A program made the translations under genes and the position numbers. A stretch of 64,000 nucleotides of DNA, from contig DATJTX010000021.1 in the NCBI GenBank assembly GCA_035502855.1, forward strand, positions 124,001-188,000, in the 5' to 3' direction. The notes below the pieces were generated by a model. That model was given only the letters and a program-made list of their open reading frames with translations. It was not told the DNA's origin and did no database searches. The number at the start of each line of letters is the position of its first letter. Within the stretch, counting starts at the first letter, position 1. The stretch comes from Candidatus Baltobacteraceae bacterium. Its GTDB lineage: Bacteria; Vulcanimicrobiota; Vulcanimicrobiia; Vulcanimicrobiales; Vulcanimicrobiaceae. This document shows, in pieces, positions 1 through 64,000 of the stretch.

Positions 1-9
1 TCGTCAAGA

Positions 10-38
10 TTGCGGCTTCCCGGAGGACATGATATAGT
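10..38 (+). promoter_or_regulatory. candidate sigma70-type promoter for rho
   Basis: A TTGCGG hexamer (10-15) and a TATAGT hexamer (33-38) are separated by 17 bases. The -10 matches consensus at five of six positions and the -35 at three. It lies about 55 bases upstream of the rho start. The same TTGCGG-17-TACGAT arrangement is found ahead of rimP. Confidence 0.4.
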
Positions 39-93
39 AAGCGCGTTTAATCCCCCGTACCTATGAATCGACGCTCGCGAGGCAGCCTCGCCC

Positions 94-1590
94 GTGATAG
101 TGTCGCGTGTTTCATGCGTACGACTCTACGAGAGAGACACTCCTCTGCAAACGGAACATCGCCCTAACGATAATGGACGGCCGCAGAGTGGTGGTCGCCG
201 CCGCCGCTCCCGCCGCAGACACCATTTCAACCAACAATTTCCCCAACACGACCAGTTTCCTCAAGCGGAAACCGGGCCGCCGCTTTTGACCGCCGCCGAC
301 CTCGAAACGAAGAAGAAGGCGGAGCTCGTCGAGATCGCCGAGACCAACGAAGTCCCGCTCGGCAACCCGACGACGATGAAAAAGGACGAGATCGTCGCTG
401 CGATTCTCACCGCCCAGCAGCAGCGCTCGGGCGTCGAGATGGCAAGCGGCATCCTCGACATCCTTCCCGAGGGCTACGGCTTCTTGCGCCGCGGCGGCTA
501 CGTGATCGGTAACGACGACATCTACGTCAGTCAGTCGCAGATCCGGCGCTTCGAGTTGCGGCGCGGCGACATGGTCGAAGGCCAAGTCCGCCGTCCCAAG
601 GAGAGCGAGAAGTACTACGGGCTCATTCGCGTCGATCGCGTCAACGATTTCGATCCGGAAGCCATCAAGGGCCGGCGCACGTTCGAAAAGGGCACGCCGA
701 TCTACCCGAACGAGCGGTTCAAGCTCGAGGTGCGCTCGACCCAGCTTTCGACCCGCGTCATCGATTTGTTCTGCCCGATCGGCAAGGGTCAGCGCGCGTT
801 GATCGTTTCGCCTCCGAAGGCCGGTAAGACGACGCTGCTCAAGAACATCGCGAATTCGATTTCGATCAACCATCCCGATGCGCACATCATCGCGCTGCTC
901 GTGGACGAACGGCCGGAAGAAGTAACCGACATGCAGCGTACGGTCGACGGCGAAGTCGTTGCGTCGACCTTCGACGAGCACCCCGAGAATCACACGGCCG
1001 TCGCCGAGCTGACGATGGAACGCGCGAAGCGCTTGGTCGAACTTGGTAAGGACGTGGTGATCTTGCTCGACTCGATCACGCGTCTGGCTCGTGCCTACAA
1101 CCAGGTCGTGGCGAGCTCGGGCCGCACGCTCTCCGGCGGTCTCGATACCGCCTCGCTCCACAAACCCAAGCGCTTCTTCGGCGCCGCGCGCAAGATCGAA
1201 GAGGGCGGTTCGCTCACGATCATCGCGACCGCGCTGATCGAAACCGGCTCCAAGATGGATGACGTGATCTTCGAAGAGTTCAAGGGCACGGGTAACATGG
1301 AGCTCAACCTGACGCGCAAACTGGCCGAATCGCGGGTCTTCCCGGCGATCGACATCAAGCGTTCGGGTACGCGCCACGAAGAACTTCTGCTCACGACCGA
1401 AGAGATGCGCAAGATCTGGATGCTGCGCCGTGCGACGTCGGTACTCAACACCGGGGATATCACGGAAATCATTCTGGACAAGATGGCGCAGACGCGCACG
1501 AACGACGAGTTCCTGCAGTCGGTTACCAAAGAAGCGCTCTCGATGTCGCGCGGGTATGACGAATCCAACGGAAACGGCAGCAAATACTAG
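94..1590 (+). CDS. rho: transcription termination factor Rho
   Basis: Hexameric RNA-dependent helicase that terminates transcription. The 498-residue product begins with an Arg-rich, low-complexity extension (about 30-60), followed by the Rho N-terminal helical domain (about 64-106), a cold-shock-type RNA-binding domain (about 117-186) and the ATPase core. The P-loop PPKAGKTT is at 240-247 and the Walker B strand DVVILLDS at 320-327; the downstream Q/R-loop region is intact. The assigned GTG start is one of two close GTG codons (94 or 100); the N-terminal tail is too divergent to choose firmly. The gene stands alone behind a plausible promoter and is followed by two palindromic repeats. Confidence 0.96.
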   Translation: MIVSRVSCVRLYERDTPLQTEHRPNDNGRPQSGGRRRRSRRRHHFNQQFPQHDQFPQAETGPPLLTAADLETKKKAELVEIAETNEVPLGNPTTMKKDEIVAAILTAQQQRSGVEMASGILDILPEGYGFLRRGGYVIGNDDIYVSQSQIRRFELRRGDMVEGQVRRPKESEKYYGLIRVDRVNDFDPEAIKGRRTFEKGTPIYPNERFKLEVRSTQLSTRVIDLFCPIGKGQRALIVSPPKAGKTTLLKNIANSISINHPDAHIIALLVDERPEEVTDMQRTVDGEVVASTFDEHPENHTAVAELTMERAKRLVELGKDVVILLDSITRLARAYNQVVASSGRTLSGGLDTASLHKPKRFFGAARKIEEGGSLTIIATALIETGSKMDDVIFEEFKGTGNMELNLTRKLAESRVFPAIDIKRSGTRHEELLLTTEEMRKIWMLRRATSVLNTGDITEIILDKMAQTRTNDEFLQSVTKEALSMSRGYDESNGNGSKY

Positions 1591-1628
1591 GCTTTATCGG
1601 ACAAAGCTGAAGCTTTGTCCGATAAAGC
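1591..1628 (+). repeat. 40-bp palindrome family, copy 1 (post-rho)
   Basis: Two 18-base arms (1591-1608 and 1611-1628) are perfect reverse complements separated by only two bases. The inner part reads AAAGCT-GA-AGCTTT. It begins directly after the rho stop codon and could fold into a terminator-like hairpin, though there is no T-tract. Related copies are at 1643-1682 and 10525-10568. Confidence 0.85.
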
Positions 1629-1642
1629 CGCGTGGCTCGCTG

Positions 1643-1682
1643 GACTTTATCCGTCAAAGCTAAAGCTTTGCCGTCTAAAGTC
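1643..1682 (+). repeat. 40-bp palindrome family, copy 2 (imperfect)
   Basis: Arms GACTTTATCCGTCAAAGCT and its near reverse complement flank a central AA. The arms carry mismatches in the middle but keep the outer GACTTTA/TAAAGTC and inner AAGCTTT parts of copies 1 and 3. It lies 14 bases after copy 1, so two family members occupy the rho-rluB gap in tandem. Confidence 0.75.
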
Positions 1683-1717
1683 GCTCGCTCACGCTGCGCT
1701 GGTATCGTTATCGACGT

Positions 1718-2455
1718 ATGCGGCTGAACAAATACATCGCGCAGGCGGGCGTTGCGTCGAGGCGGCGTGCCGACGAATTGATCGCGCGGGGAAAGGTGCG
1801 GGTCAACGGCAAGGTCGTCCGGGAACTGGGCACGATCGTCGTGCCCGAGGATCTCGTCGACGTGAGCGGCACCGCCATCAGGCCGGTCGAGGAGAGCGCC
1901 TATCTGGTGCTACACAAGCCGGCGGGCGTCATGACGACGATGCGGGATCCGCAAGGTCGCCGTACGGTTGCTGATCTGCTTCCCAAGCGCACGCCGCGCC
2001 TGGTACCCGTCGGACGGCTGGACTACGATACGGCAGGCGTACTGCTCATGACGAACGACGGCGATCTGACCAATCGATTGCTGCATCCGCGCTACGGCGT
2101 GGAGAAGACCTATCGGGCGACGATCGGCGGGAGGCTTTCACCGGAAGAGGTCAAGCGCGTGCACGAAGGCGTGACGCTCGATCGCGGCGAGCGCGCGGAG
2201 GCTGCCAAGGTTCGGGTGGTCGCGGTGCGGGCGGGTACGTCCGTGATCGACGTCACCGTCCACGAGGGCCGCAACCGCCAGGTCCGTCGCATGTTCGAGT
2301 CGCTCGGCCACCCGGTGCAGGCGCTGGTACGGCTGCGCTTCGGCCCGGTTTCGCTCGGCGACCTGCCTGCCGGCCACTCGCGCGAGCTTACGCCGAGAGA
2401 ACTTTCGGCGCTTCGGCGCGCCGGCAGCCAGGACGAGGAACACCGCGCCCCGTAG
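1718..2455 (+). CDS. rluB: 23S rRNA pseudouridine synthase, RluB/RsuA family
   Basis: Isomerises a uridine in rRNA to pseudouridine. The 245-residue protein has an N-terminal S4 RNA-binding domain (about 1-46, starting MRLNKYIAQAGVASRR) and an RsuA/RluB catalytic domain. The catalytic aspartate is D102 in GRLDYDTAG, followed by the family segments LLMTNDGDLTNRLLHP and GRNRQVRRM. It starts at ATG and has the usual length of the family. The precise target (large- versus small-subunit RNA) cannot be decided from sequence alone; RluB is the closer resemblance. Confidence 0.9.
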   Translation: MRLNKYIAQAGVASRRRADELIARGKVRVNGKVVRELGTIVVPEDLVDVSGTAIRPVEESAYLVLHKPAGVMTTMRDPQGRRTVADLLPKRTPRLVPVGRLDYDTAGVLLMTNDGDLTNRLLHPRYGVEKTYRATIGGRLSPEEVKRVHEGVTLDRGERAEAAKVRVVAVRAGTSVIDVTVHEGRNRQVRRMFESLGHPVQALVRLRFGPVSLGDLPAGHSRELTPRELSALRRAGSQDEEHRAP

Positions 2456-2508
2456 CCTACCCCGCCGGTTGGGTAATGAACACGATAGCTTTGAGGTAAG
2501 TTAGGTCA

Positions 2509-3825
2509 ATGAATCGAATCTCGCCAGCGCTCGCCGCTGCTTGCGTGCTTGGAATCCTCTCGAACGCATTGCCCGCGTTCGGAGCGTATGCAAACGAGTT
2601 TACCCCGGCCAAATTGAAAACGCAGGGGCAAACGCAGCACGACATCGCCGGCAGCGGAACCGTGATGGTGCAGGTGCAGGTCAACGCCGACGGCACCCAC
2701 CGGGTCGTCAAGATCATTAGCTCGACCAACCACGGCGACGACGCGGCGGCGCGCGATATCGCGCAGAACTCGACCTACATTCCGGCCCACCGGGGTACGA
2801 GCGCGATTTCCTCGTTCTATGACTACCGTCTCCACTTCAACGGCAAGTCGGTGGCGCAAAGCAGCGGCGACGAGATGGCCTCCGGCGGCGGGGACACGGC
2901 CGCGATCGACGCGCTCGTGCGTGCGGGCAAGTACAAGGACGCGATCGCAAAGGCAAACGGCGCACTGCTCTCCTCGCCGGGGAACGAATCGATCCTCCAG
3001 CTCCTGGGCGTCGCGCAGTACTACGACGACGATTTCGTCGACGCGGCCACGACGTTCAACCGCGTAACCGACATCAAGAAGCCGTTCCAGCCGATCGCCG
3101 CACAGGCGTTCGCCACCGGCGCGGTGCGAGCGTCGGCAACCGATCCGGCGCAGTCGCTCGCTTTCGCAAATAAGGCGATTGCACTTTCGGACAGTGATAC
3201 CTCGAAGTTCGCTCTGGGCGTGGCCCAGCTCGCGAACAAGCAATACCCGGACGCGGTCGCGACGCTGAAGGCGGTCCACGATCAGGTCAGCGACCCGAAG
3301 GACAAGCTGAACATCGATCAGGAGTTGCTGCAGGCGTACTTGGCGACGAACGATTCGGCCGGGGCATCGGCGATCGCCGCCGAGATGAAGGGCCTCGATC
3401 CGACCGGTACTCAGGCCTCGAACGCGATCGCCGCGCATTACATCCAACTCGGCAGCGACGCCATGGACTCGAGCAATTACGCCGAGGCGCTCAAGGACTT
3501 CGATCAGGCTGCCTCGGCGGGCAACCCCGCGGATGCGGTCACGGCCAACACGTTTGCCGCGTTTGCAATCATGAAAATGCCCAAGCCGGATTATGCGAAG
3601 GCCAGAGACTATGCGCTCAAGGCGGTCGCGGGAAGCCCCGATGACGCGCAGGCGAACTATGCGGCCGGCGTCTCTTACGCGGGTGTCTACTCGACGAGCG
3701 GCAAGAACGACGACAAGACGCAGGCGCTCACGTATCTGAAGAAGGCCGACACGCTCGCGAAGGCCGCCGGCAACGAAGGCCTTGCTCTGCAAATCGAGAG
3801 CCAGATTAAGAACATTCCGCAGTAA
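2509..3825 (+). CDS. secreted TPR protein with an N-terminal TonB-C-like domain
   Basis: The 438-residue product has a signal peptide (about 1-26), then a segment (about 45-112) resembling the C-terminal domain of TonB (VQVNADGTHRVVKIISSTN followed by ARDIAQNSTYIPA). Helical TPR-type repeats fill the rest from about residue 130 (for example DALVRAGKYKDAIAKANGAL). TonB-C domains normally sit at the C terminus of membrane-anchored proteins, so this order is unusual. It lies directly upstream of exbB/exbD/tonB but behind its own terminator. A periplasmic scaffolding role tied to the TonB apparatus is an inference; no enzymatic motif is visible. Confidence 0.75.
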   Translation: MNRISPALAAACVLGILSNALPAFGAYANEFTPAKLKTQGQTQHDIAGSGTVMVQVQVNADGTHRVVKIISSTNHGDDAAARDIAQNSTYIPAHRGTSAISSFYDYRLHFNGKSVAQSSGDEMASGGGDTAAIDALVRAGKYKDAIAKANGALLSSPGNESILQLLGVAQYYDDDFVDAATTFNRVTDIKKPFQPIAAQAFATGAVRASATDPAQSLAFANKAIALSDSDTSKFALGVAQLANKQYPDAVATLKAVHDQVSDPKDKLNIDQELLQAYLATNDSAGASAIAAEMKGLDPTGTQASNAIAAHYIQLGSDAMDSSNYAEALKDFDQAASAGNPADAVTANTFAAFAIMKMPKPDYAKARDYALKAVAGSPDDAQANYAAGVSYAGVYSTSGKNDDKTQALTYLKKADTLAKAAGNEGLALQIESQIKNIPQ

Positions 3826-3908
3826 ACGCTGTGGAACGGCTGGGGAGGTTGGTATTACGTCTACCAGGACTTTGCGGCGGGATAGGCCAATTGGTCCGGC
3901 CTGTTCGG

Positions 3909-3931
3909 GGGCGGAGCACCGCCCGTGTTTT
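3909..3931 (+). terminator. rho-independent terminator after the TPR gene
   Basis: GGGCGG (3909-3914), a four-base loop and CCGCCC (3919-3924) form a six-pair stem followed by GTGTTTT. It separates the TPR gene from the exbB cluster. Confidence 0.55.
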
Positions 3932-3980
3932 CCATTGTCTAGCGCACTCGACATAAATACCCGGGAGGGTTTCGAAACTC

Positions 3981-4652
3981 GTGTTTGACGGATTTATAAG
4001 CGTGATGCAACAGGGCGGTCCCGTTATGTGGATGCTCCTCATCGCGTCCATCCTCGTCGTCGCCATCGTCATCGAGCGACTGATCTTCTTCGCGCAACAG
4101 CATAGCGATACCAAGGGTCTGCTGCGACAAATCGGCGCCAAGATCGCGGCCGACGACCTCGACGGCGCGATCAAGATTTGTCAGGCGAATAAAGGCATGC
4201 TGCCGCGTATTCTCGAGTTCGGCCTTCGCCGCGGAGAGAAGAATCGCGCCGATATCACGGATGCGCTCTCGATCGCCCTCATGGAACATCTCAACGCGCT
4301 CGAGCGCTTCCTCGGTGTGATCGGTACGATCGCCGTCATCGCGCCGTTCGTCGGTCTTTCCGGCACGGTGCTCGGCATCATTCGCGCCTTCCAAGACATC
4401 GCGCTCAAGGGCAACTCGACCCCTGCCGTCGTTGCGGGAGGCGTGTCCGAAGCGCTGATCACCACGTTCGCCGGGCTCGTCGTTGCGATCGTGGCCGTGA
4501 TCTTCTTCAATTACTTCAAGTCGCGCATCAAGGCGTACAATCAAGAGATGATCGTCGCGGCGAATCAACTCGCCGAGATGCTGCACTTCCACAACACCGG
4601 CGCTCCGATTCCGACCGAGCTCTATCAGCCCTCGAAAACGGCCGCGAAGTAG
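3981..4652 (+). CDS. exbB: ExbB/TolQ/MotA-family proton channel protein
   Basis: Inner-membrane subunit that, with ExbD, converts proton motive force into mechanical work on TonB. The 223-residue product has three membrane segments (about 14-36, 110-136 and 156-178) with the large cytoplasmic loop between the first two, as in ExbB. The segment GTIAVIAPFVGLSGTVLGII is the conserved MotA/TolQ/ExbB core. It starts at GTG behind a GGGAGG ribosome-binding site. Two exbD genes and a tonB gene follow at short spacing, so a co-transcribed energy-transduction operon is very likely. Confidence 0.92.
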   Translation: MFDGFISVMQQGGPVMWMLLIASILVVAIVIERLIFFAQQHSDTKGLLRQIGAKIAADDLDGAIKICQANKGMLPRILEFGLRRGEKNRADITDALSIALMEHLNALERFLGVIGTIAVIAPFVGLSGTVLGIIRAFQDIALKGNSTPAVVAGGVSEALITTFAGLVVAIVAVIFFNYFKSRIKAYNQEMIVAANQLAEMLHFHNTGAPIPTELYQPSKTAAK

Positions 4653-4667
4653 CTTCGGAGCACCATT

Positions 4668-5078
4668 GTGAGTTTGCTCTCAGCGCAGCAAGAGTCGGAC
4701 GTCATGGCGGAGATCAACATCACGCCGTTCACCGACGTGCTCTTGGTGTTGCTCATCATCTTCATGATTCTGGCCGCGCTCGTGACGCCGCCCGGGTTCG
4801 AGAAAGAGCTCCCGAACAAGAGCAATAGCACCTCGACGCAAAACAATCCCAAAAACGACATCGAGGTCGTGGTCAACGCCAAGGGCGTTATCTATGTCGA
4901 CGGGCAGCAGACGAACGCCAAAGGCATCTACCGGGTGATGACCCTCACCGCGATCAAGCGCCCGCACAAGCACGTCTCGATCACGGCGGACGAGAAGGCG
5001 CCGTACGGGATCATCATCACTATTCTCGACGCTGCGCAGAACGCCGGCTTGAACGACGTCGGCTTCGTCACGTCCTAG
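4668..5078 (+). CDS. exbD: ExbD/TolR-family protein, first copy
   Basis: A 136-residue single-span protein. The N-terminal NITPFTDVLLVLLIIFMIL segment is the ExbD transmembrane helix, with the essential proton-carrying aspartate at D23. The periplasmic part (about 60-136) has the ExbD fold pattern ending DAAQNAGLNDVGFVT. GTG start. It lies 15 bases after exbB and 16 before the second exbD. Paired but divergent exbD copies (only the helix is nearly identical) are typical of transporter sets that may form hetero-oligomers. Confidence 0.93.
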   Translation: MSLLSAQQESDVMAEINITPFTDVLLVLLIIFMILAALVTPPGFEKELPNKSNSTSTQNNPKNDIEVVVNAKGVIYVDGQQTNAKGIYRVMTLTAIKRPHKHVSITADEKAPYGIIITILDAAQNAGLNDVGFVTS

Positions 5079-5094
5079 GGAGGTTTGATTACTC

Positions 5095-5520
5095 GTGGCC
5101 GTTTCGACAGGCGGGGGAGAAGATGATGTGATGTCGACCATCAACATCACGCCGTTTACGGACGTGTTGTTGGTGCTCCTCATCATCTTCATCATTCTTG
5201 CCTCGGTTACGAAAGAGCCGAAGCTGCCCGACGCTTATAACAAGACAAAGGTGCAGCCTTCGCAGATCGTCGTCATTGTCGACGACAAGAACAACATCGA
5301 AATCGGTTCGAACGTCGTGAACGTGCACGATGCGGAGGGCGCCTTCCGAACGCTCCAGGAAGATACCGGGTATAAATTCCGGAGCGTCATCATCAAAGCC
5401 GATCCGAAGGCGAGCTACGGCGTGATCCTGCAGATCATGGACGCGGCCAAATCCGTCGGATTGATCGACTTCGGGCTCGCGAACCATGTCATCGGTACGC
5501 CGGAGGGACAGAGTTCTTAG
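5095..5520 (+). CDS. exbD: ExbD/TolR-family protein, second copy
   Basis: A 141-residue paralogue of the preceding gene. It has the same NITPFTDVLLVLLIIF helix with D23 conserved; the periplasmic domain is clearly diverged and ends IMDAAKSVGLIDFGLA. The GTG start lies behind an AGGGAGG ribosome-binding site. It is followed three bases later by tonB, which supports one operon exbB-exbD-exbD-tonB. Identity as ExbD rather than TolR rests on the adjacent tonB genes. Confidence 0.93.
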   Translation: MAVSTGGGEDDVMSTINITPFTDVLLVLLIIFIILASVTKEPKLPDAYNKTKVQPSQIVVIVDDKNNIEIGSNVVNVHDAEGAFRTLQEDTGYKFRSVIIKADPKASYGVILQIMDAAKSVGLIDFGLANHVIGTPEGQSS

Positions 5521-5523
5521 CCG

Positions 5524-6249
5524 ATGGCGAAGCAAAAGACGTTCATCACCACCGGCGAACGCATCCGGAATTATCTGGGCATCGCCTTTTTGCTTTCGAT
5601 CTTGATCAACGCCCTGGCCTCGCCGTTCTATCCGAATCTCAAACAGCACCACGAATCCGATCAAGTCGAGAAGATCAGCCAGACGAAGAAGGTGCAGGTC
5701 CGGGTTCCGACGCCGCCGCCTCCGACGCCGACTCCGCCGCCGACTCCGACCCCGCCGCCGCAGCGCACGCCGCCGCCGCATCGGGTGGAACGCGTCGAGC
5801 CCAAGCTCAAGGTCAACATTCCCAAGACACACAATGCCGCGAGCGAATCGGAGACGGAGCACACCAACCAGTACACGACGGGCACGACGCAGGGCGTTCC
5901 GAACGGAACCGCGTCGACCGGACCGGTGACGCCCGCCACGCCTGCTCCGACGCCGAAGCCGGCGTGCGCGAATCCGAATCAGGAGGCGACGGTCACCAAT
6001 GCGATGTCGCCGGACTATCCCGATTCGGCGCGCGATCTCGGCCTCGGACCGGTGACGGTGCTGGTCGAGGTGACGATCGGTCCGACCGGCAACCTGGTTG
6101 ACGCGAAGATCAATCAGAGTTCGAACAACTTGGCGATCGACCAAGCTGCATTGCGCGCCGCGCGGCAGTCGCAATATGCTCCCAAGCTGGTCGACTGCCA
6201 GCCGACGACGGGGTCGTATATCTTCCGAGCCGAATTCAACCCCGATTAA
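5524..6249 (+). CDS. tonB: TonB-family energy transducer
   Basis: The 241-residue product has a short cytoplasmic tail, one membrane anchor (about 15-33), a proline-rich periplasmic spacer (about 60-86, PTPPPPTPTPPPTPTPPP) and a C-terminal TonB domain (about 150-241) with the signature YPDSARDLGLGPVTVLVEV. Two cysteines in the C-terminal domain (one before the fold, one near DCQP) could form a disulfide. It would carry energy from ExbB/ExbD to outer-membrane receptors; no TonB-dependent receptor is present in this window, so its cargo is unknown. Confidence 0.88.
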   Translation: MAKQKTFITTGERIRNYLGIAFLLSILINALASPFYPNLKQHHESDQVEKISQTKKVQVRVPTPPPPTPTPPPTPTPPPQRTPPPHRVERVEPKLKVNIPKTHNAASESETEHTNQYTTGTTQGVPNGTASTGPVTPATPAPTPKPACANPNQEATVTNAMSPDYPDSARDLGLGPVTVLVEVTIGPTGNLVDAKINQSSNNLAIDQAALRAARQSQYAPKLVDCQPTTGSYIFRAEFNPD

Positions 6250-6261
6250 GACGGTTCGCCT

Positions 6262-6336
6262 GGCCCTTCGACAAGCTCAGGGCCGGGCGCACATCCTGTG
6301 CTGCGAACCTTCACCCGCATCGTGCGGGTTCGCGCC
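6262..6336 (+). repeat. REP-like dispersed repeat, copy A
   Basis: It begins with a hairpin GGCCC / TTCGACAAGCTCA / GGGCC (6262-6284) and continues with a conserved tail containing GCACATCCTGTGCTGCGAAC and CCGCATCGTGCGG. The same modules recur, with base changes, at 38880-38995 (opposite orientation) and 41807-41870; the hairpin core also occurs inside kbl. Confidence 0.75.
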
Positions 6337-6356
6337 TTTAGTTAACGAATCGGAAC

Positions 6357-6980
6357 ATGATGGATGGCAAGCGGACGCGACGGCTCTTGATCGTCGCGTT
6401 TGCTTTATCGCTCCTGCTGCACGTGATCGTCACCTTCTTCATACGGTGGCCGTTCCGCCCTTCGCCCGACGAAGTGCAGATCGTGCACATCGAACGCTTG
6501 CGTCCGATGCGCATCGCGCACGTCGTGAAGGTCCCGCCGACGCCATCGCCGCCCCCGCGTCATGTCGCGGTGAGCGTTCCGAAGCGTTCGTTCGCAACCT
6601 CGGCGCCGGGAGGGCGCGGCGGGCGCGGCGTCGCCGTCACCCCCGCGCCGACGACCGCTGCGCAGCCGACGCCGACGGCGGCGCCGACGCAGAATTGTGC
6701 GACGAACGATACGCCCGTGCAACTGGTCGCCTCGCCGCCGCCGCCCGACATCGCATCCGGCGCGCGCGGTGACGCCGTCAGCGGGGTTGCGCGAGTTCGC
6801 GTGATCGTGGACCCGCAAGGCAACGTCGAGAGCGCGAGCGTGGTTTCGAGCAGCGGCAGTCCCGCGCTCGATCTGGTTGCGCAGACCATGGCGCGCAGCG
6901 CTGCGTACTCACCCGCGACGCACGCCTGTAAAGCGGTCGCCAGCGCCTACGTCTTCTCGGTCAAATTTATAGCGTGGTGA
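6357..6980 (+). CDS. second TonB-family protein
   Basis: A 207-residue protein with one N-terminal membrane segment (about 9-28, LLIVAFALSLLLHVIVTFFI), a short proline/threonine-rich spacer and a C-terminal TonB-like domain (about 125-205) containing VARVRVIVDPQGNVESASVV and ending in VYVF-like beta strands. A cysteine pair flanks the domain. It is separated from the first tonB by a REP-like repeat but has the same orientation, so read-through is possible. It may serve a different receptor set. The first of two adjacent ATG codons was taken as start. Confidence 0.8.
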   Translation: MMDGKRTRRLLIVAFALSLLLHVIVTFFIRWPFRPSPDEVQIVHIERLRPMRIAHVVKVPPTPSPPPRHVAVSVPKRSFATSAPGGRGGRGVAVTPAPTTAAQPTPTAAPTQNCATNDTPVQLVASPPPPDIASGARGDAVSGVARVRVIVDPQGNVESASVVSSSGSPALDLVAQTMARSAAYSPATHACKAVASAYVFSVKFIAW

Positions 6981-7010
6981 CGTCGTCAGAGGAGCGCGAG
7001 CGAAGCCGCG

Positions 7011-7406
7011 TCACAGCATTCCCATATCGCGGAGCAGATGCAACGTGTCGATGTAGCGCTGCAGGTGCGCGCGCGTCGCATCGTCGACCTCTAGAAACGC
7101 GATGCCGGTCCGGTAGCGCTGGAGGAGCGGATCGTAACGCGACCATCGCACGATCCCGCGGACGCGGAGCACCGGCTGAGCATCGCCGCGGAGTTCGATC
7201 TGCACGCTGATCGGGTCGGAGCGGTTGAGTTCGGCGTTGGTCAGCATCGCCATACCCCCGAGCGCGATATCGTACGTCTCGGTGAACTCCGGCGCAAACT
7301 CGTCGCCGATGCTGTAGGACACGAGTAACGTATCGCCTACACGAGCGAACTTGCGCTCTTGCGGCTCTACCGCACGGGTGTCTTCGTGCTGATCCACTAG
7401 GATCAT
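7011..7406 (-). CDS. PilZ-domain protein, probable c-di-GMP receptor
   Basis: A 131-residue protein consisting of one PilZ domain. The first ligand motif RxxxR is present (R18-R22, RKFAR). The second appears as D46-I-A-L-G-G, a variant of the usual D/NxSxxG with Ala in place of Ser. Such proteins bind cyclic di-GMP and change partner interactions. I chose the internal ATG at 7406 because the upstream in-frame extension is Arg-rich and does not look like protein. Two HD-GYP proteins lie within 11 kb, so cyclic di-GMP turnover is a theme of the region. It converges on the second tonB and is divergent from uppP. Confidence 0.75.
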   Translation of the reverse strand: MILVDQHEDTRAVEPQERKFARVGDTLLVSYSIGDEFAPEFTETYDIALGGMAMLTNAELNRSDPISVQIELRGDAQPVLRVRGIVRWSRYDPLLQRYRTGIAFLEVDDATRAHLQRYIDTLHLLRDMGML

Positions 7407-7434
7407 CGCCTTAGGCCGCTCGCGCAGGCAATCC

Positions 7435-7467
7435 TCCCCGCGAGCTCTACCGTGCAGCTCGCGGGGA
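7435..7467. repeat. 12-bp-stem inverted repeat between pilZ and uppP
   Basis: TCCCCGCGAGCT (7435-7446) and AGCTCGCGGGGA (7456-7467) are perfect reverse complements around a nine-base loop. It lies in the divergent control region of the PilZ gene and uppP. It could be an operator or an RNA hairpin in either leader; there is no T-tract. Confidence 0.6.
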
Positions 7468-7504
7468 AGGCGCGTTTCGGTTGGGGGGCGTACCAAAGTG
7501 CTCC

Positions 7505-8365
7505 GTGACCGATCTCCAAGCACTGGTCCTCGCGCTACTGCAAGGCGTAAGCGAACTCTTCCCCGTCTCGAGCCTTGGCCACATCATCTTGGTTCCCTCG
7601 CTCTTGCATTGGACCAACATCCATCGCGCGGATCCCACCTTTCTCGCCTTTGTCGTTCTCCTGCATCTCGGCACGGCGCTCGCGCTGATCGTCTATTACC
7701 GGAAACGCTGGTTGGCGATCGTGCGAGCCCTGATCGCCAGCGTGATTCGCGGCCGGCTTTCGCCCGATCGCGACGAGCGAATCGGGTGGCTCCTGGTGGT
7801 CGGAACGATTCCGGTCGGCGTCCTTGGTGTGCTCTTCGAAGCGCCGGTCCGCGCGCTCTTCGGCTCGCCGGCGCCGGCGGCGATCTTCCTCGCGCTCAAC
7901 GGCCTGGTGATGTTCGGGGGAGAAGCGCTGCGCCGGCGGCAGATGGCGGACTCGGGCCGCGTGGACCGTCCCATCGAACATTTGAGCTTTGCGCAGAGCG
8001 TGCTGGTCGGATTTGCGCAGAGTTTCGCATTGCTGCCGGGGATCTCGCGATCGGGCGCGTCGATGGTCGCGGGACTGCTCTGTGACCTCGATCACGAGGA
8101 TGCGGCCGAATTTTCGTTCCTCTTGGCGACACCGGTTATCTTTGCCGCTGCCCTGCTGGAGTCGCGCTATCTGATCGCTCCGGACGCGCACGTTGCCCTG
8201 CTGCAGGCCCTGACCGGGGGACTGGTCGCGGCGATCGCCGCCTACCTCTCGGTCGCGTTCCTCATGCGCTACTTCAAGTCGAACGATCTACGCCCGTTCG
8301 GCTGGTACTGTTTGCTCGTCGGTGTAGGCTGCTTCATTCTCAGTGAACGAGGACTCTTGACGTGA
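7505..8365 (+). CDS. uppP: undecaprenyl-diphosphatase UppP (BacA)
   Basis: Integral membrane enzyme that recycles undecaprenyl pyrophosphate for peptidoglycan and O-antigen synthesis. The 286-residue product carries both family signatures: QGVSELFPVSSLGHIIL near the N terminus and LPGISRSGASMVAGLLCDL in the second half, with about eight hydrophobic helices. The GTG at 7505 was preferred over an upstream TTG because it gives the usual MxxLQALxLxLLQG beginning. Its stop overlaps the start of a small membrane-protein gene, so the two are translationally coupled. Confidence 0.93.
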   Translation: MTDLQALVLALLQGVSELFPVSSLGHIILVPSLLHWTNIHRADPTFLAFVVLLHLGTALALIVYYRKRWLAIVRALIASVIRGRLSPDRDERIGWLLVVGTIPVGVLGVLFEAPVRALFGSPAPAAIFLALNGLVMFGGEALRRRQMADSGRVDRPIEHLSFAQSVLVGFAQSFALLPGISRSGASMVAGLLCDLDHEDAAEFSFLLATPVIFAAALLESRYLIAPDAHVALLQALTGGLVAAIAAYLSVAFLMRYFKSNDLRPFGWYCLLVGVGCFILSERGLLT

Positions 8366-8562
8366 AACTGCTGGCTCTCGCCCTCGCCGTGATCTTCTTC
8401 GTGCTCGGTGCGCTCTACGGTCTTGGAACGATCAACTTCTTGACGAAGTCCGGCACGACGCACGCTCACCACGTTTCGCACCTGGTGGTGTGTTGGGTTC
8501 TGGCCCTGCTCTCGCTGGTGTGGTACCGCTTTCAAAGTTCCGCCGAGAGCACGCGGCGTTAG
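8362..8562 (+). CDS. small two-helix membrane protein coupled to uppP
   Basis: A 66-residue hydrophobic protein with helices at about 3-25 and 40-57 joined by a His-rich loop (THAHHVSH). It starts at a GTG that overlaps the uppP stop (GTGA), a strong sign of a real coupled gene. I do not recognise the family. Co-expression with uppP suggests a role at the cell envelope, but nothing in the sequence gives a function. Confidence 0.65.
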   Translation: MKLLALALAVIFFVLGALYGLGTINFLTKSGTTHAHHVSHLVVCWVLALLSLVWYRFQSSAESTRR

Positions 8563-8640
8563 GTCCTTGGGCCGAAAGGCCCCTGTCCATGTGACCCTCC
8601 GCATCCCGAGGTCGCGCGGCCGACTCGGTACGATGCAGGT

Positions 8641-8961
8641 ATGCGTCGCTGGCTAACGGTCTTTGCTGCCCTCATTCTCCTTGTCGGTTGCGGCGGCGGT
8701 GGCGGAAGCAGCTCGCCCGTTCCGCCGACCCCCTTGCCCTCGGCACCCGGCTCGCCCCCTCCCTCCAGCTCGGCTTCGCCATTGCCCACCGGGAGCGCGC
8801 TGCCGTCCGCGGCGCCGTCGGCCTCCGCCGCGCCGACTTCAACGCCGACGCTCGCACCCACGCCGACGCCAACCCCGGCGCCCACCCCGACTCCGACCGG
8901 GAACGTTTGTTTCGGAATCGACGGTGCCACGTGTCCGCCCAGTCCGACGCCGACGCCTTAG
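8641..8961 (+). CDS. Pro/Thr-rich small lipoprotein, cassette copy 1
   Basis: A 106-residue predicted lipoprotein: signal ending LLVGC with the lipidated Cys at 17, then a glycine run and a long proline/serine/threonine tail containing PTPTPTPAPTPTP. The end, [15 protein letters not shown] followed by a PTPTP tail, is nearly identical to that of the gene at 28594-28935 and contains two cysteines that could pair. It is followed nine bases later by a large lipoprotein gene. Function unknown; a surface-exposed spacer or wall-associated peptide is conceivable. Confidence 0.75.
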   Translation: MRRWLTVFAALILLVGCGGGGGSSSPVPPTPLPSAPGSPPPSSSASPLPTGSALPSAAPSASAAPTSTPTLAPTPTPTPAPTPTPTGNVCFGIDGATCPPSPTPTP

Positions 8962-8970
8962 GAGAGAACG

Positions 8971-10527
8971 ATGCGCCTCACCTTTGCACTCGCCATCGTT
9001 TTCGCGGCACTTCTTGCAGCCTGTAACGGCGGCGGCACCGGATCATCGACGCTTCCCAACGCGAATCCGCCGACGGGAGGCAATTTGCCGGCGCACGCGA
9101 GCGGATCGGCGACGTTTTCAATCGTCATACCGGCAGCGAGCACGATGAAGCGGGTGCGTCCGAACTACGTTTCGCCCAACACGCAATCGCTGGCGATAAC
9201 GCTCACGCAGGCGGGCGGCTCGCCGGTGCCTTCACCTGCGCCGCAGGTCGTCGCGCTCGCGCAGGGCTCGCCGAATTGCTCGACCTCGGACGGTGTGACC
9301 ACGTGCACGGTCACCTCGACGTATCCGGCCGGTTCGGACGTATGGACGCTCGCGCTCTACGCATCGACCAACGGCACGGGAACGCCGCTCTCGATCAACA
9401 CCGTTGCCGCGAATGTCACGACCGGAAACAACACGGTCGATTTGACCATGAATCCCGTCGTCGCTTCGCTGGCGTTTACGCCGGCGAGTGCGGCTTGTCC
9501 GTACAACGCCGCGTGCACGAACGGGGTGGTTCTCAATGCCCTCGATGCAAGCGGCGCAACGATTATCGGACCCGGCAACTACGTGAACGCTTCCCAGGGC
9601 GCGGTTACGGTTTCGATTTCGCCGGCGCCGAGCGGCTTGACGCTCGAGAATTCGAGCGGTGGTGCTGCGGTGACGAGCGGCACCGCACCGGGTCAGGTGA
9701 CGCTTGCGAACATCGGGTATGACGGAAGTTCCACGTCGTCCGGCGGAACGCTCACCGTCAACGCGTCGGATACCGACGGCGACAGCGCGTCGTGGACCTT
9801 GTCGCTTGCGGCCACCCCGGAGCCGTCGGCGACTCCCGCCGGCGTGCCGTCGTGGAACGGCAAAACCATTTCAACCGTCTTTTCGCCCACCCCGGTCGTC
9901 AACGGAACACCGGACGCGTTCAACCCGCCGTATGGCGACACGCCGAGCGGCGGCCAGGGACCACTCGGCTCGACCTTCGACGGCCAGACGTGCGAAGCGT
10001 CGATGTCGAACAACTACCACATCCACGTCTTCATCGGGATCTACGTCAACGGAAGCGAGCTCGCGCTACCCGAGGGATTGGGTATTCCCGGATCGGGCAA
10101 TCCGCCTCCGGACTACATCAACTACGGTTCGTGCTTCTATGCCACGCACACGCATGATTCGACCGGCGTCTTCCACGTCGAGTATACCAACCCGAACGAC
10201 GTGCCGATCACGCAACCGGTTTTCCAGACGCAAGACCTCTTCAATATCTGGGGCATCACGGTCAGCCCTACGCAGTTCGGACAGTTCGCGGGACCGGTCA
10301 CCGTATATACGAGCGGGCAGGTCTATCGCGGTGGAGACGATTGCAGCGGAACGTATCCTCCGGCCGGGACCGTTACCGGAAACGGAACGACCCCCGCGTC
10401 CGATCTCTCGCTCTGGACCGGCGACCCGAACGCGATCCCGCTCTACTCGCACGAGGTGATCTGGTTCTTCGTCGGATCGGGCAACCCGACGTCGCTGCCG
10501 AACGTCAGCTTCGACGAAGAATGCTAG
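8971..10527 (+). CDS. large lipoprotein, cassette copy 1, with His-rich C-terminal domain
   Basis: A 518-residue predicted lipoprotein (lipobox LLAAC, Cys18). Residues about 1-286 are clearly homologous to the same region of the gene at 28945-31092: ANxxPNTQSLxITLTQ, an Ig-like beta-rich stretch and the ASDTDGDSASWTLSL end. The C-terminal part (about 290-518) differs: it contains NNYHIHVFIGIYVNG (about 348-362), CFYATHTHDSTGVFHVE with HTHD at 393-396, and several cysteines. The clustered histidines suggest a metal site. I know of similar HxH/HTHD domains in secreted bacterial proteins but no assigned function. Its stop codon lies inside a palindrome that also holds the stop of the opposing gene. 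Confidence 0.75.
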   Translation: MRLTFALAIVFAALLAACNGGGTGSSTLPNANPPTGGNLPAHASGSATFSIVIPAASTMKRVRPNYVSPNTQSLAITLTQAGGSPVPSPAPQVVALAQGSPNCSTSDGVTTCTVTSTYPAGSDVWTLALYASTNGTGTPLSINTVAANVTTGNNTVDLTMNPVVASLAFTPASAACPYNAACTNGVVLNALDASGATIIGPGNYVNASQGAVTVSISPAPSGLTLENSSGGAAVTSGTAPGQVTLANIGYDGSSTSSGGTLTVNASDTDGDSASWTLSLAATPEPSATPAGVPSWNGKTISTVFSPTPVVNGTPDAFNPPYGDTPSGGQGPLGSTFDGQTCEASMSNNYHIHVFIGIYVNGSELALPEGLGIPGSGNPPPDYINYGSCFYATHTHDSTGVFHVEYTNPNDVPITQPVFQTQDLFNIWGITVSPTQFGQFAGPVTVYTSGQVYRGGDDCSGTYPPAGTVTGNGTTPASDLSLWTGDPNAIPLYSHEVIWFFVGSGNPTSLPNVSFDEEC

Positions 10528-10568
10528 ACTTTATCCGACAAAGCTTCAGCTTTGGCGGATAAAGTCTA
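10525..10568. repeat. 40-bp palindrome family, copy 3; bidirectional terminator candidate
   Basis: TAGACTTTATCCGACAAAGC and its near-perfect reverse complement flank a central TC. The palindrome supplies the TAG stop codon of the forward lipoprotein gene (10525-10527) and, on the other strand, the TAG stop of the convergent gene (10566-10568). A hairpin would form in both transcripts. Confidence 0.8.
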
Positions 10569-11480
10569 CGTGGTTGCGACGAGGTACATTTCGTAGGGGT
10601 GTGGAGCGATCAGTTTGACGTTCGGGCGCGCGTCGCGCACCAGCGGCTCGAGTTCGCCCAGCCGCTGTTCGGTCGTTTGCACGACGACCACCGAATAGGC
10701 TTGCGCGTTCGAGAGTATGCTTGCGAAGGCGCGGGCGTACGATGGGCCGTCGGCGGCACGCGCTCCCAGGAGCGAATCGCGGTAGGCATGCTCGATCGTG
10801 AAATACGGATTGCCTTGCCACCAGGCTTCCCACATCCAGATTCGCGCATCGGCACTGCGAAACGAGTTGCGGGCGGGCGGAGCGATGAAGAGTGCGTCGC
10901 CGCTGCGCGCTGCCATCGTCGCGAGGACGTCGCCTTGCCGCACCGTGTTACGGCGCATGTTCGGCGTGACCCATTGCTCGGTCTGACGGATATACGACCA
11001 TGCCAGTTCGCTCGGTGAGATGTCTTGCATGTCGTCGGCCGCCTGCGTTTTCTGCATCCAGTAACAGAAAGCGCGCCAAAGTCCCAGAATCGCCAAGCCC
11101 GTCTGTTGATCGCTGCGCAGATTGCGCACGTTGTCGTGCCAGACGCCCAGATAGACGCATTGCTCTTCGGTGAAAAAGACGCCCTCCCACGCTTTGAAGA
11201 GATCGAGCGAATAGATCCGTCCGGGCAGCATCTCGACGATCTCCGCCACCTCGGAGTCGCGCAGAATCGTGAGATCGTTGCTGATCAGGCCTTCGCCGAC
11301 GCGCACGAACCACTCGAGCAGATCGCCGCCGTGGACGGCGATACCGTGACGCTTGAGATAGTTGAGGTGGGTCGGTAAACCCATGAACGGATCGACCACG
11401 CTCTTGCAGTCGTGTTCGTGCAGAATTTCGAGGAGGCGGGAGGGAGAGATGCGCCGCGTGCGCTCGGGAAGTTCGATCAT
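10566..11480 (-). CDS. DNA adenine methylase-like protein with degenerate catalytic motif
   Basis: The 304-residue product resembles D12-class N6-adenine DNA methyltransferases in layout. A motif I-like AdoMet segment is VVDPFMGLPTHLNYLKRHG (28-46) followed by GGD (51-53). A middle helical part contains GVFFTEEQ, and the region before the active site reads VRQGDVLATMAARSGDALFI. Where active enzymes have D/N-PPY, this protein has IAPPAR (199-204), so the catalytic acid and the aromatic residue are both missing. It may bind DNA or AdoMet without methylating. Its start overlaps the stop of the upstream HD-GYP-like gene by four bases, so the two are coupled. Assignment by motif resemblance only. 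Confidence 0.55.
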   Translation of the reverse strand: MIELPERTRRISPSRLLEILHEHDCKSVVDPFMGLPTHLNYLKRHGIAVHGGDLLEWFVRVGEGLISNDLTILRDSEVAEIVEMLPGRIYSLDLFKAWEGVFFTEEQCVYLGVWHDNVRNLRSDQQTGLAILGLWRAFCYWMQKTQAADDMQDISPSELAWSYIRQTEQWVTPNMRRNTVRQGDVLATMAARSGDALFIAPPARNSFRSADARIWMWEAWWQGNPYFTIEHAYRDSLLGARAADGPSYARAFASILSNAQAYSVVVVQTTEQRLGELEPLVRDARPNVKLIAPHPYEMYLVATT

Positions 11481-12622
11481 GCGCGCGTCTTGGCAGCCTC
11501 CATCATCACGCGCACGACCGCCGGATCGAACTGCGTACCAACTGCGGTATCGATGCGTTCGCTGCGATCGAGCCGGTCGTAGGCGATCGCCGCAGACAAG
11601 ATGGCCGCGGCCGGAGGAATCGCCGCGCGAGCGAGACCGGCTGGTTTCCCCGATCCGTCAAACCATTCGCCTCGCGCTCCGACGATGGCGGAGGCGGAGC
11701 GAAGCGACTCGTGTTGCTGCGTCAAAGCGGCGGCGCTGGCTGCGTTGCGCGCCCGGTGATCGACGCCCAGACGCGCAAGCGGATCGAACGCCTCGTCCTC
11801 GATCACCTCGACGTCGATCTCGCCCGCGCCGAAAATCCGGCACGCGATTGCGAGCGCGCGCGCGTCGTCGGCAGAGATATGCAGTGCCGCCGCGGTCGCT
11901 TCGGCGACGCGTGCGACGCGCCGCCAGCGGCCGTCGACGGCGTTGTGCGCATCGATCCGATCGGCGAACCGTTCTAACAGCGTCGCGGCATCGGTCGGCG
12001 AATCGCGCAGCGCATCCAGCGGCGGCTCCACCAGCGAGACTTCACCGCCGGTACGATGAAACCACATCGTGAACATACGAACGTTTTCGGGGGCGAACGC
12101 GCGCCCGCTCGCGAGGCCGATCTGGGCGAGCGCGTCTTCGGGATCCGGGATGCGGGTGAAACGATCGGCGAGCGCCAAACATTGTGCGGCGCGCGGGATC
12201 CCGAACCACCGTAGTTGGTCCGGATACCCGGTGCCGTCCCAAGCCTCGTGCTGCCAGCGAACCATGTCCGCCACATCCGGCGGCAGCGCTCCGATCGTTG
12301 CGCAGATCTGCGCGCCGTGCGCCGGAACATCCCAGGCTTCCATCCGCGCGGTCCGTTCGGGGAGCTGCTCGCCCTTGCGATATGCGGGGTTTCCGATCGC
12401 GCCGACGGCGTGGAGAAGGCCGGCGAAGTAGAGCGCGCTCAGGCTCGCCTCGGGAAGCTCCGCGGTCGTCGCGAGCGCGACCGCAAGCGACGCTTTGCGC
12501 ACGGCAAAGCCCGGAGCGTTGCCCATTGCGGCATCGCCGACGGCGCCAAACCATGAAAGAACATCCGCCACGAGCATGCGAGCCGCCCGAGGATCGCCGC
12601 CGGTGTCCTGGAATAGCGTCAT
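11477..12622 (-). CDS. HD-GYP-related protein lacking the HD metal ligands
   Basis: A 381-residue protein with two HD-GYP-like halves. The first has LLHAVGAIG (69-77), where active proteins have LLHDIGKIG, and WQHEAWDGTGYP (123-134), where the first His of HHE is Gln. The second half has ACRIFGAGEID and GEWFDGSGKPAG, again lacking the HD pair. The GYP loop is retained, so cyclic di-GMP or protein binding remains possible while phosphodiesterase activity is unlikely. It is translationally coupled to the degenerate methylase-like gene and divergent from moaC with only 24 bases between the starts. Confidence 0.7.
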   Translation of the reverse strand: MTLFQDTGGDPRAARMLVADVLSWFGAVGDAAMGNAPGFAVRKASLAVALATTAELPEASLSALYFAGLLHAVGAIGNPAYRKGEQLPERTARMEAWDVPAHGAQICATIGALPPDVADMVRWQHEAWDGTGYPDQLRWFGIPRAAQCLALADRFTRIPDPEDALAQIGLASGRAFAPENVRMFTMWFHRTGGEVSLVEPPLDALRDSPTDAATLLERFADRIDAHNAVDGRWRRVARVAEATAAALHISADDARALAIACRIFGAGEIDVEVIEDEAFDPLARLGVDHRARNAASAAALTQQHESLRSASAIVGARGEWFDGSGKPAGLARAAIPPAAAILSAAIAYDRLDRSERIDTAVGTQFDPAVVRVMMEAAKTRA

Positions 12623-12646
12623 TGCTTACGCCGTTTACATATAGCC

Positions 12647-13132
12647 GTGCAGAAACCCTCACACATCCAGGCCGACGGTCGCATTTCCATGGTGGACATT
12701 TCCCACAAGCCCGCCTCGGCGCGAACCGCGCACGCGCGGGCGCTGGTTCGGATGAGTCCGCAGGCCGCCAGGGCGTTACGTGACGCGACGCTGCCGAAGG
12801 GAGATGCGTTTGTTGCCGCGCAGCTTGCGGGTATCATGGCCGCAAAGCAAACCGGAAGCCTGATACCGCTCGCGCATCCGCTGCCGCTGGCTCACGTCGA
12901 CGTGACCTTCGCGTGGAAGGACGAGTCGTGCCTGTGCATCGACGCGGTCGCAGGTACGACCGCGCAGACCGGCGTTGAGATGGAGGCTATGGTCGCGGCA
13001 AGTATCGCGGCGCTGACGATCTACGACATGACGAAAGCGGTCGATAAAGGCATTGTCGTCGAGAGCGTCCGGTTGCTCTCGAAAACCGGCGGTAAGAGCG
13101 GATCTTTCGAGGCGCCGAAAGGCGCACCTTAG
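12647..13132 (+). CDS. moaC: cyclic pyranopterin monophosphate synthase MoaC
   Basis: Second enzyme of molybdenum cofactor synthesis. The 161-residue product shows the family landmarks: GRISMVDISHKPASARTA at the N terminus, LPKGD, IPLAHPLPL, TGVEMEAMVAASIAALTIYDM and the active-site lysine in the following TKAVDKG. The GTG start gives the usual N-terminal length. It heads a tight forward operon with moaB and four folate genes. The pairing of molybdopterin and folate genes reflects shared pterin chemistry, although the pathways are enzymatically separate after GTP. Confidence 0.94.
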   Translation: MQKPSHIQADGRISMVDISHKPASARTAHARALVRMSPQAARALRDATLPKGDAFVAAQLAGIMAAKQTGSLIPLAHPLPLAHVDVTFAWKDESCLCIDAVAGTTAQTGVEMEAMVAASIAALTIYDMTKAVDKGIVVESVRLLSKTGGKSGSFEAPKGAP

Positions 13133-13133
13133 G

Positions 13134-13619
13134 ATGAGCGCGTTTAAGACCGCGTTGATCGTGCTCTCGGACCGGGCGGCCGACGGCCGGCGCGCCGACG
13201 GCTGCATTCCGGTGATGCGCGAACGTCTCGGCTCGAACTACGAGGTCGTGCGCGAAGTCGTTCTCGCCGACGATCCCGGTGCGCTGCAGGCCGAACTCAT
13301 CGAACTCGCGGATCGCGGCGCGGCGGAGTTGATTTTGACCAGCGGCGGGACGGGCCTGGGGCCGCGGGATCGCACGCCGCAGGCGACCGCCGCCGTCCTC
13401 GACTACGAAGTGCCCGGCATCGCCGAGGCGATTCGCGCCGCCTCGATTCCGATCGTGCAAACGGCGATGCTCTCGCGTGCGACCGCCGGCGTTCGTTTAC
13501 GGACGCTGATTGTCAACCTTCCCGGCAGTCCGAAAGCCGTGGGCGAAGCGCTCGGCGTCATCGTGCCGGTGCTGCCGCATGCGCTCGAACTGCTCGCCGA
13601 CCGGGTCGTCGACGGATAA
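13134..13619 (+). CDS. moaB: molybdopterin adenylyltransferase-type protein MoaB/MogA
   Basis: The 161-residue product adenylylates molybdopterin before metal insertion. It has the MoaB/Mog fold markers LIVLSDRAADGRRADG near the N terminus, the nucleotide/pterin motif TSGGTGLGPRDRTPQAT, and the late NLPGSPKA motif. The ATG at 13134 starts two bases after the moaC stop; the longer upstream open frame only shadows moaC. MoaB and MogA cannot be separated with confidence by sequence; no moaA, moaD, moaE or moeA occurs in this window. Confidence 0.92.
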   Translation: MSAFKTALIVLSDRAADGRRADGCIPVMRERLGSNYEVVREVVLADDPGALQAELIELADRGAAELILTSGGTGLGPRDRTPQATAAVLDYEVPGIAEAIRAASIPIVQTAMLSRATAGVRLRTLIVNLPGSPKAVGEALGVIVPVLPHALELLADRVVDG

Positions 13620-13636
13620 GGGATTCGACGAAGCAC

Positions 13637-14944
13637 ATGGAGTTCGGATCCGCGCAAGAGTATCTGCTCGCTACCATCAACGAAACGGTTTCGCGGCGGA
13701 TGCCCTACCGGTTGGAGCGCATGCGCGCATTCATGCGGGAACTCGGCGATCCTCAGGATCGCTATCCAACGGTCCACGTTGGAGGAACCAGCGGCAAGGG
13801 CTCGACGTCGATGATGATCGCGGCGGCGCTCGGGCGCTCGGGCAAACGCGTCGGCTTGCATACCAAACCGCATCTTCGTTCGATGACCGAACGCGCGCGC
13901 ATCGACGGCGTCGCGATCGGCGAGGAACGCTTCGGCGCGCTGCTCGAAGAGATGATGCCCGCGATCGAGCGAACGACCCGCGTCCACGGCCGTCCGACGT
14001 ATTACGAAACACTGCTCGGGCTGACGTTGCTGTACTTTGCACAGGAACAGGTCGACGTTGCCGTGATCGAAGTCGGTCTGGGTGGCCGGCTGGACGGAAC
14101 CAACGTGATCGTACCTGTCGTCGCAGCGATTACATCGGTCGGGCTCGACCACACCGACGTTCTGGGCGATTCGATCGAGGAGATCGCGCTCGAGAAAGCC
14201 GGCATTGCCAAACCGGGCGTGCCGATCGTGGTGGCGGCCGACGACGAAGCGGCATATGCGGTGATCGCGCAGCGGGCAAAGGAGACCGGAGCACCGCTCG
14301 TCGACGCGCGTTCCTCGGCCATCGCCATCGAGGACTCAAGAATCGAGCGCGACGGGCAAGCGTTCACGGTTCGCACCGCGCGGGCGCGCTATGCGATCGA
14401 GACGCGCATGCTCGGTGTTTTCCAGCGGCGCAATGCGGCCACCGCGATCGTTACGATGGAGGCGCTGCCGGACGGCTTGCGGCCGAGCGTCGAGCAGGTC
14501 GAGGCAGCGTTCGCCGAATTGACGATTCCGGGGCGCATGGAGGTCTATCCCGGACATCCGAGCTTGGTTTTCGACATTGCGCACAACGTCGAGAAGGCCG
14601 AGCAGCTGCTGCAGTCGTTGCGCGAGCGTTTCGCCGACCGGCACTTTACGTTCGTGGTCGCGATCGGTGCCAGCAAGGATGCGACCGAGATTCTCCGAAC
14701 GCTGGCCGCGCTGCCGGCGAATTTCGTTTTCACCACGTTCGAAACGGCGGGCCGCGAGGCCACGAGCCCGATGCGCCTGCTGCGGATTGCCGAATCGCTG
14801 GGGACCTGGGGGCGAGCGGTCGCGGATCCCGTCGAAGCGCTTTCGGTTGCGCGTCGCAGCGCCGCCGCGAACGACGTGATCGTGGTAACGGGCTCGACGT
14901 TTCTCGTGGCGGCGTTGCGGGAATGGTGGCTGGTCGCGGCGTGA
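13637..14944 (+). CDS. folC: folylpolyglutamate/dihydrofolate synthase FolC
   Basis: Mur-ligase-family enzyme that ligates glutamate to dihydropteroate or folate. The 435-residue product has the P-loop GTSGKGST (50-57), the central ligase motif LDHTDVLGDSIEEIALEKAG and the C-terminal VFDIAHNVEKAEQLL, close to the usual DxAHNPxA. Length matches the family. It lies 17 bases after moaB, and its TGA overlaps the folP ATG. The gene carries out the last folate step while the next three genes carry out earlier ones. Confidence 0.94.
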   Translation: MEFGSAQEYLLATINETVSRRMPYRLERMRAFMRELGDPQDRYPTVHVGGTSGKGSTSMMIAAALGRSGKRVGLHTKPHLRSMTERARIDGVAIGEERFGALLEEMMPAIERTTRVHGRPTYYETLLGLTLLYFAQEQVDVAVIEVGLGGRLDGTNVIVPVVAAITSVGLDHTDVLGDSIEEIALEKAGIAKPGVPIVVAADDEAAYAVIAQRAKETGAPLVDARSSAIAIEDSRIERDGQAFTVRTARARYAIETRMLGVFQRRNAATAIVTMEALPDGLRPSVEQVEAAFAELTIPGRMEVYPGHPSLVFDIAHNVEKAEQLLQSLRERFADRHFTFVVAIGASKDATEILRTLAALPANFVFTTFETAGREATSPMRLLRIAESLGTWGRAVADPVEALSVARRSAAANDVIVVTGSTFLVAALREWWLVAA

Positions 14945-15771
14945 TGCGCCTGCGCGGGCGCAGCTTTGTGTGGGGCGAGCGAACGTATCTCATGGCGATC
15001 GTAAATGTCACGCCCGACTCGTTTGCCGGTGACGGGCGCACGCAGATCGGCGCCGCGATCGATTATGCCGTGCACCAATGGAACGCCGGCGCCGATATTC
15101 TCGACATCGGCGGCGAGTCGACGCGTCCCGGTCACGAGCCGGTCGACGAGGCGACGGAGCTGGCGCGCGTCGTACCGGTGATCGCCGGCGTGCGCGAGCG
15201 GCTGCGCGACGCGGTGATCTCGGTCGACACGTACAAGCCGGCGGTCGCGCGCGCCGCCCATCATGCCGGGGCGGATGCCGTCAATTCGGTTTGGGGCGCA
15301 CCGGATGAATTGCTCGCCGTCGCCGCCGAGCACGATATGCCGATCTCTGCGATGCACAATCAGCACGGCACGCACTACGATGGCGACGTGGTCGACTCGG
15401 TGGTAGCGTTCCTGCGTGACTGCGCCGACCGCGCGTTGCTCGCCGGAATCGGACCGGAGCGGATCATGCTCGATCCCGGCATCGGCTTCGGCAAAACGCC
15501 GAATCACAACATCCGCGTGCTGCGCAGCCTCGAGCGCATCTGTGAACTCGGCTTTCCGACCCTGCTCGGAACCTCACGCAAGTCGACGATCGGAAAGTTG
15601 ACCGGCCGCGAGCCGCACGAGCGGATTTATGGTACGGCGGCAACCACGGCGCTCGGCATTGCGGCCGGTATCGACGTCGTGCGCGTGCACGACGTCGCGC
15701 AGAACCGCGACGTGATCAGCGTCTGCGATGCGATCGTGCGCGATTGGAGGCCGAGCGGATGGACCGGATAG
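14944..15771 (+). CDS. folP: dihydropteroate synthase FolP
   Basis: Condenses hydroxymethyl-dihydropterin diphosphate with p-aminobenzoate; the sulfonamide target. The 275-residue product has MAIVNVTPDSFAGDG, the GGESTRPG loop, ISVDTYKP, LDPGIGFGKTPNHN and LGTSRKS, all active-site elements of the TIM barrel. The first pterin-binding motif reads DSFAGDG rather than the common DSFSDGG. The ATG overlaps the folC stop as TGATG; the open frame extends far upstream but that part is a shadow of folC. It overlaps folB by 13 bases. Confidence 0.95.
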   Translation: MRLRGRSFVWGERTYLMAIVNVTPDSFAGDGRTQIGAAIDYAVHQWNAGADILDIGGESTRPGHEPVDEATELARVVPVIAGVRERLRDAVISVDTYKPAVARAAHHAGADAVNSVWGAPDELLAVAAEHDMPISAMHNQHGTHYDGDVVDSVVAFLRDCADRALLAGIGPERIMLDPGIGFGKTPNHNIRVLRSLERICELGFPTLLGTSRKSTIGKLTGREPHERIYGTAATTALGIAAGIDVVRVHDVAQNRDVISVCDAIVRDWRPSGWTG

Positions 15772-16118
15772 CGCTGCACGACATCGTCGTCGAGGGACGT
15801 CATGGCGTGCACGCCGACGAACGAGAACGGCCGCAGCCGTTTCGCCTCGATCTGGTACTCGAACTCGATCTCTCGCGCGCCGCAGCCAGCGACGATCTGC
15901 GCGATACGATCAACTACGCCGCGATTCATCGGCGTATCGTCGAGATCGTCCAGACGCATTCGTACGCGCTCCTCGAGCGATTGGCCGGGGTGATACTCGA
16001 CGAGATCACCGGCGACGACCGCGTCGTCCTCGCCGACCTCTCGATCGCCAAGCCCGGTTTGCTCGACGGTGCGACGCCCTCGGTGCGCCTGGTTCGTGCG
16101 CGCGAACCGTGGCCGTAA
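15759..16118 (+). CDS. folB: dihydroneopterin aldolase FolB
   Basis: Cleaves dihydroneopterin to 6-hydroxymethyl-dihydropterin. The 119-residue product shows IALHDIVVEGRHGVHADERE, with the tyrosine usual in many homologues replaced by His-containing GRHG, then the DTINYAAI motif and the HSYALLERLAGVI helix with the catalytic-site Glu. The ATG at 15759 lies eight bases behind a GGAGG site that sits inside the end of folP, so the start is well supported. Its end overlaps folK by ten bases. Confidence 0.92.
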   Translation: MDRIALHDIVVEGRHGVHADERERPQPFRLDLVLELDLSRAAASDDLRDTINYAAIHRRIVEIVQTHSYALLERLAGVILDEITGDDRVVLADLSIAKPGLLDGATPSVRLVRAREPWP

Positions 16119-16606
16119 CGCGCGCGTACATCGGCCTGGGATCAAACCTCGATGATCCCGTTCGTCGAGTGCGCGGCGCCGCCGATGCGTTGCGCGCACT
16201 CGGCGAGGTCACAGCGGTTTCGTCCCTGTACCGTACCGCTCCGTGGGGAAAAACCGATCAGCCGACGTTCGTCAACGCGGTGGTGGGACTGGACACGGAG
16301 ATGCGCCCGCGCGCCTTGCTGCACGCCTTGAAACGGCTCGAGCGTGAACTGGGCCGCGTCGAATCCGGCGAACGCTGGGGGCCGCGCCGGATCGATTTCG
16401 ACATCCTCGTCTTCGGTGAGGAACGCATCGACGAGGACGATCTGCTGATCCCGCATCGGCACCTGCACCGGCGGGCATTTGCGCTGGTGCCGCTCGCCGA
16501 GATCGCGCCGCAGTACGTGCCGATGCGCGATGCGCTCTCGGCCGAAGAACGCGCCGGCGTGGAGAAAATCGTTACGGAACCGTCTCGCCCTACGAGACGT
16601 GCTTGA
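16109..16606 (+). CDS. folK: hydroxymethyl-dihydropterin pyrophosphokinase FolK
   Basis: Transfers pyrophosphate from ATP to 6-hydroxymethyl-dihydropterin, supplying FolP. The 165-residue product contains RAYIGLGSNLDDP, the substrate-binding VSSLYRTAPWGKTDQPTFVN, and the metal-binding WGPRRIDFDILVFG with HPHLHRRAFALVPL-like IPHRHLHRRAF further on. A GTG at 16109 overlaps the folB end and gives the normal start. The last 17 bases overlap, tail to tail, the HD-GYP gene on the other strand. Confidence 0.94.
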   Translation: MAVTRAYIGLGSNLDDPVRRVRGAADALRALGEVTAVSSLYRTAPWGKTDQPTFVNAVVGLDTEMRPRALLHALKRLERELGRVESGERWGPRRIDFDILVFGEERIDEDDLLIPHRHLHRRAFALVPLAEIAPQYVPMRDALSAEERAGVEKIVTEPSRPTRRA

Positions 16607-18392
16607 TCAGCGGGTTGTTCTCTTCGCGGCTGGTGACGTCGTAGAGACGTTTGTGGATGAAGACGTCGAGCAGCAGCGGATCGACCTTGCCGCGCTGCGC
16701 GAATTCTTTGGAGAGAATATCGAGCGCGCGCTCGGTGGACATCCCTTTCTTGTAGGGCCGGTCCGAGGCCGTGAGCGCGTCGAAGACGTCGCTGATCGTC
16801 ATCATCCGCACCTGCGGCTTGATCGCCTCGCCCTTGAGCTTTCGCGGATAGCCGGTTCCGTCGAGATGCTCGTGATGGCCATAGGCCAAATCGGCCACGT
16901 CGCGCCACGGCGTCTCTTGCCACGGGATCTCGCGCAGAAACAGGAACGATTGCGTGACGTGTTCCTGCATCCGGTTGCGCTCGTCGTCGGAAAGCGAGCC
17001 GCGCGGAATCGTCAGGTAATCGTACTCATGCGACTCGAGCAGCGGTCGCGGCCCGTCGACGTCGCGGTAGCGGCGCTCCAACGCGCGCAGCAGTGTTTCA
17101 TCGCCAGCGTCCGCGACGACGTTGGGCTCGTTGGCGGATTCGATCTTGACGAGCAGTTCGCGCAGCAACTCCTTGTCGTCTTTGGCTCGAGCCTGTTCGA
17201 GCGCGAGCAGAAAGCGCAGACGAATCGTGTCGAGCCGTCCGTCGGGGAGCTTTTTTGCCTTGGCAAAGATGTACTCGGGAACTGCGACCTTGCCGAAATC
17301 GTGCAGGAGCGAGGCGTAGCGCACCTCGCGGATCTGCTCGACCGTGAAGTGCAGACCGGCGAGCGGCCCCGAGTCGATCGTGTTGATGGCTTCGGCTTGG
17401 GCGACGGTCAGCGCAGCAACGCGTTCGGAGTGGCCTTGGGTGGATTTGTCGCGAACTTCGATCGCCTTGACCGAGGCGTGGACGAACCGCTCGAAGAGGT
17501 TCTGGATCGCATCGACCAGCCGCGCGTTCTCCATCGCGACCGCCGCTTGCGAAGCAAGCGCCGTAAGCAGCCGCTCGTCGTGCGCGTCGTACGGCCGTAC
17601 GATCTCTTCGGTGTGGGCCGGCGATTCGAGCTCGGTTTGGAAGCTCGGCTTGTGATTGATGAGCTGAATCGCGCCGATGACGTTGCCCTGCAGATTGCGC
17701 ATCGGCACGCACAGGATCGACTTCGTGCGGTAATTGTTCTTATCGTCGAAGGCGCGGTTGAAACGATACGGCGAGGATTCGGGAATCGCGTACGCATCCT
17801 CGATTTGAAGCGCCTCTCCCGTCACCGCAACGTATCCGGCAATCGATGTGGTCGAGAGCGGAAGCAGCGCGTCCATCAGGACCCCGTCGTCGTGGGGGCC
17901 CGTTTGCGCGACCGCGAAGCGCAGACGTCTCTGATCGTCGTGCTCTTCGATCACGAACAAACTTCCGGCATCGGAGAACGTCAATTCACGCGCCTTACGC
18001 ACGATCAGCCGCTGCAGCGTGGGAAGGTCGCGTTCAGACGAGAGCGAGCGCCCGATTTCGAGCAATTCCTCGCCTTCGCGCGCGGTGCGCGTCAGGGAAC
18101 GCGCGCTCTCGATTTTTGCCGCGGTGCGGAGCGCGGCAAGCAGGCAGGCCCCGGTCACCGGCGGATGCATGATGGCGACGACGTCGGGATCGTCGGCAAT
18201 CCATGCCAGCGCCGAGTGCGCAGGGGGCAACACCACGATCGCGGTTACTGGGGGCGCCCCCAAAGTCCGCAATCCGCCACGCTCGCGCAGCCGTTTGAAA
18301 TCCACGGCGTGGACCGAAACCCCGACGTTGCCGAGCAGAAGCGGCAACTCACCCAGATCGAGGTCATGCGGATAGAGGACCAGTGTGGCCAT
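16590..18392 (-). CDS. GAF/HD-GYP signalling protein, probable c-di-GMP phosphodiesterase
   Basis: The 600-residue product has an N-terminal region of receiver-like character (about 1-90, LVLYPHDLDLGEL), a GAF sensor (about 115-290) and a C-terminal HD-GYP domain. Catalytic features are intact: LLHDFGKV (H364-D365), HH at 506-507 and DGTGYP at 511-516. About 100 residues, rich in charged helix and including LLALEQARAKDDKELL, are inserted between the HD and GYP parts compared with compact homologues. The receiver-like part has no obvious phosphorylation site. It contrasts with the degenerate HD-GYP-like protein upstream. It converges on folK with a 17-base overlap. Confidence 0.85.
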   Translation of the reverse strand: MATLVLYPHDLDLGELPLLLGNVGVSVHAVDFKRLRERGGLRTLGAPPVTAIVVLPPAHSALAWIADDPDVVAIMHPPVTGACLLAALRTAAKIESARSLTRTAREGEELLEIGRSLSSERDLPTLQRLIVRKARELTFSDAGSLFVIEEHDDQRRLRFAVAQTGPHDDGVLMDALLPLSTTSIAGYVAVTGEALQIEDAYAIPESSPYRFNRAFDDKNNYRTKSILCVPMRNLQGNVIGAIQLINHKPSFQTELESPAHTEEIVRPYDAHDERLLTALASQAAVAMENARLVDAIQNLFERFVHASVKAIEVRDKSTQGHSERVAALTVAQAEAINTIDSGPLAGLHFTVEQIREVRYASLLHDFGKVAVPEYIFAKAKKLPDGRLDTIRLRFLLALEQARAKDDKELLRELLVKIESANEPNVVADAGDETLLRALERRYRDVDGPRPLLESHEYDYLTIPRGSLSDDERNRMQEHVTQSFLFLREIPWQETPWRDVADLAYGHHEHLDGTGYPRKLKGEAIKPQVRMMTISDVFDALTASDRPYKKGMSTERALDILSKEFAQRGKVDPLLLDVFIHKRLYDVTSREENNPLIKHVS

Positions 18393-18490
18393 CCCTTATA
18401 TAATCGGCCGTAATTCGGAATTGCGCCAGAGTGCCGCGGGACGTCGCGCCTGCCGGAGGGCACGCCCGCGAGCGCGAAAGCCTAGCGCCG

Positions 18491-18913
18491 ATGTCCGATC
18501 CCTACCCCTCCTCCGCCCTCGCCGGGCGGGTCCGCGCTTTGGCCGAGCTGCTCGTCGAGACCGATTTGCTGCGCCTGCGGATCGAGCGCGAAGGGGAGGA
18601 GATCGAGCTCGGCCGCCGGGCGATGCACCCGGACGTGGTGCCGGAGGTCCCGGCCGATCTGGGCGCGCTCGATGCCCGCCCCGCCCGAGCCGAACAGATC
18701 CGGGCCGATCTGGTGGGAATCTTTCACCTGAGCCGCCCGGCGCCCGCCGAGGGCGATCTGCTCGAGGGCGACCGCGAACTGGCCTTCATCGAGGCACTCG
18801 GGATTCGAAACCCCGTGCGCAGTCTGGGGCCGGGACGGATTCTGGCGATTCGGCGCGGAGACGGGCAGCCCGTCGAATACGGCTCGGTGCTCTTCGAAAT
18901 CGATCGCGGATGA
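18491..18913 (+). CDS. AccB-like (BCCP) protein lacking the biotinylation lysine
   Basis: The 140-residue product matches AccB throughout. The N-terminal helix LAELLVETDLLRLRIEREGE corresponds to the BCCP segment before the linker, and a short linker leads to a biotinyl-domain-like C terminus (about 68-138) ending RRGDGQPVEYGSVLFEID. The carrier motif, however, is EALGI (101-105) instead of EAMKM, so the acceptor lysine is Gly104. The protein cannot be biotinylated at the usual site. It sits 19 bases upstream of accC, where accB normally lies. Comparable non-biotinylated BCCP relatives (BADC proteins) in plants bind and down-tune acetyl-CoA carboxylase; a similar role here is an inference. 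The ATG at 18491 was preferred over upstream in-frame codons. Confidence 0.8.
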   Translation: MSDPYPSSALAGRVRALAELLVETDLLRLRIEREGEEIELGRRAMHPDVVPEVPADLGALDARPARAEQIRADLVGIFHLSRPAPAEGDLLEGDRELAFIEALGIRNPVRSLGPGRILAIRRGDGQPVEYGSVLFEIDRG

Positions 18914-18917
18914 GCGC

Positions 18918-18935
18918 GGAGGGTCTCTAACCATT
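18918..18935 (+). promoter_or_regulatory. Shine-Dalgarno and ATT initiation codon of accC
   Basis: GGAGGG (18918-18923) is followed after nine bases by ATT (18933-18935), which begins the reading frame I-FNKVLIANRGEIALR. No ATG, GTG or TTG lies in frame between the site and the conserved motif; the next one, a GTG at 19008, would delete that motif. Confidence 0.6.
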
Positions 18936-20360
18936 TTCAACAAGGTTCTCATCGCCAATCGCGGCGAGATCGCGCTGCGCATCAATCGTGCCTGCCAAGA
19001 ACTGGGCGTGCGCACGGTGGCGATCTTCTCCGAAGCGGATCGTGAGTCGTTGCACGTGCGACAGGCCGACGAAGCCTTTTGCGTCGGTCCGGGTCCGGTG
19101 CAGCGCTCGTATCTCAACATTCCGAACATCATTTCGACCGCGCTGATCACCGGCTGCGATGCGATCCATCCCGGATACGGCTTTCTGGCTGAGAACGCGC
19201 GCTTCGCGCAGATCTGCGCCGACCACGGACTCACGTTCATCGGTCCCAAACCCGACGTCGTCGCGGCGATGGGTGACAAGGCGACGGCCAAACGCGTCAT
19301 GCGCGAGGCCGGCATCGCGACGACGCCGGGCACGGACATTCTCGAGACGCTCGACGATGCGCTTTCGGCGGCGCAGGAGATCGGTTATCCCGTACTGCTC
19401 AAGGCAACGGCGGGCGGCGGCGGCAAGGGGATGCGCGCGGTGGAGAGCGCCGGCGAGATGGAGCGTGCGCTCGCGAGCGCGACTGCCGAGGCCGAGGCGA
19501 GTTTCAAAGACGGCCGCGTCTACTTGGAAAAGCTCATCCTCGATCCGCGTCACATCGAGGTCCAGGTTCTGGGCGATGAATTCGGATCGGTCGTCCATTT
19601 GGGCGAACGCGATTGCTCGGTGCAAAAGCCGTCGCATCAAAAGTTGATCGAAGAGTCGCCGACTCCGCACCTCTCGGATGCGGCGCGCAGTTCGCTGCTC
19701 GAGATGGCCGTTCGCGCCTGCAAACACGTTCAATACAGCAATGCAGGCACGCTCGAGTTTCTCGTCAGCGGCGATGACGTGTACTTCATGGAGATGAACA
19801 CGCGCATCCAAGTCGAGCATCCGGTAACCGAGATGGTTTATAGCGTCGATTTGGTCAAAGAACAGATTCGCATCGCTGCCGGGGAGCCGCTTGGTTACGC
19901 GCAGCACGATCTGGCCCTACGGGGCCATGCGATCGAGTGCCGTATCAACGCCGAAGATCCGCACAACAACTTCGCGCCGCAGGCCGGTACGCTGACCAAG
20001 GTCGTTTTCCCGGGCGGCCCGGGCGTGCGCGTCGACACGCACGTGTTCTCGGGTGCGGTCGTGCCGCCGTACTACGACTCGATGATCGCCAAAGTGATCG
20101 CGTTCGGCGCTTCGCGCGAAGCGGCGATCGCGCGCATGGAACGCGCCCTGCGCGAGACCGTCGTCGAGGGCGTCAGCACGACGATCGGCTGCTGCCTCGA
20201 GATCTTGGCGACGCCGGAGTTTCGCGAGGGACGCTACGACATCGGCTTCCTCCCCAAATTGCTTAAGCAATTTGGGGACCCCGTTGTTTTAACCGGCGCT
20301 TCGCCTGCGGCTCCGCGCCGTCGACGGGCAAAGCCCGTCGGGTCTCCCACCGACACCTGA
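18933..20360 (+). CDS. accC: acetyl-CoA carboxylase biotin carboxylase subunit AccC
   Basis: ATP-grasp enzyme that carboxylates biotin in acetyl-CoA carboxylase. The 475-residue product starts FNKVLIANRGEIALR after an apparent ATT start codon behind a well-placed GGAGGG. It contains the ATP-grasp glycine loop LLKATAGGGGKGMRAV, the catalytic region EMNTRIQVEHPVTEM and IECRINAEDP. The C-terminal end departs from the family: after YDIGFLPKLLKQFGD comes an Arg/Pro-rich tail encoded by a 28-bp palindrome and a further hairpin, as if repeats had been captured. A GTG at 19008 is the first conventional start but would remove the essential N-terminal strand. The TGA overlaps the nusB ATG. Confidence 0.93.
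   Translation: MFNKVLIANRGEIALRINRACQELGVRTVAIFSEADRESLHVRQADEAFCVGPGPVQRSYLNIPNIISTALITGCDAIHPGYGFLAENARFAQICADHGLTFIGPKPDVVAAMGDKATAKRVMREAGIATTPGTDILETLDDALSAAQEIGYPVLLKATAGGGGKGMRAVESAGEMERALASATAEAEASFKDGRVYLEKLILDPRHIEVQVLGDEFGSVVHLGERDCSVQKPSHQKLIEESPTPHLSDAARSSLLEMAVRACKHVQYSNAGTLEFLVSGDDVYFMEMNTRIQVEHPVTEMVYSVDLVKEQIRIAAGEPLGYAQHDLALRGHAIECRINAEDPHNNFAPQAGTLTKVVFPGGPGVRVDTHVFSGAVVPPYYDSMIAKVIAFGASREAAIARMERALRETVVEGVSTTIGCCLEILATPEFREGRYDIGFLPKLLKQFGDPVVLTGASPAAPRRRRAKPVGSPTDT
20251..20340 (+). repeat. 28-bp perfect palindrome and second hairpin inside the accC 3' end
   Basis: Positions 20251-20278 form a perfect palindrome (TCCCCAAATTGCTTA and its reverse complement) in the accC reading frame. 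At 20322-20340, CGACGGGC-AAA-GCCCGTCG forms a second hairpin. Together they encode the odd Arg/Pro-rich tail of AccC. They may act as an attenuating structure ahead of nusB. Confidence 0.8.
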
Positions 20361-20761
20361 TGCCCAGTCGGCGGCAAGGGCGTGAGGCGGCCCTACAAAC
20401 GCTCTATGCGGTCGCGGTGGGACACCGCGATCCCGGTGACGCGCTCGGCGAGACGGTCGGCGAAGGGGTCGAAACCGACTATCGCGCGTTCGTAAAGGAT
20501 CTCGTGCTCGGCACACTCGATCATGCCGCCGAGGCCGACGCCTTGTTGGCGCCGCTTTTGGAGGGATGGACGATCGAACGTTTGCCCACGATCGACCGTT
20601 TGCTCTTGGAGATGGGGACGTTCGAATTATGCCATCGTCCGCTCACACCGCGGGCGGTGGTCATCAATGAAGCGGTGGAGCTCGCGAAGAAGTTTTCGAC
20701 CGAGGATTCCAACCGGTTTGTCAACGGCGTATTGAATGCTATCGCGAAAGAAACGACGTAA
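20360..20761 (+). CDS. nusB: transcription antitermination factor NusB
   Basis: RNA-binding partner of NusE(S10) in rRNA antitermination. The 133-residue all-helical product shows the NusB pattern RRQGREAALQTLYAVAVG at the N terminus, then LAPLLEGWTIERLPTIDRLL and the late INEAVELAKKFSTEDSNRFV-NGVL segment. The ATG overlaps the accC stop, and the end overlaps the penicillin-binding protein gene by 26 bases. Length is typical. Confidence 0.93.
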   Translation: MPSRRQGREAALQTLYAVAVGHRDPGDALGETVGEGVETDYRAFVKDLVLGTLDHAAEADALLAPLLEGWTIERLPTIDRLLLEMGTFELCHRPLTPRAVVINEAVELAKKFSTEDSNRFVNGVLNAIAKETT

Positions 20762-22856
20762 ACGTAAGGCTCGAACGGGTCCGCCGCCGAACTGGCTGCG
20801 CGGAACGCTGATCGCGCTGCTCCTGGTCGTGCTGTTCGGCGCGGGCCTGGTTGCCGGTATCGTCGCCGCCTATTCGCGCAACCTGCCCGACATCAGCCGC
20901 CTGGCCGACTACCAACCCGAGAGTTCGACGCGCATCTTCGCGCGTGACGGCACGCTCCTCGCTTCGGTTTACAAAGAAAACCGTATCTACGTACCGCTTT
21001 CACATATCCCGCTCATCATGCAAGAGGCGGTGATCGCAAACGAAGATCACAATTTCTACTACCACCACGGCGTCGATTTCGGCGGCATCGTGCGAGCCGC
21101 GTTTGCCGACCTCACCCATCAAGAGTTCCAAGGCGCCTCGACGATCACCCAACAGCTCGCACGCAAGCTCTTTCTGAACGATGAAGTCTCGATTTCGCGC
21201 AAGATTCAAGAGGCGCTGCTCGCGATGGAGATCGAGCGTTACTATACGAAGGACGAGATCCTCGAACGCTACCTGAACATCGTCTACCTCGGCTCGGGGG
21301 CCTATGGCGTCGATGCGGCAGCGCACACCTATTTCGGCGAGAGTATCGAGAAGGTCGATCTTCCGCAGGCGGCGATGATTGCGGGCGTGATCGCCGCGCC
21401 GTCGGACTACTCGCCCTTCGTGAATTTTTCACTGGCCAAGGACCGGCAGCAGCACGTGCTCCAGCGCATGGTCGAGAGCGGGTACATCACGCAAGCCCAG
21501 GCCGACCAAGCCGCGAACGCTCCGGTGGCGCTGACCAAAGAGCGTGCGCCCGGCTTACAAGGCTATCTCTATCCGTACTACACCACCTATGTGATCGCGC
21601 GGCTCGAGCGCCTCTTCGGGAAGCAGGCGGTAGAAGAAGGCGGATTACAGGTCTACACCGCGCTCGATCCGCGCATGCAGCGGGTCGCGCAAGCTTCGAT
21701 CGACTGGGGGCTCGCGCGCGCGAAGGCGATGGGCGTTCACGCGGGCGAAGCCGCCTTGGTCTCGATCCGTCCTTCGACCGGCGAGATCGTGGCCATGGTC
21801 GGGGGTAAGGGTTTCTCGCTCGACAATCAGTTCAATCGGGCTTGGCAAGCACGCCGTCAACCCGGGTCGTCGTTCAAGCTCTACGTCTATACCGCCGCAA
21901 TCGATTCGGGACTTCCCGCCAACACCGTGATCGACGATTCGCCGGTGAGCTATCCGATGGGCGACGGCACGATGTGGTCGCCGAGGGACGATGACGACAG
22001 CTACATGGGCCCGGTCACGCTGCGCGTCGGGCTCGAACTCTCGCGCAACATCGTCGCGGTGAAACTCGCCGATCGCGTCGGACTCGATAAGATCATTCAA
22101 TATGCGCAGCGCATGGGCGTCACCTCGCCGCTTGCGCCCAATCTCTCGCTTGCGCTCGGATCGTCCGGCGTCACCGTGCTCGACCAGGCGACGGGATACG
22201 CGACGATCGCGGATCAAGGGATTCACATCGACCCCTCGGCGATTCGGCTGGTGAAGGACTCGCTCGGCAACGTCGTGCTCGACGATCAGTATCCGCAGGC
22301 GACTGAGGTTGTCAGCGCGGGGACCGCGTTTATCATCACATCCATGCTCGAGGACGTCATCAACCACGGCACCGGCTACCCGAACGCGATCATCGGCCGT
22401 CCGGCGGCTGGAAAGACCGGGACGACGTCGGACTTTCGCGATGCGTGGTTCGTCGGATTCACGCCCGACCTGGTTACCGCGGTCTGGATGGGCAACGACG
22501 ATTATTCACGCATGAACGAGGCCTACGGCGGCGGAATTCCGGCCTCGATATGGGCGCGCTACATGAAAACCGTGCTCGCCGGTGTGCCCAAACACGATTT
22601 CACGATGCCGGCCGATCAAGTCGTGCGCGTTGCTTCGTGTTCAGGCGGGTCGGAATATTATCTGATCGGAACGCAGCCCAGTTCCGGCGGGTGCGGAACG
22701 GTGGAAACCGCGCAGGATCCGACGGCAACGCCGCTGCCGACGATTGCACCGGGTACGGTTGCACCGGGCGGGACGCAGCCTCCCAATAGCGTCGGCGACG
22801 GAACCCACTACGTGCCGCTGGGCTCGCCTTCACCGGCACCGAGCGCGAGGCCGTGA
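20736..22856 (+). CDS. class A penicillin-binding protein (PBP1A type)
   Basis: Bifunctional peptidoglycan polymerase. The 706-residue product has a basic cytoplasmic tail, one membrane anchor (about 22-46), a GT51 glycosyltransferase domain with catalytic Glu103 in ANEDHNFYYHHGVD and the QGASTITQQLARKLFL motif, and a transpeptidase domain with SxxK at S377-K380 (PGSSFKLY), SRN and KTGT at 560-563. A Pro/Thr-rich C-terminal tail (about 655-706) follows. The gene overlaps nusB and its stop overlaps the xseA start (GTGA). Recycling of its lipid carrier is done by UppP, encoded 13 kb upstream. Confidence 0.94.
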   Translation: MLSRKKRRKRKARTGPPPNWLRGTLIALLLVVLFGAGLVAGIVAAYSRNLPDISRLADYQPESSTRIFARDGTLLASVYKENRIYVPLSHIPLIMQEAVIANEDHNFYYHHGVDFGGIVRAAFADLTHQEFQGASTITQQLARKLFLNDEVSISRKIQEALLAMEIERYYTKDEILERYLNIVYLGSGAYGVDAAAHTYFGESIEKVDLPQAAMIAGVIAAPSDYSPFVNFSLAKDRQQHVLQRMVESGYITQAQADQAANAPVALTKERAPGLQGYLYPYYTTYVIARLERLFGKQAVEEGGLQVYTALDPRMQRVAQASIDWGLARAKAMGVHAGEAALVSIRPSTGEIVAMVGGKGFSLDNQFNRAWQARRQPGSSFKLYVYTAAIDSGLPANTVIDDSPVSYPMGDGTMWSPRDDDDSYMGPVTLRVGLELSRNIVAVKLADRVGLDKIIQYAQRMGVTSPLAPNLSLALGSSGVTVLDQATGYATIADQGIHIDPSAIRLVKDSLGNVVLDDQYPQATEVVSAGTAFIITSMLEDVINHGTGYPNAIIGRPAAGKTGTTSDFRDAWFVGFTPDLVTAVWMGNDDYSRMNEAYGGGIPASIWARYMKTVLAGVPKHDFTMPADQVVRVASCSGGSEYYLIGTQPSSGGCGTVETAQDPTATPLPTIAPGTVAPGGTQPPNSVGDGTHYVPLGSPSPAPSARP

Positions 22857-24130
22857 TCTCGCTCGCGCCGGGAACCGTGATTCGCACGGTCAGCGAATTC
22901 ACCAACGGTCTCGCGCGCTGGTTCACCAATCAGAGTGCATTTCAGGGCGCGGCGATCAGCGGCGAGATCTCGGGATTGAAAGAAGTGACGGGCGGGCATC
23001 TCGCCTTCGTGCTAAAGGACAGCGCAGCCGTGTTGAATTGCATCGTGTGGCAAAGCAAGGTCACGCGCCTGCCGCCGCTGCAAAACGGTGACGCCGCGAT
23101 CGCGGTCGGAAGCGTACGTCTGCGCCCCGAGCAGAGTTCATATCAGATGATCGTGGATACCGTGCATCTCACCGGCGTCGGCGAACTCTACGCGCGCTTC
23201 AACGCGCTCAAGGAAAAATTCCGGCTCGAGGGACTCTTCGACCCAAAGCGCAAACGGCAAATCCCTCGATACGCGCGCCGCATAGCGCTGATCTCTGCGC
23301 CCTCGAGCAAGGCATCGGATGACTTTCTCTCGACGATTCAAACACAGGTCCCTTTCGTCGAGGTCGAGTTTCTGCCGACGCGCGTACAGGGCGCCGGCGC
23401 CGAAGTCGACATTCGCGAAGCATTCGACCGTGCCGAGAAACTCGAAGTCGACGCGATCGTCCTGACGCGCGGCGGCGGCACATACGAAGACTTGTTCACC
23501 TTCAACGAAGAGGTCGTGGTGCGCGCGATCGCGCGTTCACGCCATCCGGTGATCACGGCGATCGGGCATCAAACCGACCATCACCTCGCCGACGACGCCG
23601 CCGATGCCACGTACGGGACGCCCTCGAAGGCGGCGGAAGCGATTGCCGCGCCGTGGATCGCGACGCGCGAGCGCATCGCCGGCGCAATTCGCAACTTGCG
23701 GCGTGCCGCCGAAGATGCACTGGGTCGCCGCGGCCAACGCCTCGCACTGGTGCGCTCGCAGCTGGAAGGCGCGATGCGGCAGCGCGCGGGGAACGCGGAA
23801 CGCACGTTGGCCGCACTCGAGCGCCGCCTCTCCTTCCAAAACCCGGCGGCACGGCTCTCGCAGCGCGCACAGCGTTTTGCGGCTCTGCGCACGCGGCTTC
23901 CGGGCGCATGGGAACGGTACGCGAGCCGGCGTGCGAACCGGCTGCAGCTGGCGGTAACGCACCTGGAGGCGCTCGATCCGCAAGCGCCGCTCGCGCGCGG
24001 GTATGCATTGATCTTCCGCGACGGCGTGCTGGTGCGTTCGGCCGCCGACGTGCGTGCCGGCGATGCGATTTCCGCCCAGCTTGGTCGCGGAACGCTCGAC
24101 GCGAGCGTCGAAGCGGTGCGTGATGAGTAG
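22853..24130 (+). CDS. xseA: exodeoxyribonuclease VII large subunit
   Basis: Catalytic subunit of ExoVII, which degrades single-stranded DNA from both ends. The 425-residue product has an N-terminal OB-fold (about 10-105, SGEISGLKEVTGGHLAFVLK), the central nuclease domain with LISAPSSKASDDF, LTRGGGTYEDLFTFNEE and IGHQTDHHLADDAAD (usual form GHETD; the Asp remains, Glu is Gln), and a long coiled-coil C-terminal part. The GTG start is coupled to the preceding stop. It overlaps xseB by eight bases. Confidence 0.92.
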   Translation: MISLAPGTVIRTVSEFTNGLARWFTNQSAFQGAAISGEISGLKEVTGGHLAFVLKDSAAVLNCIVWQSKVTRLPPLQNGDAAIAVGSVRLRPEQSSYQMIVDTVHLTGVGELYARFNALKEKFRLEGLFDPKRKRQIPRYARRIALISAPSSKASDDFLSTIQTQVPFVEVEFLPTRVQGAGAEVDIREAFDRAEKLEVDAIVLTRGGGTYEDLFTFNEEVVVRAIARSRHPVITAIGHQTDHHLADDAADATYGTPSKAAEAIAAPWIATRERIAGAIRNLRRAAEDALGRRGQRLALVRSQLEGAMRQRAGNAERTLAALERRLSFQNPAARLSQRAQRFAALRTRLPGAWERYASRRANRLQLAVTHLEALDPQAPLARGYALIFRDGVLVRSAADVRAGDAISAQLGRGTLDASVEAVRDE

Positions 24131-24341
24131 GAGTCCTGACGAATCTCCGGGATCGTTCGAAGAGAAGCTCGAGCGGATCGATACGATCGTGCGCGAGCTG
24201 GAATCCGGTACGGTCACGCTCGACCGCGCGATCGAGCTATTCAAGGAGGGCAAGGCGCTCGCGGCGCAGTGCGAAGCACTGCTCAAGAGTTCGCAGGCCC
24301 AGATCGATGCCGCAATGGGTCCGTCGACCGGCTCCGATTGA
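24123..24341 (+). CDS. xseB: exodeoxyribonuclease VII small subunit
   Basis: The 72-residue partner of XseA. It matches the family in the helical hairpin SFEEKLERIDTIVRELESG followed by TLDRAIELFKEGKALAAQCEALL. Its ATG lies within the last codons of xseA, which ensures coupled synthesis. The longer in-frame extension upstream belongs to the xseA coding region and was left out. Confidence 0.92.
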   Translation: MSRSPDESPGSFEEKLERIDTIVRELESGTVTLDRAIELFKEGKALAAQCEALLKSSQAQIDAAMGPSTGSD

Positions 24342-24353
24342 GATTCCCAAGCG

Positions 24354-25124
24354 TTGCGTCTGGATGAAGCGGTCGCGGAGCGCGCCGGCGTAACCCGATC
24401 GCAAGCCCGCAGCCTCATCATGGAGGGGCGCGTTCGCGTCGGGGGCGAGCCCGCAACCAAGGCCGGCCAACGTGTGCGTGAGGGCGCGCAGATCACGGTC
24501 GACGCGCCGCGACGCTTCGTCAGCCGCGGCGGCGAAAAACTCGCGGCCGCGCTCGATGCGTTCTCGATCGACGTCACCGGCGCTCGCGCCCTCGACGTCG
24601 GCGCGTCGACGGGCGGGTTCACCGACGTGCTGCTGCAGCGCGGCGCCGCATTCGTCGCGGCCGTCGACGTCGGTTACGGCCAACTCGATTGGAAGCTGCG
24701 CAACGATTCGCGGGTGCGCGTGATCGAGCGTACGAACTTTCGCTACCTGGCCGACGATGCGTTCGAACATCCTTTCGACATCGTCACCATCGACGTCTCG
24801 TTCATTTCGCTGCGCACGATCTTGTTGCGCGCAGCGGCCTTTCTCGTACCGGGTGGACGTATCGTCGCGCTGGTGAAGCCGCAATTCGAGGCGGGCCGAG
24901 CGCGGATCGGCGGCGGCGGCGTCGTGCGCGACCCGGCGGTTCATCGCGCTATTTTGCGAGAGGTACGCGACTCGGCGGCGGCTCTCGGCCTGCCCGTGGC
25001 GGCTCTGATCGCCTCGCCGCTGCTCGGACCGGCCGGCAATCGTGAGTTTCTGATCGAACTGCGCAGCGGCGCGCAGCCGATCGAGGACGAGCGGATCGAC
25101 CGCGTCGTCGGCGAAGGGGCGTGA
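24354..25124 (+). CDS. tlyA: TlyA-family rRNA 2'-O-methyltransferase
   Basis: The 256-residue product has an N-terminal S4 domain (about 1-60, RLDEAVAERAGVTRSQARSL) and an FtsJ-like AdoMet methyltransferase domain with motif I ALDVGASTGGFTDVLLQRG and DIVTIDVSFISLRTIL. TlyA proteins methylate ribose in 16S and/or 23S rRNA; older names call them hemolysin A. The TTG start produces the standard N terminus. It precedes nadK and recN, the gene order often seen in Gram-positive and deep-branching bacteria. Confidence 0.92.
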   Translation: MRLDEAVAERAGVTRSQARSLIMEGRVRVGGEPATKAGQRVREGAQITVDAPRRFVSRGGEKLAAALDAFSIDVTGARALDVGASTGGFTDVLLQRGAAFVAAVDVGYGQLDWKLRNDSRVRVIERTNFRYLADDAFEHPFDIVTIDVSFISLRTILLRAAAFLVPGGRIVALVKPQFEAGRARIGGGGVVRDPAVHRAILREVRDSAAALGLPVAALIASPLLGPAGNREFLIELRSGAQPIEDERIDRVVGEGA

Positions 25125-25127
25125 GAG

Positions 25128-25964
25128 ATGCAAAAGGTTGCCATCGAACGCAAGATCATCGCGCTTCAGGTCGATGCCGCGCGCGAGCGAGCGCGCCGGC
25201 TCGCAAACGAGATCGCGAGCAGTTTTCGTGCGCACGAGTACGAGATTGTCGATGCATCGGCCAAGGCTGAGGACGCGGCGCTCTTCATCACCGTTGGCGG
25301 CGACGGCACCTTATTGCGCGCGGCGCGCGTGGCAACCAAGATCGGCGTGCCGCTTCTGGGCATCAATACCGGCCGGTTGGGATTCCTGACCGAACTCGAC
25401 GAGGGCGATCCGCGCATTCCGCATCTTCCTTCGCTTATCGAAGAAGGGCTGATCATCGAAGAGCGCGTTGCGCTCGAAGCCCAGTACGGAGAGCGTCATT
25501 ATTTTGCGCTCAACGACGTTGTCGTGCGAAAAGGGGGCGTTTCGCGGATCGTTCCCTTCGGCTTGAGCCTCGACAACGAACACATCGCCGACATCCCGGC
25601 CGACGGGATCTGTATCTCGACGCCGACGGGTTCGACCGCCTATTTTCTTTCCGCCGGCGGATCGATCATCTCGCCGCGCGTCGACGCCTTCGGTATCGTA
25701 CCGCTGCTGCCGCATACGCTCTTTTCCCGCCCGCTGATCGTCCCCGCGAATTCGGAGATCGGCGTGGGATGCGATTCCGAAGTCGCGCGCGCGCATTTGG
25801 AGTGCGACGGCGACGTTCTCGCCGAGATCGGCCCGAACACGGTCGTGCAGGTGCGGCGCTTCCCGAAATGCGTGCGTTTCGCACGGCTCTCGCCGCTGCG
25901 GTTCTTCGAGCGGCTCGAAGAAAAGATGCGCTGGGGTGTTTCCATCCGGGCGGTAACGCGGTAA
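25128..25964 (+). CDS. nadK: NAD kinase
   Basis: Phosphorylates NAD to NADP. The 278-residue product contains the diagnostic GGDGTLLRAAR, NTGRLGFLTELDEGD and TPTGSTAYFLSAGGSIISP motifs. It starts at ATG three bases after tlyA. C-terminal residues include the usual beta-rich domain and end VSIRAVTR. It is co-oriented with recN, whose ribosome-binding site overlaps the nadK stop codon. Confidence 0.95.
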   Translation: MQKVAIERKIIALQVDAARERARRLANEIASSFRAHEYEIVDASAKAEDAALFITVGGDGTLLRAARVATKIGVPLLGINTGRLGFLTELDEGDPRIPHLPSLIEEGLIIEERVALEAQYGERHYFALNDVVVRKGGVSRIVPFGLSLDNEHIADIPADGICISTPTGSTAYFLSAGGSIISPRVDAFGIVPLLPHTLFSRPLIVPANSEIGVGCDSEVARAHLECDGDVLAEIGPNTVVQVRRFPKCVRFARLSPLRFFERLEEKMRWGVSIRAVTR

Positions 25965-25975
25965 GGAGCCGCGCG

Positions 25976-27607
25976 ATGCTCAGCCGCCTCGAGATCGAGA
26001 ACTACGGTTTGATCGCCCGTGCGACGGTCGAGTTCAGTCCGGGCGCGACGATCTTCACCGGCGAGACCGGCTCCGGAAAGACGATGATTCTCGGTGCGCT
26101 CGGCTTCGCATTGGGCGAGCGCGCCAGCGCCGACGTCGTCCGGCGCGGGACGGCGCGGGCGACGGTCACCCTTGCGTTCGAGCCGGACGAGACGCTGCGG
26201 TCGCGTCTGGCGGCCGACGGTTACGAAGTGGATCCGGGCGAAGAAGCGACGATCGTACGAGAGATGAACGAAGCGGGCAAGTCCGGCGTGCGCGTCAACG
26301 GACGCCCCGCGACGGCGAGTTACGTGCGCGAACTCGGCGAGCAGCTCGCCGAAATCGTCGGGCAGCACCAGGCGCAGCGCTTGCTCTCACCGCCGTATCA
26401 ACTCGAATTGCTCGACCGGTTCGCCGGGATGCGCGCGCTCGAAGCGCGCGACGCGGTGGAGGCATCCCGCGCGCGCGCCGCGGCCTGCGCGAAAGAGCTC
26501 GACGCCTTGCAGGGCGACGAACTCCGCGCCCGAGCGCGTTACGAGGACGCGCAGTATGCGCTCGGCGAGATCGAGGGCGCAGCGCCTGAAATCGGCGAGG
26601 ACGATCGCCTCACCGAGCGCCGGCGCTATCTCGATAACGTCGAGCGGATCGCCGCCGCATTGCGCAGTGCGCATGAATCGACCGGCGGCGAGGACGCGAG
26701 CGCAACCGCGCTACTCGGCACGGCTAGCGTCGCTCTCGATTCGATCGCCGAGATCTCGCCCGAGCTGCGTGCGATGGCCGACGCCGCCGCGGCGCTCCAG
26801 AGCGAGAGCACGGACCTCGCGACACGGATTGCGCGAGAGCTCGAGGCGACCGAATTCGATGCCGGCGAGCTCGAAGCCATCAACGCTCGACTGGATCTAT
26901 TGGATCGGCTCAAGCGAAAGTACGGCGGTTCGATCGAAGCGATGCTCGCGACGCGCGAACGGTCGCGCGCGATCGTCGAATCCTTCGAATCGCGCGACGA
27001 GCGCGCCGCGCTTTTGCGCGCCGCGCTGCGCGACGCCGAAACGGCGCTCGCGAAGCAGGAAGCGGCCTTGCGGGCGATTCGCGAGGAAGCCGCCGGCCGC
27101 CTCAAAAACGCGCTCGCCCAAGAGTTCGGCGCGCTGGCGCTGGGCTCGGCTCGTTTCGACGTTGCGTTCGAACCGATCGAATTCACGTTCGCGGCGAACA
27201 AGGGTGAAGCGCTGCGTCCACTCGGCCGCGTCGCCTCGGGCGGCGAGATTGCGCGCGTCCTGCTCGCGCTGGTGGTCGTGCTCGCCGGCGCGCGCGATCG
27301 CACGGCGCTGATTTTCGACGAGATCGACACCGGGATCGGCGGCGCGACCGCGACCGCGGTCGGCGCGCGCATCGGCCGCCTCGCGCGCGAGGGCCAGGTG
27401 GTGTGCGTGACCCACCTCGCGCAGCTGGCGACCTGGTCGGATCGTCATTACGTGCTGGACAAGGTGGAGAAGGCGCGCGTGACGACGATCACCGTGCGCG
27501 AGATCGCGGGCGAAGACGCGCGCGCAGCCGAGCTGGCGCGGATGCTCTCGGGCGAGACGCACGACGTAGCGCTCGAGCATGCTCGCACGCTGCTGCGCGC
27601 CCGATGA
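25976..27607 (+). CDS. recN: DNA repair protein RecN
   Basis: SMC-like ATPase that acts at double-strand breaks. The 543-residue product has the N-terminal P-loop GETGSGKT, the coiled-coil arms in the middle (rich in Ala, Glu, Arg), the ABC signature SGGEIARVLLALVV and Walker B ALIFDEIDTGIGG, followed by VCVTHLAQLATWSD. The ATG at 25976 has an AAGGAG site; the open frame extends upstream but only shadows nadK. Its stop overlaps the start of a LigD-type polymerase gene (ATGA), tying it to end-joining functions. Confidence 0.95.
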   Translation: MLSRLEIENYGLIARATVEFSPGATIFTGETGSGKTMILGALGFALGERASADVVRRGTARATVTLAFEPDETLRSRLAADGYEVDPGEEATIVREMNEAGKSGVRVNGRPATASYVRELGEQLAEIVGQHQAQRLLSPPYQLELLDRFAGMRALEARDAVEASRARAAACAKELDALQGDELRARARYEDAQYALGEIEGAAPEIGEDDRLTERRRYLDNVERIAAALRSAHESTGGEDASATALLGTASVALDSIAEISPELRAMADAAAALQSESTDLATRIARELEATEFDAGELEAINARLDLLDRLKRKYGGSIEAMLATRERSRAIVESFESRDERAALLRAALRDAETALAKQEAALRAIREEAAGRLKNALAQEFGALALGSARFDVAFEPIEFTFAANKGEALRPLGRVASGGEIARVLLALVVVLAGARDRTALIFDEIDTGIGGATATAVGARIGRLAREGQVVCVTHLAQLATWSDRHYVLDKVEKARVTTITVREIAGEDARAAELARMLSGETHDVALEHARTLLRAR

Positions 27608-28521
27608 CGATTCCGCGCGACCGCGACGACGCCGTGGTCGCGGCAGGCGGCAAGCGCGTCACCTTGACGAATCTGCGCAAGGTCTTTTTCCCGGCCATCG
27701 GCGCGACCAAGGGCGATCTCTTGCAATACTACGCCGACGTGTCCGCCGTGTTGTTGCCGCACGTGGCGGAGCGCGCGATGGTCATGAAACGCTATCCTAA
27801 CGGCGCACAGGGCGACTTCTTTTTCATGAAGCGCGTCCCGCAACCGCACCCCGAGTGGTTGGAAACCTGCCGCGTCCACCACCGCTCCGGTAACGTGATC
27901 GATTTTCCGATGGCGAACGATCCGGCTTCGCTGCTGTGGATCGTGAATCTCGGTTGCATCGACCTCAATCAGTGGTACGCGACCTGCGATGACATCGATC
28001 GTCCCAGCTACGTTCATTTCGATCTCGATCCCGGTACTGCGGCGTTTTCGAGCGTGCGTGAAACCGCGCTTCTGGTTCGCGATGGTCTCTCGGCTCTGGG
28101 GATGCCCGCGTACGCCAAGACGTCGGGATCGAAGGGAATCCACGTCTACGTCCCGATCGTGCGCGGACCGGTGCAAAAGGCGGTGTGGAGCTTTGCCAAA
28201 GAGTTCGCGGTCGCGATCGCGCGCCACGAGCCGGCGCTGACGACCGCCGAGTATCGCAAGGAGAAGCGGCCGCCCGGTCGCGTGTTGGTCGATTACAATC
28301 AGAACCGTTGGGGCTCGACGCTCGCTTCCGTCTATTCCGTGCGCCCTACGCCGCACGCGAGCGTATCGACCCCGGTCGAGTGGGACGAGATCGAATCCGG
28401 TATCGAGATCGACGACTTTCGGATCGATAACGTTCGCGAGCGAATCGCGAAGCTCGGCGATTTATGGAAACCGCTCGTTGCTAAACGCGGGCGCTTCGAT
28501 CTGACGCCGCTGTTGCATTAG
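27604..28521 (+). CDS. LigD-type polymerase/primase domain protein (NHEJ)
   Basis: A stand-alone 305-residue archaeo-eukaryotic primase-like protein of the LigD polymerase family. Visible are the FFFMKRVPQPHPEWL segment, HFDLDPG with the two metal-binding aspartates, KTSGSKGIHVYVPI and RVLVDYNQN. In many bacteria this domain is fused to an ATP-dependent ligase and fills or extends ends during non-homologous end joining with Ku. Here the ligase is a separate gene 2.6 kb downstream, with a lipoprotein cassette between. No Ku gene lies in this window. Start codon coupled to recN. Confidence 0.9.
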   Translation: MTIPRDRDDAVVAAGGKRVTLTNLRKVFFPAIGATKGDLLQYYADVSAVLLPHVAERAMVMKRYPNGAQGDFFFMKRVPQPHPEWLETCRVHHRSGNVIDFPMANDPASLLWIVNLGCIDLNQWYATCDDIDRPSYVHFDLDPGTAAFSSVRETALLVRDGLSALGMPAYAKTSGSKGIHVYVPIVRGPVQKAVWSFAKEFAVAIARHEPALTTAEYRKEKRPPGRVLVDYNQNRWGSTLASVYSVRPTPHASVSTPVEWDEIESGIEIDDFRIDNVRERIAKLGDLWKPLVAKRGRFDLTPLLH

Positions 28522-28593
28522 GCCTATAAGCCCGGGTGGGTCTCCCTAGTCGGCCGTCTTTGCAACACGTACGCCTTGGTACGCTGATTTCCC

Positions 28594-28935
28594 ATGAAGT
28601 CGGCACGTCTCGCGGTCATCACGCTTTTTGCGCTTTCAGTCGCCGCCTGCGGTGGAGGCGGGGGCGGCGGCGGTAGCCCCGTGATACCCGCGGGCGTGCC
28701 GACGAGTGGGCCAACGGGTCCGACGCCGAGCGCACTGCCCTCGAATGCGCCGGGCTCACCGACACCGGCGCCGACGCTCGCGCCGACCCCGACGCCGACG
28801 CTCGCGCCGACACCGGCGCCGACGCTCGCGCCGACACCGACACCGACGCTCGCGCCGACACCGACACCGACCGGAAACGTTTGCTTTGGGATCGACGGTG
28901 CCACGTGCCCGCCCACGCCGACGCCGACGCCTTAG
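28594..28935 (+). CDS. Pro/Thr-rich small lipoprotein, cassette copy 2
   Basis: A 113-residue predicted lipoprotein with lipobox SVAAC (Cys19), a polyglycine run and repeated LAPTPTPT units. The C terminus [15 protein letters not shown] plus PTPTP tail is almost identical to that of the gene at 8641-8961, while the signal peptide and repeats differ. Nine bases separate it from the large lipoprotein, the same spacing as in copy 1. Function unknown. Confidence 0.75.
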
Positions 28936-28944
28936 GAGAGAACG

Positions 28945-31092
28945 ATGCGCTTCGCCTTTGCTCTCGCTATCGTTTTCGAGGCACTGCTGGCAGCTTGCAG
29001 CGGCGGTAGCGGATCGCCGCCGCTTCCGAACGCCGGTGCGCCGGCGTCGGCGGGATCGCAACCGGCGATCGGTTCGGCCACGTTCGCGATCGTCGTACCC
29101 GCAGCGAGCACAATGGAGCGCGTGCGTCCGAATTACGTCTCGCCGAACACCCAATCGCTCTCGATCACGCTCACGCAGGCCAACGGAGTAGCGGTGACGT
29201 CGCCTACGCCGGAGGTGGTCGCGCTCACGCCGGGCTCACCGAATTGCTCGACCGCTGCATCCGGGGGAACTACCTGCTCGGTCACCTCGACCTATCCGAC
29301 CGGCTCGGACGTGTGGAAGCTCGCGCTCTACGCCTCGACGGACGGAACGGGAACCCCGCTCTCGATCAACACCGTCGCCGCGACGGTCAAGACCGGAAGC
29401 AACACGGTCGATCTGACGATGAACCCGGTCGTCGCGTCGCTGGCCTTCTCGCCGGCGTACGCATCTTGCGCATACGGCGCGTCATGCACGAACGCGGTCG
29501 TGCTCGATGCGCTCGACGCTAGCGGCGCAACGATCATCGGGCCGGGAAGCTACGTGAACTCCTCGCAGAGCGCGGTGACGATCTCGATTTCGCCGGCGCC
29601 GAGCGGTTTGACGCTCGAGAATTCGAGCGGAGGTTCGGCGGTAACGACCGGCTCGGCGCCGGGGCAATTGACGCTCGCCGACATTGCGTATAACGGCAGC
29701 GCCGGCTCCTCGGGCGGCACGCTGACCGTCAACGCGTCGGACACGAACGGCAATAGCGCGACGTGGACGTTGTCGCTTTCAGCGACCGCGGGCTCCTCGC
29801 CGTCGCCGACCGCATCGCCGACGAGCGGCGCGACCTACTATCCGCCCGATCCGCCCTCGGCGATTCGCAGCACGTACGGTCGCATCGGATTGGCGGAGAT
29901 CTTCGACTACTTCCCCAGCACCGGCACGCAGATGAGCTCGTCGCAGATCTCGGCCGACGCGAACAATTACGATGCGGTGTGGGCCTCGTTCGACCCGCAA
30001 CCATGGCGGTCCAGCAACCCGTCGGCGCTCGTCTCGCGCTACTACATCATCGAGGAAGACAACGAACTGATATCGGGCCACGATCTCCAGTGGTGGCAGG
30101 AGAATCATCCCGACTGGATTCTTTATGCCTGCTCGTCGAATGGAACGCCAACCCACGACTACGCCTACACGCCCGGTGACGGCTTCCCCGACGTTCCGCT
30201 CGACATGCACAATCCGGCCGTCGTGCAGTATCAGGTCCAAAGCTTGATCTCGTACGCGCAGGCGAACGATTACAACGCGCTGGCACTCGATGAAGTGATC
30301 TTCGAGGACGTGATGAAAGGCGGAAATCCCGAACTCGGTCAGACCGAGAATACGAGCGAGTACGGGTGCGGGATCTGGAACGACGACGGAACGTTCACGA
30401 CGGTCTACACCGGTCCCACCGATCCGACGTGGACGGCGGACGTGCTCAACTGGGTGAGCACCGCCAAACAGGCAGCGGAATCGGCCGGCCTCGCGGTCAT
30501 CGTCAATCACCCGGTCGGATCCGTCGGTAACTCGAACGAGCAAAGCCTGCTCTCGAGCGTCGATGCCGAGGTCGACGAGGACGGCTTCTCCGACTACGGC
30601 AACTACATCGACTCGAGTACGTTCTTCAAGAGCACGTGGTCGTGGATGGAGTGGATACAGTCGCAGGGCAAGGCCTTCATCGACATAGATCGCTACACGC
30701 TCAACGGCGAAACCTCGCCGACAACCGACCAGATCGAGTACTCGATCGGGACGTATCTGATGGCCAACGAGGGCAACGCCGATCTTTTTGCCGACGCGAA
30801 CAACGGCAAAGGATACGGGTATGGCGCGGAAAACTACTACCCCGAATATGCGACGCAGCTCGGCGATCCGTGCGGAGCGATGTACGAAGACTCGACCGAT
30901 CCGCAGATCTACTACCGGCGCTTCGCGAGCGGTATGGTGGTCGTCAATGCGAGCGACTCGGCGAGCGGAAGCGCCACGCTGCCTTCAGATCACACCTACA
31001 CCGACATCGGAGGCCGCTCGGTGACCGATCCGCTCACCGTGAGCCCCAGCGACGCGTGGGTGATGACCACGACCGGTAACGGCTGTACGTGA
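28945..31092 (+). CDS. large lipoprotein, cassette copy 2, with TIM-barrel hydrolase-like domain
   Basis: A 715-residue predicted lipoprotein (LLAAC, Cys18). Residues about 1-290 are homologous to copy 1. The C-terminal part (about 300-715) is unrelated to copy 1 and resembles a glycoside hydrolase-like TIM barrel: RIGLAEIFDYFPSTGTQMSS, the strand-end NALALDEVIFEDV with two acidic residues, GLAVIVNHPVGS, DAEVDEDGFSDYGN and YLMANEGNADLF. This layout recalls the hypothetical glycosyl hydrolase families (for example GHL15); I could not confirm it. It ends in a GTGA overlap with the DNA ligase gene, so transcription is shared with that gene. Confidence 0.7.
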   Translation: MRFAFALAIVFEALLAACSGGSGSPPLPNAGAPASAGSQPAIGSATFAIVVPAASTMERVRPNYVSPNTQSLSITLTQANGVAVTSPTPEVVALTPGSPNCSTAASGGTTCSVTSTYPTGSDVWKLALYASTDGTGTPLSINTVAATVKTGSNTVDLTMNPVVASLAFSPAYASCAYGASCTNAVVLDALDASGATIIGPGSYVNSSQSAVTISISPAPSGLTLENSSGGSAVTTGSAPGQLTLADIAYNGSAGSSGGTLTVNASDTNGNSATWTLSLSATAGSSPSPTASPTSGATYYPPDPPSAIRSTYGRIGLAEIFDYFPSTGTQMSSSQISADANNYDAVWASFDPQPWRSSNPSALVSRYYIIEEDNELISGHDLQWWQENHPDWILYACSSNGTPTHDYAYTPGDGFPDVPLDMHNPAVVQYQVQSLISYAQANDYNALALDEVIFEDVMKGGNPELGQTENTSEYGCGIWNDDGTFTTVYTGPTDPTWTADVLNWVSTAKQAAESAGLAVIVNHPVGSVGNSNEQSLLSSVDAEVDEDGFSDYGNYIDSSTFFKSTWSWMEWIQSQGKAFIDIDRYTLNGETSPTTDQIEYSIGTYLMANEGNADLFADANNGKGYGYGAENYYPEYATQLGDPCGAMYEDSTDPQIYYRRFASGMVVVNASDSASGSATLPSDHTYTDIGGRSVTDPLTVSPSDAWVMTTTGNGCT

Positions 31093-32132
31093 CGCTGCCG
31101 ATCCGTCCGCCGTACGACCCGATGGAGTTGTTGCAGGTCGAACGGATACCGGACGGACCGCAGTGGCAATATGAACCGAAGTGGGATGGATTTCGCTGCG
31201 TCGCGTTTCGCGACGGCGGCGAAATCTATTTGCAATCGAAGGCCGGCGAACCGCTGGCGCGCTACTTTCCCGAGGTCGTCGGTCATCTGCGCGCGCTCGG
31301 TGCGCGCCGCTTCGTGCTCGACGGCGAATTGATGGTGCAACTTGGCGAGACGCTTTCCTTCGATGCATTGCTGCAGCGGATTCATCCGGCGGAGAGCCGG
31401 GTCAAACGCCTCGCGCTGGAAACGCCGGCGCGCTACGTCGTTTTCGATATGCTGGTCGATGAGGGCGCGCACGATCTGACCGGGCAACCGTTGGTGACGC
31501 GCCGGCAATCGCTCGAACAGTTCGCGAAACGGTATTTGCACGGGGGCGAGATCGCGCTCTCGCCGGCCGTCAGCAACCGCGAGCAGGTGGAAGACTGGTT
31601 CGCGCGCGTCGGCAACGCGCTCGACGGCGTGGTTGCAAAGCGCCGCGATCACGCCTATGCGTCGGGAACGCGCGGCGGCGGTGTCAAGATCAAGCATCTG
31701 CGCACGGCGGATTGCGTGGTCGGCGGCTATCGTCTGAATAAGGAGCGCAACGGCGTCAGTTCGCTGCTGCTGGGACTCTTCGATCGTACCGGCAAGTTGA
31801 ACCACGTCGGCTTCACGTCCGGTCTGCGCTCCGACGAACGGGTTGCGTTGCTGCAACGGCTGCATCCGCTCGAGAAGCCGCCGGGTTTTACCGGCGCGGC
31901 GCCGGGCGGCCCCAGCCGCTGGCGGCAAAGCGACGAACCGTGGTTCCCGCTCGATCCAAAATTGGTCGTCGAGGTTCGCTACGATCACGTCACCGGCGAG
32001 CGGTTCAGGCACGGCACGAAGCTGATGCGCTGGCGTCCCGACAAGGCGCCGCGCCAGTGCACGATGGACCAACTCCAGGTCGCCGAGGCGGCCGCGCCTT
32101 TGGAACTGCTCGGCTTCACGGCTTCTTCCTAA
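31089..32132 (+). CDS. ATP-dependent DNA ligase (LigD/LigC-like)
   Basis: The 347-residue product has the nucleotidyltransferase core with the adenylation lysine K31 in EPKWDGFR, the FVLDGELMV motif, VVFDMLVDEG, LDGVVAKRRDHAYASG, and the OB-fold C-terminal domain with KIKHLRTADCVVGGYR and VEVRYDHVTG. This is the ligase module of the bacterial NHEJ type, here as a separate protein. The GTG start overlaps the stop of the large lipoprotein. The polymerase module lies before the lipoprotein cassette. Confidence 0.93.
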   Translation: MTLPIRPPYDPMELLQVERIPDGPQWQYEPKWDGFRCVAFRDGGEIYLQSKAGEPLARYFPEVVGHLRALGARRFVLDGELMVQLGETLSFDALLQRIHPAESRVKRLALETPARYVVFDMLVDEGAHDLTGQPLVTRRQSLEQFAKRYLHGGEIALSPAVSNREQVEDWFARVGNALDGVVAKRRDHAYASGTRGGGVKIKHLRTADCVVGGYRLNKERNGVSSLLLGLFDRTGKLNHVGFTSGLRSDERVALLQRLHPLEKPPGFTGAAPGGPSRWRQSDEPWFPLDPKLVVEVRYDHVTGERFRHGTKLMRWRPDKAPRQCTMDQLQVAEAAAPLELLGFTASS

Positions 32133-32169
32133 CGCCGGAAGAAAAGACCGGCCGCTTCGAACGCCGGGT

Positions 32170-33588
32170 CTAACCGATTCTGCGTTTGCGTGCGCCGGGT
32201 TCTTGCTGCGGCATCGTTTGCACCCTCGGTGCGGACGGGCGCGGCAGCGTGAGAATTTCTCGCTCGACGGCAACGAGCGCATCCGCGGTTTGCGGCAAGT
32301 CGGGAAGACTGACATCGATCGGCGATCCGAAGCCGAAGGCGCCGGTCATATCGCCGCATGTCGCGCGGCGCCATGCGGAGAGGTTCGGAACTTCGGCGCC
32401 GAAGCGTGATTCGAGCAATCGCAGCGTCGAGGTGTGATCGAGCGTGTCACCGTAGACGTAACCGCCCCGGGCAAACGGTGAAACGATCAAGGCGGGCACG
32501 CGGAAGCCCAGGCCTGTCGGCTGGCCGTCGATCCATTCGTCCGGTGTATGCAGCGGCGGCGTCGGCGGTAATACGTGATCGAAGAGCCCGTCATTTTCGT
32601 CGTATACGATGATGAACGCAGTCCGTGCCCAGTTCACAGGATTCGAGGCAAGCGCTTCGATGATTTGCCGGACGTAATTTTCGCCCGCCGCCGGTAGCTC
32701 GTCGGGGTGCTCGCAAAACGCGTAGGGCGGAATGATCCAACTCACTTGCGGGAGATTGCCGGTCCGCATATCGTCGAGCATCGCGTCGACTCCGCGTGCC
32801 TTGACCGCATATTCGTAGAGCGGCGAGGTCGGCGCGGCGTCCTGGAAGGGCGCGAAATTCAGAATGACGTTCAGACCAACCGGCTCGCCCGGTTCGGGCT
32901 CGTCGTGATAAATGCGCCACGACACCCCGGCCCGCTGCAGTTGCTCCGGATACGTCTCCCACGAATAGCGTGTCCTCAGATTTTTGATCGCGGGGCCGCC
33001 ATGCAGGCCGTTGGGATCATTCGACGCGGTCATCCAGAAGTAGCGGTTTGGGTAGGTGGGTCCCATGACCGAGCAGTGATAGCCGTCGCAAACCGTAAAT
33101 GCATCGGCCAGCGCATAATAGAACGGGAGATCTTCGCGCGTGTAGTAGCCCATCGTGAGGGGTCCGTTCGCGTAGTCGGTCGCGCGATGTGCGCTGACAA
33201 AGCCGTCGAGGCGTCCGCGGTCCCACGATGCGTGCAGCGCGTTCCACGAATGACTGAGATCGTGCAACCGTTGCGCGTTCGTCGTTCTCGTGTCGAGATG
33301 GAACGGTAACACGTAGCCCTCACGGCTTTCGCCGTCCGGCTGGTAAAATACCGGCTTGCCGTTCAGCAAGATGCCCGCCGCCGGATCGCTGTACCCGCGC
33401 ACGCCCGAGAGTGTGCCGAAGTAATGATCGAAAGAGCGGTTTTCCTGCATCAAGATCACGAAGTGCTCGATGTCGGAAAGCTTTGACGGCGGTGCCTGTG
33501 CCAGGGCGGGGCGCACCCACTCGACGTATGGCAGAGCCGCAGCACCTGCCAATCCCGAAAGAAACTGCGCACGCGATGGTCGTTTCAT
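32170..33588 (-). CDS. secreted phosphoesterase, non-haemolytic phospholipase C/acid phosphatase family
   Basis: The 472-residue product has an N-terminal export signal (SRAQFLSGLAGAAALP, about 5-31; only one arginine, so TAT export is uncertain) and the alkaline-phosphatase-like phosphoesterase domain. The hallmark QENRSFDHYFG (48-58) provides the metal-binding and nucleophile region; further conserved parts are CDGYHCSVMGPTYPNR, IIVYDENDGLFDHV, PALIVSPFARGGYV and LDHTSTLRLLESRFG. It could release phosphate from phospholipids or phosphoesters; the exact substrate is unknown. It converges on the ligase gene and lies ten bases downstream of pyk. Confidence 0.88.
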   Translation of the reverse strand: MKRPSRAQFLSGLAGAAALPYVEWVRPALAQAPPSKLSDIEHFVILMQENRSFDHYFGTLSGVRGYSDPAAGILLNGKPVFYQPDGESREGYVLPFHLDTRTTNAQRLHDLSHSWNALHASWDRGRLDGFVSAHRATDYANGPLTMGYYTREDLPFYYALADAFTVCDGYHCSVMGPTYPNRYFWMTASNDPNGLHGGPAIKNLRTRYSWETYPEQLQRAGVSWRIYHDEPEPGEPVGLNVILNFAPFQDAAPTSPLYEYAVKARGVDAMLDDMRTGNLPQVSWIIPPYAFCEHPDELPAAGENYVRQIIEALASNPVNWARTAFIIVYDENDGLFDHVLPPTPPLHTPDEWIDGQPTGLGFRVPALIVSPFARGGYVYGDTLDHTSTLRLLESRFGAEVPNLSAWRRATCGDMTGAFGFGSPIDVSLPDLPQTADALVAVEREILTLPRPSAPRVQTMPQQEPGARKRRIG

Positions 33589-33598
33589 TCTATCACCT

Positions 33599-35032
33599 TT
33601 AGGGGATTTCGTGGATCTTGAGCAAGTTGGTGCCGCCGCCGCCGACCGGCATACCGGTGGTGAACGCGATCAGATCCTTAGACCGCACGATGCCGGCCTG
33701 CGTCATGCGCTGCTCGGTCATGTAGAGCAGGACGTCGAACGAATTGTAACGTTCGATCAGCAGCGCTTCGGTGCCCCACAGCAGCGCCAGTTGTCGCGCT
33801 ACTTCGGGCGAGGGGGTGAGAGCGATGATCCGCGCTCGCGGGCGGAACGCCGCGATGTGATGGGCCGTATTCCCGGTCGTCGTGCCGGTGGCGATGAACG
33901 CGATGAAGAGCTCGTCGGCGGCGCGGGTCGCGGCTTCCGCGATCGAGGTGGCGATCGTCGGGCTTATGCCGGCGAGCCTGCGGTCGCGCAGCGTCGCGTG
34001 CGGATAGTTTTTCTCGACCTCGCGCGCAATATCGGCCATCGTGCGTACTGCTTCGGCGGGAAACTGACCGCGCGCGGTTTCGCCCGAGAGCATCAGTGCG
34101 TCGGTTCCGTCGAGAATAGCGTTCGCGACGTCGGTCACTTCAGCGCGTGTCGGCTTCGAGGCGAAGGTCATCGACTCGAGCATCTGCGTCGCGGTGATAA
34201 CCGGTTTGCTCGCACGATTGCATTTGGCGATGATCGCCTTCTGCACCAGAGGTACTTGCTCGAGCGGAATCTCGATGCCCAAGTCGCCGCGCGCCACCAT
34301 CACGCCGTCGGCGGCATCGACGATGTTGTCGAGATCCTCGAGCGCCTCGTGTTTCTCGATCTTGGCGATGATCGGTATATTGTGATTACGCTCGGCCATG
34401 AATGCCTTGACGCGGTTGATGTCTTCGGCCGAGCGTACGAACGAGACGGCGACGTAATCGACGCGCTGCTCGAGCCCGAAGGCAAGGTACTCGAAATCGC
34501 GTTCGGTGACCGAGGGAATGTTGAGCGATCCGTCGGGATAGTTGATCCCTTGCTGTGAGCGCAGGTCTCCGCCGTATTCGACCGTCGTTTGGATCTCCGT
34601 TGCGGTCTTACCGAGGATGCGCAACGTGATTTGCCCGTCTTGCAAGTAGATGCGGTTCCCCACCGCTACGTCACCGGGAAGATCTTTGTATTGGACGCTG
34701 ATGCGTTTGTCGTCGCCGGGGACGTCGTCGGTCGTAAGCACGAAAGGGCTGCCGCGTTCGAGGCGCACGTTCTGCAGGTCGTCTCGCAGTTTGCCGGTGC
34801 GCACCTTCGGACCGGGAAGATCCTGCAAGATCGCGACGTGAATGTCGAGTTCTTTCGCGATGCTGCGCGTAGCGGCAATCACGGCGGCGTGATCGTCGGG
34901 CGTGCCGTGCGAGAAATTCAAACGAACCACATTTGTCCCAGAAACGAAAAGCGACCGCATGACCGCGGGGTCGCGCGATGCGGGACCGATGGTAGCGACG
35001 ATCTTTGTTCGTTTCTGAAGAACGTATTCCAT
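33599..35032 (-). CDS. pyk: pyruvate kinase
   Basis: Converts phosphoenolpyruvate and ADP to pyruvate and ATP. The 477-residue product shows VRLNFSHGTPDDH, LPGPKVRTGKLRD, the B domain, ISVQYKDLPGDVAVGNRIYL, MVARGDLGIEIPLEQVPLVQ and KPVITATQMLESMTF, then the C-terminal allosteric domain. The start at 35032 gives MEYVLQKRTKIVATIGPASR; an alternative ATG at 35101 adds 23 residues that look unrelated and overlaps the divergent gene. The phosphoesterase gene follows closely and may be co-transcribed. Confidence 0.95.
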   Translation of the reverse strand: MEYVLQKRTKIVATIGPASRDPAVMRSLFVSGTNVVRLNFSHGTPDDHAAVIAATRSIAKELDIHVAILQDLPGPKVRTGKLRDDLQNVRLERGSPFVLTTDDVPGDDKRISVQYKDLPGDVAVGNRIYLQDGQITLRILGKTATEIQTTVEYGGDLRSQQGINYPDGSLNIPSVTERDFEYLAFGLEQRVDYVAVSFVRSAEDINRVKAFMAERNHNIPIIAKIEKHEALEDLDNIVDAADGVMVARGDLGIEIPLEQVPLVQKAIIAKCNRASKPVITATQMLESMTFASKPTRAEVTDVANAILDGTDALMLSGETARGQFPAEAVRTMADIAREVEKNYPHATLRDRRLAGISPTIATSIAEAATRAADELFIAFIATGTTTGNTAHHIAAFRPRARIIALTPSPEVARQLALLWGTEALLIERYNSFDVLLYMTEQRMTQAGIVRSKDLIAFTTGMPVGGGGTNLLKIHEIP

Positions 35033-35099
35033 GAAAGCGTGCAGATGCGCGCCCCAGTTTGCAGGCTCCTGCGATAGGTTAAGCGCATAACGCAAGCGC

Positions 35100-36455
35100 A
35101 TGCTCAGGCGCGATCCGCAGGACCCGCGTAGACGCGAGCGACTCGCAGCGAGCTACCTTGCATCGCTGCTGTTGCACGCGCTCTTGGCTGCACTGCTCTT
35201 CTCACTTGCATCGAGCTCGTCGGAGGAAGGCGCCGGCGAATCGATCTCGGGTGGAACGCTCGTGACGCTCGAGCAGCGCGCGCCCGTCGTCGCGCAGGTT
35301 GCCGTGCCGGCACAACAAGCGCCGCCGGTTCCGAACGTGCCGCACGTCGCGCCGCTCGTTCGTCACGCACCGCTCGTGCAGCCGAAGACGCGGCCGCAGC
35401 CGCCGCAGCCGCACGAGCTCGCGACGTTCGCACCGACCGCCCCGCCCAATCCCACGCCCGTGCCCCAGGCCTCGGCGCAGCCCAATCCCGTGCCGACGAC
35501 GCGCGTGTATGAAACCAGGCCGCAAAATGAAATCCCGGCCGTGCCCACGGTGATGCCGTCGGTCGCGGTGCAACAAGTTGCAATCAAGCCTCCGCCGACC
35601 GCCGCGCCCAGTCCGGTGCCAACCGCCGAGCCTACCGCTCGCGCTACCCCGGAGCCGGCTGCGACCAAGGCCCCGTCGACGCCGAAGCCGGCGACGCCCG
35701 CGCCGAGCGCAAGGCCGACGGCCGTGCCGACCACGTTGGCGGCCAGCGTCGCCCGCGCGACGACCCAGCCCTCAGCCTCGCCGGCACCGCTCAATCGTCC
35801 GAGCCTCACGCCGGCCCGCAACGCCGGCGTGCCTAGCCCGAGCCCGACGCAAGGGCCGCGGATCGCGCAGAGCAAGGGTATCTCCGCCACACCGGCGCCG
35901 AAGGGTGAGAGTTCCCCCGGACCCCGCGCCGGTAACGGCGGCAACGCGAAAATCGCTCGACCCGGCCCGGTGCACGTTCCGCCGACACCGCAACCCCGCC
36001 CGAAACCGACGCGAAAGCCGGAATCCGAAAACAGCCAAGGCAGCGGCGGGTATCATCAGGACCTCAGCAAGCTCCTTGGCGCCAACAATCCGGTTGCGCC
36101 CGCACAATATCACTTCGCGTCGAAGCCGGCGCTCGACGCCTCGATGGTGCCCACGCCCCCGCCTGCGGTCGTTGCGATGACGAGGTACACGTACGAGCAG
36201 CGCGGCGCGGGTGACGACGCGCTGGTGAAGATGTGGGTGACCGGCACGCATCGCGACGGTCCGACGCTCGTCTGCGAGGGTTGGATGCTGCGCTATCCGC
36301 ATGCAAACGGGCCGACTGCCGGCGGCGCCAACCTGCTCTCGTTCGGCGGAGTGCCGGGCGGAGTTCTGCCGCCCATCGTCGAGGAACACGCGAGCGTACC
36401 GTGTTCCGAACGTGCGCTGGTGCCGTTCGCCGGCCCGTCCACTCCGTCGCCGTGA
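35100..36455 (+). CDS. proline-rich TonB/TolA-like membrane protein
   Basis: A 451-residue protein with an N-terminal membrane helix (about 18-40, YLASLLLHALLAALLFSLAS) resembling the anchor of TonB, followed by about 270 residues dominated by Pro, Ala, Thr and Ser (for example PAPSARPTAVPTTLAAS). A globular C-terminal part (about 330-451) contains RYTYEQRGAGDDALVKMWVT and two cysteines (LVCEGW and SVPCSER) that could pair. The C-terminal domain does not show the TonB motif clearly. It may be another energy-transduction or envelope-spanning protein; function unknown. Divergent from pyk. Confidence 0.7.
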   Translation: MLRRDPQDPRRRERLAASYLASLLLHALLAALLFSLASSSSEEGAGESISGGTLVTLEQRAPVVAQVAVPAQQAPPVPNVPHVAPLVRHAPLVQPKTRPQPPQPHELATFAPTAPPNPTPVPQASAQPNPVPTTRVYETRPQNEIPAVPTVMPSVAVQQVAIKPPPTAAPSPVPTAEPTARATPEPAATKAPSTPKPATPAPSARPTAVPTTLAASVARATTQPSASPAPLNRPSLTPARNAGVPSPSPTQGPRIAQSKGISATPAPKGESSPGPRAGNGGNAKIARPGPVHVPPTPQPRPKPTRKPESENSQGSGGYHQDLSKLLGANNPVAPAQYHFASKPALDASMVPTPPPAVVAMTRYTYEQRGAGDDALVKMWVTGTHRDGPTLVCEGWMLRYPHANGPTAGGANLLSFGGVPGGVLPPIVEEHASVPCSERALVPFAGPSTPSP

Positions 36456-36742
36456 TTACCGCGATTCCCGCTTGTTGCGCGACTTTTATCGGAATAAAAT
36501 AAAGTCAGCATCCGATGATGGATGCTGAATATCTGCCGCGGATTTGGGAGCGCCAGCTCCCAAAACGCTACAGATTCGCCGAAGGCGAATCCACACGGGA
36601 GGGGCGGTTTGGAGCCGCAGGATCCACCGGGCCAGATGGCTCGCGAATACGCGCACCGCTAGAGGCGCCACTGACCGCGCCGACGCAAACCGGACGTACC
36701 CGGCAACCGCGCAAACATTCGCATAGGAAGTTCTTGAACGGG

Positions 36743-36784
36743 GGGCCGCTCAAGCCACGTGGGCTTGCGGCCCGTCGTTATTTT
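36743..36784 (+). terminator. stem-loop terminator upstream of the rimP operon
   Basis: GGGCCG (36743-36748) with a two-base bulge, CAAGCC, loop ACGTG, GGCTTG and CGGCCC (to 36773) form a 12-pair stem, followed by GTCGTTATTTT. This fits a rho-independent terminator or leader attenuator. Confidence 0.55.
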
Positions 36785-36793
36785 GGGTACGAT
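36765..36793 (+). promoter_or_regulatory. candidate promoter for the rimP-nusA operon
   Basis: TTGCGG (36765-36770), a 17-base spacer and TACGAT (36788-36793). The -35 hexamer is identical to that proposed for rho, but it overlaps the terminator stem, so the two could compete. Confidence 0.35.
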
Positions 36794-36895
36794 AGGGACG
36801 GTTAGATCGAGTAAGCGTGGGCAGGTCCCGCGCTTCGTTGTTGTTGGGGCCTACGCTGCGAAATCAGCGTTCGCCAAACGGTCAGGGGGCAAGCG

Positions 36896-37408
36896 ATGTC
36901 GCAACTTATGGATCTCTTCGAGCGTACGATCGACGCGATCGCGCACGAACGGAGTTCGAGCGGCGTCGAGATCGTGACCCACTCGGCGCATTCGCGCCGC
37001 GGGACGGCCGCCTTCACGGTAATGATCGATAAAGACGGCGGCGTCGATTTGGCCACTTGTGAACGCGTTGCAGCGCGAATCAACGACGCGCTCGACCCAA
37101 TCGGTCTGCCGTACTCGCTCGAGATCGAGTCGGCGGGACTCGAACGGCCGCTCTACCGGCCGAACGACTACGAGCGTTTTGCCGGCAAACGCGCGCGTAT
37201 CGTTACCTCGCTCTCGATCGCCGGCGGAAAAACGCATCGCGGAACCCTCGTGGGCCTGCGCGGCGAGACGGTCATCCTCGCGACCGAGTCCGGCGAACTG
37301 CCGCTCCCGATCGCTACCATCAAATCGGCGAACCTGGAATACGACCCGCGCGCCGATCTTCAACGTGATAAACGTGAACGGAAAGCACATGGCAGAACCG
37401 GCAGCTGA
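36896..37408 (+). CDS. rimP: ribosome maturation factor RimP
   Basis: Assists assembly of the 30S subunit. The 170-residue product has the RimP pattern: FTVMIDKDGGVDLATCERVA, then EIESAGLERPLYRPNDYERF-AG, and a C-terminal SH3-like domain with ILATESGELPLPIATIKSAN. It starts at ATG and overlaps nusA by 20 bases. The order rimP-nusA-ylxR-infB-rbfA-truB-ribF is the standard translation operon. Confidence 0.92.
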   Translation: MSQLMDLFERTIDAIAHERSSSGVEIVTHSAHSRRGTAAFTVMIDKDGGVDLATCERVAARINDALDPIGLPYSLEIESAGLERPLYRPNDYERFAGKRARIVTSLSIAGGKTHRGTLVGLRGETVILATESGELPLPIATIKSANLEYDPRADLQRDKRERKAHGRTGS

Positions 37409-38600
37409 AGAGAAACTCATCGACGTCCTCCAGTTCATCTCGAAGGAACGCAACATTCCGTTCGAGATGCTGCTCGAGGCACTCGAAGCAGCGCTGCTCA
37501 CCGCGTACAAGCGGCACTACGGCAGTGAGGCGAACGCAATCGTCACCGTCGATCGTCAGACCGGCGAATATCGCGTTTACCATCGCCGTACGGTCGCTGA
37601 GGTCGTCGAAGATCCCAAACTCGAAGTCTCGATCAAAGAAGCCGGCGAACCCTATCAGCCCGGCGATTTCTACGACGAAGAAGTCACACCGAAGGAGTTC
37701 GGCCGCATCGCCGCACAGACGGCGAAACAGGTGATCGTGCAGCGTATTCGTGAAGCCGAGCGCGATACCGTGTACAACAAGTACGCGCGCAAGCTCAACG
37801 ACCTGGTCACCGGGACCGTGCAGCGCTTCGAACAGCGGAACATGTACGTACTGCTCGAGAATCGCGACGAGGCAATTCTTTATCTGGCCGACCAGGTTCC
37901 GGGCGAGACGTTTCGCATCAACGATTTCATTCGCGCCTACGTGCTCGACGTGCGCAAATCACCCAAGGGTCCGCAGGTCGTACTCTCGCGCGCGGCCGAA
38001 GGTCTCGTGCAGCGGCTTCTCGAGCTGGAAGTGCCGGAGATTGCCGACGGCGTGGTCGAAATCATGGCGATCGCCCGTGAGGCCGGCAGCCGCTCCAAGG
38101 TCGCGGTGCGTTCGCTGCGCGCCGAAGTCGATCCGATCGGCGCCTGCCTCGGTCCGAAATCGAGCCGCATCGCGAACGTTTCCGACACGCTGCGCGGCGA
38201 GAAGATCGACGTGATTCGCTACGACACCGATCCGCAGACGTTCATCATGAACGCGCTCGCGCCGGCCAAGGTGATCAGCGTCGAGCTCTTTGAAGACGAC
38301 GGTGTGGCGCTGGTCATGGTCCCGGATTATCAGCTCTCGCTCGCGATCGGACGCGACGGCCAGAACGTGCGGCTCGCCGCGCGCCTGACCGGGTGGCGAC
38401 TGGACATCGCGAGCGAAAGCGAAGCCGACGAGGTGCGGGAGCGCTACTTGGCCGAGCGTGCCGAACGCGCCGGCGGTGAAGCGGTGGTCGAGGAGACGGT
38501 GGAGACCGAGGCCGACGAAGTGCCGGCGGCGGCGGCGGGAGTCGACGAAGAGCTGATCCGCAAACTCGAAGAGTTCCGGCGGGAGCGGCTTGGCGAGTAG
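37389..38600 (+). CDS. nusA: transcription termination/antitermination factor NusA
   Basis: RNA polymerase-associated RNA-binding factor. The 403-residue product has the N-terminal RNAP-binding domain (about 1-130, ERNIPFEMLLEALEAALLTA), an S1 domain (about 135-200), and two KH domains (ACLGPKSSRIANVSDTLRGE and LAIGRDGQNVRLAARLTGW). A short acidic tail rich in Glu and Val follows. The ATG at 37389 gives the usual start; the open frame continues upstream but shadows rimP. It overlaps ylxR by 11 bases. Confidence 0.95.
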   Translation: MAEPAAEEKLIDVLQFISKERNIPFEMLLEALEAALLTAYKRHYGSEANAIVTVDRQTGEYRVYHRRTVAEVVEDPKLEVSIKEAGEPYQPGDFYDEEVTPKEFGRIAAQTAKQVIVQRIREAERDTVYNKYARKLNDLVTGTVQRFEQRNMYVLLENRDEAILYLADQVPGETFRINDFIRAYVLDVRKSPKGPQVVLSRAAEGLVQRLLELEVPEIADGVVEIMAIAREAGSRSKVAVRSLRAEVDPIGACLGPKSSRIANVSDTLRGEKIDVIRYDTDPQTFIMNALAPAKVISVELFEDDGVALVMVPDYQLSLAIGRDGQNVRLAARLTGWRLDIASESEADEVRERYLAERAERAGGEAVVEETVETEADEVPAAAAGVDEELIRKLEEFRRERLGE

Positions 38601-38850
38601 CCGCGCCCCCGTACGGACCTGCGTCGGCTGCCGCGAGCGCTTCGCGCAGGCGGTGCTGGTCCGGTTCGTCCGTCATGCCGGAGGCTGGAAGCCGGACCCA
38701 CGAGGGGCCAAACGGCAGCCCGGTCGAGGCGCCTACCTTTGTTCAGGGGGCTGCGCCGCGCGCGCGGCCAAGAACAGGCGCTACCCGGGTCTTGCATCTG
38801 CTGCGGCAGAATATGGTTTAATAAGTAGTTCGATGGACAGAAATTCGTGA
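38590..38850 (+). CDS. ylxR: YlxR-family RNA-binding protein (DUF448)
   Basis: An 86-residue basic protein with the family signature RTCVGCRERF at the N terminus and GRGAYLCSGGCAARAA in the middle. In other bacteria YlxR (RnpM) binds RNA and modulates RNase P. It starts at TTG inside the end of nusA and precedes infB, its usual place. Four cysteines might bind metal. The start codon is conventional for this genome's coupled genes. Confidence 0.88.
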   Translation: MASSRAPVRTCVGCRERFAQAVLVRFVRHAGGWKPDPRGAKRQPGRGAYLCSGGCAARAAKNRRYPGLASAAAEYGLISSSMDRNS

Positions 38851-38879
38851 TGTTCGATAACGACGATGTTCTTGTTTAG

Positions 38880-38995
38880 CCGCAGGATGCGGCTGAAGAT
38901 TCGGAGCGCAGGAAGCGCGACCGTCCCGAGCTTGTCGAAGGACGGCCGAATCCTCGGCCGCAGGATGCGGCTGAAGGTTCGGAGCGCAGGAAGCG
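38880..38995 (-). repeat. REP-like dispersed repeat, copies B and C (reverse orientation)
   Basis: A 38-base unit beginning CCGCAGGATGCGGCTGAAG occurs at 38880-38917 and again at 38958-38995 with one difference near position 20. Between them lies CCGTCC / CGAGCTTGTCGAA / GGACGG (38921-38945), the reverse complement of the TTCGACAAGCTC hairpin. It fills most of the ylxR-infB gap. Confidence 0.75.
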
Positions 38996-39033
38996 GCCGA
39001 ACCCTCTTCTTGGTGACTTAACGCTGTGGTGCC

Positions 39034-39055
39034 CCACGTGGGGACCACGTGGGGA
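39034..39055 (+). repeat. tandem 11-bp repeat just upstream of infB
   Basis: CCACGTGGGGA occurs twice in direct tandem (39034-39044, 39045-39055). The second copy supplies the purine-rich GGGGA before the infB ATG at 39059. Each copy contains the self-complementary CCACGTGG, so the translation initiation region can fold. Confidence 0.65.
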
Positions 39056-39058
39056 TAC

Positions 39059-41779
<2,721 letters not shown>

Positions 41780-41806
41780 TGATTAGGCGCGCCCCCGCGT
41801 GTTCGG

Positions 41807-41870
41807 CCGTCCTGCGGACGGTCGCACATCCTGTGCTCCGAACCTGCAGCCGCATCCTGACGGCTGGGGA
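41807..41870 (+). repeat. REP-like dispersed repeat, copy D (core deleted)
   Basis: CCGTCC / TGC / GGACGG (41807-41821) has the same stem as copy B but lacks the TTCGACAAGCTC core. It is followed by the family tail TCGCACATCCTGTGCTCCGA and GCAGCCGCATCCTGACGGCT. It lies between infB and rbfA. Confidence 0.7.
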
Positions 41871-41906
41871 GACTGGCGTGCGGGTCTGGCGTGGAGCGCC
41901 TTCAGA

Positions 41907-42272
41907 ATGAAGAGCCAGAGATTGGCGCGTATCGATCATGAGATTCAGCGGATTCTCGGCACCCTGATAACCCAGGAGCTGAAGGATCCGCGTCTGGGCT
42001 TCGTGACGGTTACGCATGTGGAGGTCAGCGATGATCTACGGCACTGCAAGGTGTTCGTTTCGATCATCGGCGACCGCCATCAGGCCCGGCAGTCGCTCGA
42101 GGCTCTGCACTCCGCGGCACGCTATCTGCGCGGCGAACTCGGGCATCGCATCGACCTACGTCACACGCCGGAACTCGTCTTTGTCGAGGATCGCTCGACC
42201 GAACGGGCAATTGCGCTCGCCAAAACGCTGCGTGAGGACGCGGAGCGCCACCGCATCAGCGAGGGAGAATAG
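41907..42272 (+). CDS. rbfA: ribosome-binding factor A
   Basis: Late 16S rRNA maturation factor with a KH-like fold. The 121-residue product shows RLARIDHEIQRILGTLITQE, LKDPRLGFVTVTHVEVSDDL and LRGELGHRIDLRHTPELVFV, the typical RbfA landmarks. The ATG at 41907 is the natural start; the upstream frame crosses the REP-like repeat. Its stop codon is immediately followed by the nrnA ATG, with no spacer. Confidence 0.93.
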   Translation: MKSQRLARIDHEIQRILGTLITQELKDPRLGFVTVTHVEVSDDLRHCKVFVSIIGDRHQARQSLEALHSAARYLRGELGHRIDLRHTPELVFVEDRSTERAIALAKTLREDAERHRISEGE

Positions 42273-43253
42273 ATGATCGAGAACGAGTTGCGCTCCGCGA
42301 CCGAGGCGGAAATCGCCGCCGAATTGCGGCGGCGCCCCGCGTTCGTGATGGTCAGTCACGTCAAGCCCGACGGCGATACGCTGGGGGCGGGACTGGCGCT
42401 CGGAATCGCGCTGAAGCGCATGGGCAAGCGCGTCTGCTATTTCCAGCAAGACACGGTTCCGCGGAATTTGCGTTTTCTGCCCGACGCGCAATTCGTCTCG
42501 CGCGAGATTCCGGCCGATCTTCCGCCCGATACGCTCTACGTCTTCGGCGACATGAGCGATCCGGCGCGCGCCGGCGAGTTCTTGCCCAAAGTCGATCGAG
42601 CCAACATGCTCGACATCGATCATCATCTCGGCAACAAGCACTTCGGAACCCTCAATTTCGTGATCCCGACCGAGTGCTCGACCGGAACGGCCGTGATGCG
42701 CATCCTGCGTGCGCTGGGCACGCCGATCGACGCCGATATTGCGACCTGCATTCTGACCACGATCATGACCGACACCGGCGGATTCATGCATTCGAACACC
42801 TCGCCCGAGGCGCTCGAACTCTCGGCCGAACTCATGCGGGCCGGCGCCGACAAGGAGCTTATCACCGAAGAGATCTTCGCGAACAAACGTGTTGCTGCGA
42901 CGCGTTTGATGGGCCGGATCATCGACGAGATGCAGTTTTCGCACGAGGGACGCTATTGTTACTCGTTCATCGACGATGCGATGCTGGCACAGACCGGCGC
43001 GGACGGCGAGGATGCCGAGGACCTGGTCAACGTGTTGCGCGCACAGGAAGGCGTCGAGGTCGCGGCGCTCTTCAAAGCGTTCGACGGCGAGATTCGCGTG
43101 AGCTTGCGTTCGAGCGGGCGTATCAACGTGCAAGCTGCGGCGGCGCGCCTCGGCGGAGGCGGCCATTTCCGTGCGTCCGGTTTGACGCTGCATGGCTCGC
43201 GCGACGAAGCCTATGCGATGGTCGACGCCGCACTCTGCGCCGAAGGCTTATAG
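42273..43253 (+). CDS. nrnA: DHH-family oligoribonuclease/pAp phosphatase NrnA
   Basis: Degrades nanoRNAs and dephosphorylates 3'-phosphoadenosine-5'-phosphate in other bacteria. The 326-residue product has motifs I-IV of the DHH/DHHA1 phosphoesterases: SHVKPDGDTLGAGLALG, GDMSDPARAG, DIDHHLGNKHFG, and the DHHA1 RNA-binding GGGGHFRASGLTL near the C terminus. It sits between rbfA and truB, its common position. The ATG follows the rbfA stop with no gap. Confidence 0.92.
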   Translation: MIENELRSATEAEIAAELRRRPAFVMVSHVKPDGDTLGAGLALGIALKRMGKRVCYFQQDTVPRNLRFLPDAQFVSREIPADLPPDTLYVFGDMSDPARAGEFLPKVDRANMLDIDHHLGNKHFGTLNFVIPTECSTGTAVMRILRALGTPIDADIATCILTTIMTDTGGFMHSNTSPEALELSAELMRAGADKELITEEIFANKRVAATRLMGRIIDEMQFSHEGRYCYSFIDDAMLAQTGADGEDAEDLVNVLRAQEGVEVAALFKAFDGEIRVSLRSSGRINVQAAAARLGGGGHFRASGLTLHGSRDEAYAMVDAALCAEGL

Positions 43254-43275
43254 AGAGTTTGCCCGCAGGGCGAAC

Positions 43276-44214
43276 GTGAGCGAGCGAAGCGAGCCACGCG
43301 ACGTTGAACGGCAAGGCTCCGGCTTTGACGGGCAAAGCCTGATCGGATTCGTCAACGTCTTCAAGCCCGCCGGATATACCTCGGCTCAAATCGTTGCCCG
43401 TGTAAAACGCATCTACGGCATCTACGGACGCAACCGCAAGACCGCGGCGGGGCATTTGGGCACGCTCGATCCGCAGGCCGCCGGCGTGCTTCCGATCGCC
43501 GTCGGCAAAGCGACCCGTCTGATTCCGCTGCTCGAAGACCAGCGCAAGGCCTACACCGCGCTGCTCGTGCTCGGGCGGTCGACCACGACGCAGGACGCGC
43601 TTGGTGAAACGGTTGCAGCCAGTGCCTTGCCGGCGCACTGGGAGCGCAAACTCGAAGACGTCTTGCCGCAATTCATCGGCAAGATCGCGCAAGTACCGCC
43701 GATGTTCTCGGCCCTGCATCACGAAGGCAAACGTCTCTACGATCTCGCGCGCGAAGGAAAATCGATCGAACGTAAGGCGCGTAACGTTACCATCTACGGG
43801 CTCTCGCTGCTCGGCATCGAGACGCCGAATCGCGCTCGCGTACGCGTCGCGTGCAGTGAAGGAACCTACGTGCGCACGCTCTGCGAGGATATCGGCGCCG
43901 CGATCGGCGTGCCGGCGCATCTCGGCGCGCTCGTGCGCGAAGCCTCGGGCCCATTCGTGCTCTACGAGTCGCGCACGCTGGCGGAGATCGCCGACGATCC
44001 GCACGGCGCGATCACGCCGCCCGAACACATCATTCCCTTTCCGACGATCGTGCTCGATCTGCGCGGGTCGGCGGACTTTCGCGCGGGGCGCGTGGTGCCG
44101 TTGCCGGAAGGAGCGCCGGCCTCGCGCGTCTTCGTGCGCGACCACTCGCGCACGCTCGTCGGAGTCGGCGAAGCACACGGGGCCCTGCTCGCGCCACGGA
44201 AAGTCTTCGTGTGA
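43276..44214 (+). CDS. truB: tRNA pseudouridine-55 synthase TruB
   Basis: Forms pseudouridine 55 in the T-loop of tRNA. The 312-residue product shows GFVNVFKPAGYTSAQIVARV, the catalytic motif GHLGTLDPQAAGVLPIAVG with Asp65, PMFSALHHEGKRLYDLAREG and CSEGTYVRTLCEDIG, plus a PUA-like C-terminal domain. I chose the GTG at 43276 behind an AGGG site; about 20 residues before the first conserved motif are encoded by repeat-like sequence (GTGAGCGAGCGAAGCGAG). The TGA lies inside the left arm of a 24-bp inverted repeat. Confidence 0.93.
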   Translation: MSERSEPRDVERQGSGFDGQSLIGFVNVFKPAGYTSAQIVARVKRIYGIYGRNRKTAAGHLGTLDPQAAGVLPIAVGKATRLIPLLEDQRKAYTALLVLGRSTTTQDALGETVAASALPAHWERKLEDVLPQFIGKIAQVPPMFSALHHEGKRLYDLAREGKSIERKARNVTIYGLSLLGIETPNRARVRVACSEGTYVRTLCEDIGAAIGVPAHLGALVREASGPFVLYESRTLAEIADDPHGAITPPEHIIPFPTIVLDLRGSADFRAGRVVPLPEGAPASRVFVRDHSRTLVGVGEAHGALLAPRKVFV

Positions 44215-44370
44215 CGCGGCCTCTTCATGCTGTGTCGGGTCGCTCCTCGCGTGACATCCTGTCACGCTCCTGCTACGCTGCGCTCGCGCCACCTGTCAAT
44301 GAAAATTATGACCTCCTGTCAATGGCGCTCGCGTCAGAGTCCCCTCCACAGCACGAAGAGGCCGCGTCAC
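44211..44370. mobile_element. 160-bp MITE-like element between truB and ribF
   Basis: The ends are 24-base inverted repeats differing at one position: GTGACGCGGCCTCTTCATGC plus TGTG at 44211-44234 and its reverse complement at 44347-44370. The interior has no open frame but holds GCGTGACATCCTGTCACGC (a small palindrome) and two direct CCTGTCAATG copies. CGT flanks both ends (44208-44210, 44371-44373), a possible 3-bp target duplication. The left end contains the truB stop; the right end supplies the ribF ribosome-binding purines. Confidence 0.6.
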
Positions 44371-44371
44371 C

Positions 44372-45280
44372 GTGAAGATTTTCCACGACTTGTTTCGGGA
44401 GAACGATCGGCCGTTAGTGCTGGCGATCGGGTTCTTCGATGGGATGCATCGGGGGCATCTCGAGATCGCTAAGGCTGCTCGCCGGATGCGCAAGCCGGGG
44501 TATCGGGCCGGCGTGTTGACCTTTGCGAATCACCCGGCTGCGTTTCTGCGCCCGGGGACGGAGCCGCCGCTGATTACGACGACCGCGGAGCGCGTGGATC
44601 TCTTTGCGCGGGCCGGCTTCGAAGAATGTTTTCTCGTCACGTTCGACGAGCGCATCGCGAAGCTCACGCCGCAGGAGTTTCTCGAACGGCTGAGCGCGAT
44701 GTCGGTATCGGGAGCGGCGGTCGGTGCGACGTTTCGTTTCGGTCACAAGCGCGCCGGCGACGCGGCGACGATGGCCGCCTATTTTGCCGAACGCAACCTC
44801 CCCTTCGTCGCGCTCGAAAACGTGACGCACGAAGGCGAGCGCATCTCGAGCACGCGGATTCGCACGCTCATCGCCGACGGTAACCTCGAACTAGCCGACC
44901 ACCTGCTCGGTCACAGTTACGAGCTGCGCGGCGTGGTCGAGGTGGGCTTCGGCCGTGGACACGACTTGGAGTTCCCGACGGCGAATCTGCGCGTACCGGA
45001 GAAGCTCTTACCGAAGGACGGGGTCTACGCGGCGGTGGCGCGGTACGACGGACGCGATCACGCGGCGCTCGTCTCGATCGGCACGAACCCCCAGTTCGAT
45101 GGCCAAAAGCGCACGATCGAGGCGTGGTTGCGTGATTTTCATCAGACGATCTACGGTCACGAACTCGCGCTGCGCGATCTGCGTTACCTTCGTGAGCAGC
45201 GCCTCTTCGCGTCGGTCGACGAACTGGTGGCGCAGATGCGATCCGATCTGGAGGCGGTGGCGTATCCGAGTTATGGCTAA
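44372..45280 (+). CDS. ribF: bifunctional riboflavin kinase/FAD synthetase RibF
   Basis: Converts riboflavin to FMN and FAD. The 302-residue product has the N-terminal FAD synthetase nucleotidyltransferase domain with IGFFDGMHRGHLEIAKAARR, TFANHPAAF and ISSTRIRTLIADGNLELADHLLG, and the C-terminal flavokinase domain with GRGHDLEFPTANLRVPEKLL-PKDGVYAA. The GTG start follows the inverted-repeat element. It overlaps by eight bases the start of a thioredoxin-like lipoprotein gene. No FMN riboswitch pattern is seen upstream. Confidence 0.94.
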   Translation: MKIFHDLFRENDRPLVLAIGFFDGMHRGHLEIAKAARRMRKPGYRAGVLTFANHPAAFLRPGTEPPLITTTAERVDLFARAGFEECFLVTFDERIAKLTPQEFLERLSAMSVSGAAVGATFRFGHKRAGDAATMAAYFAERNLPFVALENVTHEGERISSTRIRTLIADGNLELADHLLGHSYELRGVVEVGFGRGHDLEFPTANLRVPEKLLPKDGVYAAVARYDGRDHAALVSIGTNPQFDGQKRTIEAWLRDFHQTIYGHELALRDLRYLREQRLFASVDELVAQMRSDLEAVAYPSYG

Positions 45281-45773
45281 GAAAACGGCAATCCTCATCG
45301 TCGCAGCGGTACTGCTCGCGGCCTGCAGCAATGGTGCGAACAGCGGCCCGAACGCCACCGCGCACATCGGAGCGCCCGCGCCGGGTTGGAGCGATCCGCT
45401 CGTCTCCGGCGGCACGCTCACGATGGCGCAGCTGCGCGGCAAGCCGCTTCTGCTCGATTTCTTCGCGACCTGGTGCGGACCGTGTAACGCGCAGGCTCCG
45501 AAAGTCAATGCCGCATACCGGCAGTTTGCGCCGCAGGGATTGCAAGTGATCGGCGTCGATGTGGAGGAGAGCGCCGCGAAGGCCAAGCAATTCGTCGATC
45601 AGCACGGGCTCACGTATCCCGCCGTGGTGGATTCGGGCACGCTGAGCGACCAATATCAAATCAACGGCATGCCGGTCAGCGTCTTCATCGACCGCAGCGG
45701 CGTCGTGCGCAAGGTCGACGTCGGTCAGGTCTCGCAAGCGCAGCTCGACGCCGACATCAAATCCATTCTATGA
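45273..45773 (+). CDS. thioredoxin-like lipoprotein (TlpA/ResA family)
   Basis: A 166-residue membrane-anchored thiol-disulfide protein. It has a lipobox VLLAAC (Cys18), the AhpC/TSA-thioredoxin fold region beginning HIGAPAPGWSDPL, and the redox motif FATWCGPC with C68 and C71, then NGMPVSVFIDRSG with the cis-Pro loop. TlpA/ResA proteins keep periplasmic thiols reduced, often for cytochrome c maturation. The ATG overlaps the end of ribF. No cytochrome genes are nearby. Confidence 0.88.
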   Translation: MAKKTAILIVAAVLLAACSNGANSGPNATAHIGAPAPGWSDPLVSGGTLTMAQLRGKPLLLDFFATWCGPCNAQAPKVNAAYRQFAPQGLQVIGVDVEESAAKAKQFVDQHGLTYPAVVDSGTLSDQYQINGMPVSVFIDRSGVVRKVDVGQVSQAQLDADIKSIL

Positions 45774-45779
45774 TGCTTC

Positions 45780-46640
45780 TTACCGATCGGGCGGTTCGAT
45801 CAGCGTCGTGCCGGTGACTGCCGGCGTGAGCAGCGGCTCGTCGATGAAATCGTAGCTTTCGCGCACGTCGTCGAACGAGATCGTCGCGTTCGTGACGACG
45901 CGGCGGTGCGGCAGGTAAAGCGGCTGGTCGGCGCTCTCATTGGAGATCAGCGGCGCGCCCCCGTAGAGCGTGAAGTCGATCGTCCACGGCACATCGGCGA
46001 GCGGTGCGATGGTGAAGTTGCCGGCGACGAGCGCTTTGCGCGGGAGATAGTCGTTCTCGCCGACCCACAGTTCGCGCAGGCGGTTGACCTTCGGCTCTCG
46101 CAGCGGCGTTAGCGCCAGGTGACAGGTATCCACGCCGCCGATGACGTCCGTGCCGAGCAACGAGACGGCGTAGTTGCGCTTTTCCGTCGAAACGACGGCA
46201 ATGGTCGGAAGCGAGGGTGCAGGGCCGGCTACCGGCGTCTGGCCCGCGCGTTCGGGGAAGCGCAGGCCGAACGTGTAGGTGGGCGAGAGAATCGGAACGC
46301 CCAACAGATCGGCGGACGGCTCCGGACGCCCGACCGCAATGCTCGTGTCGCTCGTGCCGCTGCCGTTACCGCCCGAGAGGAAGAAGTGAATCGAAACGTT
46401 GATGCCGCGAGGCGCGGTCGGGTGCGCGGCTTCCTCCTGGCTGATCGAGCTCACGAGGATGCCGGCGCGGCCGCCGTACGAGGCGGCGTAGTGGTTCGTC
46501 CGCGGCGTCGATCCATCGTCGCCGCGTACCGCGATCGTGTACTCGATGCGCTGGGGATAACGCGCGGCCGAGACCGCCGAACGCGTGCGCTGAAAAATCA
46601 GGTACGCATCGGCCGGCGGGCTGGCGATGACGGCGGGCAT
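45780..46640 (-). CDS. uncharacterised protein
   Basis: A 286-residue protein I do not recognise. It begins MPAVIASPPADAYLIFQRTR and is beta-rich throughout (YPQRIEYTIAVRGDDG, TNHYAASYGGRAGILVSS, GGVDTCHLALTPLREP, DFTLYGGAPL). No clear signal peptide is visible with the chosen start, which overlaps the stop of the upstream Uma2-type gene (TAATG). The pattern of a repeated antiparallel barrel recalls lipoprotein-carrier (LolA-like) folds, but there is no reliable motif. It converges on the thioredoxin-like gene with six bases between. Confidence 0.6.
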   Translation of the reverse strand: MPAVIASPPADAYLIFQRTRSAVSAARYPQRIEYTIAVRGDDGSTPRTNHYAASYGGRAGILVSSISQEEAAHPTAPRGINVSIHFFLSGGNGSGTSDTSIAVGRPEPSADLLGVPILSPTYTFGLRFPERAGQTPVAGPAPSLPTIAVVSTEKRNYAVSLLGTDVIGGVDTCHLALTPLREPKVNRLRELWVGENDYLPRKALVAGNFTIAPLADVPWTIDFTLYGGAPLISNESADQPLYLPHRRVVTNATISFDDVRESYDFIDEPLLTPAVTGTTLIEPPDR

Positions 46641-47191
46641 TAAATCTTCGCGAAAAGTTTGGTGAGATCGATGCGCAGTTCCGGAAACGCGTCGGGCACC
46701 GCGATACCTTGAACGTGTGAAATCGTGCGCGTTCCGGCCGCTTCGTGGAATGTTACACTCTGCGCCATGGGATCGACGACGATGATGAGGCGAGCGCCGT
46801 TATCGAGATAGAGCCGGATCTTCGTCGTCAGCGTCTTCAAGCGGTCACCCGGTGATAAGATTTCGACCGCGATGTCCGGCGCGATCGTCGGTTTCTCGCG
46901 TAGTTCACCGTACGCTTCGGGCATGCGCGCGTAGGAGACATAGGCGACATCGGGTACGAGCGAGCTTGCCTTCTCGCCGGGCGGCAACAGATAAAACCGC
47001 CACTCTGACCCTACCTCGCCTTGCTCGCCGAATGCCGCGTCGAGCTGCGCCGCAATGCGCCATTGCAGCAGAGCATGGCGGCGCTGGGGGTTCATCTTCT
47101 GTTCCCACCGGCCGCGAATCGATTCGATCGCGGGTTTGACTTCCGGGATGCCCAGCTCGGGCGCCTCTTGCATCGTAGCCATTTCACGCAT
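46640..47191 (-). CDS. Uma2-family (DUF820) putative PD-(D/E)XK nuclease
   Basis: A 183-residue protein of the Uma2/DUF820 family, which has the restriction-endonuclease fold. The active-site elements are LVPDVAYVS (Asp), DIAVEILSPGDR (Glu) and KIRLYLDNGARLIIVVDP (downstream Lys/Asp pattern). The N terminus RRHALLQWRIAAQLDAAFGE is the usual helix. The biological role of Uma2 proteins is unknown; they occur in many copies in cyanobacteria and Chloroflexi. Start may be any of three close Met codons. Coupled to the uncharacterised gene downstream. Confidence 0.85.
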   Translation of the reverse strand: MREMATMQEAPELGIPEVKPAIESIRGRWEQKMNPQRRHALLQWRIAAQLDAAFGEQGEVGSEWRFYLLPPGEKASSLVPDVAYVSYARMPEAYGELREKPTIAPDIAVEILSPGDRLKTLTTKIRLYLDNGARLIIVVDPMAQSVTFHEAAGTRTISHVQGIAVPDAFPELRIDLTKLFAKI

Positions 47192-47252
47192 ACTCTATCA
47201 CGCTGTCAGGAAGCGTTGGCAAGGAGGAAGAGGTCAGCCGGGCATCGCCGGC

Positions 47253-49163
47253 TTACGCGGCCTTGACGACGAGCGAATCGCCGGCGAGCGTGACGTCGGC
47301 GGTCCCGCCGTCGCGCAGCTCGCCGCGCAGGATCGCGGTGGAGAGCGGGGTCGAGACGTAGTGCGAGACCGTGCGCTGGACGTAACGCGCCCCGCTTCCC
47401 GCCCCGATCGAGACGCGGGCCAAATAGGCCTTCGCTTCATCCGAGAGCCGCAGATGCAGATTTCGCGTTCCCATGCGCTGCGCCAGCGCATCGACGTGGA
47501 TCTCGACGATTGCTTCGATATCGGAGAGCCGGAGTTCGTTGAATCGCACGTGGTCGTCGATCCGGTTGAGTAGCTCCGGCCGCAGGTAGTCGTTCAGTTC
47601 ATCGTCGGGCAGGTTGGTCGTGAGCACGATCAGCGCGTGACGGAAGTCGATCGTGCGCCCCTTCGCGTCGGTGACGCGGCCATCGTCGAGAATCTGTAGC
47701 AGCACGTTCGCGACGTCGGGGTGGGCCTTCTCCAATTCGTCGAAAAGAATCACGCAATAGGGACGGCGGCGTACCGGCTCGGTCAATTGTCCGGGCTCGT
47801 CATGTCCCGCGTATCCCGGTGGTGCGCCGAGCAATCGCGAGACGGTATGCGCCTCGGTGAACTCGGAGAGATCGATGCGTACCAGCGCCTCTTCGGTGCC
47901 GAAGAGCGCGGCCGCGAGCGCTTTCGCCAGTTCCGTTTTGCCGACGCCGCTTGGGCCGGCGAATAAGAAACTGCCGAGCGGTTTGCGCGGGTCGTGCAGT
48001 CCGGCGCGCGCCCGCCGGATCGCATCGGCGACGGTTGCAATCGCATGGGGCTGACCGATGACGCGACGGCTCAACGTGCTCTCGAGTTCGAGCAAGGCGT
48101 TGGCTTGCGACTCGGAGAGCGTCTGCTGTGGGATGCCGGTCCATTTCGTGACCACGGCCGCGACGTGGTCCGACGTCACCGCCGGCCGTTCTACCGCCCC
48201 TTTGTTCGCGAGCGCAACGTTGGCTGCAGCTTCGTCGATCAGATCGATCGCCTTATCGGGCAAGTAGCGATCGGCTATATACCGCGCGGAAAGATTCGCC
48301 GCCGCGTCGATCGCGCCGGGCGTGATCGTGACGTGGTGGTGCTCGGCGTAGCGTGGGCGCAGACCGCGCAGGATCGCGATCGTGGCTTCGATCGTGGGCT
48401 CCTCGACCATGACCGGCTGGAACCGCCGCTCGAGTGCCGCGTCCGATTCGACGTATTTGCGGTATTCATCGAACGTCGTGGCTCCGATGCACTGCAAGTC
48501 GCCGCGCGCGAGTTCGGGTTTGATCATCGAGGAAAGATCGAGAGCGCCTTCGGCCGCACCCGCACCCACCAGCGTGTGCAATTCGTCGATGAACAACACG
48601 ACGTCGCGTGCGCTGCGTTTTACTTCGTCGAGAATGCGCTTGACCCGGCCTTCGAATTCGCCGCGGTACTTCGTGCCGGCAACGAGCGGTCCGAGCGAGA
48701 GTGCGAGCACGCGCTTATTGCGCAGTGACGCGGGGACGAGGCCGCTCGCGATGCGTTGGGCGAGACCTTCGACGATTGCCGTCTTGCCGACGCCGGGCTC
48801 CCCGACCAACACCGGGTTGTTTTTGCTGCGGCGCGCCAAGATCGAGATGACGCGCTCGATTTCGTCCTCGCGCCCGACCACCGGGTCGAGCTTGCCGGCG
48901 CGCGCGAGTTCGGTCAGGTCGCGCGAGAAGTTCTGCAGCGTCGGCGTTCCGCCGGTGATCGAAAGACGGCGCGAGAGTTCGTCGCGATTTTCGATCAGCA
49001 TCGCACCGCCGGCGATCAGGCCGGCTGCCGCCAGCGCCGCGCCGAGAAACGGTAATGCGCTCGCAGCCGTGCGGCGCTGCGCGCAGGCCGAACAAAGCGC
49101 CGCGCGCCCGATGACGGTGGTAGGCGGACGGCGCCCACAGGCCTCGCACATGCTGGCGGTCAT
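47253..49163 (-). CDS. Clp-type double AAA+ ATPase with zinc finger and membrane anchor
   Basis: A 636-residue Hsp100 protein with an unusual N terminus. A four-cysteine motif (C6, C9, C24, C27; CEACG and CSACAQR) like that of ClpE is followed by a hydrophobic stretch (about 37-58) that looks like a membrane span. There is no Clp-N repeat domain. AAA1 has GEPGVGKT (122-129) and [15 protein letters not shown]2 has GPSGVGKT (about 403) and [20 protein letters not shown]. The middle coiled-coil is short or absent, and the segment after [11 protein letters not shown] is contracted so that the ClpP-docking (I/V/L)GF loop is not visible. A disaggregase-like or membrane quality-control role is inferred. 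Confidence 0.85.
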
Positions 49164-49195
49164 ATCTTCACCTACTTCGCCGGCCGGGGGCGGTT

Positions 49196-49894
49196 TCAGG
49201 GCTGGGCGATGAAGATCACGGTCAGACTGCTGGTCACGTTCACGCTCCCGGCGTCGAAGACCGTCGGCGGTGCTGGCGCGGACATGGCAGCCATGCGCAC
49301 CATCGGCACGATGCCGGGCGAGCCGCCCAGAGTGATCCGCCCGATCCGGACGATATGCAGGCCCGCTGCCTTGGCAATCTCCGCCGCTTTGCTTTGCGCA
49401 TCGCGCATCGCCTTTGCGATCGCCTCGCTTTGGGCTTGTGCAGGATTCGCAAGGCCGAAACTCACGTTATCGACGTTTGTCACTCCGGCGCGGGTCAACG
49501 CGTCCACGACTTTGCCCGCATTCGCGACCGCACGCACCTTTACGGCGAACGACCGATTGACGATATAGCCGAATCGCCCCGTCGGCGCGGGCTCGCCCGG
49601 AGCCGGACTCGGCCGTGGGTTGTAGGTCAAGTTGTAATACGAGAGCGTAACGTCGTCGCGCGCGATGCCGATCGCGGTCACCGCGGCGACGAGACGCGCG
49701 TACGAGGTGTTGTTTTGCGCGGTGGCCGCATCCGCGCTCGGCGCGTCGGTCACGATCGATGCGTTGACCGTCGCCTGATCGGGTATGACGGCGACGCTGC
49801 CCTCGCCGGTAACCGTTATGCGGGTTGCCGCAGGCGTCGCCGTCGCCGCGGTCGCAGCCATCACAACGGCCAGCAGGATAGGGAAATGCTTCAT
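49196..49894 (-). CDS. SIMPL-domain (DUF541) periplasmic protein
   Basis: A 232-residue exported protein with a signal peptide (about 1-22) and the SIMPL/DUF541 fold: [20 protein letters not shown] at the N terminus, [39 protein letters not shown] and the helical [25 protein letters not shown] region. Family members (for example E. coli YggE) are linked to oxidative stress, but the mechanism is unknown. It is divergent from the GlsB/YeaQ-type gene. It lies 32 bases downstream of the Clp-type gene start. Confidence 0.88.
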
Positions 49895-49970
49895 GGGGTC
49901 CTCTCAATCGAGTGCCCGGTTTTTGCTGCGACGCTGAAGGGTATCCTCTTGCTACACCACGGGAGGCAGT

Positions 49971-50234
49971 ATGGGAATTCTCTTATGGATCATCTTCGGA
50001 ATCATCGTTGGCGCCGTCGCACGCTGGATCATCCCAGGTGAGGGACCGGGCGGCATTCTCGGCGATCTCATCGTTGGCATTCTCGGTGCGCTGATCGGCG
50101 GCTGGATCTTCTCGTTCTTCGGTCACGTCGGCGTGACGGGCTTCAACCTGGGCAGCTTTATCTGCGCGCTGATCGGCGCGGTCGTGCTGCTTTGGATCAT
50201 TCGCGCGGTCGCGGGGCGGCGCACGGTGGCATAG
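49971..50234 (+). CDS. GlsB/YeaQ/YmgE-family small membrane protein
   Basis: An 87-residue protein with three hydrophobic segments (about 3-18, 30-50 and 60-80) and the family glycine pattern GIIVGAVARWIIPGEGPGGI followed by IVGILGALIGGWIF. Such proteins are often stress-induced. It has a GGGAGG ribosome-binding site eight bases upstream. It is followed by a ferredoxin gene in the same direction with a 38-base gap. Confidence 0.9.
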   Translation: MGILLWIIFGIIVGAVARWIIPGEGPGGILGDLIVGILGALIGGWIFSFFGHVGVTGFNLGSFICALIGAVVLLWIIRAVAGRRTVA

Positions 50235-50272
50235 CAGGCGTCGGCTTCGGCCGTTGCCAATACGACCCCGTT

Positions 50273-50521
50273 ATGGCGTACATCATCACCGAGCCGTGCA
50301 TCGGAACCAAGGATAAATCGTGCGTCGACGTGTGTCCGGTGGACTGCATCCACGGCAAGGATGAGGACGACCAGCTCTTCATCGATCCGGAAGTGTGCAT
50401 CGATTGCGGAGCCTGCGTTTCGGCTTGCCCGGTTGAGGCGATCTTCGCCGACTCCGACGTTCCGGAGAAGTGGGAGAACTTCATCGCGATCAACGCCGAC
50501 TATTTTAAAAAGTCCGCTTGA
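50273..50521 (+). CDS. 7Fe-type ferredoxin
   Basis: An 82-residue ferredoxin with two cluster-binding regions. The first is C9-x7-C-x3-CPVDC (CIGTKDKSCVDVCPVDC), the spacing of [3Fe-4S] ferredoxins such as Azotobacter FdI. The second is CIDCGACVSACP, a classic [4Fe-4S] binding motif. The C-terminal tail (EKWENFIAINADYFKKSA) also matches FdI. The electron donor or acceptor is unknown. The ATG at 50273 gives the usual start; the last 17 bases overlap the PCMT gene on the other strand. Confidence 0.9.
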   Translation: MAYIITEPCIGTKDKSCVDVCPVDCIHGKDEDDQLFIDPEVCIDCGACVSACPVEAIFADSDVPEKWENFIAINADYFKKSA

Positions 50522-51338
50522 GCGCGAACATCGTGTGAGCCCGGGCAACCACGGCGTCCGCTTCTTGTAGAAGCGAGGCGTCGGCGTTCCGGCGCTCGAC
50601 TGCAACCACATCGAGCGGCGTGCTCGCCGCGGGACGCTCGTAGCGATCGTGGCGAGTGCGAAAAAAAATTGCGGGATCCGCGTCGTCGTCCCCACCGCGC
50701 AGCTCGACGAACGCGCACGCATACGATCCGACGCTTCGCAATCGGTCGCCTTCGCGCACGAATCCGATCGCGCGTTCGCCGCCATACCCCACGTCGAGCG
50801 GAACGACGATGCGGCCTGCGGAAGCGAGCAGCCTCCACCACTGCGGATCGATGTCGTTCGATCGCGCGGTCACGATGATGCGCTCGAACGGACGGTGTAA
50901 TTCGGCAAGCTTATCGGCGTGCATGACCGCGACGCGCGCGTAGCCCAAGTCATCCAGGCAGGCGCGGGCGCGCTCGATGAGATCCCGTTCGAGTTCGACG
51001 CTCACCACCGCGCCGGCGGCACCGGCGAGTTCGGCCAGCAACGCAGCGTTATACCCGCTTCCGGTGCCGATTTCGAGCACGCGCGTTCCCGGCACGACCT
51101 CGAGCAACTCGAGCATGTGCACGATCATCGAGGGCTGAGAGATCGAAGAAATGACGAAGCCGTTGCGCTCCTTGATGGCCAGCGCCTTGTCCTCGAAAGC
51201 TTCGTCCGGCGAAATCTCGGGTATGAACTGATGCCGGTCGACGGCACGAAGGGCCGCCGCGATGCGCGGGTCGCGCAGGATGCGAGTGCGCTCGAGATGG
51301 GCGATCAGGCCGTCGCGCAGCGACCGGTCACGATCCAT
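50505..51338 (-). CDS. pcm: protein-L-isoaspartate O-methyltransferase
   Basis: Repairs damaged aspartyl/asparaginyl residues with AdoMet. The 277-residue product has the PCMT pattern RHQFIPEISPDEAFEDKALA, SQPSMIVHMLELLEVVPGT, the AdoMet loop VLEIGTGSGYNAALLAELAG, and RIIVTARSNDIDPQWWRLL. About 50 C-terminal residues beyond the core (FFRTRHDRYERPAASTPLDV) are extra. It converges on the ferredoxin gene with a 17-base overlap and is divergent from a small zinc-ribbon protein. Confidence 0.88.
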   Translation of the reverse strand: MDRDRSLRDGLIAHLERTRILRDPRIAAALRAVDRHQFIPEISPDEAFEDKALAIKERNGFVISSISQPSMIVHMLELLEVVPGTRVLEIGTGSGYNAALLAELAGAAGAVVSVELERDLIERARACLDDLGYARVAVMHADKLAELHRPFERIIVTARSNDIDPQWWRLLASAGRIVVPLDVGYGGERAIGFVREGDRLRSVGSYACAFVELRGGDDDADPAIFFRTRHDRYERPAASTPLDVVAVERRNADASLLQEADAVVARAHTMFALKRTF

Positions 51339-51403
51339 CGCCTGACCTTCGGGCCGGCTTCCGAGGGCTCTTGCGAGCGGCGTGCGAATGAAAGAAATCC
51401 GTT

Positions 51404-51646
51404 ATGAATCCAGTCATTTCGCAGGACGCGCTCCGGGATTTTTTTGCATGGGCGCCGTTGGTGCTCGGAGTCGCCATCTATTTCGCGTTCTGGCTTGCCA
51501 AGCGCCACGAAGGCGTGACGGAGCCTGCGACCTTCGGCGCCACGTTCGCGTGCGCGAAATGCGGCCGGCGCGGATCGCGCGAGCACATGGTGCCGCAGCC
51601 GCATGACGGTGCGATCAGCTACTACTGCTCGCACTGCTCCCACTAG
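51404..51646 (+). CDS. small membrane-anchored zinc-ribbon protein
   Basis: An 80-residue protein with one membrane helix (about 15-33, AWAPLVLGVAIYFAFWLA) followed by a cytoplasmic zinc ribbon: CAKCGRRG (two Cys) and YYCSHCSH (two Cys, with flanking His). The ATG start and compact four-cysteine arrangement make it likely to be real despite its size. I do not know a function. It ends 20 bases before the convergent NifU-like gene. Confidence 0.65.
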   Translation: MNPVISQDALRDFFAWAPLVLGVAIYFAFWLAKRHEGVTEPATFGATFACAKCGRRGSREHMVPQPHDGAISYYCSHCSH

Positions 51647-51666
51647 AAGAGGGACGAAGAGCCGCC

Positions 51667-51921
51667 CTAAATCTCGACGACTTCGGTGATTTCGGGGACG
51701 TCGGCCGTGACCACGGCCTCGATCGCGCCCTTGAGGGTCATCGTCGACGCCGGGCACCCGCCGCACGCGCCGAGCATCTGCACGTAGGCCGTTCCCTGGT
51801 CCACGCGCACGAGCCACACCTCGCCGCCATCGGCGGCTATGGCAGGCCGCACCTTATCGAGCGCCCGGTTGATCCGGACCTCGATGCACTCGCCATTCGC
51901 CGCGTCAATCATCTGTTTCAA
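51667..51921 (-). CDS. NifU C-terminal domain protein (iron-sulfur scaffold, NfuA-like)
   Basis: An 84-residue protein comprising the NifU/Nfu C-terminal domain: LDKVRPAIAADGGEVWLVRV, then LGACGGCPASTMTLKGAIEA with the CxxC pair that binds a transient [4Fe-4S] cluster, and an acidic end. Likely an iron-sulfur carrier. The ferredoxin gene 1.2 kb away is a possible client. The gene stands alone on the reverse strand between the zinc-ribbon gene and an inverted-repeat region. Confidence 0.92.
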   Translation of the reverse strand: MKQMIDAANGECIEVRINRALDKVRPAIAADGGEVWLVRVDQGTAYVQMLGACGGCPASTMTLKGAIEAVVTADVPEITEVVEI

Positions 51922-51944
51922 TTCTAACTGACCGTTTCGCCGAG

Positions 51945-52094
51945 GGGCTGCGACGTTCGGCCGAACGGGTTAGCCGAAGCGGCGAGGACCCTGACATTCA
52001 CTGTCCGAGACGCGAGGCGTTAAGAGAGGTCGAATGTCGCGGGCCCGAGGCCAAACGATCACACCTGCCTCCGTTCGGTCGAATGTCGCAGGCC
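51945..52094. repeat. 150-bp region with inverted and direct 18-24 bp repeats
   Basis: The 24 bases at 52071-52094 (CCGTTCGGTCGAATGTCGCA plus GGCC) match, with three differences, the reverse complement of 51945-51968. An additional direct copy of GGTCGAATGTCGC is at 52028-52045. It separates the NifU-like gene from the aldolase gene and has no open frame of its own. Confidence 0.65.
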
Positions 52095-52110
52095 GAACCC
52101 GAAAAATCGG

Positions 52111-53034
52111 CTATTCTTCTTGGCCGTAGCTTTTCATCAGGTCGTGCATGCGCGAGCTCATCGCGAGGGCGTCGTCCCATTTGCGTTGCCACATGTTACG
52201 GCCGAAGATCAATCCGACGCAGCCGGCTTCCATCGCGGCGCGGGCCTTGTTCATCGTGTCGTCGTCGCCCATCTTGCTGCCGCCCGAGACGAGAACCAAC
52301 GTGCGGCCGGCGGATTTTACGACTTTGCGCAAACCTTCGACGTCGGTGAATTGCATCGTGTTGTACGGCTTGGGCATCTTATCGGCGGTGGCAGGATCCC
52401 ACTTCGGTTCGTTGAGCTTGACGATGTCGCAGCCCATCTCGCAGGCGACGCGCGCTGCGTAGTCGACGGCGTAGAGCGTGTCGATGCCGCCTTTGGCTTT
52501 CATCGCCGAGCCGCGCGGATACGACCAAATGATCAGCGGCATGCCGTAGCGCTCGCACTCGCGGCGCACCTCGTTGCACTGTGCGATGTCGACGTCTTGG
52601 GCGGGGCTTCCGACGAAGAGCGTGTAGCCGACCGCGTCGGCGCCCAGACGCACGGCGTCTTCGACCGACGACGTGAGCGACGAGAAGGCTTCGTCATCGG
52701 GAGGCACGTTGGTCTTCCCGTTGATTTTGAGCACCAGCGGAACGCGGCCGGCATAGGCTTTGTGATATTTTTCCGCCAGGCCGATATGGAGCGCGATCCC
52801 CGAAAAATTCCCCTCGACCGCGAGCCGGTGAATCCATTCCGTGTCGATCGAGTCGGGATTATCGAAGAAATCGATCGGCCCGTGTTCCAAGCCCTGGTCG
52901 ATCGGCAGAATCATCAGTGTGCCGTTAGCGGGTCCATGTTCGTACATCAATCGATGCAAGCGCGTACGTTTGCCCACCGAGAGGTTCAGTTGATCGAACG
53001 TCGGGCGCCGGACGGCGGTGGGTGCAATGCTCAT
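52111..53034 (-). CDS. class I fructose-bisphosphate aldolase (DhnA/FbaB family)
   Basis: A 307-residue TIM-barrel enzyme of the DhnA/FbaB type, cleaving fructose-1,6-bisphosphate. Landmarks are LMILPIDQGLEHGPIDFF, PLVLKINGKTNVPPDDEAFS, LGADAVGYTLFVGSP, DIVKLNEPKWD and LVLVSGGSKMGDD, the last being the phosphate-binding glycine loop. The ATG at 53034 is preferred; the open frame runs further upstream but that part is Arg-rich shadow sequence overlapping the divergent dehydrogenase. The exact Schiff-base lysine was not fixed. Confidence 0.9.
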   Translation of the reverse strand: MSIAPTAVRRPTFDQLNLSVGKRTRLHRLMYEHGPANGTLMILPIDQGLEHGPIDFFDNPDSIDTEWIHRLAVEGNFSGIALHIGLAEKYHKAYAGRVPLVLKINGKTNVPPDDEAFSSLTSSVEDAVRLGADAVGYTLFVGSPAQDVDIAQCNEVRRECERYGMPLIIWSYPRGSAMKAKGGIDTLYAVDYAARVACEMGCDIVKLNEPKWDPATADKMPKPYNTMQFTDVEGLRKVVKSAGRTLVLVSGGSKMGDDDTMNKARAAMEAGCVGLIFGRNMWQRKWDDALAMSSRMHDLMKSYGQEE

Positions 53035-53084
53035 GGCGGCCGCTTCGGCCAGGAGCGGGGCCGCGCCTGTAAAAAGAGCCCGCG

Positions 53085-53972
53085 ATGGAATCACACCCTT
53101 CGCTCGGTTTTCTCGGTCTCGGTGCAATGGGCGAGCCAATGGTACGCTCGCTCTTGCGCGCCGGGTTCCCGGTAACGATCGCCGCTCACCGCCGGCGCGA
53201 GGCGCTCGAACGTCTTGTGAGCGAGGGTGCGCGCGAAGCCGCCGACCCCGCGGCAGTCGCGGCCCTTGCAACGATCGTCATCACGTGCGTGCCGGATGCT
53301 CCACAGGTCGAGGAGGTGCTTTTCGGCGAGCGCGGGATAGCGTCGGGGCTCGCTGCCGGTGGGGTGGTGATCGACATGTCGACGATCTCACCCGTCGCCT
53401 CACAGCGTTTCGCCGAGCGGCTGGCCAAAGGCCGGGTCGGGTTCGTTGACGCACCGGTCAGCGGCGGCCCCGTTCGTGCCGCCTCCGGGACGCTTACGAT
53501 CATGGTCGGTGCCGAGCCGGCGGTCTTCGAGCGCGTCGAGCCGGTGCTGCGCGCGATGGGTACGCCGACCCATCTTGGCGGGGTCGGCATGGGCGAGACC
53601 GTGAAGCTCGTCAATCAGGTGATCATCGCCAGCGTGATGATCGCCAACGTCGAGGGCCTGGTCTTCGCGAAGCGGGCCGGAGCCGATCTCGACGGGGTTC
53701 GCAAAGTTCTCGCAACGGCGACGGGTTCCAACTACCTCCTTGACCAATGGCTACCCAAGACCTGGCTGGGCGGGACCTTCAATGGTGGCTTCGCCATGGA
53801 TCTGCTGCGCAAGGACGTTGCAGCGGCACTGGATGCGGCGCGCGCGACGGGATACGCGATGCCGTTGACGGGGCTCGCATACCAACTCTACACCGCCCGA
53901 TCGGGAAGGGGAGACGGCGCGCTCGACTACAGCGCGATCGCCAAATCGTATGAACGGATCGCTGGAGACTAA
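53085..53972 (+). CDS. 3-hydroxyisobutyrate dehydrogenase-family oxidoreductase
   Basis: A 295-residue NAD(P)-dependent beta-hydroxyacid dehydrogenase. It has the Rossmann motif GFLGLGAMGEPMVRSLL, FVDAPVSGGPVRAASGTL, the catalytic-lysine segment GETVKLVNQVIIAS and a helical C-terminal domain with GFAMDLLRKDVAAALDAARA. Candidate substrates include 3-hydroxyisobutyrate or tartronate semialdehyde. It is divergent from the aldolase gene by 50 bases and overlaps the response-regulator gene by 23 bases, an unusual junction for a metabolic enzyme. Confidence 0.9.
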   Translation: MESHPSLGFLGLGAMGEPMVRSLLRAGFPVTIAAHRRREALERLVSEGAREAADPAAVAALATIVITCVPDAPQVEEVLFGERGIASGLAAGGVVIDMSTISPVASQRFAERLAKGRVGFVDAPVSGGPVRAASGTLTIMVGAEPAVFERVEPVLRAMGTPTHLGGVGMGETVKLVNQVIIASVMIANVEGLVFAKRAGADLDGVRKVLATATGSNYLLDQWLPKTWLGGTFNGGFAMDLLRKDVAAALDAARATGYAMPLTGLAYQLYTARSGRGDGALDYSAIAKSYERIAGD

Positions 53973-54690
53973 ACCTTCGCGGGGAACGTTCGTCAAGAGT
54001 CCGGACTTCAACAAGAAGATTCTCGTCGTTGACGACGAGTCCGCGATCTTGCAGACGTTGCGCTTCAACCTCGAGCGAAGCGGCTACACGGTCGTGACCG
54101 CAAGCGACGGACGCAGCGCGGTCGCGATGGCCCAGCGCGAATCCCCCGATTTGGTCGTACTCGACATCATGCTTCCCGTGCTCGACGGGGTCGAGGCATG
54201 CAAGGAGATCCGCAAATTCTCCTCGGTGCCGATCATCATGCTTACCGCCAAGGACCAGGAGATCGACAAAGTCCTCGCGCTCGAATTGGGCGCCGACGAT
54301 TACGTGACCAAACCCTTCGCGCTGCACGAGTTTCTCGCGCGGGTCAAGGCACGGTTGCGCCGTCAAGCGCCGATCCAGGGCGGACATGAGGAGGCGATCT
54401 CACTCGGACAGATCGTGCTCGATCCATCGCGGCAGCAGCTCACCGTTCGCGGCAAGGACGTGGCGCTCGCGCCGAAAGAGTTCGCGTTGTTGCGCGTGCT
54501 GATGGAGAACAACGGCCGTGTCGTCACGCGTCAAACGCTGCTCGACAAAGTCTGGGGTTACGATTTCGAAGGCGAGCAGCAGACCGTCAGCGTGCACATC
54601 CGCTGGCTGCGCGAGAAGATCGAAGAAGACTCGCGCAATCCGCGCCACATCATTACGGTGCGCTCGCGCGGCTACATGTTCAAATCGTAG
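53950..54690 (+). CDS. OmpR/PhoB-family response regulator, probable phosphate regulator
   Basis: The 246-residue product has a receiver domain with DDE (28-30), phospho-acceptor D72 in VVLDIMLPVLDG, the switch TAKD and the lysine in DDYVTKPF, followed by a winged-helix DNA-binding domain (about 145-245, APKEFALLRVLMENNGRVVT and VSVHIRWLREKIE). It precedes a PhoR-like kinase by three bases. PhoB function is inferred from pstB and from the CTTAA-repeat boxes upstream of pstB and the porin gene. An N-terminal extension of about 20 residues precedes the receiver; a later start is possible. Confidence 0.85.
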   Translation: MNGSLETKPSRGTFVKSPDFNKKILVVDDESAILQTLRFNLERSGYTVVTASDGRSAVAMAQRESPDLVVLDIMLPVLDGVEACKEIRKFSSVPIIMLTAKDQEIDKVLALELGADDYVTKPFALHEFLARVKARLRRQAPIQGGHEEAISLGQIVLDPSRQQLTVRGKDVALAPKEFALLRVLMENNGRVVTRQTLLDKVWGYDFEGEQQTVSVHIRWLREKIEEDSRNPRHIITVRSRGYMFKS

Positions 54691-54693
54691 GCC

Positions 54694-55854
54694 ATGGTCG
54701 AGATCGCGCTGCTGCTCGTGGTGGCGCTCGTGGCGGGTGTCTTGATCGGCTGGGCGGTCGCTAGGCCGCGCTTTCCGCACGAAACCGAGCACGACGAACC
54801 CGAAGCTTCGGCAAACGGGACACAAAGCGATGCTGACTTTGCCCGTCTCGTCGGGGCATTGCCGCTCGGCGTGGTGTTCGTCGATCGCGCCGCTCGCGTG
54901 CGCTTCGCCAATCCGGCGGCGGGAACGATCTTCGCTTTCGACCCCGAGCGGGCGATCGGATCGCACGTGATCACGTCCATTCCGAACGTTGAGCTGGAAC
55001 GCCGTATCGACGACGCACTGCTGGGCGAAGCATCGGTCGCACCGATCACGCTTGCGAATGCGACGCAGAGCCGAACGTACGGCGTGTCCGTCTACCCGAT
55101 CGGTGATGACGGCGCGGGCGGGGTAGTCGTGTTCGCCGACGACCAAACCGACATCGCCCGGCTCGAACGTGCCAGCAAAGAATTCCTCACCAATGTCTCA
55201 CACGAATTGCGAACGCCGCTCTCTTCGATCAAACTGATGCTGGAAACCGTCGTCGAATCGCCGGATGACGAAGCCGCAGACCTCTTCTTGCCGCAGGTGC
55301 TGGCGCAGGTCGATCGTTTGGCCTCGCTGGTGCAACAGCTGCTCGAGCAGGCCCGCGCCGAGTCGGGTCAACTGCGGCTGAATCTTCGCCAGATGGATCT
55401 CGAGGAGGTTGCGCATCCGATCGTTGCCTCGTTCGAGCCGCAGGCGGCTAACAAGGGCGTGCGTCTCGAATTGCGCGCGATACGTCCGGTCTCGGTTGAG
55501 GCCGATCCCGACCGTCTCTCCCAAGTCTTCGTGAACCTGATCGACAACGCGATCCGTCACACGCCCGCCGGCGGGAGCGTGACGGTCGAACTGGACGCAA
55601 ACGGCAACGATGCGATCATGCGCGTGCGCGATACCGGAGTCGGCATCCCGTATCGCGACATCCCGCACATCTTCGAGCGCTTCTACGTGGTCGATCGTTC
55701 GCGCACGCGCGAGAGCGGGGGAGCCGGCTTGGGCCTGGCGATCGTCAAAAGCATCATCGATGCTCACGGCGGGACGGTCTCGACCGAATCGATGCTGGGG
55801 AGCGGGACGCTCTTCACCGTGCGTCTGCCGATCATGCGCGTCGCCGCGCGATAG
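54694..55854 (+). CDS. PhoR-like sensor histidine kinase
   Basis: A 386-residue membrane kinase. A single N-terminal helix (about 3-23) is followed by a PAS domain (about 45-155), HisKA with the phospho-acceptor H170 in FLTNVSHELRTPLSSIK, and HATPase with NLIDNAIRHTPAGG (N box), VRDTGVGIPYRDIPHIFERF (G1/F) and GGAGLGLAIVKSIIDAHGG (G2). The short membrane part without a large periplasmic sensor is typical of PhoR. It is co-transcribed with the response regulator. Phosphate sensing is inferred from context. Confidence 0.9.
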   Translation: MVEIALLLVVALVAGVLIGWAVARPRFPHETEHDEPEASANGTQSDADFARLVGALPLGVVFVDRAARVRFANPAAGTIFAFDPERAIGSHVITSIPNVELERRIDDALLGEASVAPITLANATQSRTYGVSVYPIGDDGAGGVVVFADDQTDIARLERASKEFLTNVSHELRTPLSSIKLMLETVVESPDDEAADLFLPQVLAQVDRLASLVQQLLEQARAESGQLRLNLRQMDLEEVAHPIVASFEPQAANKGVRLELRAIRPVSVEADPDRLSQVFVNLIDNAIRHTPAGGSVTVELDANGNDAIMRVRDTGVGIPYRDIPHIFERFYVVDRSRTRESGGAGLGLAIVKSIIDAHGGTVSTESMLGSGTLFTVRLPIMRVAAR

Positions 55855-55921
55855 CCGCGGCGCGGCTCGCCCTTAAAGAGGCGATAAGCCGTGCGTAATC
55901 TGGGTGCCCTACCGTAGACCT

Positions 55922-56104
55922 ATGTCGCGTTCCAAGGGCCCTGAGATGGACGAGCGCGCGATGCGCCGGCAGATCCTCGCGTTTCTGGACGAATACTGCG
56001 GTAGCCTCACGCTGCAGGACGTTCGAGCGTGGTATGTCGACGTTTTCCCCGATGTCACGCCCGCGGCGCCCTTCGCCGAGGGCGTTTGTCTTAATGCCCC
56101 TTAA
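55922..56104 (+). CDS. small uncharacterised protein between the kinase and pstB
   Basis: A 60-residue candidate protein starting MSRSKGPEMDERAMRRQILA, followed by FLDEYCGSLTLQDVRAWYVD and ending in a short hydrophobic tail. The first 40 residues look like a helical protein rather than a random frame. A GTG at 55904 would lengthen it slightly. Its 3' end overlaps the pstB Pho box, so it could also be fortuitous. No function assigned. Confidence 0.4.
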   Translation: MSRSKGPEMDERAMRRQILAFLDEYCGSLTLQDVRAWYVDVFPDVTPAAPFAEGVCLNAP

Positions 56105-56153
56105 TCGCGACTTAAGGCACACTTCCGGGAGATCACGTAGGAGCTGCTATACT
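56090..56153 (+). promoter_or_regulatory. Pho-box-like repeats and -10 element upstream of pstB
   Basis: CTTAA occurs at 56090, 56100 and 56111, with a degenerate CTTCC at 56122: a direct-repeat array with 10-11 bp period. TATACT (56148-56153) is a good -10. Direct repeats of this kind and spacing are the operators of PhoB-type regulators. A second array precedes the porin gene. Confidence 0.55.
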
Positions 56154-56185
56154 GCCGGCTCAATTCCCACGTACCCGCTTTGCAT

Positions 56186-57001
56186 ATGAATGATGACACA
56201 GAGACGCGCATGATCGCCACAAATCCCGAATTGACGAGTACGCCGGTCGCTACCAAGCTGGAGGCGCGTGACCTCGAGGTTTACTACGGAAACTTTCACG
56301 CGATAAAGAACGCAAACTTGAGCGTGCCGGAACACTGCGTGCAGGCGCTCATCGGCCCGTCGGGCTGCGGCAAGTCCACCTTTCTTCGCGCTCTCAACCG
56401 CATGCACGATCTCACGCCCGACGCTCGAGTGGAGGGCAGCGTCCTGCTCGACAGCGAGAACATCTACGCGAGCAACATCGACCCGGTCACGGTTCGTCAC
56501 CGGATCGGGATGGTTTTCCAGCGGCCAAATCCGTTTCCGAAGAGCATTTTCGAAAACGTCGTCTACGGTCCCAAGATTCATGGCGAGCGCAATCGCAAGA
56601 TGTTGATGGATATCTGCGAGAAGGGCTTGCGCGGCGCGGCGCTGTGGGAAGAGGTCAAAGATCGTCTCGATCGGTCGGCACTCGATCTCTCCGGCGGTCA
56701 GCAGCAACGTCTGTGCATCGCCCGCTGTCTCGCGGTCGACCCCGAGGTGATCTTGATGGACGAGCCCGCTTCCGCGCTCGATCCGATCGCCACCAGCAAG
56801 ATCGAAGATCTCATCGACGAGCTCAAAAAAGATTACACCGTCATCATCGTCACGCATTCGATGCAGCAGGCGGCGCGCATCAGCGACTTCACGACCTTTT
56901 TCCTGATGGGAGAGCTGATCGAATCGGATACGACCTCGACCATCTTCACGAAACCGCTGGATAAGCGCACCGAAGACTACATCACCGGCCGTTACGGCTA
57001 A
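56186..57001 (+). CDS. pstB: phosphate ABC transporter ATP-binding protein PstB
   Basis: ATPase of the high-affinity phosphate importer. The 271-residue product has Walker [10 protein letters not shown] (57-65), the PstB-specific [20 protein letters not shown], the signature [16 protein letters not shown], Walker [13 protein letters not shown] and the His-switch [16 protein letters not shown]. Start taken at ATG 56186; a TTG two codons earlier is possible. The usual partners pstS, pstC, pstA and phoU are not in this window. A CTTAA-repeat box lies upstream, and a strong hairpin follows. Confidence 0.95.
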
Positions 57002-57033
57002 ATCGCGGCGATTTTCCGCCCGGTCGTCGTCAC

Positions 57034-57075
57034 CGGCCGCCTCGTGTATTCCGACATACACGTCGGCGGCCGTTT
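57034..57075 (+). terminator. stem-loop terminator after pstB
   Basis: CGGCCGCC and GGCGGCCG (57034-57041, 57065-57072) plus the inner CGTGTAT/ATACACG form a long stem with a six-base loop, followed by TTT. It isolates pstB from the porin gene. Confidence 0.65.
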
Positions 57076-57188
57076 CCTAGACCGGACGAAAAGGCGCTCG
57101 CGATGGGTTGTTGGAGGCGTGTCCTTTTCGGCGTTTGCGGGTTTTGCGTTGTGCGAATCCGCTACAGAGCGCGAGGCCTCTCGAGCCG

Positions 57189-57216
57189 CTTAAGCCGACG
57201 TTAAGTGAGGCTTAAT
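57189..57216 (+). promoter_or_regulatory. Pho-box-like triple repeat upstream of the porin gene
   Basis: CTTAAG (57189), GTTAAG (57200) and CTTAAT (57211) are spaced exactly 11 bases apart on the same face of the helix. The closest -10 is a weak TAGCAT at 57227. The same motif and period occur upstream of pstB. Confidence 0.6.
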
Positions 57217-57280
57217 TTCATCCAGGTAGCATGAGGCCGTTACCCCTGTACCCTCACTTTCATACGGGAGTACTTTTTAC

Positions 57281-58900
57281 GTGTTAACGAAACTCGCGCG
57301 CGTCGGTCTGACCGCTGCGGCGATGGTTTTGGCAGCCACGACTTTTGTGCTGGCGGAAACAACGGCAACACCAGCGCCAAAGAACGTCGCGCAGGCTTCG
57401 GCTTCTGCGACGGCTTCGCCCAATCCATTTACCTATCGCGGCTACGTTCGCGCTTACGACCTCACGCGGCAAAACGCATACAGTGCTTTCGGCGGACCGG
57501 GACCGGGCAGCAAGGCCAACCAGGCCTCGTTCAACTCGGCGATCAGCCTGCACGGCGACTACAATTTCCTGGGCTCCGGTTTTGACGTCGGCGCCTCGTA
57601 CCTCTACGCGCAGCCGTTCAACAACTGCGCAAATCCGGCCACGCACTCGTCGACGGCCGGACCGCCCTGCGGTACCAAGAGTGAGCCGCCGGGTCTCAAT
57701 CCGGACGACACGCTGCCGGGGTTCGAGATGAGCACGCTCTACGAAGCCTATGCGCGGTACGACGCCAACGGTCTGTACGTGCAAGGCGGCGATCAGGTCA
57801 TGAATACGCCGTGGGCGCCGAGCTCGGATTCGCGCCTCAAGCCGGTGTCGTATCAGGGCGTCGACGCTTCGTACAAACTCAATTCGAACTGGACGATCGA
57901 GGGCGCCGACATTTGGGAGTGGGAGTGCCGTACGTGCTCCAACTTCGATAAGGGCACCCTGCTGACGGTCGTCAACCCCGGCGGTTACGCCTATCCGGGT
58001 GCGAGTGCTCTGCCGACTACGGTTTACGATCCGTCGGAAACGCCGCTCGACAACAACGGCTTCTTCTATGGGCATCTCGGCTACAAAGGGCCGAAGTCGC
58101 TACCGCTCGCGGCGAATCTCTACTACTACAGCTTCAGCAATATCGCGACCAACTTTTGGGCGGACGCGAAAATGACGCTCGGGACGAGCATGCTCAAACC
58201 GTACCTCGCGCTGCAGGGCGGCACCGAGAACGGCACGTCGAGCGATCTGCTCGGAAAGATCGACTCGTCGATCATCGGCGCGCAGATCGGCTTCTACCCG
58301 ATGCCCGCTCTCCTCTTGGCGGGTTCGTTCGATTACATTCCGCTAAAGACCGACACCGTCGATCTCGCGACGTACGGCCTGACCTGCAGCGCGCAGCATC
58401 AGATCGGCTTTGCGGCAGGACACAAAGCCTACAACGTAGCGTTTCCGTACTTCCTGCCTTCCGGCGGAACCGCGCAGTGTTCGCCCAACGCGTCGAATGC
58501 GGCGCTTACCGACGTGTATTACGGCGGATGGGCCTCGCCGTACACCGACTCCTACGCAACCGACCCAACCTTCGTCTCGAGCGGCACGCAGGACATGCCG
58601 GACCGCCGCAGCCCCGGCAGCGCCGCCAAGATCGCCGCGACGTTCACGTCGGACAATCGGCAGCTCGTCACGACGGTGCAACAGGAGTGGTACGACTACT
58701 CGAACCCGGGCTATGCGACCGGCAACAGCGAGACCGACTTCGATACGCAGTACTTCTTCGCTAAGGTTCCAAAGCACGGGCTCTACAAAGGGTTCTCGTT
58801 GCGCGTGCGCTTGTTCAGCCGTTCCGAGAGCACCTGGCCCGGCGGCTCACCCGACGGACTGTTTAAGTACAGTCGCTTCCAAGCCGAATACGACTTTTAG
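57281..58900 (+). CDS. outer-membrane beta-barrel porin, probably phosphate-regulated
   Basis: A 539-residue exported protein with a signal peptide (about 1-25) and many alternating aromatic/polar strands such as NLYYYSFSNIATNFWADAKM and FSLRVRLFSRS. It ends in RFQAEYDF, the terminal Phe recognised by the BAM complex. The layout suits an OprD/OprP-like porin, but no substrate motif is visible. A GGGAG site precedes the GTG start. Its upstream Pho-box-like repeats suggest induction under phosphate limitation. No similarity to the neighbouring genes. Confidence 0.8.
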   Translation: MLTKLARVGLTAAAMVLAATTFVLAETTATPAPKNVAQASASATASPNPFTYRGYVRAYDLTRQNAYSAFGGPGPGSKANQASFNSAISLHGDYNFLGSGFDVGASYLYAQPFNNCANPATHSSTAGPPCGTKSEPPGLNPDDTLPGFEMSTLYEAYARYDANGLYVQGGDQVMNTPWAPSSDSRLKPVSYQGVDASYKLNSNWTIEGADIWEWECRTCSNFDKGTLLTVVNPGGYAYPGASALPTTVYDPSETPLDNNGFFYGHLGYKGPKSLPLAANLYYYSFSNIATNFWADAKMTLGTSMLKPYLALQGGTENGTSSDLLGKIDSSIIGAQIGFYPMPALLLAGSFDYIPLKTDTVDLATYGLTCSAQHQIGFAAGHKAYNVAFPYFLPSGGTAQCSPNASNAALTDVYYGGWASPYTDSYATDPTFVSSGTQDMPDRRSPGSAAKIAATFTSDNRQLVTTVQQEWYDYSNPGYATGNSETDFDTQYFFAKVPKHGLYKGFSLRVRLFSRSESTWPGGSPDGLFKYSRFQAEYDF

Positions 58901-58986
58901 CATGCAGCCCTGATTCGTCCATACCGTCGTCGCCGAAGGTCTGAACGAATCATGATCTGCAGGTGGACTTCGGGGACCAAGCAGTC

Positions 58987-59019
58987 GGGGCTCGTGCAAG
59001 GCACGGGCCCCTTTTATTT
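58987..59019 (+). terminator. rho-independent terminator after the porin gene
   Basis: GGGGCTCGTGC (58987-58997), loop AAG, and GCACGGGCCCC (59001-59011) form an 11-pair stem with one wobble, followed by TTTTATTT. Confidence 0.85.
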
Positions 59020-59049
59020 GGAATATGTCCGGCCGCCATGCCATCGACG

Positions 59050-60096
59050 ATGAAAGCGCTCTCGAAACTACGGCCCGAGGCGGGCTTCACCCTGAACGTG
59101 GTTCCCGTTCCCTCGATCGGCCCGACCGACGTGCTGATCCGCGTCGAGAAAGCCGGGATCTGCGGCACGGATCATCACATCTACGAATGGGATCCGTGGG
59201 CGCAAGCACGCGTGCGTCCGCCCGTTGTGATCGGCCACGAGTTCATGGGTAGCGTGCACGCCGTCGGAAACGCCGTCCGCGCGGTCAAACCGGGCGATCG
59301 CGTCTCCGCCGAGGGACACATCGCCGATCTCACCTGCGTGCTCTGCCGCACCGGTCAGGCGCACATCTGCGAACACGTGAAGATCATCGGGATCGATCGC
59401 GACGGTGCGTTCGCCGAATTCATCGCGATGCCCGAATACAACGTGTGGAAACTCGATCCGGCGATTCCGGATGAATTCGCCGCCGTATTCGATCCGCTCG
59501 GCAATGCGGTCCACACGGTGATGGCGGCCGGCGTGAGTACGAAGAGCGTGGTGATCACCGGCGTGGGGTCGATCGGGTTGATGGCCATCCCGGTGGCGCG
59601 CGCGGCCGGAGCGGCAACGGTCTACGCGATCGACGTGAACCCCGCCAAGCTCGAGCTGGCCAAGCGCTTAGGCGCCGACGATACGTTCGATGCGCGCGAG
59701 GTCGGGCTCGTCGACGAGATCAAGGAGCGCACCGGCGGCGACGGCGTCGAAGTCCTGCTCGAGATGTCCGGGAGCGGAAGTGCGATCGACCTCGGATTGC
59801 AGATGGTGCGCAACGGAGGTACAGCGGCGTTGCTCGGGATTCCGGGCGACAAAGTCAACCTCAATCTCGCCGAATTGATCATCTTCAAAGGCCTCACCGT
59901 CTTGGGTATCAACGGCCGCACGATGTTCGAGACCTGGTACCAAACGCAAGCATTGGTCAAGAGCGGGCGCGTCGACCTGCGCCCGATCATCACTCACGTG
60001 TTGCCGATGCGCGAATTCGACCGCGCATTCGAGCTGATGCGCAACGGCGAGGCCGCGAAAATCGTCCTCGACGTCAAAGGGGACATAGCAAAGTGA
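59050..60096 (+). CDS. tdh: L-threonine 3-dehydrogenase
   Basis: Zinc-dependent MDR enzyme that oxidises threonine to 2-amino-3-ketobutyrate. The 348-residue product has GICGTDHHIYEWDPWAQ, GHEFMGSVHAVGNAV, the structural-zinc cysteines around CVLCRTGQAHIC, and the NAD motif VITGVGSIGLMAIPVARAAG. Homologues begin MKALSKL, so the ATG at 59050 was chosen; an ATG at 59038 adds four residues. The stop overlaps the kbl start (GTGA), so the two-step threonine-to-glycine pathway is encoded together. Confidence 0.94.
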   Translation: MKALSKLRPEAGFTLNVVPVPSIGPTDVLIRVEKAGICGTDHHIYEWDPWAQARVRPPVVIGHEFMGSVHAVGNAVRAVKPGDRVSAEGHIADLTCVLCRTGQAHICEHVKIIGIDRDGAFAEFIAMPEYNVWKLDPAIPDEFAAVFDPLGNAVHTVMAAGVSTKSVVITGVGSIGLMAIPVARAAGAATVYAIDVNPAKLELAKRLGADDTFDAREVGLVDEIKERTGGDGVEVLLEMSGSGSAIDLGLQMVRNGGTAALLGIPGDKVNLNLAELIIFKGLTVLGINGRTMFETWYQTQALVKSGRVDLRPIITHVLPMREFDRAFELMRNGEAAKIVLDVKGDIAK

Positions 60097-61280
60097 ACAC
60101 CACGTTCGATGCGTCGCTTGAACGGGAGCTCGACGCGTTGCGATCGGCGGGTACCTACAAGCGCCTGCGTCATCTCACCACACCGATGGCGCCGGAAGTG
60201 CACATGGAAGAGGCCGGCGACGTCATCGTGCTCTCCAGCAACAACTATCTCGGGCTCTCGGATCAACCGGACGTGATCGAGGCCGGGATCGAGGGGTTGC
60301 GGAAATACGGAGCGGGCACCGCCTCGGTGCGCTTCATCTGCGGCACGTTCGACATCCACCGCAAGCTCGAGGAACGAATCGCCGCGTTTTTGGGAACGCA
60401 GGCGTCGCTGACGTATGTCTCGTGTTGGAACGCGAATACCGGGCTCTTCCCGACGATCTGCGGGGACGGCTCTGCGATCGTTTCGGATGAGCTCAACCAC
60501 GCCTCGATCATCGACGGCGTACGTTTGGCGAGCAAGGCCAAGCGCGCCGTGTACAAGCACGGCGACATGGCCAACCTCGAAGCCATCCTTCGACAAGCTC
60601 GGGATGACAAGAACTCGCCGGTATTCGTGGTCACGGACGGCGTTTTCTCGATGGAAGGTTCGCTGGCGAAGCTGCCCGAGATCGTGGCATTGTGCAAACG
60701 CTACGGCGCGGTGAGCGTGGTCGACGATTCGCACGGAACCGGCGTGATGGGAAAGACCGGTCGCGGCACGATCGAGCATTTCGGGTTGACCGGCGAGGTC
60801 GACGTCATCACCGGCACGCTCGGGAAGGCGCTCGGCGGCGCCGCCGGCGGCTTCGTCGCCGGGAGCGCCGCGTTGATCGACGTGCTGATCCAGCGTTCGC
60901 GCCCGCAGCTCTTTTCCAACGCGCTGCCGGCGACCGTGGCGTGCAGTTCGCTGGCGGCGATCGACTACCTCGATGCGCACCCCGAGCTGGTCGAACGTTT
61001 GCGCGGGAACGTCGCCTACTTCCGCAGCGGCTTGCTGCGCTTGGGGTTCAAGCCGCTCGACGGTCCGAGCGCGATCGTGCCGATCATTGTCGGCGAGACC
61101 GCGCGCGCGATCAAGATGAGCGACGAGCTGCTCGAGCACGGCGTCTTCGTGACCGGCTTCGGTTTTCCGGTCGTGCCCGAGGGCACGGCACGCATTCGCA
61201 CGCAGCTTTCCGCCGCACTGACGAAAGAAGAAATGGACCGCGCGCTCGACGCGTTCGAACATGTCAAAGCTCTACTTTAG
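60093..61280 (+). CDS. kbl: glycine C-acetyltransferase (2-amino-3-ketobutyrate CoA ligase)
   Basis: PLP enzyme that splits 2-amino-3-ketobutyrate with CoA into glycine and acetyl-CoA. The 395-residue product has SSNNYLGLSDQPDVIEAG, VSVVDDSHGTGVMGKTGRG, the PLP-binding lysine K245 in TGTLGKALGGAAGGF, and RSRPQLFSNALPATV. A REP-like hairpin lies within the gene at 60584-60606 and encodes an ordinary-length loop (AILRQARDDKNS). Its last 20 bases overlap the thymidine kinase gene. Confidence 0.95.
   Translation: MNTTFDASLERELDALRSAGTYKRLRHLTTPMAPEVHMEEAGDVIVLSSNNYLGLSDQPDVIEAGIEGLRKYGAGTASVRFICGTFDIHRKLEERIAAFLGTQASLTYVSCWNANTGLFPTICGDGSAIVSDELNHASIIDGVRLASKAKRAVYKHGDMANLEAILRQARDDKNSPVFVVTDGVFSMEGSLAKLPEIVALCKRYGAVSVVDDSHGTGVMGKTGRGTIEHFGLTGEVDVITGTLGKALGGAAGGFVAGSAALIDVLIQRSRPQLFSNALPATVACSSLAAIDYLDAHPELVERLRGNVAYFRSGLLRLGFKPLDGPSAIVPIIVGETARAIKMSDELLEHGVFVTGFGFPVVPEGTARIRTQLSAALTKEEMDRALDAFEHVKALL
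60584..60606 (+). repeat. REP-like hairpin inside kbl
   Basis: CATCC / TTCGACAAGCTCG / GGATG is the same core as the intergenic copies (6262-6284, 38921-38945), with a stem whose bases differ but remain complementary. It is in the kbl coding frame and does not change the expected protein length. Confidence 0.7.
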
Positions 61281-61833
61281 ATACTCGGCGATGAACGCGG
61301 GCAAATCGACCGCGCTCATTCAAGTCGCGCACAATTACGAGGAAAACGATCGCGAGGTGAAGCTGTATACCGCGGCGATCGATCGCCGGTTCGGCCAGGG
61401 CGTGGTCGCGTCGCGGATCGGGCCGCAGCGTTCGGCGACGACCTTCGACCCGCATACCGATTTCTTCGCCGAGATGTCGGCGATGCGCGGGATCTCGTGC
61501 GTGCTGATCGACGAGGCGCAATTCCTGACTCCAGACCAGGTTCGAGACCTCCACCGCGGTGCGCATCTGCTGGACATTCCCGTCATCTGTTACGGAATAC
61601 GCAGCGATTTCTTGGGTGAGCCGTTTCCCGGCTCGGCCTATTTGCTCACTTTGGCCGATAGCATCGAGGAACTGAAGAACATCTGCTCGTGCGGCCGGAA
61701 AGCGACGATGAACCCTCGTTTCGCAGGCGGTGAGCGCTTGTTTGTAGGTGACCAAGTCGCGATCGAGGGCGATGTCGAGTACCGGCCGATGTGTGCGCGT
61801 TGCTTCTACGAGGGCGCCCGTTCGATTAGATGA
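61261..61833 (+). CDS. tdk: thymidine kinase (type II)
   Basis: Phosphorylates thymidine. The 190-residue product has the P-loop AMNAGKST (10-17), LIDEAQFLTPDQV, YGIRSDFLGEPFPGSAYLL (the lasso), and a zinc site from CSCG and MCARC. The ATG is within kbl, overlapped by 20 bases, so coupled to it. Compact tetrameric type II TK with family-typical length. Confidence 0.95.
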   Translation: MSKLYFRYSAMNAGKSTALIQVAHNYEENDREVKLYTAAIDRRFGQGVVASRIGPQRSATTFDPHTDFFAEMSAMRGISCVLIDEAQFLTPDQVRDLHRGAHLLDIPVICYGIRSDFLGEPFPGSAYLLTLADSIEELKNICSCGRKATMNPRFAGGERLFVGDQVAIEGDVEYRPMCARCFYEGARSIR

Positions 61834-61870
61834 GCATCCCCTAGCCCGCTGCGGTTTGGGAAACCTTGGA

Positions 61871-63091
61871 ATGCGGGACAACGAGGGTATGGCTCGCTTC
61901 ATACATCTTCTCGCGGCGCTCGCAATCGCGAGCATTATGTTAGCCGCAGTCACTCCGGCGCGAACCGACGCGCAGATTTCTCTCGGCTTATCCGTGTCGA
62001 TCGGACCGCCGGCGATTCCCTATTATTTACCGCCCCCGCCGCCGGGTCCCAATTACATTTGGCAGCCCGGCTACTGGGCGTGGGATCCGGTGGACGGCTG
62101 GTACTGGGTGCCCGGCACGTGGGTGCTGGCTCCGGCCGTAGGCCTGTATTGGACACCGGGCTACTGGGGCTGGAACAACGGCTACTACCGGTGGAATAAC
62201 GGCTATTGGGGCCCGCAAGTCGGCTTCTACGGTGGCGTCAATTACGGCTACGGTTATTACGGCAACGGCTACAGCGGCGGCCAGTGGCAAGGGAACAACT
62301 TCGCCTACAACACCGCGGTCTACACCAACGTCCCGACGAATCGCTACCACCACTATTACAATCGGGCGGCCGTGCGCTCGTGGACGAACCGTGTCAGTTA
62401 CAACGGCGGCCCGCACGGCATCGACGCGCGCCCGACCGCAACCCAACAGAGCGCGTATTCGCATCGCCGTTTCGGCCCGACGAGCGTGCAAGTGCAGCAC
62501 GCGAGCTACGCCAAGGCCGATCCGTCGCTGCGCTATAACACGAATCACGGCCGCCCGTCGATCGCGGCAGAGCAGCAGCCGTTCAGCGCGAGGCATACGC
62601 CTCCGGGCGTCCGCGCGTCTGCAGTAACCGCGCATCGCGCCGCGCCCTCGACCGCGCATCGCGCCGCACCCTCGACCGCGCATCGCGCCGCGCCGTCGAC
62701 CGCGCATCGCGCCGCACCGTCGACCGCGCATCGCGCCGCGCCCTCGACCGCGCATCGCGCCGCGCCCTCGACCGCGCATCGCGCCGCGCCCTCGACCGCG
62801 CATCGCGCCGCGCCGGCAGCCGTGCATCACACGGCCCCCGCCGCAGTGCACCATGCGGCTCCGGTGCATCGGGTGATGTCGGCACCGGAACACCGCGCTG
62901 CTCCGCCGGCGCACACCGCGTATCACGCGCCCGTTTCCCACGCTGCACCGGCGCAACATGCCTACCACCCGGCAGCGCGCGCTGCGCCGGCCTATCACCC
63001 CGCAGCGCGCCCGGCTCCACAGCGCGCAGCGGCGGCACATCCGGCTCAGCGCGCTGCTGCTCCGCATCCGCGGGCATCTCGCGCTCCCTAG
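61871..63091 (+). CDS. exported YXWGXW-repeat protein with AHRAAPST tandem repeats
   Basis: A 406-residue exported protein. After a signal peptide it contains aromatic/glycine repeats of the YXWGXW type (PGYWAWDPVDGWYWVPGTW and YWTPGYWGWNNGYYRWNNGY), then a low-complexity C-terminal half rich in His, Ala and Pro. The central part has eight AHRAAPST octapeptides encoded by near-identical 24-base units. Such proteins are often outer-membrane or biofilm-related, but the function is unknown. The start at 61871 has a GGGAAA site; an ATG at 61889 is a possible alternative. Its stop codon overlaps hisD on the opposite strand. Confidence 0.75.
   Translation: MRDNEGMARFIHLLAALAIASIMLAAVTPARTDAQISLGLSVSIGPPAIPYYLPPPPPGPNYIWQPGYWAWDPVDGWYWVPGTWVLAPAVGLYWTPGYWGWNNGYYRWNNGYWGPQVGFYGGVNYGYGYYGNGYSGGQWQGNNFAYNTAVYTNVPTNRYHHYYNRAAVRSWTNRVSYNGGPHGIDARPTATQQSAYSHRRFGPTSVQVQHASYAKADPSLRYNTNHGRPSIAAEQQPFSARHTPPGVRASAVTAHRAAPSTAHRAAPSTAHRAAPSTAHRAAPSTAHRAAPSTAHRAAPSTAHRAAPSTAHRAAPAAVHHTAPAAVHHAAPVHRVMSAPEHRAAPPAHTAYHAPVSHAAPAQHAYHPAARAAPAYHPAARPAPQRAAAAHPAQRAAAPHPRASRAP
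62627..62818 (+). repeat. eight 24-bp tandem repeats
   Basis: Eight in-frame copies of a 24-base unit ACCGCGCATCGCGCCGCGCC plus CTCG, with only a few substitutions, encode AHRAAPST. Near-identity across units points to recent expansion or ongoing copy-number change. Confidence 0.85.
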
Positions 63092-64000
63092 CGGCGCGCG
63101 AGCGCAGCTTGGCGGTGGGCGATAAGTCCCTCCGCCTGGGCCAGAATCGCCGCATCGTTCGCGATGCGGCGATTGACTTTTCCGAGGGATCGTTCGTACG
63201 TGCGCAGGGTGAGGAAATTCATGACCGAGAGACCCGACGAGAACCGTGCGGTGCCCCCGGTCGGGAGCACGTGATTCGGGCCGCTCCCGTAATCGCCGAA
63301 AACCTCGGCTGCACCTTCGCCGATGAAGAGCGTGCCGTAGGCCGTAAACCGGTCGGCCAATGCTTGCGCGCGCGATCCCTGCAGCGAGAGATGTTCGGGC
63401 GCGAGCCGGTTGCAGAACTCGGGTGCCTCACTGAGCGGCAGTACGATACATCCGCCGCGGCGCTCGAGCGAAGCACGTGCGGTTTGCGCGGTCGAGAGCG
63501 TGGCGAGCCGCGATTCGATCTTTGCTCCGACGGCCGACGCGAAGCAACGATCGTCGGTGACGAGCAGCGCTCGCGCGTCGTCGTCGTGTTCTGCCTGCGC
63601 CAACAGATCGACGGCGATCAGGTCCGCATCGGCATCCGCTGCAGCGACGATCGCGATCTCGGATGGCCCGGCGAGCGCATCGATTCCGCATTGCCCGAAG
63701 AGCGCGCGTTTGGCGGCGGTCACGTACGCGTTGCCGGGTCCGACGATGAGATCGACGCGCGGCACGCTGCGCGTCCCGTACGCCATCGCGGCGATAGCCT
63801 GTGCGCCGCCGAGTTCGAAGACGCGCTCGATGCCGGCAACATGGGCCGCGGCGAGCACTTCGCGGCCCGCCCGCGGCGTGCAGACGATCCGCTCGCCCAC
63901 GCCCGCCACCCGCGCGGGGATCGCGCCCATGAGCAGCGAGGACGGAAGCGGATGGCGACCGGCGGGCACGTAGATACCGGCCCGCTCCACCGCGACGAGC
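63088..64000 (-). CDS. hisD: histidinol dehydrogenase, 3' part (gene continues past the window)
   Basis: Final enzyme of histidine synthesis. The visible 304 codons cover the C-terminal two thirds: ERAGIYVPAGRHPLPSSLLM, the NAD-binding segment, VDLIVGPGNAYVTAAKRALF, DALAGPSEIAIVAAADADAD, LAQAEHDDDARALLVTDD, RLAPEHLSL (zinc/catalytic His) and GSGPNHVLPTGGTARFSSGL. The start lies beyond position 64000. It converges on the YXWGXW-repeat gene with overlapping stop codons. Confidence 0.95.
   Translation of the reverse strand, partial: LVAVERAGIYVPAGRHPLPSSLLMGAIPARVAGVGERIVCTPRAGREVLAAAHVAGIERVFELGGAQAIAAMAYGTRSVPRVDLIVGPGNAYVTAAKRALFGQCGIDALAGPSEIAIVAAADADADLIAVDLLAQAEHDDDARALLVTDDRCFASAVGAKIESRLATLSTAQTARASLERRGGCIVLPLSEAPEFCNRLAPEHLSLQGSRAQALADRFTAYGTLFIGEGAAEVFGDYGSGPNHVLPTGGTARFSSGLSVMNFLTLRTYERSLGKVNRRIANDAAILAQAEGLIAHRQAALARR

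Follow-up and report, generated by a model that had tools for sequence, protein, structure and literature searches.

We favor, with modest confidence and by analogy with the BADC proteins of plants, the view that the acetyl-CoA carboxylase of Eremiobacterota includes a dedicated pseudo-carrier subunit that is not biotinylated, namely AccB*. The gene encoding AccB* was found directly before accC in the genome of a Candidatus Baltobacteraceae bacterium, and its product lacks the lysine residue that accepts biotin. Here, AccB* refers to the accC-linked copy, while "true" accB refers to the canonical EAMK copy located elsewhere in the genome. In the window, i.e., the whole stretch of 64,000 nucleotides that was analyzed, the features of the locus are:

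18491..18913, + strand: AccB* gene, 140 amino acid residues, ATG start and TGA stop; helix at residues 7–23, hairpin at 28–41, linker at about 43–66 and biotinyl-type barrel at 67–138
18791..18805, + strand: EALGI (residues 101–105) at the position of the biotinylation motif; Gly104 is the GGG at 18800–18802
18918..18923, + strand: GGAGGG, likely the Shine-Dalgarno sequence of accC
18933..20360, + strand: accC, biotin carboxylase (TIGR00514 at 651 bits, above its cut-off), with an apparent ATT start
20360..20761, + strand: nusB-like gene, which overlaps the accC stop and was assigned by eye from its translation

The AccB* open reading frame and accC were separated by 19 nucleotides in the window. 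We take the order accB*-accC-nusB to be the classical accBC-nusB order.

Homology, predicted fold and genomic setting of AccB*

AccB* matched Pfam Biotin_lipoyl at 19.4 bits, slightly below the cut-off of 22.1 bits, and the NCBIfam BCCP model TIGR00531 at 30.7 bits, which did not reach the cut-off of 115.2 bits. The true AccB from the same genome scored 112.6 bits against TIGR00531 and was also slightly under this cut-off. The best PDB match of the profile of AccB* orthologs was 4hr7_B, the BCCP chain of the E. coli BC-BCCP crystal structure (E 1.6e-12), and the alignment, which begins at profile position 5, takes in the N-terminal helix. The predicted secondary structure contained a helix at residues 7–23 and strands at residues 28–33 and 36–41, i.e., the N-terminal helix and hairpin of BCCP are present. 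In addition, in the structure predicted by AlphaFold2 with 51 orthologs, a disordered linker connected the helix and hairpin to a biotinyl-type barrel, and the pLDDT ranged from 94 to 98 across residues 71–140. Foldseek matches of this predicted structure included Arabidopsis BCCP1 (9a87), 1bdo and 4hr7. The identities between AccB* and true AccB were about 27–34% in local alignments and 30% profile to profile. These profile and structure matches indicate that AccB* is a BCCP homolog with a predicted biotinyl-domain fold.

Similar to bacterial BCCP/AccB (TIGR00531, E. coli AccB), AccB* possesses the same domain order and the position before accC. Different from these proteins, however, AccB* lacks the biotin lysine. 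The biotin-acceptor motif E-[AS]-M-K-[ML] was absent and EALGI was found instead, as the original prediction for this slot had stated; in the predicted structure, Gly104 lies between the hairpin strands 96–102 and 105–110. Moreover, the 5-residue thumb segment is deleted from AccB* in the window's class and degenerate in other classes, whereas both the true AccBs and the AccBs of the comparison phylum described below keep it. AccB* also contains R95-E96, R106, P108 and R110, which are without counterpart in true AccB. Because the defining lysine was tested and is missing, AccB* falls, in functional terms, outside the BCCP family. An "accB" label beside accC need not mean a carrier.

Apart from the accC of the window, no free-standing biotin carboxylase gene was found in the genome. 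Two further biotin carboxylase matches were frames of 637 and 652 amino acid residues; given that each also contains a biotinyl domain, they apparently encode fused acyl-CoA carboxylase subunits. Carboxyltransferase genes and the birA ligase gene were also found. The search of the genome for a second accB, which the original prediction had proposed, identified a canonical copy after hisS on another contig, whose product is 151 amino acid residues long and has both EAMKL and the thumb. Because this true accB adjoins hisS, we rejected the idea that the genome has lost its carrier and assign the carrier function to the hisS-linked accB.

Conservation of AccB* in the class and the phylum

AccB* was searched for in 117 genomes of the class, of which 113 gave a match, and the regions were fetched and aligned. 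In the accC-linked copies of the window's family (f1) and the next family (f2), the Lys column was occupied by Gly without exception (78 of 78). We also looked for relatives with EAMKM throughout and found none, and sequencing error as well as chance was excluded because Gly is invariant in these copies. The dN/dS values of AccB* between close genomes were mostly 0.05–0.25, well below 1, and a pseudogene was rejected as well. AccB* is thus, as judged from substitution rates, under purifying selection with its function retained. The most conserved segment of AccB* was residues 95–112, the former biotin hairpin, with a mean entropy of 0.62 bits compared with 1.35–2.98 bits elsewhere. R95, E101, L103 and G104 were invariant in the 78 copies of f1 and f2, and R106 was found in 77 of them. 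This pattern points to the hairpin region as a new constrained surface and not one in decay.

In family f3, the AccB* motif was EAL[KR]L, with Lys in eight members and Arg in five; L197 had one further Arg. The site varied inside one genus of f3, for instance EALKL in G004 and EALRL in G005. The Lys forms of f3 and of G129, which occur in an EALK/ESMK context, might be biotinylated. The AccB* proteins of f3 (L087–L099, L117 and L197) also had a C-terminal extension beyond the barrel.

The true accB of the class encoded E[AV]MK in all 20 loci read (EAMK[LI] or EVMKL). It was linked to hisS in 19 of these loci and in one, L114 of family f2, was found by a second accC. This f2 genome (G018:C292) possesses an extra accB-accC pair (EVMKL; AccC 50% identical) besides accB*-accC. 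Among the AccB*-negative genomes, six were also without that accC and the seventh had accC at a contig end. Thus, loss of AccB* in these seven genomes was rejected, and assembly gaps are the explanation.

The two-gene layout recurred in other classes of Candidatus Eremiobacterota/Vulcanimicrobiota/WPS-2. At the Lys site, the other-class AccB* rows in the tree had Asn (6), Gly (5), Arg (2), Ser (2) or Lys (1). By our reading, Gly, Asn, Ser, Arg and Lys can all be accommodated in a tight hairpin turn, in agreement with a hairpin that was kept when the acceptor was lost. A strong canonical accB match was found in 20 of 23 other-class genomes, with hisS mostly in the fetched flank. G147, a genome with 95% completeness, gave no strong match to true AccB, and its sister genomes have one.

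The motif columns were left out of the tree, in which 48 accC-linked rows, drawn from all sampled classes, shared one clade (98/87*), separate from that of the true AccBs (96/91*). One more accC-linked row, L244, was unplaced. Because the two copies form separate clades across the phylum, the AccB*/AccB split is at least as old as the radiation of the phylum, with a root too weak for an older date. A recent lineage-specific loss of the lysine was rejected, given that the accC-linked clade spans the phylum.

One comparison phylum, which was reached via a locus titled Hyphomicrobiales, was also searched. The best 30 AccBs of a 60-genome sample from this phylum all contained EAMK with the thumb and were all found beside accC. 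Across the rest of its 399 genomes, the AccB* profile never exceeded 77.8 bits, compared with 99–182 bits for complete class members. Eight of the top nine matches were readable by the motif pattern, and all eight were EAMK; EAMK was thus found in all 38 AccBs read from this phylum. Moreover, a scan of 84,980 species with one class-specific pattern identified 54 loci titled Eremiobacterota, WPS-2, Vulcanimicrobiota or "bacterium," except for one titled Hyphomicrobiales. The latter, L172 (G149:C315), is an AccB* fragment on a short contig of a MAG. Gene transfer was considered for L172. Because the contig is short and the genome has its own EAMKT accB by accC, it is probably a misbinned Eremiobacterota contig. 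All matches from the plasmid search were weak and of the ordinary biotinyl kind.

Linkage to accC and the accC start codon

The distance between the AccB* stop and the first AccC codon had a median of 4 nucleotides in 92 class loci and 2 nucleotides in 18 others. The dedicated linkage to accC was therefore borne out across the class and phylum loci. This short gap suggests translational coupling and near-equal synthesis of AccB* and AccC.

The first codon of the accC frame in the window is the ATT at 18933, which follows GGAGGG. Upstream, no in-frame ATG, GTG or TTG was found, and the first canonical start downstream would cut off the conserved IANRGE segment. The apparent start codon of accC was also rare in 30 of the 92 class loci (L010–L059), with ATT in 19, ATC in 9 and GTT in 2. 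None of these 30 loci had a canonical start at that position, and 19 of them were without any in-frame one upstream. A strong Shine-Dalgarno sequence was found in 29 of the 30 rare-start loci, compared with about 20 of the remaining 62 loci (p about 1e-9 by Fisher's test), and the Shine-Dalgarno sequence of accC was often made by the final codons of AccB*. In other classes, accC had ordinary starts and AccB* was still present. Given that IF3 discriminates against such rare start codons, the synthesis of AccC may be throttled through its rare start. In the window's genome, infC (L282, G000:C23:115521-115730) has an apparent ATA start after GGGAAAACGCC, and IF3 may itself be under rare-start control in this lineage.

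Possible function of AccB* and comparison with known systems

Acetyl-CoA carboxylase catalyzes the committed step of fatty acid synthesis. In the heteromeric enzyme, biotin carboxylase is the docking partner of BCCP, whose biotin moves between the two active sites. A lysine-less twin of BCCP that has stayed next to AccC for as long as the phylum has existed would most likely dock on AccC or AccB without carrying CO2. We propose that, after an old duplication of accB, the accC-linked copy would have lost the biotin lysine and the thumb, while the hisS-linked copy would have stayed the true carrier. AccB* would be translated immediately ahead of AccC, probably in a coupled manner, and would dock on AccC via its BCCP-like N-terminal helix and remodelled barrel. 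In the AccC-AccB complex, it would then have a structural or assembly role and determine the number of sites open to biotinylated AccB. The original prediction had posed a BADC-like partner and relocation of the carrier to another gene as alternatives. Each appears to hold in part, because the true accB is beside hisS, yet AccB* is retained under purifying selection.

BADC proteins, which are without the biotinylation motif and 25–30% identical to BCCP, were first named as inhibitors, and newer work describes them as an assembly glue or cap (PMC11926652). Similar to AccB*, plant BADCs (e.g., Arabidopsis BADC1-3) are BCCP homologs that lack the biotin motif and are found beside a true BCCP. Different from plant BADC, however, AccB* is bacterial, directly precedes accC and is a paralog of the hisS-linked accB. 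Its origin is likely independent of plant BADC, and we infer from the likeness that it would work in a similar way. The epsilon-type subunits of actinobacterial acyl-CoA carboxylases are small, non-catalytic proteins that also assist assembly as "glue" (PMC11926652; also PMC7835884). A small non-catalytic assembly role is what they would have in common with AccB*; different from AccB*, they are not described as BCCP-like and belong to two-subunit acyl-CoA carboxylases. To our knowledge, their sequences are unrelated to BCCP. PII (GlnB) binds BCCP and controls acetyl-CoA carboxylase (PMC5080355). PII, however, has an unrelated fold and is a small-molecule sensor, whereas AccB* is a BCCP paralog in which no sensor domain is apparent. 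In the literature searched, non-biotinylated paralogs of BCCP are described from plants, and none from bacteria was found. By sequence, AccB* adds to the concept of a pseudo-BCCP, as known from plant BADC, a new bacterial variant that occurs throughout a phylum.

An assembly partner is more likely than a pure brake, because AccB* would be synthesized together with AccC and lacks a sensor domain. As a competitive brake, AccB* would be a decoy on the BCCP sites of AccC that lowers activity until relieved by some signal, as in the inhibitory model of BADC. Retention of the BCCP-like N-terminal helix and barrel without Lys and thumb, together with the strong conservation of the former hairpin surface, agrees with such a decoy, and some plant work favors inhibition (summarized in PMC11926652). 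However, a protein made beside AccC, and probably coupled to it, would be a constant inhibitor unless otherwise controlled, and recent plant NMR work argues against a purely inhibitory model (PMC11926652). We thus regard a brake as unlikely. AccB* could also have left the carboxylase assembly to regulate something else, such as acc/biotin gene expression or BirA traffic. Its branches are long and it changes rapidly outside the hairpin, which would agree with this, and E. coli AccB is a known regulator of its own operon. Nevertheless, the strict linkage to accC throughout the phylum and the kept N-terminal helix of BCCP make such a departure improbable.

The very short gap to accC, the Shine-Dalgarno sequences within the last AccB* codons and the ATT/ATC starts would all be expected if the AccB* frame served mainly as a leader whose translation is coupled to AccC synthesis and limits it, with a protein of little importance. 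Purifying selection at the protein level, the invariant residues and the retained fold argue against a mere leader, as does the persistence of AccB* in classes where accC starts are ordinary, and we give this explanation very little credence. It is just as hard to regard AccB* as a carrier with another modified residue, a decaying pseudogene or a sequencing artifact. Lys is present in some f3 members. However, Gly, Asn, Ser and Arg are unable to accept biotin, the 78 identical Gly residues and the low dN/dS speak for a maintained protein, and no frame breaks were found among the matches listed.

More tentatively, the heteromeric acetyl-CoA carboxylase of the whole phylum may contain a fifth subunit that is obligate, i.e., an AccC-co-made pseudo-BCCP with an origin independent of plant BADC, and part of the phylum may combine it with an AUU/AUC start of accC coupled to the pseudo-carrier gene. 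If AccB* is indeed a pseudo-carrier subunit, such subunits would have arisen more than once, and AccB* would offer a simple system for the question raised in plants, namely whether they assemble or inhibit the enzyme.
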